DNA from: Mermis nigrescens
Taxonomy: Eukaryota; Nematoda; Enoplea; Mermithida; Mermithidae
Assembly (NCBI GenBank): GCA_036768485.1
Contig: JAVLUZ010000223.1
Span: forward strand, 4,915,893-4,979,892
Reading direction: 5' to 3'
Length of the DNA: 64,000 nucleotides
Part shown: one piece after another, positions 1 through 64,000 of the stretch
Layout: the number at the start of each line of letters is the position of its first letter
How positions within the stretch are numbered: position 1 is the first letter of the stretch
Notes under the pieces: generated by a model
Told to the model about the DNA's origin: nothing
Databases searched by the model: none
Seen by the model: only the letters and a program-made list of their open reading frames with translations
Program-made: the position numbers and the translations under genes

Positions 1-505
1 CAAGCGCTTTTGAACAAATAAGGTAAAGAATATTATGTTAATTTAACATCGAACCTAACCATACGGATCATTATCTTAGTGCTCACATTCTTTCCTAGAT
101 GTTGAAAATGAATAGGACAAAAAATTAGACGTTTTTTCGAAAGAATAATTTGGAATAGATTAATCACACATATAAAAATTGAAATGGTTGATGCAAAAAC
201 GTATGTTCCTTAGACTTTTGTGTATAACAACCTTGTTGAGTCCTTCTTTATAGCCTAATGTAATAAAAAATTGCATATCTATGTATGAAACTCGCAGCAA
301 AATGAAGCTTTTTGCAGCCGACTGCCGAATTCGTTTTATCATGACAATTTTAACCCGCAATAAATCTATAGCTTGCTACAATCATTAATAATCAATGCAA
401 CACAATTACATATACTATTGGTTTACTATTGGCGGCAAAATTTTAAAATTGAAAATGCAATTATTTAAAAATATAATAGTTCTCTAGCTGCATTAATGCG
501 CTAAC

Positions 506-866
506 ATGAAAAAGAAGTAGAAGGCGGTAAAGAAATCCCATTGTTCCAGTGCACAAAACTGAGCCGACGAAATGAGGATCCAGGCTACTACAACAAATAG
601 TGCTACTGGAATGGGCAGATCGAAAACAGCCAAAGTGCGAATATCTTCGTCATCCAGGCGACTTATTTGATCCTGGTTCAATTTAGTGCAATGCTTAGAA
701 ATGCGTCGGCATAGCATCTTGATCAAGAGCCATGGGTATTTGAGGCCAATGGTCAAAAGGCGACCTGTATTTTCAAGCACGCTTAAAACCAAAGGTATGC
801 CTATCATGGCGTAGATCATAGTGATAAGGCGGCCCGCCTGAGTTCTTGTGTAAAGATGCCCGTAGC
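506..866 (-). CDS. K2P channel exon: filter GYG, M2, M3, start of pore 2
   Basis: The acceptor AG lies at 867-868 and the donor GTTAGC at 500-505. The exon starts in phase 1 (G|GC-TAC-GGG) and ends in phase 2. The stop seen just past the donor is intronic. Confidence 0.88.
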
Positions 867-2632
867 CTATGGATCGAAAAGAGATCGAATATTAGCGTAG
901 GTAGTAATTTGGTAGAAGTCAAGTCGAGTACGGTTCCTTTATCAGCACAGTTAGCCGGACGAACACACTTAGCGCGCAGGGGTTTGCGGGGGGGGGGTTA
1001 GACCACACATGGGCGTGGAGGTATGGGGTTTGGATCCTCAGAATCCGGCGACTCCCAAATAGATAGATAGACCCTCCAGAATTAAATTTTTGGTGCTAAT
1101 TTTGGCTATTTTGCAACATTGGACCCCAAAATTCGCTTACTGCTCATGTATGGCTTACACCTCAGATAATCCAAAATACCCCCTGCAGATTATAATAGAC
1201 CCTGCCAGAATTAAATTTTTATACCTTTGTTGCCTACGTATGTCTACGAGCATTGTTGATACATACATAACTTCGTACATAAATTTTAAGAATTTTTCGG
1301 CAGTAAGCCGAGGGTTATGATAATAACATATCAGATTAATGCTATAATCGCAACCTGTCAGCTTTTTGTCGGAGATAGTTTTAAAATTAATGACCGAACT
1401 TGGGTGAAGCAGACTATAGGTGTTATGAAAATTTCTGCGCTGCATTGATAATAGATAGACCATTGATTTTTATGTTTTTGAGGCCATTGATTTTTATGTC
1501 GTGAATAGACATGCACGTTTGGGGGCCAAAAGGTCTAACCCTCAGGATAGGAATGTGAAGTTTTTGGGGAAATAATGCAGAATAAAGGTCGAAAAATCAA
1601 AAGTGCTCGGACTTTATTAGAAACTTTATCGTCTATCGTCAACATAATTTTTATGCTCTTTTAACATTTATACCAAATTTTTGAGGCTACTGTGGCTTCG
1701 AAAAAGCTCTTTGACTGAACCCGCAGACCGACCATGCTATGCACTGCACCTACAGTACGAACGAACTCATTACGTTAATAATCAAGTTATTGATTCCTCG
1801 AAATGAATTATTGTGTATAACAAAAAATCTAGGCAAACACCATGAATGAGGAAGCGTTTCTTGAAAGAAAGAGATTTTTGTCTAAATCAAATTGCTGCAA
1901 TGCTTTCACGAATCATACGTATGTAACTATAGGCACAACACAATAAAGATTTTTCGAGCCAACTTGCATTTTTTATTTTATAAGCTTTTATTTGAAGCTA
2001 TAACGCCGCTGATATATTATACTTAGCACAAAAGCCATTCATTGCTCTTTATGTGTAAGTTGCATATGCATCATAAGGAAAATCAGTTGAAGTTTGATTG
2101 ATTTCTCGTAAAGGCTGAAATTTATTGGAAAAAGTCATTTTAATTCCCTGATGTTAAACTTATTCATAAAAAGCACTCTTTGCTGGAAAAAATCAGCGAC
2201 ACTTACCAATTGTAGTACAGATAGTGCCGCAATAAAGCATGGCATTCCAGAAATCCCATTTAATCTTTTGATCTGTATACTTAATGCCCAAGTCGTGTTC
2301 GTATGACTTCAGAGTTGCTTCAACGATAGCGTAAATTTCTTCCGAATCCTCATTCGATAGATAAAGCAAGTATTTCGAGTTATTAAACAAACCAGGAATA
2401 AGTCTGCCGATTAAGTTAGATCGATTTTTTGAAATTTCAATCTCCCACTCGTGTTCCTTTGTTTCTTCGGCTTGCATTTCTAGTAGCAGGAAAACGCCTG
2501 CGCCCAAAAATTGATAGAAGATTAGCAGGGCTATCAAAAAGATGTGCTTCAGACCGTACTTGTTATATATCAGACTTAGTCTGTCACAGAAACGCCGAAC
2601 ACGGATTAATGAAGAATGCCGATGGTGAAAAT
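506..2632 (-). CDS. Two-pore-domain (K2P/TWK-type) potassium channel, partial gene
   Basis: This gene encodes a K+ leak-channel subunit of the plasma membrane. Two minus-strand exons are clear. Exon 2207-2632 holds a first membrane segment (KHIFLIALLIFYQFLGAGVF), a long extracellular cap and the start of the first pore helix (CGTICTTIG). Exon 506-866 completes the selectivity filter as GYGH, followed by a second membrane segment (MIYAMIGIPLVL), an intracellular linker, a third membrane segment and the start of the second pore helix (WDFFTAFYFFF). Splicing joins ATT-G to GC-TAC, giving TTIGYG. The donor after FFF is GTTAGC, and the exon carrying the second filter and last membrane segment should lie left of base 1. 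The N-terminal exon, above 2632, was not identified. Family assignment is strong; the subfamily is not resolved. Confidence 0.9.
1004..1152 (+). mobile_element. MITE-1 copy (hAT-like), about 149 bp, in the K2P intron
   Basis: It starts CACACATGGGCG and ends in CATGTATG. The flanking octamers GGTTAGAC and GCTTACAC match at 6 of 8 bases, as expected of an old 8-bp duplication. Confidence 0.6.
1507..1745 (+). repeat. Dispersed repeat family 2 copy
   Basis: The block begins GACATGCACGTTTGGGGG and ends near CCGACCATGCTATGCAC, with an internal AAAGCTCTTTGACTG box. Related copies occur near 3690-3915 (inverted), 8050-8320 (inverted), 8325-8590, 16320-16700 (inverted) and 37429-37700. No coding content was seen, and it is probably a non-autonomous element. 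Confidence 0.5.
2207..2632 (-). CDS. K2P channel exon: M1, cap, pore helix 1
   Basis: The acceptor TTTTCTTACAG ends at 2633 and the donor GTAAGTG starts at 2206. The open frame extends 5' of 2632, but the pyrimidine-rich acceptor makes that extension intronic. Confidence 0.87.
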
Positions 2633-3024
2633 CTGTAAGAAAATAATCCATAAAAACAAAAGACAATGAAGTTCCGGTTTCATCGAAAAAAGCGAACAAA
2701 AAAGATTTATTCTACTCCGCAAATATACATGAATTTTTTTTATTAAATCGGAGGAAAATTCGAGTAATGTACTTTTCACGATTTTTTGTGCCATCCATGA
2801 TATGTAACCTATTTCATATGTTATATTGCTCTTTTTTATGATTATGCCAGTTGATGTGTATAGTTGCGTAACGATAACGATAAAATGCTTAGCATTTATG
2901 TACACCGACAAGTGGAACGGATTATTCTTACTAATATCCTCATTTATACATATATAAAGACAGATTCTTTGGAATTCGTCGTACTGTCTCGGTTGAACAT
3001 TATATTTAGATACATTTACATTGA

Positions 3025-4392
3025 TACGAGCAAAGAGAAATGCTCCGATGGAATAAAAAAGGGCGAATATGCTTGGAATTACGCATCATGAAGGATGACT
3101 AGGGAAAAGTCACCTATGCCTGTGAAAATTGTAAGAATCTGCCGGAAATTGGACTTCTGGTAAAACAAACGCAAAAATTAAAGTATATTCTGAGGCTGCG
3201 GAAGAGAGTTGCGCCCATAGATGCACAGCATGGCCGATCTGAGGGGAAAACGGTGGATTTAGAGGGGGCGAGTGGGGCGGCCGCCCCTGTCGTCCAAAAA
3301 TACTTGGGTGCAATGAAGAATAGATGTGTATTTTCTGATGATTCTATACATTTTTATCATGATTTTTCAAATTTTTTCGCCGCTTCGCGCCTGTGACAGT
3401 ACTCATTAATGACATTTACTGACTCTCTTGGAGCTTTTAACAACTTAAATTTACGTCGGAAGAGTAGTTTTTATACAGAACAAAGATTTTAGAGAATTTG
3501 AGAAATTTTTAACTCTTTTTGCATCAGGAATAATTCTGCTTATCAAAAACAGCAAAAAAATCGGTACTTTGAGCATTATATACGAATTTTTGGACAATGT
3601 TAGACACTTTTAGGAAAATTTTGGGTTCCGCTCCACCCACCCTGTCAGAAAATTCTGGATCCGCCACTGGAGGGGAAGGGAGTTATCCGGCCTAATTGAG
3701 CTTTTGTGGCCAAAATGACGTCAAAAACTGGTACAAGCGCTAGAATACCGTTAAAACTACCTTATTACACAGTTTCAGGTCAATTTAAAGCTCTTTTAGA
3801 GAAAATTACAATGTCTATCTATTTTTGACCTTCATTTTGCCTCCTTTTTCCAAGAAAATTTCCTATTTTTCCATTCTAGGGAATCCAGACTCCCTAAGCC
3901 TCCACGTGTATTTCGGATTGCGTCTGTCGTAAAAATAAATAACATGAAGAGCTTATTCTTTGAAAAAGAGCGATTACTGACTTAAAAATGAGATAATATG
4001 TATTTTCACGCGAGTATGGCAAACATAGCTATTAGGCTGCATTAATAACATGGTGTGCAAACTTTGACGATAAATTTTAATCAAATATTAAAAAAGAAAT
4101 TCGATTTTTATAAGAAACTAAATCGGTTTGTGAAACACATCACAGCTTTTTCATAATCTCTTTTTCATTGTCCAGTGAACAATGTTTCGTGTAGGCGCGT
4201 TTTTTCAGAGGCCGCGGAATACTCTTCGATTTTTTTGCGTTTTTTTACCAGAAGTCCAATTTTTGACAGATTCTTACTTTCACAGGCATAGTTGACTCTT
4301 CCCAGTCCTCTCCTTTTATTATCTTGATGATGCGTAGTTTCAAGTATATTCGTCCTTTCCTGTTCTATCGGAGCATTTTTCTTTGCTTGTAC
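3025..4392. repeat. Family 3 element with about 200-bp inverted ends
   Basis: The block at 3025-3240 (GCAAAGAGAAATGCTCCGATGG ... TATTCTG) reappears inverted at about 4195-4392 (TCGGAGCATTTTTCTTTGCTTG at the right end). The same ends occur in pairs at 27262-28566 and 30570-31236, so this is a repeated DNA element with long inverted ends. This copy is interrupted by the hAT-like insertion at 3249-3669 and a family 2 copy. No transposase was recognised. Confidence 0.55.
3249..3669 (+). mobile_element. hAT-like non-autonomous element (CAGTGGCGGATCC ends), 421 bp
   Basis: The exact 8-bp duplication GAGGGGAA lies at 3241-3248 and 3670-3677. The right end GGATCCGCCACTG is the complement of a CAGTGGCGGATCC terminus, and the left end is a diverged form. 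The interior carries a CGCTTCGCGCC hairpin. Sister copies lie at 18847-19334 and 38975-39479. Confidence 0.75.
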
Positions 4393-4720
4393 CCTTCTTT
4401 TATATTGCAAGATTAAATAAATCAGTCAGTAAATATATACGGTAACAAGCCACAATAAAGACAGCAGTCCAAGAAAGTAGAAAATAAGATTGTTCTCAAC
4501 ATCAGCTTTATCTTTTTTGAACAAGACAACGTGTAAACTTTGTTTCATAATCCTGACGTTACGGAGAACATTTTGAAGAAATTTAGCTTCTATAACGCTC
4601 TGGAACTCTGTATTGAGTTGAAAGAAACGCATTCAAGTAGGATCTGTAACCCTTCAGACGTACTTTATTTCTATAACACTTCGCACGTCTCAATTCAAAA
4701 CCGGAGCGGTTCGCAAACTA

Positions 4721-4943
4721 TAGTCTGTTTCATTTAACTTTGCGATTTTCTTTCAAATTTTTCCACAAGAATTAGGCTACAAAAGCGGTTTAAACTTTTT
4801 GTGTAGTAATGCGGCTTAACACTGGCATACATCTTCAAGTAACCCGACATACTGTAGAATATTATATTTACCGTATTAGTTTAAAACACTTTTGTAGTCA
4901 CTTTAAACTTTTTCAAGACCTCAAAGTTTAATGAAACAGACTA
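4721..4943 (+). mobile_element. TA-flanked MITE (mariner-like), 223 bp
   Basis: The ends TAGTCTGTTTCATT and AATGAAACAGACTA are inverted complements flanked by TA dinucleotides. Related copies lie at 23563-23786 and about 26476-26716. It is non-coding. Confidence 0.75.
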
Positions 4944-5406
4944 TAAAGGAACATAAAAACGTGTTTTTCGTCCACCACCTGAGTGTAAACTTTAAACCGC
5001 CAGAACTGACTCCATATTGAGTTTACACAAACGCGGTTGAATTCCTCGCGTAGCCCTTCAAGCATAGTACTTATTCACAAATAGGTTTGTGGGCTACTCT
5101 TATACGAAGAATTTGGCATTTATAAAGAAGTCGAAAACTCGACCAAAATCTGTGTTCACGCCCGCGGACTTTTACACTCTTTACACTTCCCCTAAACAAT
5201 CAATGTATAATTTAAAACACAAAAAATATGTTCCAGATAATTTCATTCTCAACAGTTACACATTCCTTGCAGGCTGAGTATTGAGTGTAAAGAAAAACAA
5301 AAAACACCAGCAGCGAATTTTTAATTATCTTTCTTGTAAAAGACCGCACCTCACAGTTGTGTCTCACTATAGCTGTAGAGGCTACTCATATTTTAGGTGT
5401 CTCAAG

Positions 5407-5563
5407 CACACATGTGCGTGGGGGGAGTTGGAGGTAGTACACCCCTCCGCGCCAGAAGTTGAAACCCCCAGATTAGTGTAGACCCCAGAATTATATTTTT
5501 AGTAACACTTTTGACAATTTTCCCCATCTTGACCCCCCAGAATTTTATTGCTGCTCCCGTATA
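5407..5563 (+). mobile_element. MITE-1 copy, 157 bp
   Basis: It starts CACACATGTGCG and ends in CCGTATA. The flanking octamers GTCTCAAG (5399-5406) and TTCTCAAG (5564-5571) match at 7 of 8 bases. Confidence 0.75.
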
Positions 5564-5572
5564 TTCTCAAGT

Positions 5573-5612
5573 ATATTATATGTAGGTACGCGCTAATGCG
5601 CTACCTATGATG
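5573..5612 (-). repeat. Hairpin repeat shared with 24315-24373
   Basis: An imperfect GC-rich palindrome (GTACGCGCTAATGCGCTACC) lies next to an AAGTATATTA stretch. The same motif and flank occur inverted near 24315-24373, so it belongs to a dispersed element. Confidence 0.5.
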
Positions 5613-8049
5613 TATTTGAATATTTAATAAATTTAACATTTAGAACTTCTAAAAACCAGAAAATTCGTATTTTTAACATATCTACCATTTGATACTAAGT
5701 GATTTTTATTTTTCTGTTTGAGCCTCACCTCTGTTATTATCTATTTGAGCCATTGAAGCTCCAATTCTCTGAAGAAATCTTCCCGGTCTGACTAAGCGAT
5801 GCGAAAAACTACTCTGGCGTCGCTTGTAAGTCTGCTGAACACCGGGGTCCGAACATTGCGAAATTCGACAATTGCGCATTATGTTGCCAATTAAGCGTAC
5901 GGCGTTGTTGGCATAACTCGAGACTGTACGTCGTTTATGACAAAAAAGACCAGTAGACCGTAAGTAAATGTCTCATTAATTACACGTTCTGAAGAGCTCT
6001 GCTTGAACAAATTAAAAAATAATTGTACGCGTTTTTTAAACGATTTTCGAAGAACACGACTCGAAACGCGATCTACGCCGGATCGGATGACTCGAAAAAA
6101 CCAGCTTAAAATCTTAAAGCCGAATCAAGTGTTTTTCGCTTCAATACCTATCAATTTCAGTTCCCTGAACCTACGAAATAACAAATTAGCTTCTACGAAA
6201 ACGTCGCTAAAAAATAAATGAGGAAAAGAAGGACCAATAAGAAAGTGTCATACGTTCAATCATATGGGAATTGACCAATACAGCAATTTCCATATTTCTA
6301 ATTTCGTTTGATTTTTGTAGCTGCTACACTGATGCTGAACGGATGTGATTCGAAAGTGTGATATTTTTCAGTGAGCGTAAAACGCGAAAATTTATCCAAG
6401 ACATTCTAACAGATAAATCAGATCAATTTTTGTAATGTTTCGGTAAATTGTATACGAGTAATAAATTAGATAAAACCATAAGCTCTTATTCAGAAAGCAG
6501 CTTGTAACAGGGAAGAATGAAGAAAATTATTCTGCTCATGCATACTTGCGCGGGGATCAGCTTCGTGTTTAAAACATAGAATAATTTTAGCTTCATCGAG
6601 CTAATTTTATCTAAAAAATTGTTGCAAATTCCAAAATAGTACTTAAACTAAAATACAATTCACTGTTTGACGATGATTTAAAGCGCCTACCTAAGCTCAT
6701 TTGCACGTAGGTATAACATATTCTAATTTTTAATTATGTATGCACCTGTGCTAAAAGTGCAATTAAGCCAGCTAAGCAAGAATACTCCTGATGATCTTTT
6801 GTCATTTGGTATTTTCTTACGACCTTTCTATTCGGTGACCTATTTACTTTTTGAAGATTTATTTATTGGTCGACGTCAACATTCCTGTAAATTAATAAGT
6901 CATTGATTGACTTAATTAATAATTAATTCAAAAGGTTAGCGACCTAGTTCCCTGCGATCGAAGGTCGATGGTGTTTCTGCGAGAATTTAATTTCCTTAGC
7001 GGATTTTGGGAAGTTTTGCTAGTGGTCACTTTTGCAACGACTATTTATGCTCATATGCATGTGTGCATAGAAAATAATAAGAAAAAATAATACCAAATTT
7101 AAATAGACGAGTCAGAACTGAATTTTTTTTACAAAAGTGGCTAAATTAGTTCAAATCGCGAATTAAATGGATTTTTTATAGCACGTACAAACCAGTTTTC
7201 AAGATTTTCTTTGCGCGACAAACCTACAATTTTGTGCTGACTTCAGGAAATTAACCATGCTAAGTTTGCATGTACAACCCGGGGTTATCATTTGAAGCCT
7301 TTTTATTCGACTTAGTTAACACATAGAACATAGAAATACAAACCATGATTGGTCTCACAGGGCTGCAGTTAAGAATTATAAATAATATTGTAAAAAACGC
7401 ACTTTTTTCATTACAATAATTAAATTGGCAGCCATATTTTACTTTTTTACTTATTCAAATCAAACAAACAAGTTATGATTCAAAAGCTCTTTTTTGAACT
7501 TTCAAAAATGTGCCTAATCATTTAATTACATATGTAAAATAATTAGACAACTACAGCTTAAAGAATTATTTTTCCAATATGGCTGCCCCCTGACACAAAT
7601 TCGTATTGAGCGAACCGGAAAAAAAGAGCGAATCTTGTTTAATTGCGTTTATTGTGCAAGAAAGCCTCTCCAAAGACGCAACGATTTTGCTACTATCGAG
7701 CTTTCTACCTATAGTACAAAGTAAATGGGAGTTTGAGCCAATTTTCGCTATTTTTGCTATTTTTCAATGTAACAGACTACAATAATGAAAAATTCTATTT
7801 TTCGAAAAAATAGTTGCGCCCCTAAATTTCCTATCTAAAACAATTTGTTTTTTAAATTCAGACTAGTAGTTCTGAGATATGCTCAACAAACTTAAAAGAT
7901 ATGAAACACTTTTTCGAGTGATCATCAACCTTTTTGTGTTTGATGCCTTATACTAAGCTTATTACGTAGCGTTTGACCCCAAAGTACATACTGCTAAAAG
8001 CTCTTTGATTGCTGGAATCATTTTATATTATTGTTCATCTTAAGTACAG
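5613..8049. other. Gene-free AT-rich stretch
   Basis: I found no open reading frame with recognisable protein similarity on either strand. Simple AT-rich sequence and diverged repeat fragments are all that is visible. Confidence 0.6.
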
Positions 8050-8590
8050 TAAGCCTTAAAATGCAAATTTTGCCGTTTAAAGTGAAAATGATGTGAGGGG
8101 TCAGCCAGAGAGTTTTCTTAAGCCAAAATGGCTTCAAAAATCGGTTTAAATGCTGAAACAGCGTAAAAACTATGCAAATCGACAATTTCTGGTCACTTTC
8201 AAGCATTTGCAGAAAATTTTTAATTTAATTTTATTTTTAGCCTTTGCTGTGCCTTAATTTCCCTAGAAAATTTTGCATTTTTTCATTCGGGGGTTCTTGA
8301 CCTCAAACCCTTCATGTTCAGACGTGCACTTGACATGCACGTGGGGTTTCGGCAGCCTTTAGACCTGCAGAATGTAAGATAGAACATATTTAGGTAAAAA
8401 ACTGAGGCAAAGTGAAGGCCGAAAAATCAACGAATATCTTAATTTTTCCGCAGAAGTGCTTTGAATTTATTAGAAACTATCAATTAACATAGTCTTTATG
8501 TCATTTCAGTATTTATAATCGTCTTTAAGGCTATTTCTGCTCAGAAAACCTCTTTGCTTGACCACATTAGAACGTTTATGCTTTGAATCT
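8050..8590. repeat. Head-to-head pair of family 2 repeats
   Basis: An inverted copy (about 8050-8320) and a direct copy (about 8325-8590) meet at GACGTGCACTTGACATGCAC. Both carry the family box near AAAGCTCTTTGA or its equivalent. Non-coding. Confidence 0.45.
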
Positions 8591-10410
8591 GTAGTCATTA
8601 CAGGATATGAATCTGCGTGGTTTTCAATCAGCCCGCGAGAAATTAAATTTCAAGAGTGTATAAATAAAAAAGAGTTGTAAATTCATCTAGCTTTCAAATA
8701 AAAACTGATGCACACTTATGTACACTAATACTCGCAATTTTCTTTTAATAACCTTCTCTAGTCTGAGAAGATCAAGAGGATTAAAATTTTCAAGATTTAC
8801 ATATGTTTTAATGATAACCACTTTTTAGTTTCATTTCCTGCAACAAATGTATGAGTAATTACGCTTTTACATTCTAAATTGTTAACTCATGAAACTTGCT
8901 TTCGGAAGCAATTGAGATGACACCTCATAATTCATAAATTTAAAATACGAAGTAAAAATAAAAATAAAAATGCACAATAATCAATTAAAAATTATATTGA
9001 AAACACTGTATCTCAAAATAAGTTTACAGAAAAATAAAGATAAGAAACTGTAGTTCACTAAACTCTCACATTACACAGTTGTGAATTGGTTTCTGTGATA
9101 CTACATGTACTTGTAGAAAGTAGTTCCCGTGAAACATGTGCTTGTTGAGAATATTAATAATTTGAGAATTAAGTATGATGGTAATTTATGCAATTAGCAT
9201 GTATCTGACGTTTATTTTTAGGATATATGTAAGTAATTTAAATATGTTAAGATGATGCGTAATACACAGGCACATTGACAGACGCGCAAGAAATAATATA
9301 AAAAATTAACATCAGATTACGACGCTAAATAGCTTTTATTTTTCATTTACGCTGGACATGATCACTTTTTTATATTAACTTATTTATCAGGCGGCACTTT
9401 TTTAGTCCATCAGGCACATTAATTAGTAATAAGTCATGCTGGCCAGTGCGGAAAAACATGCTGAGCGAAAAATGAACCTAGTTTTTGATTAAAGTGAAAG
9501 GTTTTAATGAAAATAGAGCCCAGAGGCCATATATGTATGCTTATGTATACTATAATTGAAGCGACTAGTGCACTTAGCTCTTATAGTAATGTACGTCTTT
9601 TAAGTTTCCATGGCTACTTCGATAGCTAGGAATATTTTGTCGGTTTACTCAATTTTTGATCTTCTGGCGAGGAACCTTCAAGGTAACTTTATTAAATAAA
9701 CTTATTGGAATTGCTGTGAATAGCTTCAACATGATTTTCGTAATCCGCATTTGCGCGACCTCTGATGGCCAGGAGGAACGAGAGATTAGGGCAAGAAATC
9801 TCTAATTAGAGAACCAAAAAACTGTGCGAAAAAGTGTCAGCTTGCTTCATTCCACTTACATTTTCTGGAAACCGTTCTTAATACATGTTTCAAAAATTAT
9901 TCATTCTTTATCGTTTGCGAAATTCACATTTTCCTGAATCCCTGTTGAAGTGCGCACATAAGTATTGATAAACGAAACACAAAAGCACAAAGGCAAATGC
10001 AAATGACCGCTTAGCAAGTATAAAGTGATATGCTTGAAAAACAGAGTGTAACATCTAAGCTATTTTTTTAGAGCATACGGAAAAAATTAGCTGCATTAGT
10101 TTTTTCAACGAATTGAGCAGCTGGATATCTGAGACTCACATGGAAAAAGTGCATCAAAACATTATGCTTCTAGGCAAAGCAAACGTAACCGAGAGACACT
10201 TTAAAAAGGTTATGATTGATTACTATGTTTTAGCCCGGAAAAGCCTTTGCACAGTTCGCACTTTATGCTAAGAATTTTTTCGCTTCAAAATTCAGTTCTT
10301 TTAATTTTAGGTTGTTAGTTTTGAGTTTTAAGTTTTTTTAAGTTTCAAGTTCTTTCAGTTCGCACAGTTCCTTTGAACATTACTATAATTCATCGTTTGC
10401 GCCGACTAGT
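8591..10410. other. Gene-free AT-rich stretch
   Basis: No coding sequence, RNA gene or clear element end was recognised here. Confidence 0.55.
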
Positions 10411-10570
<160 letters not shown>

Positions 10571-10939
10571 ATTATCGTCTCAGCTCAGTTGCTATACTAA
10601 AGCAGCATCGTCGCTACGGAGTATAGAGGGCCTTAATGTTTTGCAAATCATGATCCACACACTCTCGCAAGAGTACTGGCCGGAAAAAGATTATTTAAAT
10701 GATCAAAAGAGTGATCCATGCTCCTGTTTTAAAGATTGACACTGTAAATTGTTGCCACTGCGTTGGATTCCGCAAGAAAGCATACTCCCACATTAGTAGG
10801 GATTTTCAGAATAAATTATTTTATGCTTATATTCTTGAGTCTGTAATTTTTGTTTCAATTTTTTACATGTTCTTTACTTCTGGTATGCACAGGCATAAAA
10901 AAGTTCAAATTTCATCCTATGTATTCAGTTTTGTTTCAG

Positions 10940-11694
10940 TTACTGTCTCGTTGCGTTGCTATGCTTGTCCGCCACACCCTTGCGAAACTGTATATTGCGG
11001 AAGTACATGGTGCAGCAAGTTAGCTGTCACTGTTATTGGTTATTCGAGTAAGTTAATTCACTAGTGTTAAGCTTAGTACAAAATGCGATCAAAAGATGTT
11101 CCGCCTCCCCATCGCCTGGATTGCTAACTATTAATAATGATTACTATTCTTAGGCCGATTTAAAAATAGAACAATGAATTTTCAAATTTTTTCGATTCCA
11201 GAGGTTTCAGATTCTGGGGGAACACCGAAACTTCCCCACGCCCATATGTGAAGGGAAGCCCCTACTTAGGTTACGTGAATTATTAAAGAATTATTCTTGA
11301 TTGTCACACGTCTTCTATTTATGCTAGTAAACATAGTAAAGATCAAAAATAAAAAGAAAGACGTCATAAGCTTTGGATAATTCACCTATCGAAGCTTCAA
11401 TGCACGAATTTTGCGTTGGTGCATACAAGATAACACATCTATATCCTAAACAGCTTCATTCGTTTTTAGAGCTATCCAGGACTATTCGCGAATGTGCACC
11501 GGATAATTTGGCGATCGAAGTCAAAAAAGAATCATGCTCTATTTTCAGAAATGAGAAGCTTAGAATGTCAGGCAAAATGTGCTACTGCCAGGAGGACCGC
11601 TGCAATAATGTTAAAAGAACATATAATCTTAGTATCCTTTTTTATTTTCATTTCCGTTTGCGCTGTTTTTACATTTTTTACACGTATACCGTAG
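10940..11694 (+). CDS. Three-finger (Ly6/activin-receptor-like) extracellular domain protein, partial
   Basis: Two exons encode a cysteine-rich secreted or membrane-tethered domain. Exon 10940-11047, after a TTTGTTTCAG acceptor and before a GTAAGT donor, carries LRCYACPPHPC and YCGSTWCSK. The second exon, from about 11395, carries FCVGAYK, RECAP, ESC and the closing CYCQEDRCNN, the pattern that ends three-finger domains. Joining them in phase 1 keeps one frame. After RCNN, the continuing frame and the +1 frame both become hydrophobic. The +1 frame gives a clean 20-residue membrane tail ending at 11694 (LVSFFIFISVCAVFTFF), so either an indel or an unseen small intron lies near 11605. Such proteins are often GPI- or membrane-anchored modulators of channels or receptors; no specific partner is implied. 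The signal-peptide exon was not found. Confidence 0.68.
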
Positions 11695-12266
11695 GTGTTC
11701 CTTGCAGCTTGATGAACGTTATGTGCATAATCATGTGTACCGTGTCGGAAGGGATCCTATCTTTAAAAGCACCGAAGCCACAATACGTTTTTTATTTCTT
11801 CGTAACCCCCGTTCTCATTGAAATATTTGTACGTAAAGAAATGGATTGAAATCAGAACTTTTTCAAAAACACACCTTTCTCAAATGCTTTTACCATCATG
11901 CTAGATTAACAAATTTAATAAGCTCTGCAAGGAAAAAAGGGTAAATGCGCCAACACGGTTGGTCTGGGGGGTCATATAGGCTTTAAGGATTGTAATATTT
12001 AGAATCGAGCCCTAAAATATCAAAATGTTCACGCGTTGAAGGCACTTTCTTGAGCTGAGTTAAGATTAATTTTTTTATTCATTTCAGTCATATTCCTCAA
12101 CTAAGATTCCTTTGACATCTTTGCTCGGATGTGCTCCATTATAACCACCTCAATGTTCTCAATAAACGATGATTAGTGTGATTTGATATTTTGATATATA
12201 AAAACAAATTCTGGCATGATTTTGGTAGGCACCACACATATGCGTAGTAGTCTAGGGGTCCTGAAC

Positions 12267-12414
12267 CATACATGGGCAGCAAGAAAATCCTGAGGGGGTC
12301 TGGTAAGGTTAAATCGCCAAAAACGTTACTAAAAATAGAATTGCGGGGCCTACAGTTCTGCAGGTGGGTTTTCCAACTTCTATGGGGTTTAAAATCCCCC
12401 CACGCCCACGTGCG
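12267..12414 (-). mobile_element. MITE-1 copy, 148 bp
   Basis: It starts CATACATGGGCAGC and ends in ACGCCCACGTGCG. Flanking octamers match poorly (5 of 8), so it is old. Confidence 0.6.
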
Positions 12415-12548
12415 GTCTGGACTGCCTGAGAATCTGAGAGACTCCTAAAAACTGATAGACCCCCAGAAATGAATTTTAGGAGTTATTTTTGGTGATTTAG
12501 CCCCGTCGAACCCCCGGAATTTGGCTGATGCCCACGTATGGTAGGCGC

Positions 12549-12691
12549 CATACATGGGCAGCACCTGAGTTCTGGGGGGTAAGGATGGGGTAAATCACCA
12601 AAAATGTTACTAAAAATAGAAGTATGGGTCTACAGTAATCTGCGGGGGTATTTCGATTTCTGGGGGTATAAATCCCCCACGCCCATGTGTG
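12549..12691 (-). mobile_element. MITE-1 copy, 143 bp
   Basis: It starts CATACATGGGCAGC and ends in GCCCATGTGTG. The flanks GTAGGCGC and GTAGACAC match at 6 of 8 bases. Confidence 0.65.
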
Positions 12692-13321
12692 GTAGACACT
12701 ATCTAAACTATTCTTTCTTAGAATTTTGAAATCATATTTTTATTATATTAAAAATCAGACAATACTATATTTCTGAATCAGTAGCTTTTCGATCCATGAA
12801 AGGAAATTTTATCAATTAAATTGGTTGCACAATCGCTAGCAAGTGTCATTAACGATATTTTATTATAGCATGCTTTTACTTGCAGCAATCACTTTTCTCA
12901 AAGTCTCATAAATGTGAACCAATAAATAATATTAAAGATTATAAACACGCCAGGAAATATGATTCGTGCATATTTATCGATGCCGCTTAAACTTCCTCGA
13001 TTTGCGAGTTGACGCCTTCGTCCAACTATTGCACTGTCCATTCGTTTGAGCTGATGTGACAATTAAATTCTTATAGCAAAATTTTGTCATTAAATTTAAA
13101 ACGATTAGAGATTTTGAACATTTATCAATACAGACAACTCAAGCTGCTCAAAGATTACAAATGACTTGCACATATTATATAATAGGTGATTCCTCGCCCA
13201 ATTATTCTTTATGAAAATGGATTTAAATAGTTTTGTCGCTGTAATGTAGCAGTAGGTGTCGATCTAAACTTATCAGCTTTCTAAATAAATAATTGAAAAA
13301 TGTTAACTTCTACTTCTTAGG

Positions 13322-13682
13322 GTCTGCGACGTTTTGGCGCCGCCGTTTTGGCGCCAGCAACTTATAAGTTATTCTAATTGAATCAATTATTGAGCAATTT
13401 CAAAATAAATTAGATATTCAGAAAGCAAGTTCTACAAGCTACAAAATAGCATATTGTTCTTTTCGACTCGATGAGTATTCACTTGAAAAACTGTAGAAAA
13501 TCCAGTGTATTTTTATATGCATTTAATTATCTCACTAAATTCAATGATATTCTAAAAGTAATTTATACCATGACGTAGAGAATTGAATGGGCTTTTAGAA
13601 TCTGTATTATACTTTATTCATAAATGAAATGTAAATAATTGATAATATTACAAAGAGTATAGCGCCAAAACGTCCCATTTCG
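13322..13682 (+). mobile_element. MITE with 11-bp target duplication, 361 bp
   Basis: An exact TACTTCTTAGG lies at 13311-13321 and 13683-13693. Inside each end is the inverted motif GACGTTTTGGCGCC / AGCGCCAAAACGTC. The long duplication points to a Mutator-like element rather than hAT; class assignment is tentative. Confidence 0.65.
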
Positions 13683-14182
13683 TACTTCTTAGGTTGGGAA
13701 AAGCTTAAAGAATCGTTTTTTCATTGCAATCTCAGTCGGCCGTGATCATACGTGTAACGGATCAAAATTTTGGGTGTAGAGACCGCCCATTCTCATTGGG
13801 GGTAATAGACTACCAACTTCTGGCCAAAAAACACTCAAAATCGATCAAAAACGCAAATTTTTCCAAAAATCGGGGATAGAGGGGTCAAAAATTTTTCGGT
13901 GTCAGCGGGATGGGGGGACGACCAACTTTGGGTGGATAATTCCCTTCATCCCCCTGTTATATGAATGCCCATGATTCAAATCTGTAAAATAATGCGTCTT
14001 CAAATTAATTTGTTTCGTCAAAGTTGCCTTATACGAATTTCTAAAGTAGTTCAAAGGTTTATGATTAAGCAGACATTTATAATTTCTTACGTACACAAAT
14101 GTCAAGTTGAAAAATTAATGCTCGATGTCTTTGTTACATCAAATGAAGAGTTTTAGCTGGCAATTTCTCTTTGTAATCTCAC

Positions 14183-14502
14183 CTCTTCGTTTGTGCTATA
14201 CCCCACCAAAGCGTATTCAATCAGGGCAGCAAACACAAAAACGTAGCATGTAACTAGATAAATATCCATCGCCTTAACGTAGCTGACTTTGGGTAATTGT
14301 TGATTGGTCTGCGACATCAAAGTGGTCATCGTGAGTACAGTAGTGACTCCAAGGGTGACCCTGGCCGGAGCCGAATCGCGACGAACCCAAAATGACACCC
14401 ATGAAACTACTACCACAAATATGCTCGGTTGATAGATTTGAACCCAATAATGACGCAGCATGCGAACAAATTTGAATTTGCACAAAAGTCGAGAATAATT
14501 AC
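14183..14502 (-). CDS. Gene A exon 7: M1, M2, M3
   Basis: It carries M1 ([16 protein letters not shown]), M2 ([20 protein letters not shown]) and M3 ([19 protein letters not shown]). The acceptor is at 14503-14504. The likely donor GTGAGA follows YSTNEE at 14182; without it the frame stops at 14153. Unlike gene B there is no intron between M2 and M3. Confidence 0.9.
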
Positions 14503-17500
14503 CTGATTTAAAAATACTATAACTGAAAACTTTAGTGAATCAATAATTAATATTGCCCAAAAGCATGCACTTTTCTATGGCAATGCAAGGGATATTGTAC
14601 GATATTTCGTTAAACTATATTACAAAAAAAATTGGAGGAACAGTAAAAAGCTATGGATTGGTTCTATTAATTTTACTCAAGCACTTTCGATTTCAGCGGT
14701 TATCCGTTATATTAAAATTAAATCGAATTTTTATGTTATTTCAGTGCATTAGTAAGAGGTAAATTTAAATGATTAAAGAAAATCTCAAATTTTAAACAGA
14801 AATATGAGAATATCACAGTAATATTAGATTCTACATTATGCATTTTTAAGCATCTTAGGTTAGAATAGTTAGTTATCGTTAGTCAAACAACAAATACGTT
14901 TATAAAATTTCCTAAAATGTCACTTAACCAATAATATTAAGTAAGCAAAGATCTGAAGGGCGGCCAAAAATTGTAATTTTTAGCTGGTGCCCTGCTTCCT
15001 GAGCCTGCTAGTGTTGATAAGCCTCGATACGTTTAGATACTTGAGACCCAATAAAACCTTTACTGAGTTATATAATCAGAATTTCGAAAACTTTAGGTTT
15101 TTTCGCAAAGCTTCGATATCTTTGAATTATCTTATATGTTTGATAAATGTTGGGAAAATAATGTTTTCCTATACCACTGTTCAACCCTTTTCTTATATGT
15201 AAAAATTTTTGTCTTTCAAAATTTCGACCTCGCTTGTGCGAATCTGAATGTTTACAAAATAATGCTAAAACTAGCGTCTAAAAATGCAAATTATAGCTTC
15301 AATAAACATTGCTAAATTACGTATAAAATCTGTTACCTTTTACTGATAATGTAATCCGATTCAGAAAATATGAATAGGAAGGCTCAGGGCAAATATGTAG
15401 TGACTGGAAAAAAGAGCTCATATCAAAGCGTTTTGGTAATCCTACCGTTAATTTACACTACGATATAGCTTAGAAAAACTATATAGCAACGTATCTGTTG
15501 ATATGATAACTTGATAAGACAACTTTCAATTGGTTGTAGAACATCAGAGCATAAATAATTTTAAAAAGTCTGTTTTATTGCAAAGAATAAGGAATGAAGT
15601 GTACAATAACAGCACATTTGCGAGTATTTCCAAAGTGCAATGAAATTCATTGTTAAGGTATTGTTTTTCGCCTGGTCAAACGATTAGATGAAAACGCTGC
15701 AACAGTATCTAACAATCTCATGTCAGCCATGATGACTCACCATTTTCAAATATGCAAAAGAGCTCTATTTTCAAATTATTCAATCGTTGATATAAATTAC
15801 CAGTGCTTGTAGCTTGCACTCCCTCCACTATAACCATGTCATCCAACTCGAAATTCGGCATTCGTAGATCTTCGTTTATTCTGACTGGCGGGCTGTCAGG
15901 GCTGTCATACCAACGTAGTAACACTTCGTTTACAGAATATCCGTCTGAAAGAAAGGTCAAGTCCTTTCACTAGATGTTAGCGTTAGTATTCATTCTATTT
16001 CACAGCTCAATAGTAATACCTTTTCTCCGATTTAATAGATTACCAGCTATAATAACGGGATACGGATAAGTAGCCCCTCACATTTCGCCCCCACACATCT
16101 CGCCCCCCACAACTCGCCCCCAAGTACAACCCGCCCCCACACAACTCGCCACCCACAACTCGCCCAAACAAATAGGTCTTGGAATTTTAGGCCGAGGGAT
16201 CAAGATTATTACCTACCTACATTTTCGTATTGTGTACATTTATAATACATATTGCTCAATGCTGATTCTGACGTGGAACTCGGTTCTGTGGGACTGCTGT
16301 GGGCATTCATGCATAGCATGACCGTTCTAAGGGGTTAGCTGGTCTGGGGGTCGAATATTGAGCTTTTTGGAACGTCAAAAACTGATAAAATGCAAAATAG
16401 TGTTCTCTCTTAATATTTTTTTCTAATTTTCATTTTGCCTTATTTTTTCGTGAGATTCCCCTTCTTTTCATTTTGGGGGGTCTGGACCATACATGGGCAG
16501 CAAAAAAAATTCTGAGTTACGTGGAGGGTTATATCGCCAAAAATTGCTAAAAATCGCAAAAAATGTCACTAAAAATAGAGTTCTGGGGTCTACAGTAAAC
16601 TGCGAGGGGTCGCTAATTTCTGCGGAGGATGTACACCCCCAGACCTTTCACGCCCTGTGTGGTCTGGACCCTTGCTAACCCCTTTCACACCCACTTGCAC
16701 GTTTGGTTGTGGGAGTAAGCAACTAATGGTTTATATGTAAAATATGCCTTATGCTGGCGGGGATCAAACTTATTTGTCAATCAAAACATTTTGGATTGGA
16801 TTGCTGGACCTACCATACGCGGACAAAAAGTCTAAAACAAATAAATACATATTTGGATTGCAATAGCCATTCCATTGTGGTCGAGTTGTATGGGGGCGAG
16901 TTGTGGTTGGGGGCGAATTGTGGGGGTAGGGGGCGAGTTGTGTGGGGCGAGTTGTGAGGGGCGAGTTGTGAGGGGCGAGTTGTGGGGGAGTGAGTTGTGG
17001 GGGCGAGTTGTGTTAGGGCGAGTTGAGGAGGGCGAGTTGTGGGGGCGAGTTGTGTAGGGGGCGAGTTGTGGGGGCGAGTTGTGTAGGGAGCGAGTTGTGG
17101 GGGGCGAGTTGTGCGGGGGCGAGTTGTGAGGGGGGCGAGTTGTGAGGGGGCGAGTTGTGAGGGGGCGAGTTGTGTGGGGGCGATTTGTGTTTGGTGGCGA
17201 ATTGTGGGGGCGGGGAGCGAGTAGTGTGGGGCGTTGTGGGGGAAGGGGGGGGTGAATTGAGGGGGAGCGAATCATCCGCAAATCATAATAACAGATCTTT
17301 ATTATAGTATTTTTCTTAAAAGTTACAATTAACTGCTACAATCAGCTATATTGAATATCTTGTAAATAAGAACTCCGGGTCCTAAATCAATTTTTTGATG
17401 AAAACATTTCCCGCGTTAATCGAAGCCATCGCGAAATCATATTTTCATGTATAGAACGTACAATAAGTGTAGTTTTCTATTAATTTCGTCATTTTTTGAC

Positions 17501-20500
17501 ATAAAATTCATTAAAAATATATTATTTACATTAATAACGTGAGTAGCTAATCTAAATCAGTAATTCAATCTTCGGATGATATTGGTATTCCTTAGTTTAC
17601 AGCAACGTAGGCATTTAAGGAGGCAAATATGTGTTGAAAGTGAAAACTTAGTCAAGGCTCTATATTCAAAAAAGATGTAAGATGGATATTCGACGTATTC
17701 CAATAAAAAAGGAAATTATTTTTTGTAAATTCATGAGATTTTAGCAAACGATATTAAAAATAGTTTCCTACAGTCAGCAATTCATAAGGAAATAACGATA
17801 TTAAAAATAGTTTCCTACAGTCAGCAATTCATAAGGAAATATTTACATAAATCTCCAATATTTACATAAGCTACAAAAGTTATTCAATTTTACAAAAAAT
17901 ACGAATTTGATGCGTTACGTACTCGAAAACTCCAAGGTCAGATATGTGATTTTGCTGCAGTGAACATTACGAATTCCACCTCACTTTAGCTAATTCCGCC
18001 AGATTATTGAAGGCAAAAATGACGAAATTTAAAAGAAAGTAAATTAATGAATTCGAAGTTTCAAATAAGTAATCACAATCATGCATACTAAATAACGCTA
18101 AATGTGAATAGCAAATACTAACTAACAGCTTTCGAGTTCGAGGTTGCAAGCTTGTGAATCAAATGGAAACAAACGTAGGTCCATGGGGCAGGCTACTATC
18201 GAAGTGATTCTAAGGAAATTTCACATTTATTTTAGAGTCTTGTAAATAATAAAGATGTTTATTACCTTTCAACCAAAATCACACGTCCATCACTTCTCAA
18301 TAATAAAAAACTATTGTTTATCGGCGTAGTATGAGTGTGGGAAATTTTTTCGTTCGGTAAGAATAAGTCGGGCATCCAAATTTTTCTGTGAAACTCGCCA
18401 TCTAAGAAAATTACAGAATTTTACAATTTTAAGGGCAAATACTAGCTTAAGTAATTGGCTTACCTGATGATGCTATTTGATAAAAATAATTCCGCCTTGT
18501 TTTGATTATTTAGATAGAGTAAAAGGAATGTAAGAAAGTATAGTTTCTCATTCTCTGAAATATAAAATTCGCAAGATCCTTTTTTCGATAAATGCTCATT
18601 ATTACGACTTTGTTATGCACTTTCAAACATGACCAGATAAAGCTTGTTTAGATTATAATCCTATAGAAGTAAGCTCGTTATTAGAAATAAAAAATTGCAT
18701 GACATGTGAAATACAGACGTATTCAGAACCTATCAAAAATTTTCTACCGTTTGATCACTGCCGGAAAGCATTAATTTGCGTCACTGGCTAGTTGATACAT
18801 TTTTAGCTAAATTAAAATTATTGCATGAAATTCTTTATTGCAACTCCAGCGCGGATTTAGGGGCGGGCTGAGGAGGGGAATGGATTGGCACTCCTGCTTT
18901 CAAAAAATATTTCGAGCAATACAAAATATAGTGTATTTTTGATAATTTCAACTATTTTTATCATGATTATACAAATTTTTTCGACGCTTCGCGCCGGGTA
19001 GTACTCATGACATTTACTGACATTCTTGGCACACTAAAAACTTTATTTTCGAGTTTTCGAGCAGTCTATGCACAAAAGAAGGATTTCTTAGTTCTTACAA
19101 TGATTTTTCAAATATTTTTCGGCGCTTTTACCCAATTTTGCACTGATTTCGCGCGTTTTTCGTAAAAATTTTTTGAAAATTCTAATTTATTACGGATCAC
19201 AAATGATGCTGTATATCAAACAGCGGCAAAAAGTGCTACTTTAAGTGTAACGCACTTATTTTTCGGACAATTTTTAGAATTATTAGAAAAATTTGGAGTT
19301 TTGCTCCCGTCAGAAAATCCTGGATCCGCCACTATTGCGACTCACCTTGCATTCTAACGGTCTTCAAAAGTTCATTGTGCCAAGATAGTCTTTGATCTTT
19401 CCAAATTTGTTGCATTTCCATGTCAACTGTGTATTCCTGTTAGGAACGAGATCGAATAGCAGCACGAAGGATCCGCTCAAGGAAAAAGCTTACCATGTGT
19501 ATCTCAGATACGGATGTTATGCGAGAAACATGGATCACGACTTTGACGGTGAGTGCTTCACCTGATAAGAAAAAAGTTTTTTAATCGGAAAAAAGTTTTT
19601 AATGCAATAAATGAGTGAACACGTGGGCATGGGGGTTTGGCGGTTTACACCCAACAATCTAACCCCCCCTGCGAAAATCGATGAACCCCAGCATTAAGTT
19701 TTTAGCGAGTTTTTGGAATTTTAGCCAGTTTTGAACCCCCAGAATTCGGCTGCTGCCCCTGTATCAATGAGTGTCTGTTTTATAATAAAAAAGATGTGTT
19801 ATGGAAATACGCATAATGTTTAAAAACTCGATGCTGATAGAATGAATTGAAGTATGTTGGTTATGCTGACAGAGGGATCGCTGATTTCTCAGATGATTGT
19901 TCAAAAATTTATAGAACAAATTTACCTGCTAATTAAAAATACGAATACATATGCATCGAAATAAATGAAAACAATCTGAATGGTTGATGATGATTCTTTG
20001 AGTTGATGATAAGTTGATGAATGATAGATGAATTGATGTTGATGATAAGTTGATGATGATTAATTAATAATTAATAAGTCCATGACTTTTTGATGATGAT
20101 GATAATGACGATATTGATATACAGTGCCGCTCAAAAGTTTAAGGCCATTCTGATTGATTACTCCAAAATCCATTGGGTTTTCAAATAGCTGTTAACTTTG
20201 AAATTAAAAGGCCTAAATTTTACTTTGAAAAAGTTTCTAGATTAGTTTTGTCCGCTGATTTCAAAAAGTTTAGCCATTTTTAATTTCCTTTTCTAATAGC
20301 TGATTTATTACGGGTTAATTTCGCTCCATTTTGCTGGTCTTTTGATCAAAAATCGCGTCTATGTCTAAGGATACTAAATTATTCCAAAGAGTGATAGCCG
20401 GATGTGTCAATATAAGTTAATGTGTCATGCAAAACGAACTTACTCGTAAGAAACACAAACAGTTCGATTCCTTTACTATCTTCCTCGACCCGGGGCGATC

Positions 20501-22188
20501 CTCTAAATTGGCCACTAAAGAACTGTGTGGCCTAAAGCGAACTTCTATAAAAATTGGCGTCTGACCGCTCCTGACATGCAGGGTGAATTGTCTATTGATT
20601 GTGGACAATTGGTTGTGAGGCAGATAATTGGTCGGCATCTTTGTCGTAAAATTGAATCGTCATAATGAGTCTTTTTGCGATCGAGTTAACGAAAAAACAT
20701 ATTGATTTTTGCTTGAAATTTCGTTCGTTGGACTTTCCTCGATTGTGCAAAGGTTTCTTTTTCTTGGGGAGTGATATTCGATTATTTTACTTCGAAATTA
20801 CGGGGTTTTGTCCGCAGACGTTCAGACAAAAAATAAAATGTCAAATGCATAGCTGGAAGCTTAAAACACAGAAGAGAGTGCAGTGCTCACTTCATATAAT
20901 TCCTTAATTGAGGAGCACTTGGTTCCTTCTTTGTTGACTGCCTCAGAAAAAACATCCAAGACATTTTTTTCCGGAAGGGTGACGATCCAAAACACAAGGC
21001 AAAAACCACTGCAGCATATATTGTGGGAAAGGGATAGCCTTTATTATTCTGACCCCTACAGTCCCAGGAACTCAATTCAATTGAAAATATTTGGCGGATT
21101 ATGAAAGAGAGACTTCAGAAACATCATTCCCAAGTGCATTTCACGAGCAAAATTGATTGAAAAATGAAGGAAATCTGGGGTTCAATCCCAAAGAAAAAAT
21201 GCGTTAAATTGATTAATTCGTTAACACTTTGTATACAAGCATTAATTCAAGCTAAAGGCTATCGGAATTCCTTTAAGTCGATTCTTCTTTGTTAACTGTT
21301 AATTGATGATGTTCTGTTCAATTTCGAAACTCTTGAACAATAATTAGTTAAGAATTTACGATTAAAACAGACGCTGCGTTAAAATGGTGGGTGGCCTTTG
21401 AGCTTTTGAGCGGCACTGTATATATTTATAATATTTTTATAATGTTGATGATATCATATATTTATATATTATTCATTCAATATTATATATTTATAATGTT
21501 GATGACTTTTTCCAGGCTAAGCGTTCATGCTCAGCTTGAAAAAGATAGCAAGTAAAGACGGTAATTATTGCTTTTGTTGATCTGAAAGCGATCGTAGTAT
21601 TAAATTTGTCTGCTCAACGTTCAACAAACACATCTTCATCGTATTTCGCTATTGTCTTTGTATTGTATTTTTCCAGCAATAAATTGCTTGATTTGATCTG
21701 ATATTTTATGTATATCTAAATATGTTCTTAGTACATATGTTGGTTAAGAGGGCCCGGTTTCAATATCGTTAGGCTTAAGCCAGGCTCAAATCTGACTTCA
21801 ATGTTTAGACATACGTGGCCAGGTTTAAGCCTAACTTAAGCCAGGCTTAAGCTAGGCTTAAGTCAGGCTCAAAATTGGCTACGTATGTTTAAACATTGAA
21901 GTCAGGTTTAAGCCTGGCTTAAGCCTCAAGATATTGAAACCGGGCCCAGAATTTTAATATCTAACTTTGTTAAAAAAATCAAAGTTGAGAAAATTAGTGA
22001 ACTTGAGCTTCAATAAGAATGCAACACTAGAATGCAATGCATTTGTATTTTAGTAATTAATTACGTACAATTAATTATATAAATAATTTAATTAATTTTA
22101 TGTACCTCCATAATTTGGCCTCAAGCGCTTGTCATACGATGCATCTTTTAATATGTCATTAAGTGTTTCAGTAAAGCACTCAACACAT
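14183..22188 (-). CDS. Cys-loop receptor subunit, GABA-A/RDL-like, anion-selective (gene A, partial)
   Basis: This gene encodes a ligand-gated chloride channel subunit of the plasma membrane. Seven minus-strand exons chain in consistent phase: 22106-22188, 19494-19561, 19346-19436, 18266-18401, 18127-18209, 15801-15944 and 14183-14502. They supply the N-terminal helix and beta strands (RLRPNYGG), IWKDQRLSW, the [11 protein letters not shown] loop, a 13-residue Cys loop ([15 protein letters not shown]), ESYGY across a splice, M1, M2 with SAPARVTLG, and M3. The PAR motif at the M2 border is the anion-selectivity signature. The signal-peptide exon (above 22188) and the intracellular-loop/M4 exon (below 14183) were not recognised. 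So the gene may be longer than shown, or it may be 3' truncated. Its best relative in the window is gene B at 35-49 kb, transcribed away from it. Confidence 0.88.
15801..15944 (-). CDS. Gene A exon 6: beta strands 7-10 and loop C region
   Basis: The exon begins [11 protein letters not shown] and ends VQATSTG, with acceptor CTTTCAG and donor GTAATT, both in phase 1. It matches gene B exon 39656-39802 in position. Confidence 0.88.
16488..16661 (-). mobile_element. MITE-1 copy with exact duplication, 174 bp
   Basis: It starts CATACATGGGCAGC and ends in CGCCCTGTGTG. GTCTGGAC is exactly duplicated at 16480-16487 and 16662-16669. It splits a family 2 repeat inside the foldback-like element, giving three levels of nesting. 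Confidence 0.85.
16876..17280 (+). repeat. GGGGGCGAGTTGTG minisatellite
   Basis: Around 22-25 units of about 14-18 bp show variable G-run length. The inverted version of the unit lies at 16078-16168. Strong G/C strand skew makes overlapping repeat-peptide frames that are not genes. Confidence 0.93.
17750..17840 (+). repeat. 46-bp tandem duplication
   Basis: The segment containing AATAGTTTCCTACAGTCAGC and ATTCATAAGGAAAT occurs twice back to back. It lies in a gene A intron. Confidence 0.85.
18127..18209 (-). CDS. Gene A exon 5: Cys loop
   Basis: It encodes [20 protein letters not shown], with 13 residues between the two Cys as in the family. The acceptor TTCCTTAG and the donor GTTAGT keep phases 2 and 1, matching gene B exon 39512-39594. 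Confidence 0.9.
18266..18401 (-). CDS. Gene A exon 4: WxPD loop
   Basis: It encodes [13 protein letters not shown] and ends LVER before GTAATA. The acceptor is TTTTCTTAG. It corresponds to the second half of the larger gene B exon at 37192-37415. Confidence 0.9.
18847..19334 (+). mobile_element. hAT-like element (CAGTGGCGG ends) next to a splice donor
   Basis: The left end is CAGCGCGGATTTAGG and the right end GGATCCGCCACTA. The flanks TTGCAACTC and TTGCGACTC differ at one base. It is the same family as 3249-3669. The right flank overlaps the 5' splice site of gene A exon 19346-19436. Confidence 0.7.
19346..19436 (-). CDS. Gene A exon 3
   Basis: It encodes [19 protein letters not shown] and ends VRMQ. 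The acceptor is CCTAACAG and the donor GTGAGT. Confidence 0.88.
19494..19561 (-). CDS. Gene A exon 2 (of those found)
   Basis: It encodes [16 protein letters not shown], equivalent to gene B exon 36458-36525. The acceptor is TTATCAG and the donor GTAAGC; it starts in phase 1 and ends in phase 0. Confidence 0.87.
19618..19765 (+). mobile_element. MITE-1 copy with exact duplication, 148 bp
   Basis: AATGAGTG is exactly repeated at 19610-19617 and 19766-19773. The outermost base at each end departs from the family consensus. It lies in a gene A intron. Confidence 0.75.
20122..21418 (+). mobile_element. Decayed Tc1-like DNA transposon, 1.3 kb
   Basis: The ends CAGTGCCGCTCAAAAG and CTTTTGAGCGGCACTG are exact inverted complements inside TA dinucleotides, and the 1297-bp length is typical of Tc1/mariner. 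Broken plus-strand frames between about 20440 and 21300 keep transposase-like pieces: [13 protein letters not shown] near the N-terminal helix-turn-helix region, a degraded DPKH-like block near 20985, and a (D)PYSPR...IFGG segment near 21055-21100 resembling the SPDLNPIE-W region. Several stops and frameshifts make it inactive. It lies in a gene A intron. Confidence 0.88.
20440..21300 (+). pseudogene. Broken Tc1-like transposase
   Basis: It reads in three frames with multiple stops. Recognisable blocks lie in the order expected for a DDE transposase inside the matching inverted ends. The catalytic residues cannot be traced with confidence. Confidence 0.7.
21750..21947. mobile_element. Near-palindromic MITE with GGGCCCGGTTTC ends, 198 bp
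   Basis: The ends GGGCCCGGTTTCAATATC and GATATTGAAACCGGGCCC (one mismatch) pair, and AGA flanks both sides. Internal AGGCTTAAGCC repeats make almost the whole element self-complementary. The 3-bp duplication and the ends resemble PIF/Harbinger-type MITEs; tentative. Confidence 0.75.
22106..22188 (-). CDS. Gene A exon 1 (first found): N-terminal helix
   Basis: It encodes [15 protein letters not shown] then [11 protein letters not shown], equivalent to gene B exon 36302-36393. The acceptor is TTATTTCAG and the donor GTACAT. A signal-peptide exon must lie further up and was not identified. Confidence 0.85.
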
Positions 22189-22199
22189 CTGAAATAACG

Positions 22200-23560
22200 A
22201 ATAAAGCAGCAAACGAACGTAATACAAGCATGCATGTAACATGAAATTATTACATTTTGACGATAAAAATATTTATTATCAACAAATGAGCCGCTAATTT
22301 ATCCATTTGATTTATGTGCGTATGGATGCATTCATTTATGTACATTCCGTGCTACCCTTTGCTTTATGTATTGCCTTGAGCAGTGTACAAAATGCTCTTT
22401 TTTACCTCATTTTTAATCCCTTTGAATTCATTATGTCGTGCTGTCCATCTATTTTAACCCTTTGAAGGAGCGCAAATCAACCTAATCCAGTAAGTCGTGA
22501 GTTGATTGAGGAAATTACTGCAGCAAAATTTGAGATAATCCGATTCAGCTCGTATTTACGATTGATCGATTCATCCGATGTTAAAAGTAAAAAAGGTTTG
22601 TTTACCTACATAACTTTCACATTTGCTGAAGTGAGCTAAAATGCCCTAAAACTTATTATAAATGCCAAAATAGCGCAACAACCACCGTAATTCACAGTTT
22701 ACGATCAATGAAGCACTTTTTGATTGATATAATTACATTTCATTTTCTTTTGGCCCTAATTTTGTCACCTTTCGTATGAGTTCAGACACAATGAGTCTCC
22801 ATGTGAATGCTCAGGCTCGACCAAGGTGTAGAGCGTGGGAATACAGGGGGTCAAACATTTTTCAAAGGTGGTTTTTCTGAGGTCTTGACTATTGTGACGA
22901 TGTTCTTTCTTTTAATGATTTAAAAGGAAAAATCTTCGGAAAAAATTCAATAAATAAATGAACTTATAGTTTGAGAGGGATTGTTTATTGCGAAACGTCG
23001 AAAAACGAATTTTTCGATTCTAAAAATCGAAAAAAACTTATAACCGTTTTTTTATGTTAAAGAACTGAAAATTTTAAGAACGGCCGGCATTTTGCGGGGA
23101 ATCAGCTATCAATCGGGGGTGGTAAATTCCTCCTAAACCACCCGACGTGTGGTCCCACCCGACCAGGCATGTGGTTTAGGGTCCATACAACTGAAAAAAA
23201 CGAAAGAAAACATTTTATTAAAGGTTGAAAAAGAAAGAAATCAATTATTGAAAAAACGAAATCTCCTGACTAAAGTGCTTCAAATCGACTCTTTAAATCA
23301 CTACTGGAAGCAGTTTGTTTGCCAGTTTCATGTTCATACCAATTTTCTAGCTATTTTAGTCTTGCTAATGCAATTGTCAAGACCATTTTATATATAACCA
23401 AAAGATAGATTTCAGCATCAGTGATTAAATGCTGTCGGTGTTTCAGCCGAGAAACGCATGAGCAAAATAGAGATTTAAACATTCACTTCAATAATTTCAG
23501 ATTTGTTTAAGCTTAAATGTTACTTTATTCAAGAATATAATGAATAAAAAGTGAATCATT
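22200..23560. other. Stretch between gene A and the 23.5-kb MITE
   Basis: It should hold the missing 5' exon and promoter of gene A, but neither could be identified. No other gene was recognised. Confidence 0.45.
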
Positions 23561-23562
23561 TA

Positions 23563-23786
23563 TAGTCCGTTTCATTTGACTGTGAGGTTTTTGAAAAAAT
23601 CTAAAGTGTTTACAGAAGAGCTTTAAACTAACGCCATAGTTGTCATATGCTACAGTATAATGAGTCTTAGGGAGACGTTTGCTATTCTTAGGCTGCATTA
23701 CTGAATCAAAATTTTAAACCACTTTTGTAGCCCGATTCACGCGGATTAATTTTAAGAAAAAACCTCAAAGTTAATGGAACAGACTA
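23563..23786 (+). mobile_element. TA-type MITE copy, 224 bp
   Basis: The ends TAGTCCGTTTCATT and AATGGAACAGACTA match the element at 4721-4943. TA flanks the left side and TT the right. Confidence 0.7.
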
Positions 23787-24314
23787 TTCATGCCGTCAAA
23801 GTTGAAAGCTTTTATAAGCTGCCCCATTTGCTTTTTAATTTTCATGAACAAATCGCTCCTAACGACGAATAATGGTCCGCTTTGCAACGTTTCTGAGTAA
23901 ACTTAGTATAAAGACTTCAACAGATGACACGGTTCAATCTTCTCATTTTTTTTGGTTGTAGATTCCACGTAGACTATGCTTCTCTCATTGCGCTGAAGAC
24001 AGCAATCTTATTTTGTTATAGGCTCCAGTTTTATGAACAAAAAATAATTCTCTCATGAGCACATGCATTTTAATGTGCATAATAGTATCACTTACTCATT
24101 CGATTTTTCTAACAATGTCAGCCTAATTCTTTTAATTTGCAATTTTTGGATTTTTAATTTTTTTTGTTTCTAACATTGCCGAGATTTTAATGGATGCAAC
24201 ATTGATTTTAATTAGGAAGGGTGCAAGCTGCGATGAAAAAAGTAGCGCTGTAAAGGCGGAGCTTGTCCATTGCACCTCGGACAGGTTGACCCCTGCGAGG
24301 GTTCCAAATCATAG

Positions 24315-24373
24315 GTAGCGCGATAGCGCTATCATAGGTAGCGCGTTAGCGCGTACCTATAATATACTTGGGT
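24315..24373 (+). repeat. Hairpin repeat shared with 5573-5612
   Basis: GC-rich palindromic GGTAGCGCGTTAGCGCGTAC is followed by TATAATATACTTGG, the inverted counterpart of the site near 5.6 kb. Confidence 0.5.
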
Positions 24374-25900
24374 ACCCCTAACACCTGTGCACCCCCTACA
24401 GCTATAACAGGACACATCTAGAAGGTGCGGGTTTTTTTAAAAGATAGATAATAAAAAAATTCGCTGCCCGTGTTTTTTGTTTTTCTTGAAACTCAAAACT
24501 GGCTGTGTAAAGAAGGTGTAAAGTTTTTGTGTAACGTTACATCATGGGATAAATTTTGGGAGGTTTTTAGGCGGCATGTGGACAGCTCAGTATTGACTCC
24601 TCAAGTAAATTAATGGCACAGATTTGTAGAGGAAGGGATGCTCCAAATTAACCCTTTTTTGTTTGTTGAAATTAGCTTAGTTATCGAATGGAAGTGTAAA
24701 GAGTGCGAAAATCTGGGGGTGAAAAAGCACATTTTGGTCGAGTTTTCAACTTGTTTATGTCTGATACTAACTCCGGTTATGAGTTTTTAGAAATGTTTTC
24801 TGACAGAAATGTAGAGCGGATCAAGGGCTACAATCTGCTTACAAGCAGACTTTTCTACGCTCAATAGGGAGTTAGGTCCTGGAATTTAAAGTTTACACTC
24901 TAGTCGATGGTATAAAAAACAGATTTTAATTAAGAATTCTCTGCCAGCTTTTCCAGTTATGAGTCGGGCTAAAATGAGTAGAACAGTAATCAAGCAGCTT
25001 CTAGGGGCTACACGTCGCAGCAAACCGCGTTCGAAAAACGCGATATTGAGTTAATTTATGGGGGTGTAAAGTTCGAAATCAGACGTGAAAAATGGGCGAA
25101 AAAACACGTTTTTCCCCAATTTTGTTTGGTAAATCATATCAAATAATTTTTGCAAACAGAATTTTTGCACATAGAAACGTACTACGACTTGAAAGCTACA
25201 AACTGTACCAAACCAAATTTCTTTACACTCAATGGGGAATACGGTACAGATTTTTAAAGTTTACAATGTTCTGAATGATGGAAAATATGTCTTTGTTTGG
25301 GTTTTGTTCGCCACTTTCTCCTTTCAGAGGTCAGGATAGGTCCAATAGAATAAAAATAAAGTGCCTTATATGGGGTGTATGTCATAGCGGATCGCGTATG
25401 TCTAAACCAATATTAAGCGAGTGTAAAGTCAAGAATGGGGTGCTTTCAACAGGTTTCTGTCTTGTTTCTTTCTGCCAGCTTCTCCGGTTATGAGTCAGGG
25501 ACATGATTCTCAAGTCTGTAAATGAACCTGAAACCAAATTCGATACGCAATTTTGGCGCGTATGTTTACACTCAACAGTTCAGTAAAGTGGTTTAAACCA
25601 ATGTTAATTTATCCTTACGACATTATGAGACTTACTATTTTCATAAAAGTTGGTCGTAATATCGAAGCAATTTTAAAATTACGATTCTGACTAAAATCTG
25701 TTTTACACTAGATGTTAACATATCGTTTACGCTACATATTAATCTTCGTTTTAGAGCCTTGCGGAAACCTAATTTTTTCCTTACGACTAGATATTTTTAA
25801 GGAATCAAGTGTGAGAAGTCGGTTAGACACATTTTTGTACACAACAGTGGTGTGCACTGTTTTACACCTAATGTTAATTTGTCATCAGACCATTGTTGAG
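24370..25900 (+). repeat. Diverged tandem repeats of about 0.5 kb
   Basis: The phrase CCAGCTTYTCCRGTTATGAG recurs near 24955 and 25472, with a weaker version near 24768. Each is linked to TTTACACTCAATGG-type and GTGTAAAGT-type motifs. The same motifs occur in the tandem block at 28690-30500 and near 4980-5290. No coding content was recognised. Confidence 0.55.
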
Positions 25901-26475
25901 ACGTGATATCTTTATAAATGTTGATTGTAATATCGGCGTAATATCAGATTTACGAATCCGACTAAAATCTTCTGTGCATTCTGTGTATGTAAGTAAACAC
26001 TGCATATGAACTTTTGACCTAGAGTCTTGCAAAAACATAATATTTTTCTTAAATTCAAAAAAACAATAAATCAAGTGTGAGATGCCAGTTGGGCGCGTTT
26101 GTTTACAATGACGCTTTTCAAAAAGTGGTCTTATAACGATTAGAACATAGGTTTTGGCTTACTAAGAAAAAAACAGTATGCTCGAAGAACTCGAAAAAGT
26201 TGTTCTTATTGTTTTATGTTTCGAGGTTGATGAGAAAAGAAGCAAATTCTTGACGAACCGCTCGCGAAAAAATGGCGTTTATTTGTGAGCGGTACTGTAC
26301 ATACAAATACAGTAAATCGAGCTTCTAAATGTCTTGTCAGTCGAGATTTCGCAAATATTTTCGGCGCTTCGCGCCGACTTTTAGCTAAAGTCATAGAAAT
26401 TTATTGATTTTTCCGCACAAAATTGTTGAAAATTTCAAAATTTTTTGTAAAAATATTGCGTCAAAAGTGATTCTA

Positions 26476-26716
26476 TAGTCTGTTTCACGAAACCTTGTGC
26501 ATGGATCGCAATTCTTCAGTCGATATAAATCGTTTACAAAAGCAGTTCAAATATAAGCAGCGATCATGATAATTGGCATAGCATTGGATAAACAAATGGA
26601 GTTTTACTGTGCAAAATTTCATTTCAGTAAGACGACTAAAAACCACTTTTGTATGCAGCTACCCGAAAGGTCGAAGAAAATTGATTTTCATGCACAAGGT
26701 TACGTGAAATAGAATA
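26476..26716 (+). mobile_element. TA-type MITE copy, diverged
   Basis: The left end TAGTCTGTTTCACG and a degraded right end GTGAAATAGAATA match the 4721-4943 family. The inner CCTTGTGCATG / TGCACAAGG blocks also pair. Confidence 0.6.
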
Positions 26717-27261
26717 TGTATAGATAAAAGTATAGACCACACAAAAAGCGTAAAAACGCGTTTTTGTGCAAAAAGCAAATTTTTGACATTTTTTTGGTGG
26801 TTTTTGTAAAAGTTATGGTGAAAATCCTAGATCCAGTACCTACCTTGTCGTACCTACTACGTTAGTGCTTACCAACATTATTCATACACGCAATGTGATA
26901 AATATCATTTTAAAATTTACTGAAACAAGCACGCAATAACATGCAAGAAATTTTCCACATATGTATACGTATTTAGCTTTCTTCAATCATAGCGATTGGG
27001 CGAAAATCATTGCGCCCCGTTTGCTACGCAAGCTACCTAACTGTAAAGAAATGTCCACTTGAACGACGCATGCATTTTACTTTGAAATGCGTGTTTCTTA
27101 GGTCCATTAGCCAGTGCATTGCTGCGGGCAGTCAACTTTATCGGACTAAATAAGAGTCAGCGAGAAGTAAAATGACAAAACGTGAGATTATTTGTTGAAG
27201 TTGCATTCGCTACAACACTGACAAAGATAGGAATAACTACTATTTTTTGCTAACAAAAAGT

Positions 27262-28566
27262 TGGGTACTGGCAAGAAAAAATGCTCCGATGGAACAAAAA
27301 AAGGTAGAATATACTTGGAACAAAGAATTATCAAGGACGTAAAAGGAGGGGACTAGAAAAAGCTCCTATCTACAAATGTCACAAAATTTGCTTAAACTCA
27401 GAAATTTCCTAAACAAAGAAAAAATTAAAGTAAGTAAATCAAAGAAAAAACCTACCTGTGCCTAAAACTGCAAGATCTGCTAAAAATCAGACTTTTTCTA
27501 AGCAACGCAAAAATCGAAGTATATTCTGCGGCCTCTGAAAAAAATAGGTGAACCTTCTCATATTGTCCACCATACAGTGGGCGGTTCCAAAATTCTGGGG
27601 GGTTTCAAATTGGAATATTGGCCTTAAAAATAGTGCTATGGCGAAGAAAACACCATTTTTGAACGTTTCTTGTCGAGCTCTATCTATTGGTACCTACCAA
27701 AAAAACCCAAAAAGAGCAGAAAGATTTAAAAAATTGAATTCTGGAGGTATTGTTGGGTATTTGCGTTTTCTTGTTGGGTATTTTGCCTTGGGGTGCATAC
27801 TCCCCAAACCCCCTACGTTTAGGTATGGTGTCCAATGCTTAATATAAAGCTTATAAGATAAATCTCAAATCTGCGTTTTTGCTAATCACTTGCAACGTTA
27901 ATTTATTCGATATTATGGCTAGATAAATATTACAAAAAGTTATATTCTATGATTATTTGCGATACCGCAACGAAAGACTGTGATTTCTATATAATGCATG
28001 CGTCCATTCAGTACTCTTCTGGCGTTTAATCCTACCAGACCACCCGGATTTCATTCCTGCCCATGTTAACTGATAACCATTAGGCATGGGAGGTTAGGGG
28101 TATGCACCAGTGTTCAATCAGAGACGTCGAAAATTGCTGGTTTTCCAACATACCATAATTACTATTTTTTGACCCAGAAAAATATTGCAACATGGCGCTG
28201 CTCAGCTGTGGCGATATCTGCTTTTGCAGAGTGAGTGGCTCAGTTATCTAGCCCAATGTTTTATCTTTGTTCGACAGGACGCTGCTTTCTTCTGCAGGCC
28301 GCAGAATATACTTCGATTTTTGCGTTGCTTAGAAAAAGTCTGATTTTTAGCAGATCTTGCAGTTTTAGGCACAGGTAGGTTTTTTCTTTGATTTACTTAC
28401 TTTCATTTTTTCTTTGTTTAGGAAATTTCTGAGTTTTAGCAAATCTTGTGACATTTGTAGATAGGAGCTTTTTCTAGTCCCCTCCTTTTACGTTCTTGAT
28501 AATTCTTTGTTCCAAGTATATTCTACCTTTTTTTGTTCCATCGGAGCATGTTTTCTTGCTAGTCTA
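27262..28566. repeat. Family 3 element, inverted ends of about 280 bp
   Basis: The left block 27262-27545 (AATGCTCCGATGGAACAAAA ... GCGGCC) recurs inverted at 28288-28566. The sequence between, including a MITE-1-like fragment near 27590-27840, shows no transposase. Confidence 0.65.
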
Positions 28567-28689
28567 TAATATAGTACTTGGTCACCTGTTTTTATATGTT
28601 TATCACTTTATCACAGCGAGTGCGAATTTTGTGTCCCCGCTCACAGAAACAACGGCACACACCTGGGAGGTGCGGTTTTTTTAAACGAT

Positions 28690-30500
28690 AGATAATTAAA
28701 AAACTCGATGTACTATTTTTTCTTTTGTTTACACTTAATGCCGAGTTAGCAATAAGTGTGTAAAGTGTAAACCAAAAAATCAAATAATTTGCAGAGGGCC
28801 AATTTTTTAAAAAATGTTGCCCCCTAGCTGTAGATTACGAATCTGACCTTCAAATTTCTTTACACACAATGGTTGTTGCACAAAAATGTAAAATATACGG
28901 GTTTTTTACTCCTTGCGTCTTTTCAGCTTATCTAACTCAATTTTGGTTTCTGTGCAGTCCAGTTGGTTTTATAATGTAGATGGTTACAATATATCAAAAA
29001 CCAATTTTTTTCTCTTTTAACGCAATATTTCTTGATCTGTGATCGTTTTAGTGTAAAGGGTTCGAGACGAAAAACAAAATTTCTTAAGCTACTCCGCTAA
29101 GTGAGCGCATGCTAATTATGCTTAAAATGTGCCCTGACCTTAGCGTTACATATCCTAGTTTATTTTGTTTCTATACACCCAATATTGCGTTATTAGTACA
29201 AGTGTAAACTTTACACCGAGAAGCACTTTTCCGCCCAGAGCTTTGAGTATCAAACAATCTGCGGAGGATCAATTTCAGTTTTGAAAATGTTGACCCCAGA
29301 GTTATAGATTACGAATGTGACAATAAAATTTCTTTACACTCAATTATTGTTGCACAAAAGTGTAAAGCATACGGGTTTTTACTTTTGGCTTGTCCTAAAG
29401 CTTATATATCTCAATTTTGGTTTCTGTGTAGTCCAATTGGTTTAATAATGTAGAGGTTACAATACCTGAATACGTGAAACTTTTTTACCCTTTAAGGCAA
29501 TATTTCTCGATCTGTAATCGTTTTAGTGTAAAGGGTTTGAGACGGAAAACGAAATTTCTTCAGCTACTCCGCTAAGTAAGCGGAACATGCTAATTATGCT
29601 TAAAATGTGCGTTGACCTTAACGTTACAGATCCTAGTTTATTTTGTTTCTATACACCGTGTAAAGTTTACACTGAGAAGCACTTATCCATCCAGAGCATT
29701 GGGTATCAAACAATTTGCGGAAGGGTAATTTTTTTAAATGTTGCACTTGAGTTGTAGATTACGAATCTGACCTTAAAATTTCTTTACACTCAACGGTTGT
29801 TGCACAAAAGTGTAAAGTATACGGGTTTTTTATTGTTAGCGTATCCTAAAGCTTATCTAACTCTATTCTGGTTTCTGCGCAGTCCAATTAGTTTTATAGT
29901 GTAGAGGGTTACAATATCTCAGTACGTGATATTTTTTTACCCTTTAACGCAATATTTCTCGATCTGTGATCGTTTTAGTGTAAAGACTTTGAGATGAAAA
30001 ACAAAATTTCTTCAGCTGCTCCGCTAAGCAGGCGGAACATGCTAATTACGCTTAAAATGTGCCCTGACCTTAGCGTTACAGATCCTTTCTAGTTTAGTTT
30101 GTTTCTATACACCCAATATTGCATTATTAGCACAAGTGTGAAGTTTATACTGAAAAGCACTTTTCCGCCCAGAGTATTGGGTTTCAAATAATTTGCGGAA
30201 GGCTATCTTTTTAAACAAATTTGTTGCCCCTGAGTTGTAGATTACGAATCTGAACTTAAAATTTCTTTACACCTGATGGTTCCTGCACAAAATTGCAAAG
30301 TATATGAGTTTTTTACTGTTAGCGTGTCCTGAAGCTTATCTAACTCAATTTTGGTTTCTGTGCAATCCAATTGGTCTTATAATGAAGAGGGCTGCAATAT
30401 CTCAAAAAGTAAATTTTTTTCTTTTTTAATGCAGTATTTCTTGATCTGTGATCTTTTTAGTGTAAAGGGTTCGAGACAAAAAAGAAATTTCTTCAGCTAC
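28690..30500 (+). repeat. Four tandem units of about 450-480 bp
   Basis: The landmark (C/A)AGCTRCTCCGCTAAG recurs near 29086, 29561 and 30013, and a truncated fourth starts at 30494. Each unit also carries TTTCTTTACACTCAATGG, TATCTAACTCAATTTTGG and GATCGTTTTAGTGTAAAG. The array lies exactly between two family 3 elements. The flanking similarity and periodicity are directly visible; origin is unknown. Confidence 0.85.
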
Positions 30501-30569
30501 TTGCACCCCCTCAGAATTCCGATGCTGCCCATTTATGTATATATGGCCTAAATATTAAATAAAAGAAGA

Positions 30570-31236
30570 GAACTAGCAAAGAAAAATGCTCCGATGGAAC
30601 AAAAAGGGTAAATATACTTGAATTTCTTCATTGTTAAGGATGTAAAAGGAGGGGACTAGGGAAAATTTCCCTATATGCGCAGAAGCCATAGGAATGTGCT
30701 AAACAGTTAGACTTCCCCTAAACAACGCAAAAATCGAAGTATATTCTGCGGCCTATGCGCGTTTCTGCAGATTTTTTTATAATAATTTCGATTACGATGG
30801 CGATTATTTTGATTACTTTATTTTGGAAGATTTAAAGAAATTTTTCGTGGTTTTTCACGCAGTCTATTGAGTTGGCCATGTAGGTGTAAAGTTTATACTA
30901 TTATATATTACGCCTGAGCATTGTGGAAGGTCAGGATTTCATTAAATAAATAATACATTGATAAATTAATAGTCATGGAAGTGTCTTCAATGCTCTTTTG
31001 CGAAACACTTAAGAGCGTTTTGTGTGACTACACCCTCATTTTTCACAGGCCGCAGAATATACTTCGATTTTTGCGTTGTTTAGGGTAAGTCTAACTGTTT
31101 AGCACATTCCTATGGCTTCTGCGCTTATAGGATATTGTCCCTAGTCCTCTCCTTTTACATCCTTAACAATGAAGAAATTCAAGTTTATTTACCTTTTTTG
31201 TTCCATCGGAGCATTTTTCTTTGCTAGTAATAAATA
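30570..31236. repeat. Family 3 element, short form with about 190-bp inverted ends
   Basis: The left block 30570-30760 starts ACTAGCAAAGAAAAATGC. The right block 31048-31236 is its inverted complement, ending TTTTTCTTTGCTAGT. The 290-bp centre is non-coding. It is the cleanest copy of the family. Confidence 0.75.
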
Positions 31237-31239
31237 CTC

Positions 31240-32237
31240 AGCTGTATTTGTTCCAAATTTTTTAATCGTTAGTTGATGTGCTCCACGTTGTGTTAAATTT
31301 TTTTATTATAAAATCGCGATAATAGATGACTGGATGATTGTTCAACTTTTCTGATGAAATAGATCATGATCAATAGTATGCATTGACCTCAAAGAGAAGC
31401 TTAAACTAAAATAGGGCTTAGTAAGTGCATAACACTATTGCGATTTTTCCATCGCACTAAGGCTTAGCTAAACATCCATGAAGTAAGCCAAATATACAAA
31501 TATCCTTGATTTGTCACAGGCTCTTCACATGTCTGTACTACATCGACCTTTCTTATGAACTTTATAAAGCAATTTTGTGACTGATAAGTGAAAATTATAA
31601 AAATCCAGACGTCCTTGATTTTTCCTAAAATCCTTAAAATCTTATAGGCTTAACTTACGAAATATTCATTAAATCTTTACGCTGTTTGAAATCCTAATAG
31701 CTCTAAGTCTTTACACCCCTTAATTCAATAAGCTCTTTCAAATGTCTTTCTTATAATTCTTTTGATCTAATAATCTAAAGTCAATAATCTAATGTACATT
31801 ATCCTAAGAGTCACAATATTTAAGTTCTGAAAGTTTTCAAAAATTGTTGAATAAATAAGCGCTCTAAAACTCTTGAATTCTCAGAATTTTCAAGCTGATA
31901 ATCTTCTAAATTCATTAATCCCAAATTGTTTCTGAAATTTCTGAGCTTGATTAAGTTGCTTAACTCCATGAAATTCCTCGAACTTCTGGAATTCTGGACA
32001 CTTACTTGAGCTACCATAATTTCCTAAAATGTTTAAAATCTATGGAAAAATGAGAACATTCTTTACTTGGACAGGACAAAGTAGTTATTGTTGTATTACT
32101 CGTACTTTGAAGTTTGAACAGTATGGATACACGTAATGATACTTCTAAATAGAGAATTAATACCACAGCTTAAGATTCAGCCACATATGTAAATTGTGAA
32201 CAGAAAAAAAGGACAGCAAGATAATACTAAAACTCTT
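31240..32237. other. Gene-free AT-rich stretch
   Basis: Low-complexity TCTTA/AAT-rich sequence with no recognisable gene or element. Confidence 0.5.
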
Positions 32238-32245
32238 CTTCGACG

Positions 32246-34387
32246 CATAGGCGTAGCCAGGGGGGGCATTGGGGGCACATGCCCCCCAAATTTTTCAGAA
32301 ATATTGTTGATTTTTCTGTTGCAATAATGTGTGTCCAAAAAACTGAGTTAGGCAAAAACGTCAAAATTTTCCGGCGCTTCGCGCCGTGTCATATTATTTA
32401 TTTTTACATAGATCCAATGAATTTAAAAGCTTGAATCAGCTAAAATAATCCAGCACTTCACATCACTTTAGTTATTTAATCCACTATTTGTTCGTTGAAT
32501 GAAACTGTGCATGCTTGTTGAGCATAACAGTAAAAGTGCGAGATTATGTACCAGTTTGTCTATTCTTTGCTTTGTTTGTCTTTCTTTACAAGGACACATA
32601 ATCCTATTTCAAATGAAATGAATGGCCAAATTTTCTTATGTTTTTGCGCATTTCCTGTTTTCTGAACTGCATCTTGTTAATAAGAAGGCCAGAAATGGGC
32701 CTGAAAACGGTAAGAACAAAATTTTCATTGATTTCAGCTCATAAGTTTTGTGCAATATAAGAGAGTTCATCAATTTTAAGTGTTTTTGGGCTTGATTCAG
32801 AACCGAGATTTCGCCGATTTTGGAAAAATTTTAACGTTACTATTCAACATTAAAACGCTTGTTTTACAAAATTTTCCGGGACTCTGCCCTGGACCCCGCT
32901 GGGAACGCTTGAGCGCGCTACGCCAGACCTCCCGCAGCCGTAAAATCTCCTTGTACATGTGCAACGAGATTTTAGGGAAGAACAAGCCAGGTAAAAGGGT
33001 TAGGAATTTCTAAAAATTCCCGGCGTTTCGCGCCGGCATTAATTTTTCTGTTTTGTATGATTTAAGCAGTATAAATTGACTTTAAAGTGCAAAAAGCGTC
33101 AAAATTTTCCGGCGCATAGCGCCACCAGTTACTGTCCTTTCTTTTTGTAAAGCTTCAGCATTGCATTTAAAAGCCTGAATAACTCGAAATATCTTCAGAC
33201 AAAGTTAGTAATCCACAGTTTTCTTGTTTTAAGCTTGAACTATCAAAATTGTTTTGTACAAATTTGATAATTTTCTGCTGTCAGACTATTAGTATTAGCA
33301 GAGCTACAAAATGTTAAGGACGGTAAAAAATGACTTAACTTCTTGGCACTTTGCGTCACTTATGATTTCCGAACTGTTTGTCAATAGAAAGGCCGTAAAT
33401 TCTAAATGAAAACGGTAGAAATCCCAAAAATTTTCGGCTCTTCGCGCCGCTTTACACTTTTTGTATTTTTGATCGTCAGAAACCCATAAATTAGCTAGGC
33501 TACACTACTAAAGGTTGAAAGAACTCAGTTTTATTATACATAACGTTCAGTGCTTTTTTGTACTCGGCAAAGATTTTTCCCGATGTACAAAGACTTTTCG
33601 GGACCGTCTTTGTACATGTACAAAGATTTTTGAGAAGACAAAAATTGCAAAAATGTCTGAAATTCGCAGAAATTTTCGACGCATCGCGCCAAAATGATTA
33701 ATTGTGTGTTCTATATATCTTCATAATGGCAGAAATTGCATTTCAAAAGGGAAAATGTCAAATTTTTCGGCGTGTCGCACCGTTTAAAGACGATTCTTAG
33801 CGTTTTTGCCCTTAGAGACCCAGAAATTAGCTAAACTACACTACCAAAAGTCGAACAACTCTGTTTTTACCACACTAAAATCGCAACTGTACCATATTAT
33901 AATACCCAAAAATTTATGTGTACAACAAAATGTACAAAGATTTTTGCGAAGACAAAATCTGTAAAAAGATGTAAAATTCCCAAAAAAATTTTGGCGCCTC
34001 ACGCCGAAATGAGTAATTGTTTGTCCTATATATCTTTAAAATGGCAGAATTAGCATTTAGAATGGAAAAACGTCAAATTTTTTGGCGCTTCGCGCCGTTT
34101 TGAGACAATTTTTAATAATTTTTGGCGTCAGAAACCCAGAAATTAGCTAAAATACAGTACCAAAGATCGAAAACCCTGTTTTACCACACTGAAATCGCTA
34201 CAGTACTATAGTATAGTACACAAAAATTTACATGTACAAAATGTACAAAGACTTTTGGGAACCATCTTTGTACATGTACAAACGGACCTTGTACAAAAAA
34301 CACTATAACATTACTGGCATTCAATGCAAAATTGGTCTTAAAAAATTTTTGTTTATGCCCCCAACCAAAATCCTGGCTACGCCTCTG
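32246..34387 (+). mobile_element. hAT-like element built of GGCGC-hairpin repeats, 2142 bp
   Basis: An exact CTTCGACG duplication lies at 32238-32245 and 34388-34395. The ends CATAGGCGTAGCCAGG and CCTGGCTACGCCTCTG pair, and the CA...TG termini fit hAT. The interior is a diverged tandem array of roughly 100-350-bp units, each carrying a GGCGCTTCGCGCC-type hairpin (near 32370, 33020, 33106, 33430, 33673, 33768, 33990 and 34081). Other recurring phrases are TAGCTAAACTACACTACCAA and ACATGTACAAAG. No transposase was found. Confidence 0.8.
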
Positions 34388-34450
34388 CTTCGACGTAAGG
34401 TATCCTGCATGCATGAAAGAAATCGGCTTTGGATTCATATGCCTTAAGAG

Positions 34451-34603
34451 CATACATGGGTAGCAAGAAAATTCTGGGGGTCCGATGGGGCCTAATTGCC
34501 AAAAATAGCACTAAAAATTCAATTCCGTGGCCTTATTGATTTTGAGGGGTCGTTCAGATTCTGGGAGAGGTCCAGAACCCCAGACCCCATGCGCTCATGT
34601 GTG
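34451..34603 (-). mobile_element. MITE-1 copy, 153 bp
   Basis: It starts CATACATGGGTAGC and ends in GCTCATGTGTG. The flanks CTTAAGAG and CTTACGGG match at 6 of 8 bases. Confidence 0.65.
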
Positions 34604-35424
34604 CTTACGGGCATAATTTCCAATAGAGCTAAGCTGTTTCCGCAATTTTTTGCTCTAAAATTATCCCTGGGGCCCTTCCTATTTAAATTTGCACTTTTCA
34701 TAATTAATTTTGGCCAATCTTTGTCGCCATCATTGAAACACGTCCAGTAGAAGTATAGAAAATTTGTAAGTGGGCTTGTTATTAACTACCATAGAAAGAC
34801 TTTGATACGAAGTTGCCTTTCAGGACATTGTATAACGACAATGGCTGCGGACAAGCAGAAATTCGATCACATCAAACTAAACGGAAAATAATTTAGTTAC
34901 TGAAGCGTAAGGACGTTAAGATTTCTTCTGTAATTTTCCTATATCGACTTTTCATTTCTTTTTTATTATTCGTACCTGGCTCACAAAGAGAAAAAGCTCT
35001 TTTCTTGCTTTGCTATACATATATTGTGTTAACTTTTTGTCCCGCATCAGCTTGGACACAATTTGTGCGTACTTGTATAGCATTCCAAATTATCTACGTA
35101 CGTTGTTATACGAAACCTCATTTCTCTCGAAAAGCTCATTGCTTCATGCAGATGTTGTACTCTCCTGCGCTTTATTTTTACTTGTATTTCGAAGACGTTG
35201 CCGCAATGATGCGAAGAGACATCATATTTTAGGCTTTGGCTGCTTTGGCCCGAATAGTCGAAATTGTGCGCCGAGGCGTGTAAATATCTAGGTAGTAGGT
35301 AATAAGTTTCGATTTATACGGTTCGATATTTTTGATTCGACTTTTACTCCTTAGACTATTGCTCAGAATAATAATTGACTTTTTTATTAGAAAATCTTGT
35401 ACGAAAAGCTATCGGTTGGTGCTA

Positions 35425-35519
35425 ATGTATCAAGAATACAAAGGATTTATGCGATGGATGATTTTTTATTCGTTCGTGACCACTGTCTTTGGCGACGAAA
35501 CGGCTACACGTGCTGAAAC
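35425..35519 (+). CDS. Gene B exon 1: signal peptide
   Basis: Two in-frame ATGs occur (35425 and 35449). The second gives a compact signal peptide, [15 protein letters not shown], with cleavage likely before or within DETATRA. The donor GAAAC|GTAAAT is phase 2 and joins exon 36302 in frame. No promoter was recognised. Confidence 0.72.
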
Positions 35520-38500
35520 GTAAATATTGTTTATTTTAGCTTCTATTTTGGATTTATGCTATTTGTCGTTGAGCGTGTTCACCAAACTAAAGGATTAATT
35601 GGATTATATTCAGAGTATAACCATGTGATACATAAATATTATAAGCTGAAACGTAAATATTGTTTATTTTAGCTTCTATTTTGGATTTATGCTATTTGTC
35701 GTTGAGCGTGTTCACCAAACTAAAGGATTAATTGGATTATATTCAGAGTATAACCATGTGATACATAAATATTATAATTTTAGTTTATATACCTCCTCGT
35801 GCATATGTATATTGAACCCTAAGGCAATTTGTTCTTATAACGATCGAATAGAAAGGAAATCTGCGGCACCCATTTTTCTATATCTTGCTAATTTGTAAAA
35901 TGAAAATTACGTTTAGGCTTGGTGCAAAAAAATTTGTCACTGTACTATATTCATGCACATACTCGAATAAATTAATTACGAATTTTACTCATAATTTTTT
36001 AACACGATTCCGTTTTCTTATATATGAATTGTCCAAATTGATACCGCATTGTTCCTTCATCTTTTTAGGTTTAAGTTTGTTTATTTAAATTCATGAGCTG
36101 CGAGGGCTCATAAAAGCTGATTGCAAGAAGTTTCGCTTAGACAACTAAATCTTATTCTCTTGATAACCCGCAGAGATCTGTATTGATATCGTATCTTCAA
36201 AATGCAAGCCTCAGTTACATATATTATTGCTAAGTCGCATTCATTCGTTATTCTGATTATATTAATATAACGATTAATTTAGGCGTCTAATTAATTTTCA
36301 GCCAATCAAGCTTATCCAGGAATATGACACAAATTCTGAATGCATTAGTTCGAAGCGATTTGTATGACAAGCGTCTCCGTCCGAATTACGGTGGTAAGCT
36401 ACATACTTAATCGAGAAAAATCAAAATTGTTGTCAATAAAATTCATTAATTTTTCAGGTCCTCCAGTATCCGTTAATATTACGATGCACGTATCGAGTTT
36501 AGGACACGTTTCAGAAGTTGAAATGGTATGTTAACTATTTTTCACAAGTAAACGCAAGAAATTAAATTGTATGTTTAACAAGCGATCTTTATGAAATTTT
36601 TCAGCTTCGTTTATCTCCTAAAAATTTTTTTGCAAGTTCTCTGAAAATTTTTTGCATGTTCTATAAAAATTCGTAGGCTAATGAAAAACTCAGAAAAATG
36701 TATAAATGATATATTATGGATTGACGTGCGGGGATAATTGTGAATTATTTTTGGCGTCTATGAGAGAGATAGAATGTAAGAAAATTTTAAAACAAAGAAG
36801 CGATGAGGGTCAACTTCAACTCTACAAGGAATTACGAACAAACCTTGGCATGCGGGGGGGGGTGGAGGAAGTTGCACCGCCAGAAGTTGAAAACTCCCAC
36901 AGATTACTGTATACCCTAGGATTCTATTCTAGTAACATTTTTGACGAGTTTTGACGATTTCACCCAATTGGACCTCCAGAATTATTCTTGCCGCTAATGT
37001 ACGAGTATGATTACAACAAGTATCTCCGTTCAATCGATGGTATAAGTATACATACTTTATTCGACAGGTTTAAGCAATGAAAACGCAGAATATAGATCCT
37101 TTCTACTTTAGTTTTTATTCGCTGATTTTTCTATATTTTATAATCAAAATTTGACTCAAAGTAAGGAAAATATAATAATCTTTTTGTATAGGATTATACG
37201 GTCGACATATATCTAAGACAAAGTTGGATGGATCCGAGGCTTACGTGGAAGAATATTCCTGTTGAAGAAATAACGATCAATGTCGAATACATGAAAAGCA
37301 TATGGGTTCCGGATACTTTCTTCCCGAATGAGAAGAAGGCGTTTTTTCACACTGCAACCACGCACAACAGCTTTCTGCGCATTACAAAGTTCGGAATGAT
37401 AACGACAAGTCAAAGGTGAACTGACTAGACATGCACGCAGGACCGGTTTGGGGATTAGACCTCCCAGAATGGAAAAATAAAATTTTGTCGGGAAAATGAG
37501 GCAAAACGAAAGCCAAAAACGGGTGAAAATTGAAAATTTACTTTAAAAAGCTTCAAATTGATCAGAAAATGTGTAATAACGTAGTTTTAATACTATTTCA
37601 GCTCTGATACCACTTTTCGAGGTCATTTACCATAAAATGCTCAACTTTTGACCCTTATTAGACCAGCTGACCACCCCTCGCAGATCGGTCATGCTGTGCA
37701 CTTTTGGAACTGACTTCAGTTACATTTGAAGTTAAATGATTATCTATCTCAGGATCATGGTTGCATCCTTTCGGAATTTCGATCGCATTCATCATTAAAA
37801 TGAACGATAAAATTGCCCAGGTACGATTGTAAAACAGAAGTATAGAATGAATTGTTTCAGTTTTTTAAAAATAAATCAGAAAGCGCATACTTTCACTTCA
37901 TCACGAATATTTACTTGAATAATTATTTTCCTTTTGCTATATTAATTTGCTTGTCATTATCATTTGCTTGTATGTTACTTACTGTATAGCTTGTCAACAT
38001 GTACTGCGTTGTACCTTTTGTCATGCAGTTGACAAAGTTGAGCTCAAGTTCAAGCTAAAGCTCGAGCTTAGCTAGGTTTGGATTCACAACGTTTCACAAT
38101 CAAATTCAGAATTTAGCTGAACACGAATTTACACCATTTTGTTCTTCCGATTACTGTCACAATTTTTAAACAATATTCTAAGACAATTGCTTTTCTCTAC
38201 TTTGTGATAGACTGAGAAAAACAAAGAATAATGAATTAAATAGAATTGATAGATGTAAAGAAGAGGTAAGAATGAGAAAGAAAGATTATGTAAAACGTTA
38301 AAAAGGTTAAAAATTGAAAGTTAAAATCTAATAGCTAAGAACTGCAAACAAAGAAATAGGTTTAAGCGATATGTAAATAAGAAATACGGGAGCAGTGAAA
38401 ACAAATAGAAATGATAGAGGTTCAGGAATTACGCTTTTATCCTACAATAGATCTCGTTAATTATCTCAATTTTATTTTTTATTAAATCTGTTGTTGAGCT

Positions 38501-41500
38501 TGGCTCATAAGGAACCTTACCAAACTAGCAACACGTGATTTGCCATAATTCCTTGTTAGTATTTTCCAGAATAATTCAGTTACTGCTTATAATTTTTAGC
38601 AGTTTTGCTGTATTTGTATACTTCAGTTCAACTGGAAAATTTTTCCTTTTTTTGAGCCTCTGCATGCAAGTTACAAAAAAGATGTAGGCATCTACTTTAG
38701 CAATAAAACGATGAATAAACAATTGCAGTTTCATATTTAAAACTGGTAAAGCTTAATTTTTCTAAGAATATGTGTCTGGAAAATAAGACTTTCTTAAAAA
38801 GTGGCTCTGCCGAATCTGAAATCCTTTTCTGCATCGGCCGGTTATCCTAAAAACATTGTCTAGAATGTTCTTAAAAAATCTAGGTATCATTCTTATAATA
38901 ACTTTCTGATTTTTTGAATTTGACGTTGAGATCGAACAAGGCCTACGAGACAGAAATGATTAATACCTACCATTAAGGGCCGATTGAGGGAGGGGAAGAT
39001 CGTGGCTGCCCCCACCTGTCTTCCAAAAAATATTTGGGTGCAATAAGGAATGCTTACGTATTTTTTTGATGATTTTAGCCTTTTTTATCATGATTTTTGA
39101 AATTTTTTCAAAAGTACTCAGTAGTGACATCAGTGACTTTTTTGGCGCTCCAAAAACCGTATTCTTACGTCAAAGCAGTGTTTTTGTACAGAAGAAAATT
39201 TTTTTCAGTCCTTACAGTGATTTTCCGAGTATTTTTCGACGCTTTATGTCGATTTTGGCCTTAATTTAGCGCCTTTTTTATAGACAATTTTCAAAAATTT
39301 TCTAAATTTCAATTTTTTTGCATCAAAAGCATCAGAAATGATTCTGCTGCCTATCAAAAGACGGAAAAAACCCTCAACTTTAAGCATAATGAACGGATTT
39401 TCCGGACAATTTTGGACGCTTTTCGGAAATGTTGGGTTTAGCCCCCAATCTGTTTAGAAAATCCCGGAACCTCCACTGCCTTCCATTATATTCTTCTTTT
39501 TCCTTTTTTAGATTAACCGTGACTGCTTCTTGCCCCATGGATCTGCATTACTTCCCGTTGGACTCGCAATTGTGCACACTTGAAATTGAAAGCTGTAAGA
39601 TATATTTTTAAGCAAGCACTCAAAGCTGAACACTATCTTTGTTTTTTATGTTAAGATGGATATTCTACTGATGATATACAATTGCAGTGGAAGAAAGTAA
39701 CCGGGGTGGAACCGGTTGATGTTGCCAAGGATTGCAAATTGCCTACGTTCCACTTACAACAGCCCTTATTATATGAAGAACGTGAAATAACTTTATCCAC
39801 GGGTAAGATTTTTCTACTAATAGACCCTCTCTTTGAGAACAGTCAAAAATAAAATTTGTTACAAGAATCAACGAAACTAATCGTTTTTAACTTTAAAAAT
39901 TATGATAATTGCGTTGACAAGCAGACATGTGCAGCATGTAAATCTGGGGGTCAGCGCCAAAAATTTTCAAAAATTGCCCTTCGGGCTAAAAACGATGGGT
40001 ACACGTCAAAAACACTGTCTTTACGTTTCGGGCAATGCTTATTCTTTCTGGAACATGAAAACAAAAAATCAAATGAAGTTAAACAAAAATAAAGTAAAAG
40101 AATGAAAAATAAACCAAAAAGTAAAATCAAAAATGAGTAATTTGACATTTTCGAGTCAAAAGTTGGCTAAAAATGCTGGGGTCAAAACCCCACCTAAACT
40201 CACCAAGAACACGTATGGTAACAAGTTATTCCATAGATAAAAATTGCTTTGTTGAATAAGTGAAAAAAGGTGGAATATATAATGGTGGAAAATACTGAGT
40301 GCGAATTTTCCAGGGGACAAACGATGCTTGGGGTTCAAACTTAGGGAGTGAATTGCGCGGGTGGACTGTGAAGCGGTGAGAAATGGCGGACAGATGCCAA
40401 ATTTTAACCCTACATCAATACTGAAATCTGTTTTTCGCGATTAAATTACTTTCAAAACTTAACCAAAAATTTGAAAATATAGCTAAATAAAATACTAAAA
40501 ATTGATAAATTGTTGATTTCTCAATTGCAAAAATATTTCCTATTGGTCATTTAATATGTATTAATAGAACGTATTGCTTATTTTCAGGAAGCTATTCAAG
40601 ACTGTCGTGCAAATTTGATTTCAGAAGAACACTCGGTTTTTACTGGATTCAAATTTATCAACCATCCATTCTTATTGTCACTATTTCATGGGTTACATTT
40701 TGGATAAACAGAGATTCAGCTCCTGCTCGAGTCACGCTCGGCATAATGACAGTTTTGACTATGACAACGCTTATGTCAACGACAAATCGTCAAATGCCGA
40801 AGGTAAATTTGTCCACTAAAATTAATTCTTTCAGATAAGTTACATGACCACACATGGGCATGGGGGTTTTAGGGGAGTATGCACTCCCAGAAGTTCGAAT
40901 ACCCCCAGAAACCAAAATACCCCCAGAATTCATTTTTGAAAATTCTTTTTTGTTTTTTTCGCAATTTTTGATGCCAATGTATAGAGCTCGATGAGAAACG
41001 TTGAAAATTGGTGTTTCTTCGCCATACCATCATTTTTAAGACTATTTTTTGACCTTTAAAAAATCTTGCACCCACCCCAGAATCTTAGTGTTGCTCACCT
41101 ATGTACAGGACATAGGCAAAACTGTTTATAAATTTAAGCTTTATTTCCTGAAATGAGAAAGTCAATGCCGTTGCTTACAATAAGCCTCTGAGCATTCATG
41201 GGCAGCAGCTAAATTCTGGGCGGTCTGATGGGCAAAGTTGTTAAAACTAACATTAAAAATTCAGCATGCAGACATTAGAGCGCACAACATTAGAGCGCTG
41301 ACATTAAAGCGCGCGACATTAGAGCACAACAACATTAGAGCGCGCGACATTAGAGCGCGCGACATTAGAGTACACGACATTAGAGCACGTGACATCAGAG
41401 TGCGCAACATTAGGGCAATGACATTAGAGCACGCGACATTAGAGGGTGCAACATTAAGACACCAACATTAGAGCGCACTACATTAGAGCACACAACATTA

Positions 41501-44500
41501 GGGCACTGACATTAAAGCGCGCGACTTTAGAGTGTGCAACATTAGGGCACCGACATTACAGCACACAACATTAGAGCGCGCAACATTAGAGCGCTCAACA
41601 TTAGAGCGCAACATTAGAGCACGCGATGTTAGAACACACGACATTAGAGCGCGTGACATTAGAGTGTACAACATTAGAGCAACAACATTAGAGCACGCGA
41701 CATCAGAGGGCGCAACATTAAGACACCAACATTAGAGCGCACTACATTTGAGCACACAACATTAGGGCACTGACATTGGAGCGCGCGACATTAGAGTGCG
41801 AAACATTAGGGCACTGACATTAGAGCGTGTGATATTAGAGTGCGCAACATTAGGGCAACAACATTAGAGTGCGCGACATTAGAGCGCACGACATTAGAGC
41901 GCGCAACATTAGAGCGCGCAACATTAGAGTGCGCGACATTAGAGCGCGCGACATTAGAGCGCACGACATTAGAGCACACAACATTAGGGCACTGACATTA
42001 AAGCGCCAACATTAGAGCACCAACATTAGAGTGTCAACATTAGAGCGCGCAACATTAGAGTGCCAACATTAGAGCATGCGACATTAGAGCGCATGACATT
42101 AGAGCGCGTGATATTAGAGCACGCGACATTAGAGCGTGCGACATTAGGGCACCAACATTAGAGCATGTGACATTAGAGCGCGCAACATTAGGGCAACAAC
42201 ATTAGAGTGTGTGACATTAGAGTGTGCGACATTAGAGCGTGCGACATTAGAGCGCGTGTCATTAGAGTGTGCAACATTAGAGCACGTAACATTAGAGCGC
42301 GCGACATTAGAGCGTGCGACATTGGAGCATGCAACATTAGAGCGCGCGACATTAGAGCACGTGACGTTAGAGCACACAACATTAGAGTGCGCAACATTAG
42401 AGCAACAACATTAGAGCACGCGACATTAGAGGGCGCAACATTAAGACACCAACATTAGAGTGCACTACATTAGAGCACACAACATTAGGGCACTGACATT
42501 GGAGCGCGCGACATTAGAGTGCGCAACATTAGGGCACCGACATTAGAGCGCACGACATTAGAGCATGCAACAATAGGGCAACAACATTAGAGCGCGTGAT
42601 ACGACATTAGAGCACACAACATTAGAGCGAGCAACATTAGAGTGCGTGACATTAGAGCGCGCAGCATTAGGGCACCAACATTAGAGTGTGTGACGTTAGA
42701 GCGCACAACATTAGGGCAACAACATTAGAGCGTGTGACATTAGAGCGTGCGACATCAGAGCGCGCGACATTAGAGCGCGCAACATTAGAGCGCGCGACAT
42801 TAGAGCGCGCGACATTAGAGCGCGCGACATTAGAGCGTGCAACATTAGATCATGCAACATTAGAGCACACGACATTAGGGCACTGACATTAGAGTGCCAA
42901 CATTAGAGCACCAACATTAGAGTGCTAACATTAGAGCGCGCAACATTAGAGTGCCGACATTAGAACACGCGGCATTAGAGCACATGACATTAGAGCACCA
43001 ACATTAGAGCGCAACAACATTAGAACGCATGACGTTAGAGCGCGCAACATTAGAGCGCTTGACGTTAGAGCGCACAACATTAGAGCACACAACATTAGGG
43101 CACTGACATTAGAGTGTGCTACATTAGAGCGCCAACATTAGAGCGCGTAACATTTAAGTTCCGACATTAGAGTGCACGACATTAGAGCACCGACATTAGA
43201 GCACCGACATTAGAGCGCACAACATTAGGGCACCAACATTAGAGCGCGCAACATTAGAGCGCCAACATTAGAGCCCGCAACATTAGAGTGCCAACATTAG
43301 AGCATGCAACATTAGAGCACCGACATTAGAGCGCCGACATTAGAGCGCAACAACATTAGAGCGCGCAACATCAGAGCGCAACAACATTAGAGTGTGTGAC
43401 ATTAGAGCACGCGACATTAGAGTGCGTAGAGTGTGCGACATTAGAGCGCAACAACATTAGAGCGCACGACATTAGAGTGTGCAATATTAGAGCATGAAAC
43501 ATTAGGGCACTGACATTAGAGCGCGCGACATTAGAGCGCCAATATTAGAGTGCGTGACATTAGAGTGCCAACATTAGAGCGCCGGCATTAGAGCGCAACA
43601 ATATTAGAGCATGCAACATTAGAGTGCAATGACATTAGAGCGTGCAACATTAGAGTGCGCAACATTAGAGTGCGTAGAGCGTGCGACATTAGGACATTAG
43701 AGCGCAACAGCATTAGAGCGTGCAACATTAGAGCGCACACTATTAGAGTGTGCAACATTGAAGCGCAATGACATTAGTGCACATGACATTAGAGAGCGCG
43801 ACATTAGAGCGCGCGACATTAGAGCGTGCGACATTAGAGCGCACAACATTAAAGCGCCAACGTTAGAGCGTATATGCACTTGCGGATTTGAGGAGCCCCA
43901 TTGAGACCGAAATTTTTTTGAAAAATGCGAGATAAACAGAGAAAATGAGAAAGAAATGAAAGAACGAAAGAAAGAAAACGCTTCAAATAATTTGGAGCTT
44001 TTTCTTCCTTTCGTTCTTTCTTTTTATCATTTTTCAGTTATAACTTAAATTGAAATGGAAAATATCTCGATCAGAAAATATCAGATCCTTTCCTGAGGAT
44101 GAGAAGTCATTTTTTTGGTTCTATTATAATTTTTTGGTCCGCCCGTGCTCCCGTTTATACTCAAGGTCTCTGTAGAATATGCAATACACCATGCTTAATT
44201 GCTTAATTTTTTAAGAAATGCATTATCAAGTGATTTTTTTCTTCACTGCAAATTGCATTACTGATTGTATATTTCCATCTAGCACATTTGAAAAAATTGC
44301 AAGACGTAAGATTTTTTGGCACTGTACTGTTTTAAGGCAGCAGCTGAATTATGTTTCAAAAAAGCTGCCTGGCTTTAGAATTTTGTTGTACAGAAAATTC
44401 AATAACAGGTAGATAGAATGTCTTTTCTGCATAAAAACGACTTCGAGTTCAAGAAAATAATAGAGACTTGTTTTGGTATGAAAATCAAGCTGGTAGAATT

Positions 44501-47500
44501 TCAGCAAAAAATAGAGTGCACAAAAATTTTCGCGGTGAAAAAGATTTTTTTGGAATTTATGCACCGGTGCACAGGGACCCGTGCAGAAAAAAGCCTGAAT
44601 GTGAAGGTCATACTTGGTGGATGGAATGGAAGTTTGCTAATCATTAATGGAAATGTTGGTGAGGTGAGTTATGTAAATTTAAATTCAAATTTTAGTTGTG
44701 AGTTAGAATCCTTAATTTTTCATCGTTACCTTGTTTCTTAAAAACTTCAAGAACTCAAAATTTTCTGCTGCTCCGCCTCAGACCCCGTCAAGCGGTCCTT
44801 CAGCGTGTCCCCTGAAGCCCCAACCATATTTTCTTGGGTGCCTCGCGCCCTCCAGCATATTTTGTATACTTGACCATTTTATAGCTCTGCCAGAAGTGTA
44901 AATTTATGTGCTACCACATGTATGCGACGCTTTGGCATTTTAAGTGCAGATTAGAAGGCAAAATGCATTTTTGATAACTTCTGTGACAAGCAAGTTATTC
45001 AAAAACTTTTCAAAAATTTTTCAGAAAAAAATGTCACATCAAAATTCACTTAGGAGCAGCCAGAACAGTGCAGAAAAGCTTAAAAATGCGTTTAAAATCG
45101 TATCAAAAGTCAATTAGGAGCAGCCAGAACTGTGCAGAAGAGTATAAAAATTGCTTTACAAAACAAAAGAAACCGCATGCATTTATCACTACCTGATACC
45201 GAGATATTCATGCGTAGGTACTCAGCTTTGCCCCATTAAGAAAACTGTATCGATTCTGAATCGGAAAGCATGTAAATCGTTCGATTCTGAATCGGAAAGT
45301 ATATAAATCGTTGCAAATAGTCTCTCGAGTGCAAGACACAATAGGACTTTTTTCCTCGTTTTGTCCGTATCTCCGGCGAATTATTTAATTTATCAGCATA
45401 AAAGTTTTGTAAAGTTACGTGAAAACATCTAAATGGCAGCGCTGTAATGTCGCTGCGCTCTAATGTCGCTGCGCTCTAATGTCGGCGCTCTAATGTCGCT
45501 GCGCTGTAATGTCGGCGCTCTAATGTCGTGCGCTCTAATGTCGGCTCACCTGAAAATTCAATTCTGGGTTTTATCGATGCTTAAAGGGTTTTCAGATTCT
45601 AGGGCTGTAAACTGCTTTCAAACCTTCCACGCCCATGTGTGCCTCTGAGGACCTATTCCTTATTAGTCATGTGTGCATGTATGCATGAAGACTAAAATCG
45701 TTACAATCTCTACTATTTTCAATTCCTTAGATGCAAAATTATGTATTCCGCACGCGCTATAAAAATAAAAATATTAACTTAATTTTTGGCATTTAGACTT
45801 CTGTTGTTCAAATAAATTCATTCAATAGGGTTCTTTAATTTGTATTCAACCGGAATATTTTACTCTGAAATTTTGAGAAGTTAGACATTTATTTCTTCTG
45901 TCAGCTCATTTGGACAAAAAGTTAATTTATGGCAAACATTCTATCCTGATTTTGTGAACGTAAGTTTCAAGAAATGGAGTGAAAATACGAGAAGAGTGTC
46001 AACCTTGTGTCCTGGAAACCTTAAACTGATAAGGCGTTCGAATTTTTATCGATCAATGATTTTCATCATTTTACAATATTCGCATATGTGTTGTAGCATT
46101 TTCTGAAATTTTCTTTAACTTCGTATCACTCAACCGGAATGATTCCCTCTGTAACCGAATTTTTGTTTAGCCCACTTTTTTAACGCTTGGTCTCAGCTTT
46201 ATTTCCTGTTTTAGTCCCTGTAGTCTGTCGAATTGTAGCCTGAAGTGCTTTTTAGGTCAGCTATGTGAAAGCAGTGGACATTTACCTGGTAGTCTGCTAC
46301 GTGATGGTATTCGCCGCCTTGCTAGAATATGCAGTCGTTAGCTATTCGAATAAAAAGAAGCAGGACATTAATAAAAGGCGACAGCAGGTGGACAAAAAAC
46401 CGGAAGCAAAAACCCAGGTTCAAGAAACGGGTCCTTCTAGGAGCCTATTTAACATTCAACAATCAACGAAAATAACGCCGTTCGATTCATCCGGCGGTTT
46501 AGTGCAGCGTCATCCTGGCTGCAAAAATTTAGTATACTTTTTTGTCATTTTTTTAAAATGGATTTAACGCCACATCTCTCTATTGAGAAAAGCAATTAAG
46601 TAAGTTTGCAGTACCTACATCTTCTCGTAAAGCTGCAGATGTGTTTGGTTACTAAGGCGCATGTACTTCTCTCTGTAATAATATTTTGAGATTTTCAAAC
46701 TTCAAAATTTAATTCAATCGATCTACCACTTCACATATGATCATAGGTGAATAGCACCAAAATTCTGGGGGTGGCAAAAAGGTAAAAAAATTGTCTTCAA
46801 AATGGTGATATGCACACCTGGGCGTGGGGAGGGGTTTGGGGGAGTATGCACCCCCCAGAAACCAAAATACCCCCACCCAGAATTCAATTTTTGAAAATTT
46901 TTTTCGTTTTTTTCGCAATTTTTTGATGCCAATGGATAGTGCTTGACGAGAAACGTCGAAAAATGGTGTTTTTATCACCATACCACCATTTGTAAGGCCA
47001 TTTTTTGACCTTAGAAAAATCTTGCACCCCCCCAGAAATTTCTTGCTGCCCACGTATGATGATATGGCAAAAAACAATTTTTAACGTTTCTCATCGAGCA
47101 CTATCCATTGGCATCAAAAATCGCGAAAAAATCTCAAAAATTGAATTGGGGGAAGGGGCTGTTTTGGTTTCTGGGTGGGCCCCCCACAACCCCCCCACCC
47201 CGACGCACACGTGTGCATATGATTTCATCTGTGAACTGCTTGATCGTCTACATATATATTCAGCATGGGAATTTTGGGGGGAAGGGTTCAGGCCCAAAAA
47301 CTTTTAAAAAAGTGCCTTTTCTGGCCAAAAACCGATGGGTACACATCAAAAACACTTTTTGACGTTTCGGACAATGATTGTTCTTTCTAGAACATTCAAA
47401 GAGATTTGAAAAATTCGCGTAAATTGAACAAAATGTTGTCAAAGCGCCAAAAATTTAAGGCTTTTGAGCTAAAAATGAGCTAAAAACGCTTAAAAATGTA

Positions 47501-49193
47501 CACTTTTACAATCTTTACGAAAAACCGACAATTTTGGGAAGGGGTTGCAATCACACCTGGGCGTGGGGGGTTTGGGGGTATGCAATGCACCCCCAGAAAC
47601 CAAAATACCCCCCTCCTGAGAAATCAAAATACCCCCCCAGAATTCAATTTTTGAAAATTTTTTCGTCTTTTTCGCAATTTTTTGATGCCAATGGATAGTG
47701 CTTGATGAGAAACGTCGAAAAATGGTGTTTTTATCGCCATACCACCATTTTTAAGGCCATTTTTCGACCTTCAAAAAAATCTTGCACCCCCCCTCCCAGA
47801 ATTTTCTTGCTGCCCACGTATGGTTGCAATGCAACCACACCTGGGCGTGGGGGGTTTGGGGGTATGCACCCCCCAGAAACCAAAATACCCCCCAGAAATC
47901 AAAATACCCCCCAGAATTCAATTTTTGAAAATTCTTTTCGTTTTTTTCGCAATTTTTTGATTCCAATGGATAATGCTTGATGAGAAACGTCGAAAAATGA
48001 AGTTTTTATCGCCATACCACCATTTTTAAGACCATTTTTTGACCTTCAAAAAATCTTGCACCCCCCAGAATTTTCTTGTTGCCCACGTATGGTTGCAACC
48101 ACACGTGGGTTTGGGGAAGGGGGTATAGGGGGTATGCACCCCCAGACGTTGGAATACCCACCCCCCAGAAATCAAAATACCCCCCCAGAATTCAATTTTT
48201 GAAAATTTTTTTTGCTTTTTTAGCGATTTTTTGATGCCATTGGATAGAGTGCTCGATGACAAACGTCGAAAAATGGTGTTTTTTTCGCCATACGACCACT
48301 TTTAAGACCATTTTTTGACCTTTGAAAACCCCCCTCCCCAGAAATTTTTTACCCCCCCCAGAATTTTGGTGCTGCCCACCTATGGTCGCAGCCATTTGCG
48401 GGGGAGGAGGTCAGTTGCCATTCTGGGGCGAAAATTCCCAAACCCCTCCCAAAGAACACGTATGATCGCGTTGAGTAATTCCTAATTTTCTTTTGTAGAG
48501 TTTTTTATTTTAGCGATTTTTAATGCTAAGCGGTTCACGTATGATAAGAAAGTTCCGCCATTAATGTTTCTTGATCTTTGATTTAACAGCTCCAAATATC
48601 AGTCTCGGGCTTTTAATTTTCGAAGATGTGACACATATCAATTTACGGCTCAACTGTCTCAATCACTCATTTATACGTCAACGTGTAAAAACAAATGTGT
48701 TGGTGGTTTCAGCAGTAAACTATAAGTTATTTTTTTAGATACACATACTTATCGGTTTGTATTTTTAATATTTTAAGATTTTTATTACATCTCCACTTTG
48801 TAACACTAAAATTATATTTTCCGACTTTATGCACAATATGCAGCCCTTAGTTATTCAAATATTTTTGGTTATTTTCGATTTTTCTGTTTTGAAATATCTT
48901 GCCTGCTTATGCAGAATATCATATCAATACCCGAAGATCCACGAATGAATTACAATGCAACTGTGATTACGGATCAGAATGAATTTTCCCGCATGAATTT
49001 TTTGATCTCGAAGAGATCGCGAAAAAGACAGCACGCCTTAACTTCCAGATCTAAGCCAATATCCTTCGACGATCGGATTCGACAAGTGGCCGGTAGCGTC
49101 GATAAATATTCGCGGATGATTTTTCCGGGCATATTTACCTTATTCAATGTCATCTACTGGTCTGTCTATTTAAAAATTAGTGGGAAGTTGTAG
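35425..49193 (+). CDS. Cys-loop receptor subunit, GABA-A/RDL-like, anion-selective (gene B, near complete)
   Basis: This gene encodes a ligand-gated chloride channel subunit; pentamers of such subunits sit in neuronal or muscle membranes. Nine exons join in consistent phase: 35425-35519, 36302-36393, 36458-36525, 37192-37415, 39512-39594, 39656-39802, 40588-40802, 46256 to about 46531, and 48915-49193. In order they give a signal peptide ([15 protein letters not shown] from the internal Met), [13 protein letters not shown], the [11 protein letters not shown] loop, a 13-residue Cys loop ([15 protein letters not shown]), ESYGYSTDD across a splice, M1, M2 with [10 protein letters not shown]3, a basic intracellular loop, and M4 ([15 protein letters not shown]) ending five residues after LKI. 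The PAR motif indicates anion selectivity. The ligand is inferred as GABA from overall resemblance; a related inhibitory amine or glycine receptor cannot be excluded. Introns carry many mobile elements. Confidence 0.92.
35512..35777 (+). repeat. 133-bp tandem duplication including a splice donor
   Basis: Positions 35512-35644 and 35645-35777 are near-identical. The unit starts GCTGAAACGTAAAT, so the donor of gene B exon 1 is present twice, at 35520 and 35653. Confidence 0.93.
36302..36393 (+). CDS. Gene B exon 2: N-terminal helix
   Basis: It encodes [20 protein letters not shown] then NYGG. The acceptor is AATTTTCAG and the donor GTAAGC. It aligns with gene A exon 22106-22188. Confidence 0.88.
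36458..36525 (+). CDS. Gene B exon 3
   Basis: It encodes [20 protein letters not shown] then EM. The acceptor is TTTTTCAG and the donor GTATGT. Confidence 0.9.
37192..37415 (+). CDS. Gene B exon 4: loops D, A and E region
   Basis: It encodes [32 protein letters not shown] and ITTSQ. The acceptor is TTTTGTATAG and the donor GTGAAC. This one exon covers the two gene A exons 19346-19436 and 18266-18401. Confidence 0.92.
37429..37700 (+). repeat. Family 2 repeat copy
   Basis: It begins GACATGCACGCAGGACC and ends near CGGTCATGCTGTGCAC, similar to 1507-1745. It starts 14 bases after the exon 4 donor. Confidence 0.5.
38975..39479 (+). mobile_element. hAT-like element (CAGTGGCGG family), about 505 bp
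   Basis: The flanks CTACCATT and CTTCCATT match at 7 of 8 bases. The right end GGAACCTCCACTGC and the interior match the elements at 3249 and 18847. The right end lies 32 bases upstream of gene B exon 5. Confidence 0.6.
39512..39594 (+). CDS. Gene B exon 5: Cys loop
   Basis: It encodes [20 protein letters not shown] and TLEIES. The acceptor CCTTTTTTAG is in phase 2 and the donor GTAAGA in phase 1. Confidence 0.93.
39656..39802 (+). CDS. Gene B exon 6
   Basis: It encodes [14 protein letters not shown] and [19 protein letters not shown]. The acceptor is TTATGTTAAG and the donor GTAAGA. Confidence 0.9.
40588..40802 (+). CDS. Gene B exon 7: M1 and M2
   Basis: It encodes [50 protein letters not shown] and TNRQMPK. 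The acceptor is TTATTTTCAG and the donor GTAAAT, in phase 0. Confidence 0.94.
40849..41103 (+). mobile_element. MITE-1 copy, 255 bp
   Basis: It starts CACACATGGGCATGGGGG and ends in GCTCACCTATG. The flanks TACATGAC and TACAGGAC match at 7 of 8 bases. It starts 47 bases downstream of the exon 7 donor. Confidence 0.82.
41270..43870 (+). repeat. ACATTAGAGCGCGCG minisatellite, about 170 units
   Basis: Units of mostly 15-16 bp have a constant ACATTAGAG core and variable GC-rich tails (GCGCGCG, CACGCG, GCAACA and the like). Because many units are 15 bp, long frames read LERAT, IRARD or LMSRA repeats on both strands; they are artefacts. Confidence 0.97.
43880..45430 (+). other. Sequence between the two satellite arms
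   Basis: It contains two short tandem duplications: a 70-75-bp unit with TTAGGAGCAGCCAGAAC near 45050 and 45115, and a 37-bp unit with CGATTCTGAATCGGAAAG near 45250 and 45285. Small overlapping reading frames on both strands (44218-44741) have no recognisable family. They are probably chance. Confidence 0.5.
45437..45545 (-). repeat. Inverted short arm of the ACATTAGAG satellite
   Basis: About six units read GCGCTCTAATGTCG, the complement of the main array. So the long and short arms form unequal inverted repeats around the 1.55-kb centre. Confidence 0.88.
46256..46531 (+). CDS. Gene B exon 8: M3 and intracellular loop
   Basis: It encodes [20 protein letters not shown] then [12 protein letters not shown] and a basic loop. 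The acceptor GTGCTTTTTAG is clear. The donor is uncertain: GTATAC at 46532 keeps phase 0 with the last exon, but earlier GT sites exist and an extra small exon is possible. Confidence 0.82.
46742..47215 (-). mobile_element. MITE-1 copy (outer), split by another copy
   Basis: CATATGAT is exactly duplicated at 46734-46741 and 47216-47223. The left end is CATAGGTGAATAGCACC and the right end GCACACGTGTG. It is interrupted by 46813-47058 in the opposite orientation. Confidence 0.85.
46813..47058 (+). mobile_element. MITE-1 copy (inner), 246 bp
   Basis: It starts CACACCTGGGCGTGGGG and ends in GCCCACGTATG. The flanks GTGATATG and ATGATATG match at 7 of 8 bases. It sits inside the 46742-47215 copy. 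Confidence 0.87.
47552..47822 (+). mobile_element. MITE-1 copy, first of three in a row, 271 bp
   Basis: It starts CACACCTGGGCGTGGGG and ends in GCCCACGTATG. GTTGCAAT is exactly duplicated at 47544-47551 and 47823-47830. Confidence 0.9.
47836..48091 (+). mobile_element. MITE-1 copy, second of three, 256 bp
   Basis: The same ends are present. The flanks AATGCAAC and GTTGCAAC match at 6 of 8 bases; the left flank overlaps the previous copy's duplication. Confidence 0.88.
48100..48384 (+). mobile_element. MITE-1 copy, third of three, 285 bp
   Basis: It starts CACACGTGGGTTTGGGG immediately after GTTGCAAC and ends in GCCCACCTATG. The right flank GTCGCAGC matches at 6 of 8 bases. Confidence 0.87.
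48915..49193 (+). CDS. Gene B exon 9: end of intracellular loop, M4, stop
   Basis: After the acceptor GCTTATGCAG the frame reads [15 protein letters not shown], a basic stretch (SKRSRKRQ), [20 protein letters not shown] then YW, and stops at 49191-49193. The [19 protein letters not shown] pattern is the M4 hallmark of anionic Cys-loop receptors. Confidence 0.94.
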   Translation, partial: NIISIPEDPRMNYNATVITDQNEFSRMNFLISKRSRKRQHALTSRSKPISFDDRIRQVAGSVDKYSRMIFPGIFTLFNVIYWSVYLKISGKL

Positions 49194-49287
49194 AAAATGA
49201 TATATTTTATTTCAAGTGGCTTTATTGCGCGCGTATCGTTACAGTTTATCTAATGCATTTGCCTTATGCATGTGAGCACGAGACATG

Positions 49288-49440
49288 CGCCAGACGTTAA
49301 AGTAGGGGTTTGGGGTATACCTGGGCAGACCCTCCATGAAATCGATAGACCCTCTGGATTGAATTTTTGGTGCTATCTGTCGGCAAATTTGCCCCATCGG
49401 ACACCCCCGAAATTTGATTGCTGTCCGGGGATGGAAAACT
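49288..49440 (+). mobile_element. Diverged MITE-1 fragment
   Basis: The blocks GGTTTGGGGTATACCTGGGC and CCCGAAATTTGATTGCTGTC match the family, but the ends are degraded and no duplication is clear. Confidence 0.45.
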
Positions 49441-50141
49441 CTCAGAAAGCTAGGGATGCAAAGGATATACAGATCCGTTATTATACGGTATTATTTTGGA
49501 TCCGGATCCGGATCCGGTATTTTGAAAAATTAGGATCCGAATCCGGATCCGGTGTTTTTACAGTTTAAAACGGATCCTAAACGGATTCAAAAGATTATGA
49601 TAAAAGATCATTAAACCTTGAATTGTATTGAAGAAACAACATCACTATGAGACAAAAGCTTTATTTTGATTGATATAATACTCAAATTCAATAACAGGCA
49701 AATTGAATTTAAGAAACAGCAGCTTTTCTGCAACCAAAGAAAACGGTAAATTGCTCAAAGTCATAAGCTCAACTAACCGCTTATCTATATCAATTGATCT
49801 TGCATCATAGTTAGTCCATTTTTTACCCTTAAATCGTACATAAGTTAATTATTAGGAATCCTCTCTCAAAAATAAAATATGTCACACAGCAAGTAAGCAT
49901 TCTTCCATTGTCTTTTGCACTTTTTGTTTTTCCTTTTCAAAGCAGTCTTTTCACAATCTGCGCGTTTTTCTGCAAAGGAAAGTAGACATGCCTAACGCGA
50001 ATCTTCTACAATCTGTGCTTAACAAAAATACCTTTTTCCTCTTCTTCGATCTGCTGGGCTGGGGGACTCCTCTGCTTTGAACTTTTTATAATCCGCCGCA
50101 TGCTTAGTTTGTAGATGCTTTTTCATACAGGTGGTGGTATC

Positions 50142-50677
50142 CACACATGGGCGTGGGGGGTTTGGGGGTATGCACCCCCCCAGAAGTTGAAATACCCCCA
50201 CCCCCAGAAATCCAAATACCCCCACCCACACCTGGGCGTTGGGGGGTTTGGGGGTATGCACCCCCCAGAAACCAAAATACCCCCCCAGAAATCAAAATAC
50301 CCCCCAGAATTCAATTTTTGAGAATTTTTCCGCTTTTTTCGCAATTTTTTGATGCCAATGGATAGTGCTTGATGAGAAACGTCGAAAAATGGTGCTTTTA
50401 TCACCATACCATCGTTTTTAAGGCCATTTTTTGACCTTCAAAAAAATCTTGCACCCCCCCAGAAATTTCTTGCTGTCCACGTATGCCCCCACCCCCCCAG
50501 AATTCAAATTTTAAAATTTTTTTTGCTTTTTGGCGATTTTCTGATGCCATTGGATAGTGCTTGATGAGAAACGTCGAAAAATCGTGTTTTTCGCCATATG
50601 ACCACTTTTAAGACCATTTTTTGACCTTTGAAAATTTTTCCACCCCCCCTCCAGAATTTCGGTGCTGCCCACCTATG
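50142..50677 (-). mobile_element. MITE-1 copy (outer) inside the BED finger, 536 bp with insert
   Basis: GTGGTATC is exactly duplicated at 50134-50141 and 50678-50685. It starts CACACATGGGCG and ends in GCCCACCTATG. It carries the inner copy at 50227-50485. Confidence 0.9.
50227..50485 (+). mobile_element. MITE-1 copy (inner), 259 bp
   Basis: CCCCCACC is exactly duplicated at 50219-50226 and 50486-50493. It starts CACACCTGGGCG and ends in GTCCACGTATG. Confidence 0.9.
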
Positions 50678-51194
50678 GTGGTATCCCTCCACCGCTTCTG
50701 GAAAGCTTTGTTGCGCAGAGATTACATTGCGATTTAGTTTCGTTATCAGCTAGCGTAAAATAGTTCCAGATAGGATTATAAATGCTTTTTGGCATTTCCG
50801 ATTAATGAGAGAACGACACAAGATTCGCAGTTTTTCAAGCTAGAGCCGAATTGAGATCAATCCGGACCACTGAACGAAGCTCATGCAGCTTTACTTATTT
50901 CATCATAGTACAGTAATTCAGCTTCTGAAACTAATAAGCCTAAAAACCGTACTTGCGAACAATAATTTAAGTATTAAAAAACACTAAGCGTTCATAATGT
51001 ATATTCATGGATCCGGATCCGTTATTATCCGTTATTTTAATAATAAAAGATCCGGATCCGTTATTGTAAATTGTACGGATCCGGATCCGATATTATTGGA
51101 AAACCCGGATCAGTTGCATCTTTCGTTTTCGAATAAGATTGTTTTATATCAGCAGGTAACGAATGGTATAAACGTGAAGCATAAGGATCTAGAA

Positions 51195-51810
51195 ATCCAG
51201 TCATAAATTTTAGACGATCAGTTTGTCGATATCATAGGTATCGGCAAGTGATTCAAATCCTGCAAAATATGCTTTTATATCCGTTTTATCGCCATCAAAA
51301 AATTTTTTATTTGCAATTGCGATTTGCATTTGCGTCATAAATGGTCTGCAATTCAAGGAATCAGCGAGATGCGATTTACCACGCGAGCCTTCAGATGAAG
51401 AATCTGAACTATAATGGTGACGTCGTCGGCGCGATCTACTTCTGTGATGCTAGCGACGGCTACACGGGCAATCATAGCTATTTGAAGAGCTTTCATCAGA
51501 AAATTTTACATGCCGTCTCCTACTAGATGATTCATGGAGAGGCGCAGATTCATTTTGAAAATTTGCAGGTTCGTGATTAGTGCCAGATAAATTTATTTCT
51601 ACAGGTTGCATTTCGATATTAGAGGAATGCAAAATAGGATTATTAGGTGGTATTTCCAGATTCACGGGATTAGGTACATAATTATTTGGAAAGATTTCTC
51701 CTTGAGGTGGAAAATATTGCAGTGGTGGTGGATTTAACTGCTGCTGCGCGCTCGCATTTACAGAATTTGGTACGAAAGAAGGCGCATTACGATTTAAGGA
51801 CAGTGTAAAT
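51195..51810 (-). pseudogene. Retroelement gag fragment
   Basis: The minus-strand frame starts in a Pro/Asn/Gln-rich stretch and passes an Arg/Ser-rich basic region with an in-frame TAG near 51450. It then reaches RPFMTQMQIAIANKKFFDG, DIKAYFAGFESLA and DTYDIDKL before stopping. The FxG...I..Y...FE..A pattern is how Ty3/gypsy capsid domains begin. The rest of gag is missing, so this is a truncated copy. It sits on the same strand as the large retroelement to its right. Confidence 0.6.
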
Positions 51811-52279
51811 ACAGTGGTGCCCTATGTGTACAAAGACGACATAGAACACGTGTATTTGCCTTCGAGAGTTACTTAGGTATGTAGGTACTTAAGTCTACGC
51901 TTAGCGCTGGCCCCGATCGCGCAGCCTGGGATCGCTTTTGATCTTTGGACCCTTACAGACCCTACGGCTTCGATCCCCTCAGCCCTAATATTGCTGGCTG
52001 CTTCTGGTCGGGTGATCTCAGCAGCTACGCCCTAAGACCTAAGGCTACCTACCTAATCTCGGAATTTGCCGCGGAGGTCAGTTGACCTATCTCAAAGCTC
52101 ACGTTGAATATTTAACTTCTTTTCAAGGTTCGATGTCTAATCATAAACGTTTTTGGTTCCTAATACGTGTAGCACAATAAACTTTGAAAACAACAACATT
52201 GAGCTCTACACTGATCAATCATCCCTAAAGATTAAATAATATTTTTGATTAATTTTTGGTTTAAGAAAAGATTTAAGAC

Positions 52280-53215
52280 TTTCGGATAAAAATAGCAATC
52301 ACACGGAAATTACCTATCCTTCCACTTGGATGAGTTGAAATCCTCGACGTGGGCAATAACCGACCTAACCCTCGGTATAACCAAAAACCCCTGGGTAGGT
52401 TTTTCTCTATTTTATTACGAACGAAGAATCCACGGCCTGTAGCCGGACAACCAAATAAAGCAAAACGAAAAACGAAAATGTACGGACTATACACACGTAC
52501 GGTGGCCAACGAGACTGCCAACAACTCTACTCACAAAAACTCGAAGTACACTGGCCTCAAGGACCATTACAGTAAAATAAACAAAGATCAAATCAACGTA
52601 ATACTGATACACTTTTATCTCAGATCGAATGTTATTGATTACACAAGCGGTATGCATGAAACAATTACTATTATCATACACTTAACTCTATGTTACCGGA
52701 CAAGTATCTTAATGTTTTTTATTATTGAAAATTGGGGAAAAAATGGGAAGACCGAAGGCATAGCCCACAGTGCACTATCGTAGATAGCTACTAGTATTGG
52801 CTATGTGATGGCTATCGCGAACTGCTAAGGCAAGTTCGCCTATACGTGTAACTCTCGTAGTTACACTCCCCCACGTATAGAAAAAAATTTGAAACGAAGT
52901 GGAGAATTTTTTCGGGGGTAAACCAATGCCAATAGCGTCTGCCACGCTTCTATAACTCGGCACTCTGGCATTCGCAACGCCTCTACTCTGGCGTCCGCAA
53001 CGCCTCATCCTGAGCAAACGTGAAAAACGAAAATAAAAGAAGGAAAAATAACAAATAGCGATAACAAATAACGGCCAACGCATGACCTCGTTCGCACTCA
53101 GGAAACTCTCGAGCAACACTCTCAATGGCGCTAGGTATAACTATATTGTTGCCCGAGTAATGATGAACTCCGGTCTTGGACAGCATTGCATAATATTTGA
53201 TCTCGCTGCCCAATT
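52280..53215 (-). other. Possible LTR region of the retroelement
   Basis: On the minus strand the purine-rich run GACTGAAGGAGG lies at about 53217-53228. It is followed by roughly 0.9 kb with no coding content that ends with an AATAAAATAGAG polyadenylation-like stretch near 52420. The gag fragment lies beyond it. This is the position expected for an LTR, but only one copy is visible, so it cannot be proven. A short hairpin (GTAACTCTCGTAGTTAC) lies near 52847. Confidence 0.35.
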
Positions 53216-56094
53216 AGCCTCCTTCAGTCCCCGGGTAATGAGAAAAATTTTGAATTGAAAAAGGTTTAAGATTGGGTATAAATTAACCCCTTGTCCGTTA
53301 AAGAGTTAAGATACCATAATAGTAACACCACTATTTGAGCAAAAAGAAAAATTAAGACACGGAATGATTAGGCAAAATTATGCTGAGCAAAATTAAAGAC
53401 ACTGACGAGTTAAAACACAAGGTAACAATAAAACAAAAAATGGCAAATTATGTGAGATAACTGGGAAAAATAAGAGCACCGTCAAAGAAAAATTTACAGC
53501 AAGAAAGAAAAAATGACAAGAGAAAAATTACACAGAAAATAAACGATACGTGAAGTCCTGGAATCCACATCAGGACAAAAAACGAAAAATGACGAAAAAG
53601 CTGCTGGTCGAATTTGACGCCATTCGCAGAGTTCCAAAAAGTTCTGTACGTCGAACTTGTGAATTAATATTGATCCTGATAATAGGCCTTCGAGCCATGC
53701 GGTTTTCCGCGACGTCGTTGACGTTGAAAATAATCACGATCCGATTCAGGTTTGCGACGCGTACTCAAACGTTCGCGATACTGGTATGGCGATTGCCTAC
53801 GCCCGTACATATGTTGGTGTAAGCGTTGATGTGGATCGACTGGATCGATCATCGTCCTCAAAGTTGTCGTCTGTCCTCGTAGTCGTCTGCGTAACGACGC
53901 AGTATAGATTGCACTGGAGTAAATAATTGCTCCGGAGTAAAACCAAACGTTTGTTCACGTGAAGATTCGCGTGGACGCTGTTGTGATTGCGTAACAGGCC
54001 ACAGTTTAGGCAAAAGTGGACCTGGTCGAGGTTGTGGTTGATAGACCCCGGTGGCTGATTGATATTGTTCCAACGGTGAACAATACAATTGGTCCCATTG
54101 TTGCCGTTGACGGGATTGCGACCGGCCCTGATGAGTTCCGCGGTTAGACTGTGGCGGACGGCAATATTCATAAGGCTGCTGCTGTTGTGAGCGCGACAGA
54201 TGACCAGCATCGGCCTGTGAATATGCCTCGGAACGCTGACGCGATTCCGTAAATTGCTGTTGCCGCGGTTGGGTCTGCGGTCGTGTGTGTTGCTGTATAT
54301 GTGGTTTTACTTGTGCCTGTGGTTGTACTTGTGATTGTGAACGATGATGCATTTGAGCATAACGTTGCCGGGATGACTGCGGTTCTTGCCGCTTAGATCC
54401 TCTTTGACTTGAACGTGCTCATAATTTAGCTGCAACTTCAGCTTGAACAAGTCTTCTGACTCGTTGTTTTTCCAAATTCTTTAACTGACACAGGGTATGC
54501 TCGGATTTTGTATCATAAAATCGATTCAATTTAGCCTTATGTTCGTCTTCCAACATATGACGAACTTCTGAGGATTCAGCGAGAGAACCGGCGGCGCGTA
54601 ATTTTGTCGCACGCCTTGGCATCTCTGAAGCCAGATTTTCACGATCGCGTTGTTCGATTGTCATGCGTGCTCTACGCATTTTGACTTGTGCCTCCAGAGA
54701 TAGATCGACTTCGGGCATATCAAGGCTCGCTGAGGATCCACTTGGGTCCTGCGAGGATGCCTGCCGTCTCTCTTTTCGAATTTTTTCTAAATCACCTTGA
54801 ATTCGGTGTTTAAGGTAAAACACAGATTTTTGGCGACCTCAAAAACGGTCAAATTGAACCGGCACTTCAAGTGGCGGATCGGTTGCTAACCAAATTTGAC
54901 GAATCATGTTATGTAACACCATTGGACTTTCAATTCGCCTCGTTAACTCCGGGAATTCTGGGAAGGCCTCTCTTGGCGAAGGTATGTAAGATTCGCCAAG
55001 GAAAGCTACGCGCAACATACGACGTAGCCGCTCCACCATGCGCCAGCCTATCGCGGCATTGCCGTAGGCATACGCATAAAAGTGGAACTTTCGGTCCAAA
55101 AATTCCAACAGCACTTTGGCGTGCATGACGTCTATTGTTGAAAAGATCGTCATGTGTCGATACTCCGAATCGTATAACGATTGAAACTCTCGGAAGGTAT
55201 CGAAAATATCGACCATTTGACGTGTCAATATTAAGATCGGCGCTAAATGATCTGGTGCTGGTGACATTCTGTGCGGTTAAAATTCTGGAAGGATCTGGTG
55301 CGTAACGCCATCAATCACCACACTCGGTGCATCAAGGTGTGGATGGACTACCAGGTACTGTAAAGGAACTTCGTACAGCATCATTCCGGTTGTAATGAAA
55401 AACCGGGTGCGCACAAAAAATTGGTCAGGGTAAAATAATCGGTTAAAAACGCTCATTTTGCTGATAAATCGAGGTGCCGGCGCACAATCAACATCAGCCA
55501 AAGGTTGTGCAATTGTAGACCAAACTGAAGGACGCGAGGGTGTGTCAGTCGTAGCCGCGTAATGCAGATGTGCTGCGTACACCCGGTCGAAGTGCACTTG
55601 GGCGCACTCGACCAATTGGTCGTACAGACGCGTTCCTGCGACTTCACCCAGATAAGAGCGTAACTCGTGCAATACGTCAGGCGCAATATAGCATGGTGCT
55701 TCACGCGTCATGGTCTCCATCATGTTGAAAAAATGTTGCACATAACGCGAGCGATTTTGAACTCTCGCGTTCTCTTCTGCGGATACGCGTTCGCGTATGG
55801 CTTGAATATGCGCAGGTACTGCGACTTCTAGATTCGACGGTGGATTTTGAATAACCTGTGGTTGAATATTCGCCACAGTATTTGACACTCCCATCATGGC
55901 CATAGGAGCCGTAAAACAAGTAGTAAGTGCCACTGAGCTCGACACGCCTTGTGGCGCGGATTGGGACGCGATTTGCGTGGATAACGCTACTTGTTGGCTT
56001 TCCTGTGCGGGTGGTGAGCGTTGTGGTGGCGGTGGGAATCCTATAATTTCGCTCATGATAACGTCGGGTTCAGCTTGATGCTCTACCCAATCTG

Positions 56095-56509
56095 GGGCCA
56101 ATTCATTTCCACTTGGAATTCCAAGTCCCAAGTTCCAAGTCTTGGAAAAACGTGAAATTTTCCAAGTCCTAGTTTATTTGCTCCGTCATTTTCCAAGTCC
56201 TTAAAATTCCAAGTTCCAAGTTCCTAGTCTTGGAAAACCGGCTTTTTTCCAAGTTGTGATTTATTTGCAGCTCGGTTTTCCAAGTTCCAAGACTTGGAAT
56301 TTCCAAGTGTTTTTCCCAAGTAAATGTGCATTTTTCCAAGAGTCGGTTCATTTGCTTCTGAATTTTTTGACTTGGATTCCAAGTCTTGGAAAATTTACTT
56401 GGAAAATAGCATTATTTTTTCCCAGTCGATTTTCAGTTGGAAAAATTTTTCCAAGCGCGTTAAGTCGATCTTATACATATTATTTGGCGCTAGTGAATAA
56501 TCAAAAATC

Positions 56510-56540
<31 letters not shown>

Positions 56541-58192
56541 GTAATAAATAATAATAAAAGTAATAATAATTATTATTATAATACATTAATAAATAAATCT
56601 TATGTTTTTCAAATTTATCGGAATAAACCTGTGACATTTAAAAATCCAAATAAATTATTATGCGAGTGTAATTATTTTTTCAATAAGTAAAAAGGATAAA
56701 TTTGAGAAATTATGATCACTAACGGCCAAAAATCATCGCATATTACATAAACAGCCAAACATTTTTGCCCCTCCCCTTAAATCCGCCCCTGCTTTAAATA
56801 TACGTACAAAAAATCTTATAAAACAGTCTGAAAATCTAGAATTATTTCATTTCCGATTTAACTAAATAGCTTTTCACATCTCAAGATCGTGTTAGATGCC
56901 GCTTGCAAAGCAAATTCGCCCTCTCTTGCATGTTGCAGAAAACTGACTAGATCAGCATAAGTTGCTCTTTGAAAAAGTTTATCAGCAATTTCTAAATAAG
57001 ACTAATTTTCTAAAAATCTATAGTACAAATATTGCAAAGTCGAGAAATTTAAATTCTTTTGAATTGCATTATTTAGATTTCATAATATCAATAATAATAA
57101 TGCTAAAAAATAATAATAATAATCACGACAATAATAATTATGACAATCATAATGAAAAAATTGTTCTACGAGTCAAGCAAGACTGTTCCGTTATTTTAAA
57201 GAATGCTACTCAAAATAAGTAAAAAATATACGATTCTGTCAAATATGCAGCCTTATAATGCTAAGTTGCAGTACATACGCGCAATTTATTGGATAATCGT
57301 GCATAAATAGGCATTCAACAGTGACTTGCAGGCGTCGCGCAAGATATAATGTAGGTACATAAATGTACAGAGTTCTCCTTTGTTCTCATTTATTGTGATG
57401 AATATCTGAAAACAACTTTTTTAAATCCAACAATCATGCAATTTTCAACAAATCAAGGAGGCTAAATAGTAGAGTATGTTGTGTTTTCAGCTTATTTCTA
57501 CGTACTTCTGAGTACGACTCTACACCGGATCCACTTTGATGATTCTTGTCGAACTTCCGTAATGTAGCTTTCCGCAGATCTTGCCAGCATTCATCACGAA
57601 GTTTACTCCACGATTTTTCTTAATATTTCGTCAATCCTCGCGATAGCGTTTCTCTTTGCACTTCTTTGCACGCCGCTTATTTGTCTTTATTCGTTAATTT
57701 TACAGAAAATGCCCAAAAATTACGCCTCTTCTTTCCTCAATTGCCTTAAACGCTATTTTGTACGCGCGTTTTATCGTTCGGTGGTTTTCGGCACGACATT
57801 TTTAGCGCAGTGTTTGCGAACACAATGACATTCCACCAAAAACAACGTTTTCACAAGAGACGCGCGTGTGACACTCCTTATTGCTTTTATCGTACCTTAA
57901 CTCACGCGCAGCGCATTGTGAACAGATTTATGTTGATTAGACTTGGAAATTTTTATCCGAGCTCGACTTGGAAATTCCAAGTGCTTGGAAAGAGCAAAAA
58001 GACAGACACTTGGAAACTTGGAAAATTAACTTGGAGACTTGGAGAAAAAACGACATTTTTCCAAGTTGAAAAATGCTAATGACTTGGAACTTTTATTTGA
58101 GCAAATGAACTGACACTTGGAAACTTGGAAATTCCAAGTCTTGGAAACTTGGAACTTGGGACTTGGATTTCCAAGTGGAAATGAATTGGCCC
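56095..58192. mobile_element. Foldback-like element with CCAAGTCTTGG arrays, 2098 bp
   Basis: The ends GGGCCAATTCATTTCCACTT pair almost perfectly over about 45 bp. CTG flanks both sides (56092-56094, 58193-58195), suggesting a 3-bp duplication as in PIF/Harbinger. Inside each end the unit CCAAG/CTTGG recurs many times (56115-56410 and 57940-58170), itself palindromic. The centre has an AAT microsatellite and no recognised gene. Removing it restores an open frame (TSQ-PDWVEH) in the host ORF. Confidence 0.8.
56511..56600 (+). repeat. (AAT)n microsatellite
   Basis: An interrupted AAT/TAA run inside the foldback element. Confidence 0.9.
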
Positions 58193-59256
58193 CTGGCTGA
58201 GAAGTTGGTAAAGGTAGGAGCGAACCGAAGCCCAAGGGTGCCTGCTGGTCCGCCGCAAGCGATTGTGAAACAATCGGTTGCAAAATGGTAGTAGCCCCTT
58301 TCGAGCCAATGCCGCGCGTGTGGTACATGGTGGCGACAAGTTTGCTTGCCTTTCCGCCTCAGCATCGGATAACGCCATCACTAATTGTTTAGGAGACAAA
58401 TCGTCGTCCTCAGTGGAGATAGATGGTTTTATTCCTACCATAGGAGAATCGTAAGGAATATCACTTTGCGAAGAAATCGCAGAAGCTGGGGTACTTGAGC
58501 TGGTTGGTTTGAACTTAGGTTCGGTGTCAGGTGCATTAGCCGGGCCCAAAACTGAGTCGGCTACGGCCTGCAATCCCTGAACTTTCAGATCTGGATTATC
58601 GAAAACATTAGTATGAGCCAACGCTTCCGTTACAGAGGCAACGGTGGTGGCTGCGGCTATGGCCGCTGGTGGTTGCAGAGCTGGACCATAAAAGTCCTCT
58701 ACTGTGACTAACTCTTCGCCATCAGAATCAACGGAAACATCAGTCACTGTGCTGGTCGACTGGCCCCGTGATGGCTTGCGAGATGACAACGGTATACACC
58801 GTCTAGTTTTTGATTCATTAGCTTTAACGTGCGATTTGTCGCCTTTAAACAAAATTGGCATAGGCTTTCTATCGTCGGTAATGCAATCATTTTGCGAGCA
58901 GCCTTCTATCAATATGAAAACATCGATAGTTATCAGGGCATCCATTGCTAAATAATGTTGCATATCCCGACTTAGTGGTAAACTCCACGCCTGTCCAAAA
59001 TTATCAGGCGCGTTGGGATCAATAGCCATGTCAAAGAAAAATTCAGCCAAGCGCTTTAAAGTGTGTGAATGCACTGTAATATGGAGACGGCAAGTAAACA
59101 ATCTCGCCAAAGGCTGAATATCGATAAAATTTGCACTAAACGGATCTTTCCAATGCCGTTGATTTCGAATCTCGGCATCAGGAATTGCCAAAATTTCTTC
59201 GAAAGTTGGGCCGTAAACATGAAAATACGCAAGTCTGTCTTGCGTAGGGTCGTAAC

Positions 59257-59520
59257 CATACGTGGGCAGCAAGAGAATTCTGGGGGGGGGTGCAAGATTT
59301 TTTTGAAGGTCGAAAAATTGCCTTAAAAATGGTGGTATGGCGATAAAAATACCATTTTTCGACGTTTCTCATCAAGCACTATCCATTGGCATCAAAAAAT
59401 TGCGGAAAAAACGGAAAAAATTTTCAAAAATCGAATTCTGGGGGGTATTTTGATTTCTAGGGGGGGGTATTTTGGTTTCTGGGGGTGCATACCCCCCCAA
59501 ACCCCCCACGCCCAGGTGTG
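59257..59520 (-). mobile_element. MITE-1 copy in the exonuclease ORF, 264 bp
   Basis: It starts CATACGTGGGCAGC and ends in GCCCAGGTGTG. The flanks GTCGTAAC and GTCTTTAC match at 6 of 8 bases. Its removal joins VC to YDPTQD in the exonuclease frame. Confidence 0.88.
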
Positions 59521-61334
59521 GTCTTTACAGACCATATATACGTTTGGTAGACGCGTTTAGAGCAGCTGATGAAGCCCAAACAGAGGTTTTGGGAACTTCG
59601 CGATGTCCCAGCAGAACACATGACCGTTTGCGCTAGTAACTTGGACATAACGAACGAATGGGCCATGGAGGTCCTGATAGGTGGGACATAGCTGCTTAAA
59701 ACGCAAATCCCAGGTCTTATAGGTTCTGCCTTTTCTGTCATTCACAAATTCTGAATCATAGCCTAAGAATAACGTGCCATTAGTCATGTTTGATGGCTGA
59801 ATCAAAGCCAAAATAGCCCCAAAAGACTCTTGGTCATTGGTGATTAAAACAGTGGATAGAAGTCTCTTCTTTGGCACACGAAGGGTAGCCAAAGGGAATC
59901 TATCAAACCTGTTCTCCCACCAGAGCTCTTGGTCATTCATACATTTACTATGATTTGTTGCTATATGTGATGTTTTATGCTGTATCATCTTTGCGGTAAG
60001 TGCGTCTAAACCGCCAACACGACTGTCATCATTTTGTGGCAGCGGGTCTGGTACAACCAACCCCCGCTCCAAAGCCATATTAGTCAAAGCCGAACGAAAC
60101 TCATCTAGGGACGCGGGATCACGCCCCTCAAATTTGCATCGGCGACCAGCTGCCTCCAGCAATGCCTCCTTGCTTGGGGTACCTTCAGCAGCCATGGGTC
60201 TGCAAAAGGGAAAAATTAGCTAATGGTACGGCATTTGCTGTTTTAGAGCCATTTAATAAACGTATAGGCGCGCAGTCCTTAGCTTTTTGTTCCCTGCCCG
60301 GTAAATCCTCAAAACTTATGACTACTGCCGGGGCAAGAGGGCAATGCGGTAATTTTACCAGAACAAAATCGCCAGGGACATACGCGTGTTTTTCCACAAT
60401 TAAATCGGAGTAGGGTAGTTTGGGCTCAGGCAGAAGTCTATTCCGGTGAACAAGATGAGTGATTAGAGGATTATAGACATACGCGATTTTCACAGTTTCA
60501 GGCGTAGGTAAGTCGATAATTCTATATGGTCCAACACGTTTGGGTGAAAGTTTACCGATTTCAGGTTGAATTACTGAGGTATTATTAAGGTAAACTATAT
60601 CCGAGAGAGAAAAATTTGTTTGAGTTACGGACTTGTCATATTGAGATTTTTGCTGCTTACGCGCTTGAGCTAAGTTTTGAGACGCGATTTCGTGTAGATC
60701 TTGTAAAGTCAGCTTTAAGTCAATGACATATTTTTCCGCAACAGATGGTAAATTCGGATTCATGACAAAGTCATTTATGAGTAGAGTGTCAAGTGGAAAT
60801 GCTGGTTTGCGACCATAAAGCATTTCAAAAGGAGATATATTAGTTGATGATTGCGGAGTCGCGCGATATGCAAATAACGCGAAAGGTAGAAATTGCTCCC
60901 AATCATACTGGGATCGTGCACTCAGCTTGGACAAACCATCAATCAATGTGCGATTGTAAGGTTCCACCAACCCATCACACTGGGGGTGATATGGGGTTGT
61001 AAATATTTTTTGAACGTTTAATAGTTTACAAACTTCCGAAATTAGGGTAGATGTAAAGTTTGACCCCTGATCTGTCAAAAATTTCTTGGGAACTCCGTAA
61101 CGTGGAATAATTTCTCTTAGTAATAGATTTGCAATAGTTGTTGCTTTTATGTCAGAAACAGCAAAAGCTTCCACATATTTGGTAAAATAATCCATAAAAA
61201 CCACAATTTGGTCATTTCCGGAGGGAGATCGCGGCAAATGCAAACAATCACACGCAATAAGTTCAAAAGGCGCGGATACTTTGATTGGTTGCAGTGGAAC
61301 GGATGTGGAATTTAATGCGACCTTACGTTGTAAG

Positions 61335-61598
61335 CACACCTGGGCTTGAGGGGGTTTAGGGGGGGTATGCACCCCCCCAGAAACCAAAATACCCCCCCCA
61401 GAAATCAAAATACCCCCAGAATTCAATTTTTGAAAATTTTTTCCGTTTTTTTCGCAATTTTTTGATGCCAATGGATAGTGCTTGATGAGAAACGTCTAAA
61501 AATGGTGTTTTTATCGTCATACCACCATTTTTAAGGCCATTTTTCGACCTTCAAAAAAATCTTGCACCCCCCCAGAATTTTCTTGCTGCCCGCGTATG
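61335..61598 (+). mobile_element. MITE-1 copy in the integrase, exact duplication, 264 bp
   Basis: GTTGTAAG is exactly duplicated at 61327-61334 and 61599-61606. It starts CACACCTGGGC and ends in GCCCGCGTATG. Removing it restores the integrase zinc finger running into its linker (CDVCLQRK). Confidence 0.95.
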
Positions 61599-63673
61599 GT
61601 TGTAAGCACACATCACAATTCCTACACCATGCGATCACATCATTTTCCATGCGCGGCCACCAATAACGCATTTGTATGGCGGGCAAGATTTTGCGCGATG
61701 AAAAATGAGCTCCGAAAATAGAGTCATGAAATTCCGTTAATATGAAGCGACGTAAAGATTAGGGTATGACAATTTGATGAACAACTGTTGGTGAATGTTT
61801 AGGTTGGAATCTACGAAAAAGTACATCGTTTACGAGAAAAAATTCGTCACGATATTTTTTCGTTGTTAAGTCATTTAATGCAATGCGAATTTTATGTAAT
61901 TCATCATCTGCACGTTGCTCTGCGAGTAAACGCGCAGGTGTTAGCATTTTGGCTTTTTCAGCATCGGTAAGTATTAGGCGTTCACAAAATGTAGGTGGTT
62001 TTGTATTGGTAGGATTGATTTGCGCAATAGGATTATTATTTTGCGCATTTGGATGATTAATTGGTGCAGTAGGCGCATTATCGCGCAATCGGTCAGGTGG
62101 AAACGATTCATCATCTGACTCAGAGTCTTCAGATTCTAAATTTGCGATGTTAACAACATTTTTGCGCTCGAGTTTATATTTTCGTTCTGCATGATCATAT
62201 TTAGGGTGTCGTGAAAGAAGATCAGCTGCGCAGTTATATGCACCAGGAACATAAACGATGTCATATTCATATTCTTGTAATTTGAGACTCCAACGACGTA
62301 AATGACTCAATGGGTCTCTAACGTTTACTAGCCAAGTTAATGCTTGATGATCAGTTTGACAATGAATTTTTTACCGTAAAGATAATGTCGATAATGCTTT
62401 ATGGCCCACACTACCGCTAATGCTTCTTTTTCCGAAGTAGCATAGTTACATTTGGCAGAATTTAGCACGCGACTAGCGTAGCTAAGAATAAAACGATTTT
62501 TGGATGGTAAATGTTTTTGTGTCAAAATAGCACCTAACGCATAATTACTTGCGTCAGTTGTTAAAATAAATTGGTGCTCATCATCGAATTTTGGTAGTTG
62601 CAAAATAGGTGGGGACATAAATGCTCTCTTCAGAAGCTCAAAGGCGGTTTGGTGTTCGGCCTTCCAGCAAAATTCGACATCTTTACGAAGAAGATGGAAT
62701 AACGGTTTAGCGATTTTAGCAAGATCTTTAACGAATTTCTTAAACCATTGGACTAAGCCAAGGAATTTCTGCAAGGATTTCACGGTTTTTGGTACAGGAA
62801 ACGACAATAAATCTGCAACTTTGGACATGTCAGGAGCAATGCCCATTGCACTTATGCTGTGGCCAAGAAATTTTACCTCTTCATGCGCAAGATGGCATTT
62901 ATCCGGCTTTACACGTAAGTTTGCTTTTTTAAGAGCAATAAAGACATTTTCAAGATCTTTTAAATGTTCTTTAAAAGTGCGTGAAAAAATAATTATGTCA
63001 TTGATGTAAACGAGACTAGATTTCCAATTTAGACCTGCGAGCACAAGCTCCATTAGCCTTTGGAAATCTGCGAGCGCATTTTTTAAACCAAAAGGTAAAA
63101 CTTCAAATTCGTAATGACCAACAGGACATATGAATGCCGTTTTTTCATGAGATTTATTATTGAGTGGGATTTGCCAGAATCCAGATTTTAAATCTAGTGT
63201 GCTGAAATATGCAGCATTGCCTAAAGTATCAAAATAATTGTCTAATTGTGGAAGAGGATAAACTTGCGTTTTAGTAACATCATTTAACCGTCGATAATCA
63301 ACGACCGGCCTAAGGGAACCGTCCTTTTTCCTATGAGAAATAATGGACTTGCCCATTGGCTGGTTGTAGGTCGAATAATTTTATCCGCAAGCATTTCATT
63401 TATAATTTTCTGCATAGATTCTCTTCTAGAATGTTCAACACAATAGGTTTTTCCAACAACGGGCGGATTATCCCCTGTATCAATATGATGTTTCATCAAG
63501 GGGGTACGTCCGAGAGGTTCGTTTTTTAATGCAAAAATTGAGTCGTATTTTAAACAAAGTTCACAAATTTGTTGCTGTTGTCGAGAATCAACAGCGGAGC
63601 CAATTAAAGCTTTATTTATTGATGCAAAAAGTTCTGGTGTCCTATCATCAAAAGATGAAACATGCGACACAAC

Positions 63674-63921
63674 CATACGTGGGCAGCAAGAAAATTCTGG
63701 GGGGTCCAAGATTTTTTGAAGGTCAAAAAATGGCCTTAAAAATGGTGATATGGCGATAAAAACACCATTTTTCGACGTTTCTCATCAAGCACTATCCATT
63801 GGCATCAAAAAATTGTGAAAAAAACGAAAAAATTTTCAAAAATTGATTTCTGGGGGGTCGTTTGATTTCTGGGGGGGTCTTTTGGTTTCTGGGGGGTCCA
63901 GACCCCCCACGCCCATGTGTG
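63674..63921 (-). mobile_element. MITE-1 copy upstream of RT, exact duplication, 248 bp
   Basis: GACACAAC is exactly duplicated at 63666-63673 and 63922-63929. It starts CATACGTGGGCAGC and ends in GCCCATGTGTG. Removing it restores a continuous pol frame (SDAKVV-SHVSSF). Confidence 0.95.
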
Positions 63922-64000
63922 GACACAACTTTGGCATCAGAGGTTAAAGAACCTATTATTTCACCAGAGTCAATGCGAATTGGCGCTTTGGAGATATTAC

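Follow-up and report, generated by a model that had tools for sequence, protein, structure and literature searches.

A probable DEDDy-like nuclease domain in the third coding unit of a high-copy Ty3/gypsy retrotransposon of Mermis nigrescens

Third ORFs of LTR elements and the Mermis locus

Env-bearing Ty3/gypsy elements carry gag-pol followed by a third ORF ahead of the 3′ LTR, probably expressed from spliced RNA. In bdelloid rotifers, LTR elements including Juno and Vesta are described as carrying ORF3s with DEDDy nucleases after pol (Rodriguez, Kenefick and Arkhipova 2017, PMC5408684), hence a nuclease-like ORF inside an LTR element is a known combination, and the uniqueness implied by the initial annotation of the present locus does not hold. 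There, as in the Mermis element, an RNase D-like DEDDy ORF follows pol within the LTR retrotransposon and replaces env; this likeness was judged from the published description, by position and motifs. The same source reports that DEDD was changed to DEED in the rotifer ORF3s, while the corresponding acids here are D-E-D-D. Unlike Juno and Vesta, the present ORF (ORF2) spans ~1,390 residues, ~900 of them constrained and of no known family, and belongs to a family of at least 134 scored copies with a conserved acceptor-like site before the ATG. DEDDy exonuclease ORFs are also described as accessories of terminons, the giant Penelope-like retroelements of rotifers (PMC6431247); unlike the present element, terminons are not LTR elements and have a different RT class.

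The window, i.e., the whole 64,000-nucleotide stretch analyzed, contains a broken Ty3/gypsy copy on its minus strand, encoding RT-RNase H, integrase, and a long ORF2; all features below are on that strand unless noted. The Ty3/gypsy identity assigned to pol by the initial annotation was borne out by RVT_1, rve, 4ol8, and 7q5b. A damaged RT with the start of RNase H (62337..63356) matched Pfam RVT_1 (6.2e-32) and RT_RNaseH_2 (7.9e-32), and its solved relatives included RT/RNase H 4ol8 (3.6e-75) and Ty3 Gag-Pol 7q5b (4.1e-74). An open frame without a Pfam family (61759..62310) separates RNase H from the integrase core and C-terminal part (60185..61330), which matched rve (5.1e-12, scored on 60185-61471) and, as best structural match, Ty3 Gag-Pol 7q5b (3.7e-14). 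Both the Ty3-type RT and the order, RT-RNase H ahead of integrase, are those of Ty3/gypsy.

ORF2 begins at ATG 60195, 4 nt downstream of a splice-acceptor-like tract composed of a pyrimidine run and GCAG (60200..60219). Its first piece (59557..60195; no Pfam family) holds the N-terminus and an ExoI-like motif (DSE) and is followed by a MITE-like insert that breaks the ORF (59254..59523; 83-94% identity to most other window copies), and its second piece (58202..59260) holds ExoII-like and ExoIII-like motifs and then a linker, with a frame change likely, by eye, close to its end. The MITE had been recognized in the initial annotation, which overlooked a second interruption of ORF2, a ~2-kb insert at about 56.1-58.2 kb (56094..58201, no strand assigned) with inverted ends whose 58-nt arms are 90% complementary. 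The C-terminal part (53665..56131) ends in a basic, Q/R-rich tail and, as first noted for its ~900 residues, matches no known family. Although stops and a frame change interrupt it in the window copy, frame 56131-53858 has 4 stops vs. 27-40 in each of the five other frames, and four sister 3′ pieces terminate in residues matching its end. The original element span (53858..60195) missed both a single LTR (52865 to ~51806, end approximate), delimited by alignment to sister-copy LTRs and adjoined by the polypurine tract (PPT) GTGGGGGAG (52866..52874), and, directly against this LTR, a gag fragment belonging to the same family (51803-51121); both come after ORF2. This fragment, gag-like by eye and without a Pfam match, was 84-90% identical to the 5′ pieces of five sister copies; in four sister copies the gag stretch sits ~1.5 kb inside the 5′ LTR. 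Ion-channel-like and Ly6-like exons were also detected, pointing to an animal source.

Sister copies enclose ORF2 between LTRs

We scrutinized the source genome (524 Mb) for relatives of ORF2 and scored at least 134 among 2,506 candidates. By our own count, 27 rows had open frames of 1,371-1,398 residues and 121/134 places were stop-free across the matched stretch. The places were dispersed over many contigs, contradicting the view that the ORF is found mainly as a spliced host gene. In sister copies, 1.05-kb LTRs, a purine tract, a primer site (PBS), and 4-bp target duplications surround gag-pol-ORF2, confirming the position of ORF2 after pol and ahead of the 3′ LTR, as in the rotifer DEDDy ORF3s. 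LTR pairs were 95.6%, 97.3%, and 99.1% identical in three of the five copies tried, and a fourth copy, in which the start of the 5′ LTR was masked, gave a partial pair (97.4% identity). From its start to the PBS, the LTR measured 1,045, 1,049, and 1,051 bp in three sister copies. The PBS TTGGACGTTCCC was found in 4/4 5′ pieces holding the LTR end and the same PPT before the 3′ LTR in the three sister copies for which it was printed. Both flanks were readable in two copies, where we read the target-site duplications as CACT and TTTA. Because these features enclose gag-pol-ORF2, membership of ORF2 in the element is supported.

Ownership of ORF2 had originally been argued from its start inside the pol stop codon; ownership stands, whereas the ATG of the window copy is 8 nt upstream of that stop. 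Overlap could be assessed at 18 loci of sufficient length, and in the 17 sister copies with open pol there (the remaining locus, L108, had no open frame) the pol frame extended 90-91 nt beyond the ORF2 ATG. Such contact between ORF2 and the pol stop is private to the window copy and fails as an argument for membership.

Purifying selection acts on both the nuclease-like and the C-terminal parts of ORF2. Median dN/dS was 0.122 for codons 1-390 (267 pairs, 24 copies) and values of 0.097-0.176 were obtained for codons 391-980 in seven divergent pairs (five copies). ORF2 therefore lies between LTRs in sister copies, is multi-copy and often uninterrupted, and is under purifying selection.

The nuclease-like domain

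The motifs GYDSEF, PTQDRL, FIDIQPLAR, and WSLPLS..YLAMDA occur in ORF2 in the listed order, giving ExoI DxE, ExoII D, and ExoIII YxxxD in the succession of a DEDDy nuclease, by motif. This much of the initial annotation held, while the DEDDy identity drawn from it is weak by profile, PF01612 matching the window piece of ORF2 with E 0.096 and 0.028 (the latter on 58700-59272) and leaving the first half without a match. Among motif patterns composed after the sequence had been seen, that for ExoIII (at 58987) turned up once in the six-frame translation of the window (120,633 residues), in ORF2, was found in 16/16 DEDDy rows, and arose in 85/200,000 shuffles. Across 17 natural domains, residues D62, E64, D144, Y239, and D243 were invariant, which says little because these copies average 93% identity.

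An alternative, which we regard as unlikely, is that the domain is no DEDDy nuclease at all and that its motifs are a coincidence in an unrelated, constrained protein. Every profile score fell below curated cut-offs (PF01612 scores were printed as 12.9-14.7 bits against 23.6 bits), the ExoI pattern arose in 2,924/200,000 shuffles, and AlphaFold models from a single sequence and from 17 sequences both had pLDDT 33, and neither was used. PF01612 was absent at E<=1 from ORF2 stretches of 1,001-1,015 residues in 5/5 copies, and NCBIfam, PHROGs, and PDB sequence searches returned no nuclease match. However, PF01612 was the sole Pfam family at E<=1, matching 13/17 natural domains (best E 0.005), and natural copies carry an ExoII-like stretch at the very point where the window copy carries the MITE. 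Against coincidence, too, hhalign placed the domain on bacterial RNase D with P 3.6e-4 over 143 columns, ExoII and ExoIII being in register, as in RNase D and related DEDDy exonucleases. In that alignment a WDLRF stretch, not DSE, fell opposite RNase D's ExoI motif, and the ExoI assignment accordingly derives from the motif; DSE as ExoI demands ~22 more residues than RNase D has before strand 2. The domain is very distant from RNase D, and the stretches that follow ExoI and ExoII are longer in it.

Shuffling tests depended on profile breadth. With a narrow profile (12 sequences from the 80 kept among 202 relatives in a genome_contigs scan with E. coli RNase D, the named ones Enterobacterales), hhalign gave probabilities of 0.4-0.6% for two exo pieces and equal values for two control pieces, the real score being reached by 829/1,915 (C half) and 380/1,819 (N half) listed shuffles. 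A broader profile, comprising E. coli RNase D and 15 of 44 listed plasmid/phage matches picked for diversity, had its real score reached by 72/5,000 shuffles for the C half of the window domain; for the N half the figure was 556/5,000 taken whole and 117/5,000 when limited to its last 90 residues, compared with 937-1,889/5,000 for the control ORF2 pieces C1-C3 and 623/5,000 for integrase. For five natural domains the figure was 19-57/5,000. The front part of ORF2 is likely a DEDDy 3′-5′ exonuclease, an assignment short of proof since its basis is motifs and sub-threshold profile matches.

The domain might instead keep the DEDDy fold as a nucleic-acid-binding platform. Precedent exists in EXD1 and Maelstrom, which PMC5408684 describes as inactive DEDD derivatives retaining RNA binding, and the basic, Q/R-rich tail of ORF2 would suit such a role. 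We nevertheless consider loss of catalysis rather improbable given intact residues at the five expected catalytic positions in all 17 domains, similar as these are, and the purifying selection on ORF2.

Outside this genome, neither the exo piece nor the C1 piece had relatives among proteins of 0.55-1.75 times the piece length, a range that misses full-length relatives. IMG/VR scans gave no match for the exo piece, for the RT piece, or for P0001, nor for RNase D, scanned for profile building. Of 3,637 candidate proteins for the RT piece, 1,952 passed E<=1e-10, the best being a metagenome protein (56%).

Expression and possible role of ORF2

The acceptor-like site, 4 nt ahead of the start codon of ORF2, was kept in 36/36 readable copies (38 loci, L114 and L139 giving none), in a region that also encodes Pol. 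Three apparent misses of the ATG reflected a start placed from a match, the ATG being present in the printed sequences. In the window, only three of 1,440 CAGs have 12/12 pyrimidines upstream, the acceptor-like site among them. Its retention in every readable copy suggests that ORF2 is made from spliced RNA, as for env. We think it improbable that -1 ribosomal frameshifting at TTTCCCT, within the overlap, instead yields ORF2 as part of a Pol-ORF2 fusion: judged by eye, sister-copy ORF2 occupies the -1 frame relative to pol and the heptamer stands in a suitable frame, and the letters of the heptamer are present in 24/36 copies, but it is missing from the other 12, whereas the acceptor-like site and ATG context occur in all 36.

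Position and a probable splice acceptor of its own would also fit an env-like protein, and env-bearing Ty3/gypsy elements share this layout; the third ORF here, however, looks nuclease-like rather than like an envelope. The highest 19-residue hydropathy was 0.04-1.68 per ORF2 piece of the broken copy, the lone value above 1.6 being the ExoIII region, and no convincing membrane segment was present in these pieces, making an envelope very improbable. That ORF2 is a neighboring host gene outside the element is scarcely credible given its place between LTRs beside the PPT in sister copies spread over many contigs, although ORF2 and pol differ in third-position GC (0.42 vs. 0.30; 0/5,000 permutations), fitting a foreign or later origin; ancient capture is a possible origin of ORF2.

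We therefore judge the locus to be, with good probability, the decayed remains of one member of a high-copy Ty3/gypsy LTR retrotransposon family in which gag and pol are followed by a third coding unit with an N-terminal DEDDy-like nuclease domain. This unit of ~1,390 residues would comprise the RNase D-like domain, an A/S/P-rich linker, the part of no known family, and the basic, Q/R-rich tail. Its product, presumably translated from a spliced subgenomic RNA via the conserved acceptor-like site, may bind RNA with its tail and trim RNA 3′ ends, either of the element's own transcripts or of host small RNAs aimed at them, a role that we put forward tentatively. The initial annotation had suggested proofreading, trimming, or defense, all of which are inference; we rate cDNA proofreading as less likely, given that a protein expressed apart from Pol does not form part of it.

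The rotifer study reports neither an unambiguous copy-number correlation of the extra ORFs nor their significant departure from neutrality, and leaves their benefit to the element undecided (PMC5408684). The present high-copy family shows purifying selection, and with many uninterrupted ORF2 copies in the genome, the use to which a retroelement puts a nuclease becomes testable. A broader proposal, speculative and on present evidence doubtful, is that in a successful animal Ty3/gypsy lineage a dedicated nuclease protein, maintained by selection, occupies the env position. Equipped with a large new C-terminal module and expressed from a spliced RNA of its own, this protein would counter small-RNA silencing by the host through trimming of RNA 3′ ends. 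If true, DEDDy nucleases would, together with those of rotifers, be a recurrent weapon of animal LTR elements.

Layout of the element in the window and in its sister copies

Read from the right end of the window, damaged pol comes first and ORF2, the second long ORF of the Ty3/gypsy element, comes second, both on the minus strand. A damaged Ty3-type RT-RNase H (63356-62337; Pfam RVT_1, 6e-32) is followed by integrase (61330-60185; Pfam rve, 5e-12) and the ATG of ORF2 at 60195, which opens a reading frame. This copy is broken: insertions of one MITE-like family interrupt integrase and ORF2 and also lie ahead of RT, an insert of 2 kb with inverted ends lies at ~56.1-58.2 kb, and the RT motif reads YIND, versus YIDD in the best relative of the RT piece, the metagenome protein P0001. 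The frame at 56131-53858 contains four stops compared with 27-40 in the remaining five frames, and, judged by eye, the frame likely changes near 58.3 and 53.87 kb. After ORF2, a single LTR (52865 to ~51806) abuts a gag fragment of the same family (51803-51121), which shares 84-90% identity with 5' pieces taken from five sister copies in the same genome; in four sister copies, this fragment lies ~1.5 kb further inside than in the window.

The 524-Mb host genome (860 contigs) was searched with the nuclease-like portion of window ORF2, giving 134 scored matches among 2,506 candidates, spread over many contigs; the window copy is one row and rows of equal score are perhaps assembly duplicates. By our own count, the matched stretch was stop-free in 121 of 134, and an open frame of 1,371-1,398 residues was present in 27 rows, one of which contains a stop within its matched stretch. 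The initial annotation advised seeking sister copies with LTRs flanking pol and ORF2, and these were found. With 3' and 5' pieces taken separately from five sister copies, long LTR pairs were recovered in three (95.6%, 97.3%, and 99.1% identity) and a partial pair in a fourth (97.4%, 5' LTR start masked), while no pair was found in the fifth. The LTR starts with TGTAACT.CGAGAGTTACACG and spans 1,045, 1,049, or 1,051 bp from its start to the primer site TTGGACGTTCCC; in the three copies for which this junction was printed, the purine tract GTGGGGGAG precedes it. The 5' LTR ended in TTTACA in three of four, target duplications (CACT and TTTA) were read by eye in the two copies with both flanks legible, and, in the four 3' pieces that cover both, 790-805 nt separate the end of ORF2 from the 3' LTR. 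These features together establish LTR-gag-pol-ORF2-LTR as a real transposition unit. Membership of ORF2 in the element, previously argued from a start inside the pol stop codon, is thus upheld on other grounds. The ATG lies 8 nt before that stop in the window copy, and in 17 sister copies with open pol there, the pol frame extends 91 nt beyond the ATG (two gave 90 nt, the start having been placed one base off), which makes the contact a peculiarity of the damaged window copy.

Other features of the window

Integrase runs ~70 residues past a GPY-like motif (60400-60185, minus strand) with an SH3- or PWWP-like look, both by eye, and this extension is a possible targeting module; the only Pfam match near the tail, SH3_Tf2-1 (E 0.012), lies further upstream. 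The MITE-like family recurs at 40.8-41.1, 46.8-48.4, 50.1-50.7, 59.3-59.5, 61.3-61.6, and 63.7-63.9 kb, three of these within the retroelement, with duplications of ~7-8 bp flanking two of three printed places by eye. Close to the end of the gag fragment, a BED-zinc-finger-like fragment (50019-50291 and 50700-51100, minus strand; zf-BED E 0.014, below cut-off) possibly derives from a DNA transposon. A 2.6-kb tandem array (41272-43870) holds ~176 copies of the 15-bp unit ACATTAGAGCGCGCA with strong AT skew. A ligand-gated ion channel-like exon lies at 48810-49193 (Neur_chan_memb, E 6e-7, 48.8-49.2 kb), further such exons were seen by eye at 14.2-14.5, 37.2-37.4, and 40.5-40.8 kb, and the region at 0.5-2.7 kb holds a gene resembling potassium channels, with a score below cut-off (Ion_trans_2, E 0.0013).

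Nuclease-like domain and selection on ORF2

The N-terminal domain of ORF2 probably adopts a DEDDy-like fold, judging from its motifs and profile matches. As initially annotated, the exonuclease motifs occur in order: all five expected catalytic positions were invariant in 17/17 domains from sister copies (chosen from 27 readable ones at <98.5% identity), although mean identity among them was as high as 93%, and these copies carry the ExoII-like stretch VYMVCYDPTQDRLAYFHVYG where the window has a MITE. The assignment of ExoI is less settled, as hhalign of the ORF2 family against 16 DEDDy sequences (P 3.6e-4, 143 columns, probability 37%) aligned ExoII and ExoIII but set WDLRF, rather than DSE, opposite ExoI. 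The ExoIII pattern, composed with the ORF2 sequence already known, occurred in 16/16 DEDDy rows, once in the 120,633 six-frame residues of the window, and in 85 of 200,000 shuffles. At E<=1, the DEDDy family PF01612 was the sole Pfam match, in 13/17 domains (best E 0.005); no score reached the curated cut-off, and ORF2 stretches of 1,001-1,015 residues from five copies did not match PF01612. A narrow RNase D profile gave no signal on the domain, NCBIfam, PHROGs, and PDB sequence searches with ORF2 returned no nuclease, and two AlphaFold predictions of the domain yielded no usable model.

Purifying selection has acted on both parts of ORF2. Across codons 1-390, median dN/dS was 0.122 (range 0.055-0.283; 267 pairs from 24 open copies, compared position by position without gaps at dS > 0.05 and identity >= 0.70). 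For codons 391-980, it was 0.097-0.176 in seven divergent pairs of five copies; three near-identical pairs, in which changes were few, gave 0.32-0.42. Third-position GC was 0.42 in ORF2 versus 0.30 in pol (0/5,000 permutations), an offset that would fit a separate origin of ORF2.

Expression, proposed role and precedents

Directly 5' of the ORF2 ATG lies an acceptor-like site, among the strongest in the window and accompanied by a branch-point-like CTAAT; only three of 1,440 CAGs on both window strands, this one included, have 12/12 upstream pyrimidines. The pyrimidine run, GCAG, ACCC, and ATG were kept in 36/36 readable copies (38 loci, window copy included), whereas just 24/36 kept the heptamer in the pol/ORF2 overlap that might permit -1 frameshifting. 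Hence, we infer that ORF2 is made from a spliced subgenomic RNA. Since the acceptor-like stretch also encodes Pol, its conservation may have two causes.

Separate expression, a nuclease-like domain and a basic Q/R-rich tail would together best fit a protein that works on RNA 3' ends, the element's own or the host's, a role we propose from sequence features. Proofreading during cDNA synthesis would require the ORF2 protein to be within the particle beside RT. An env-like protein was not supported by hydropathy of pieces of the broken window copy.

RNase D-like DEDDy ORF3s lie downstream of pol in the rotifer elements Juno and Vesta, and are also reported in Terminons; the authors of that study suggested that they process RNA 3' ends and weighed a mut-7-like role (PMC5408684). 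The Terminon case is repeated in PMC6431247, and the accessible text of PMC6338049 describes the DnaQ-like exonuclease as well known among the accessory domains that LTR elements carry, citing three papers including the rotifer one, so there may be further published cases. The portion of PMC7968707 available does not mention such DEDDy-bearing LTR elements, and titles and abstract openings in the literature searched, which excludes most subscription papers, reported no LTR element with a DEDDy ORF from any host other than rotifers. As far as that literature shows, the Mermis nigrescens element is new in its host, in how large and constrained ORF2 is, in the number of ORF2 copies, and in having the acceptor-like site.
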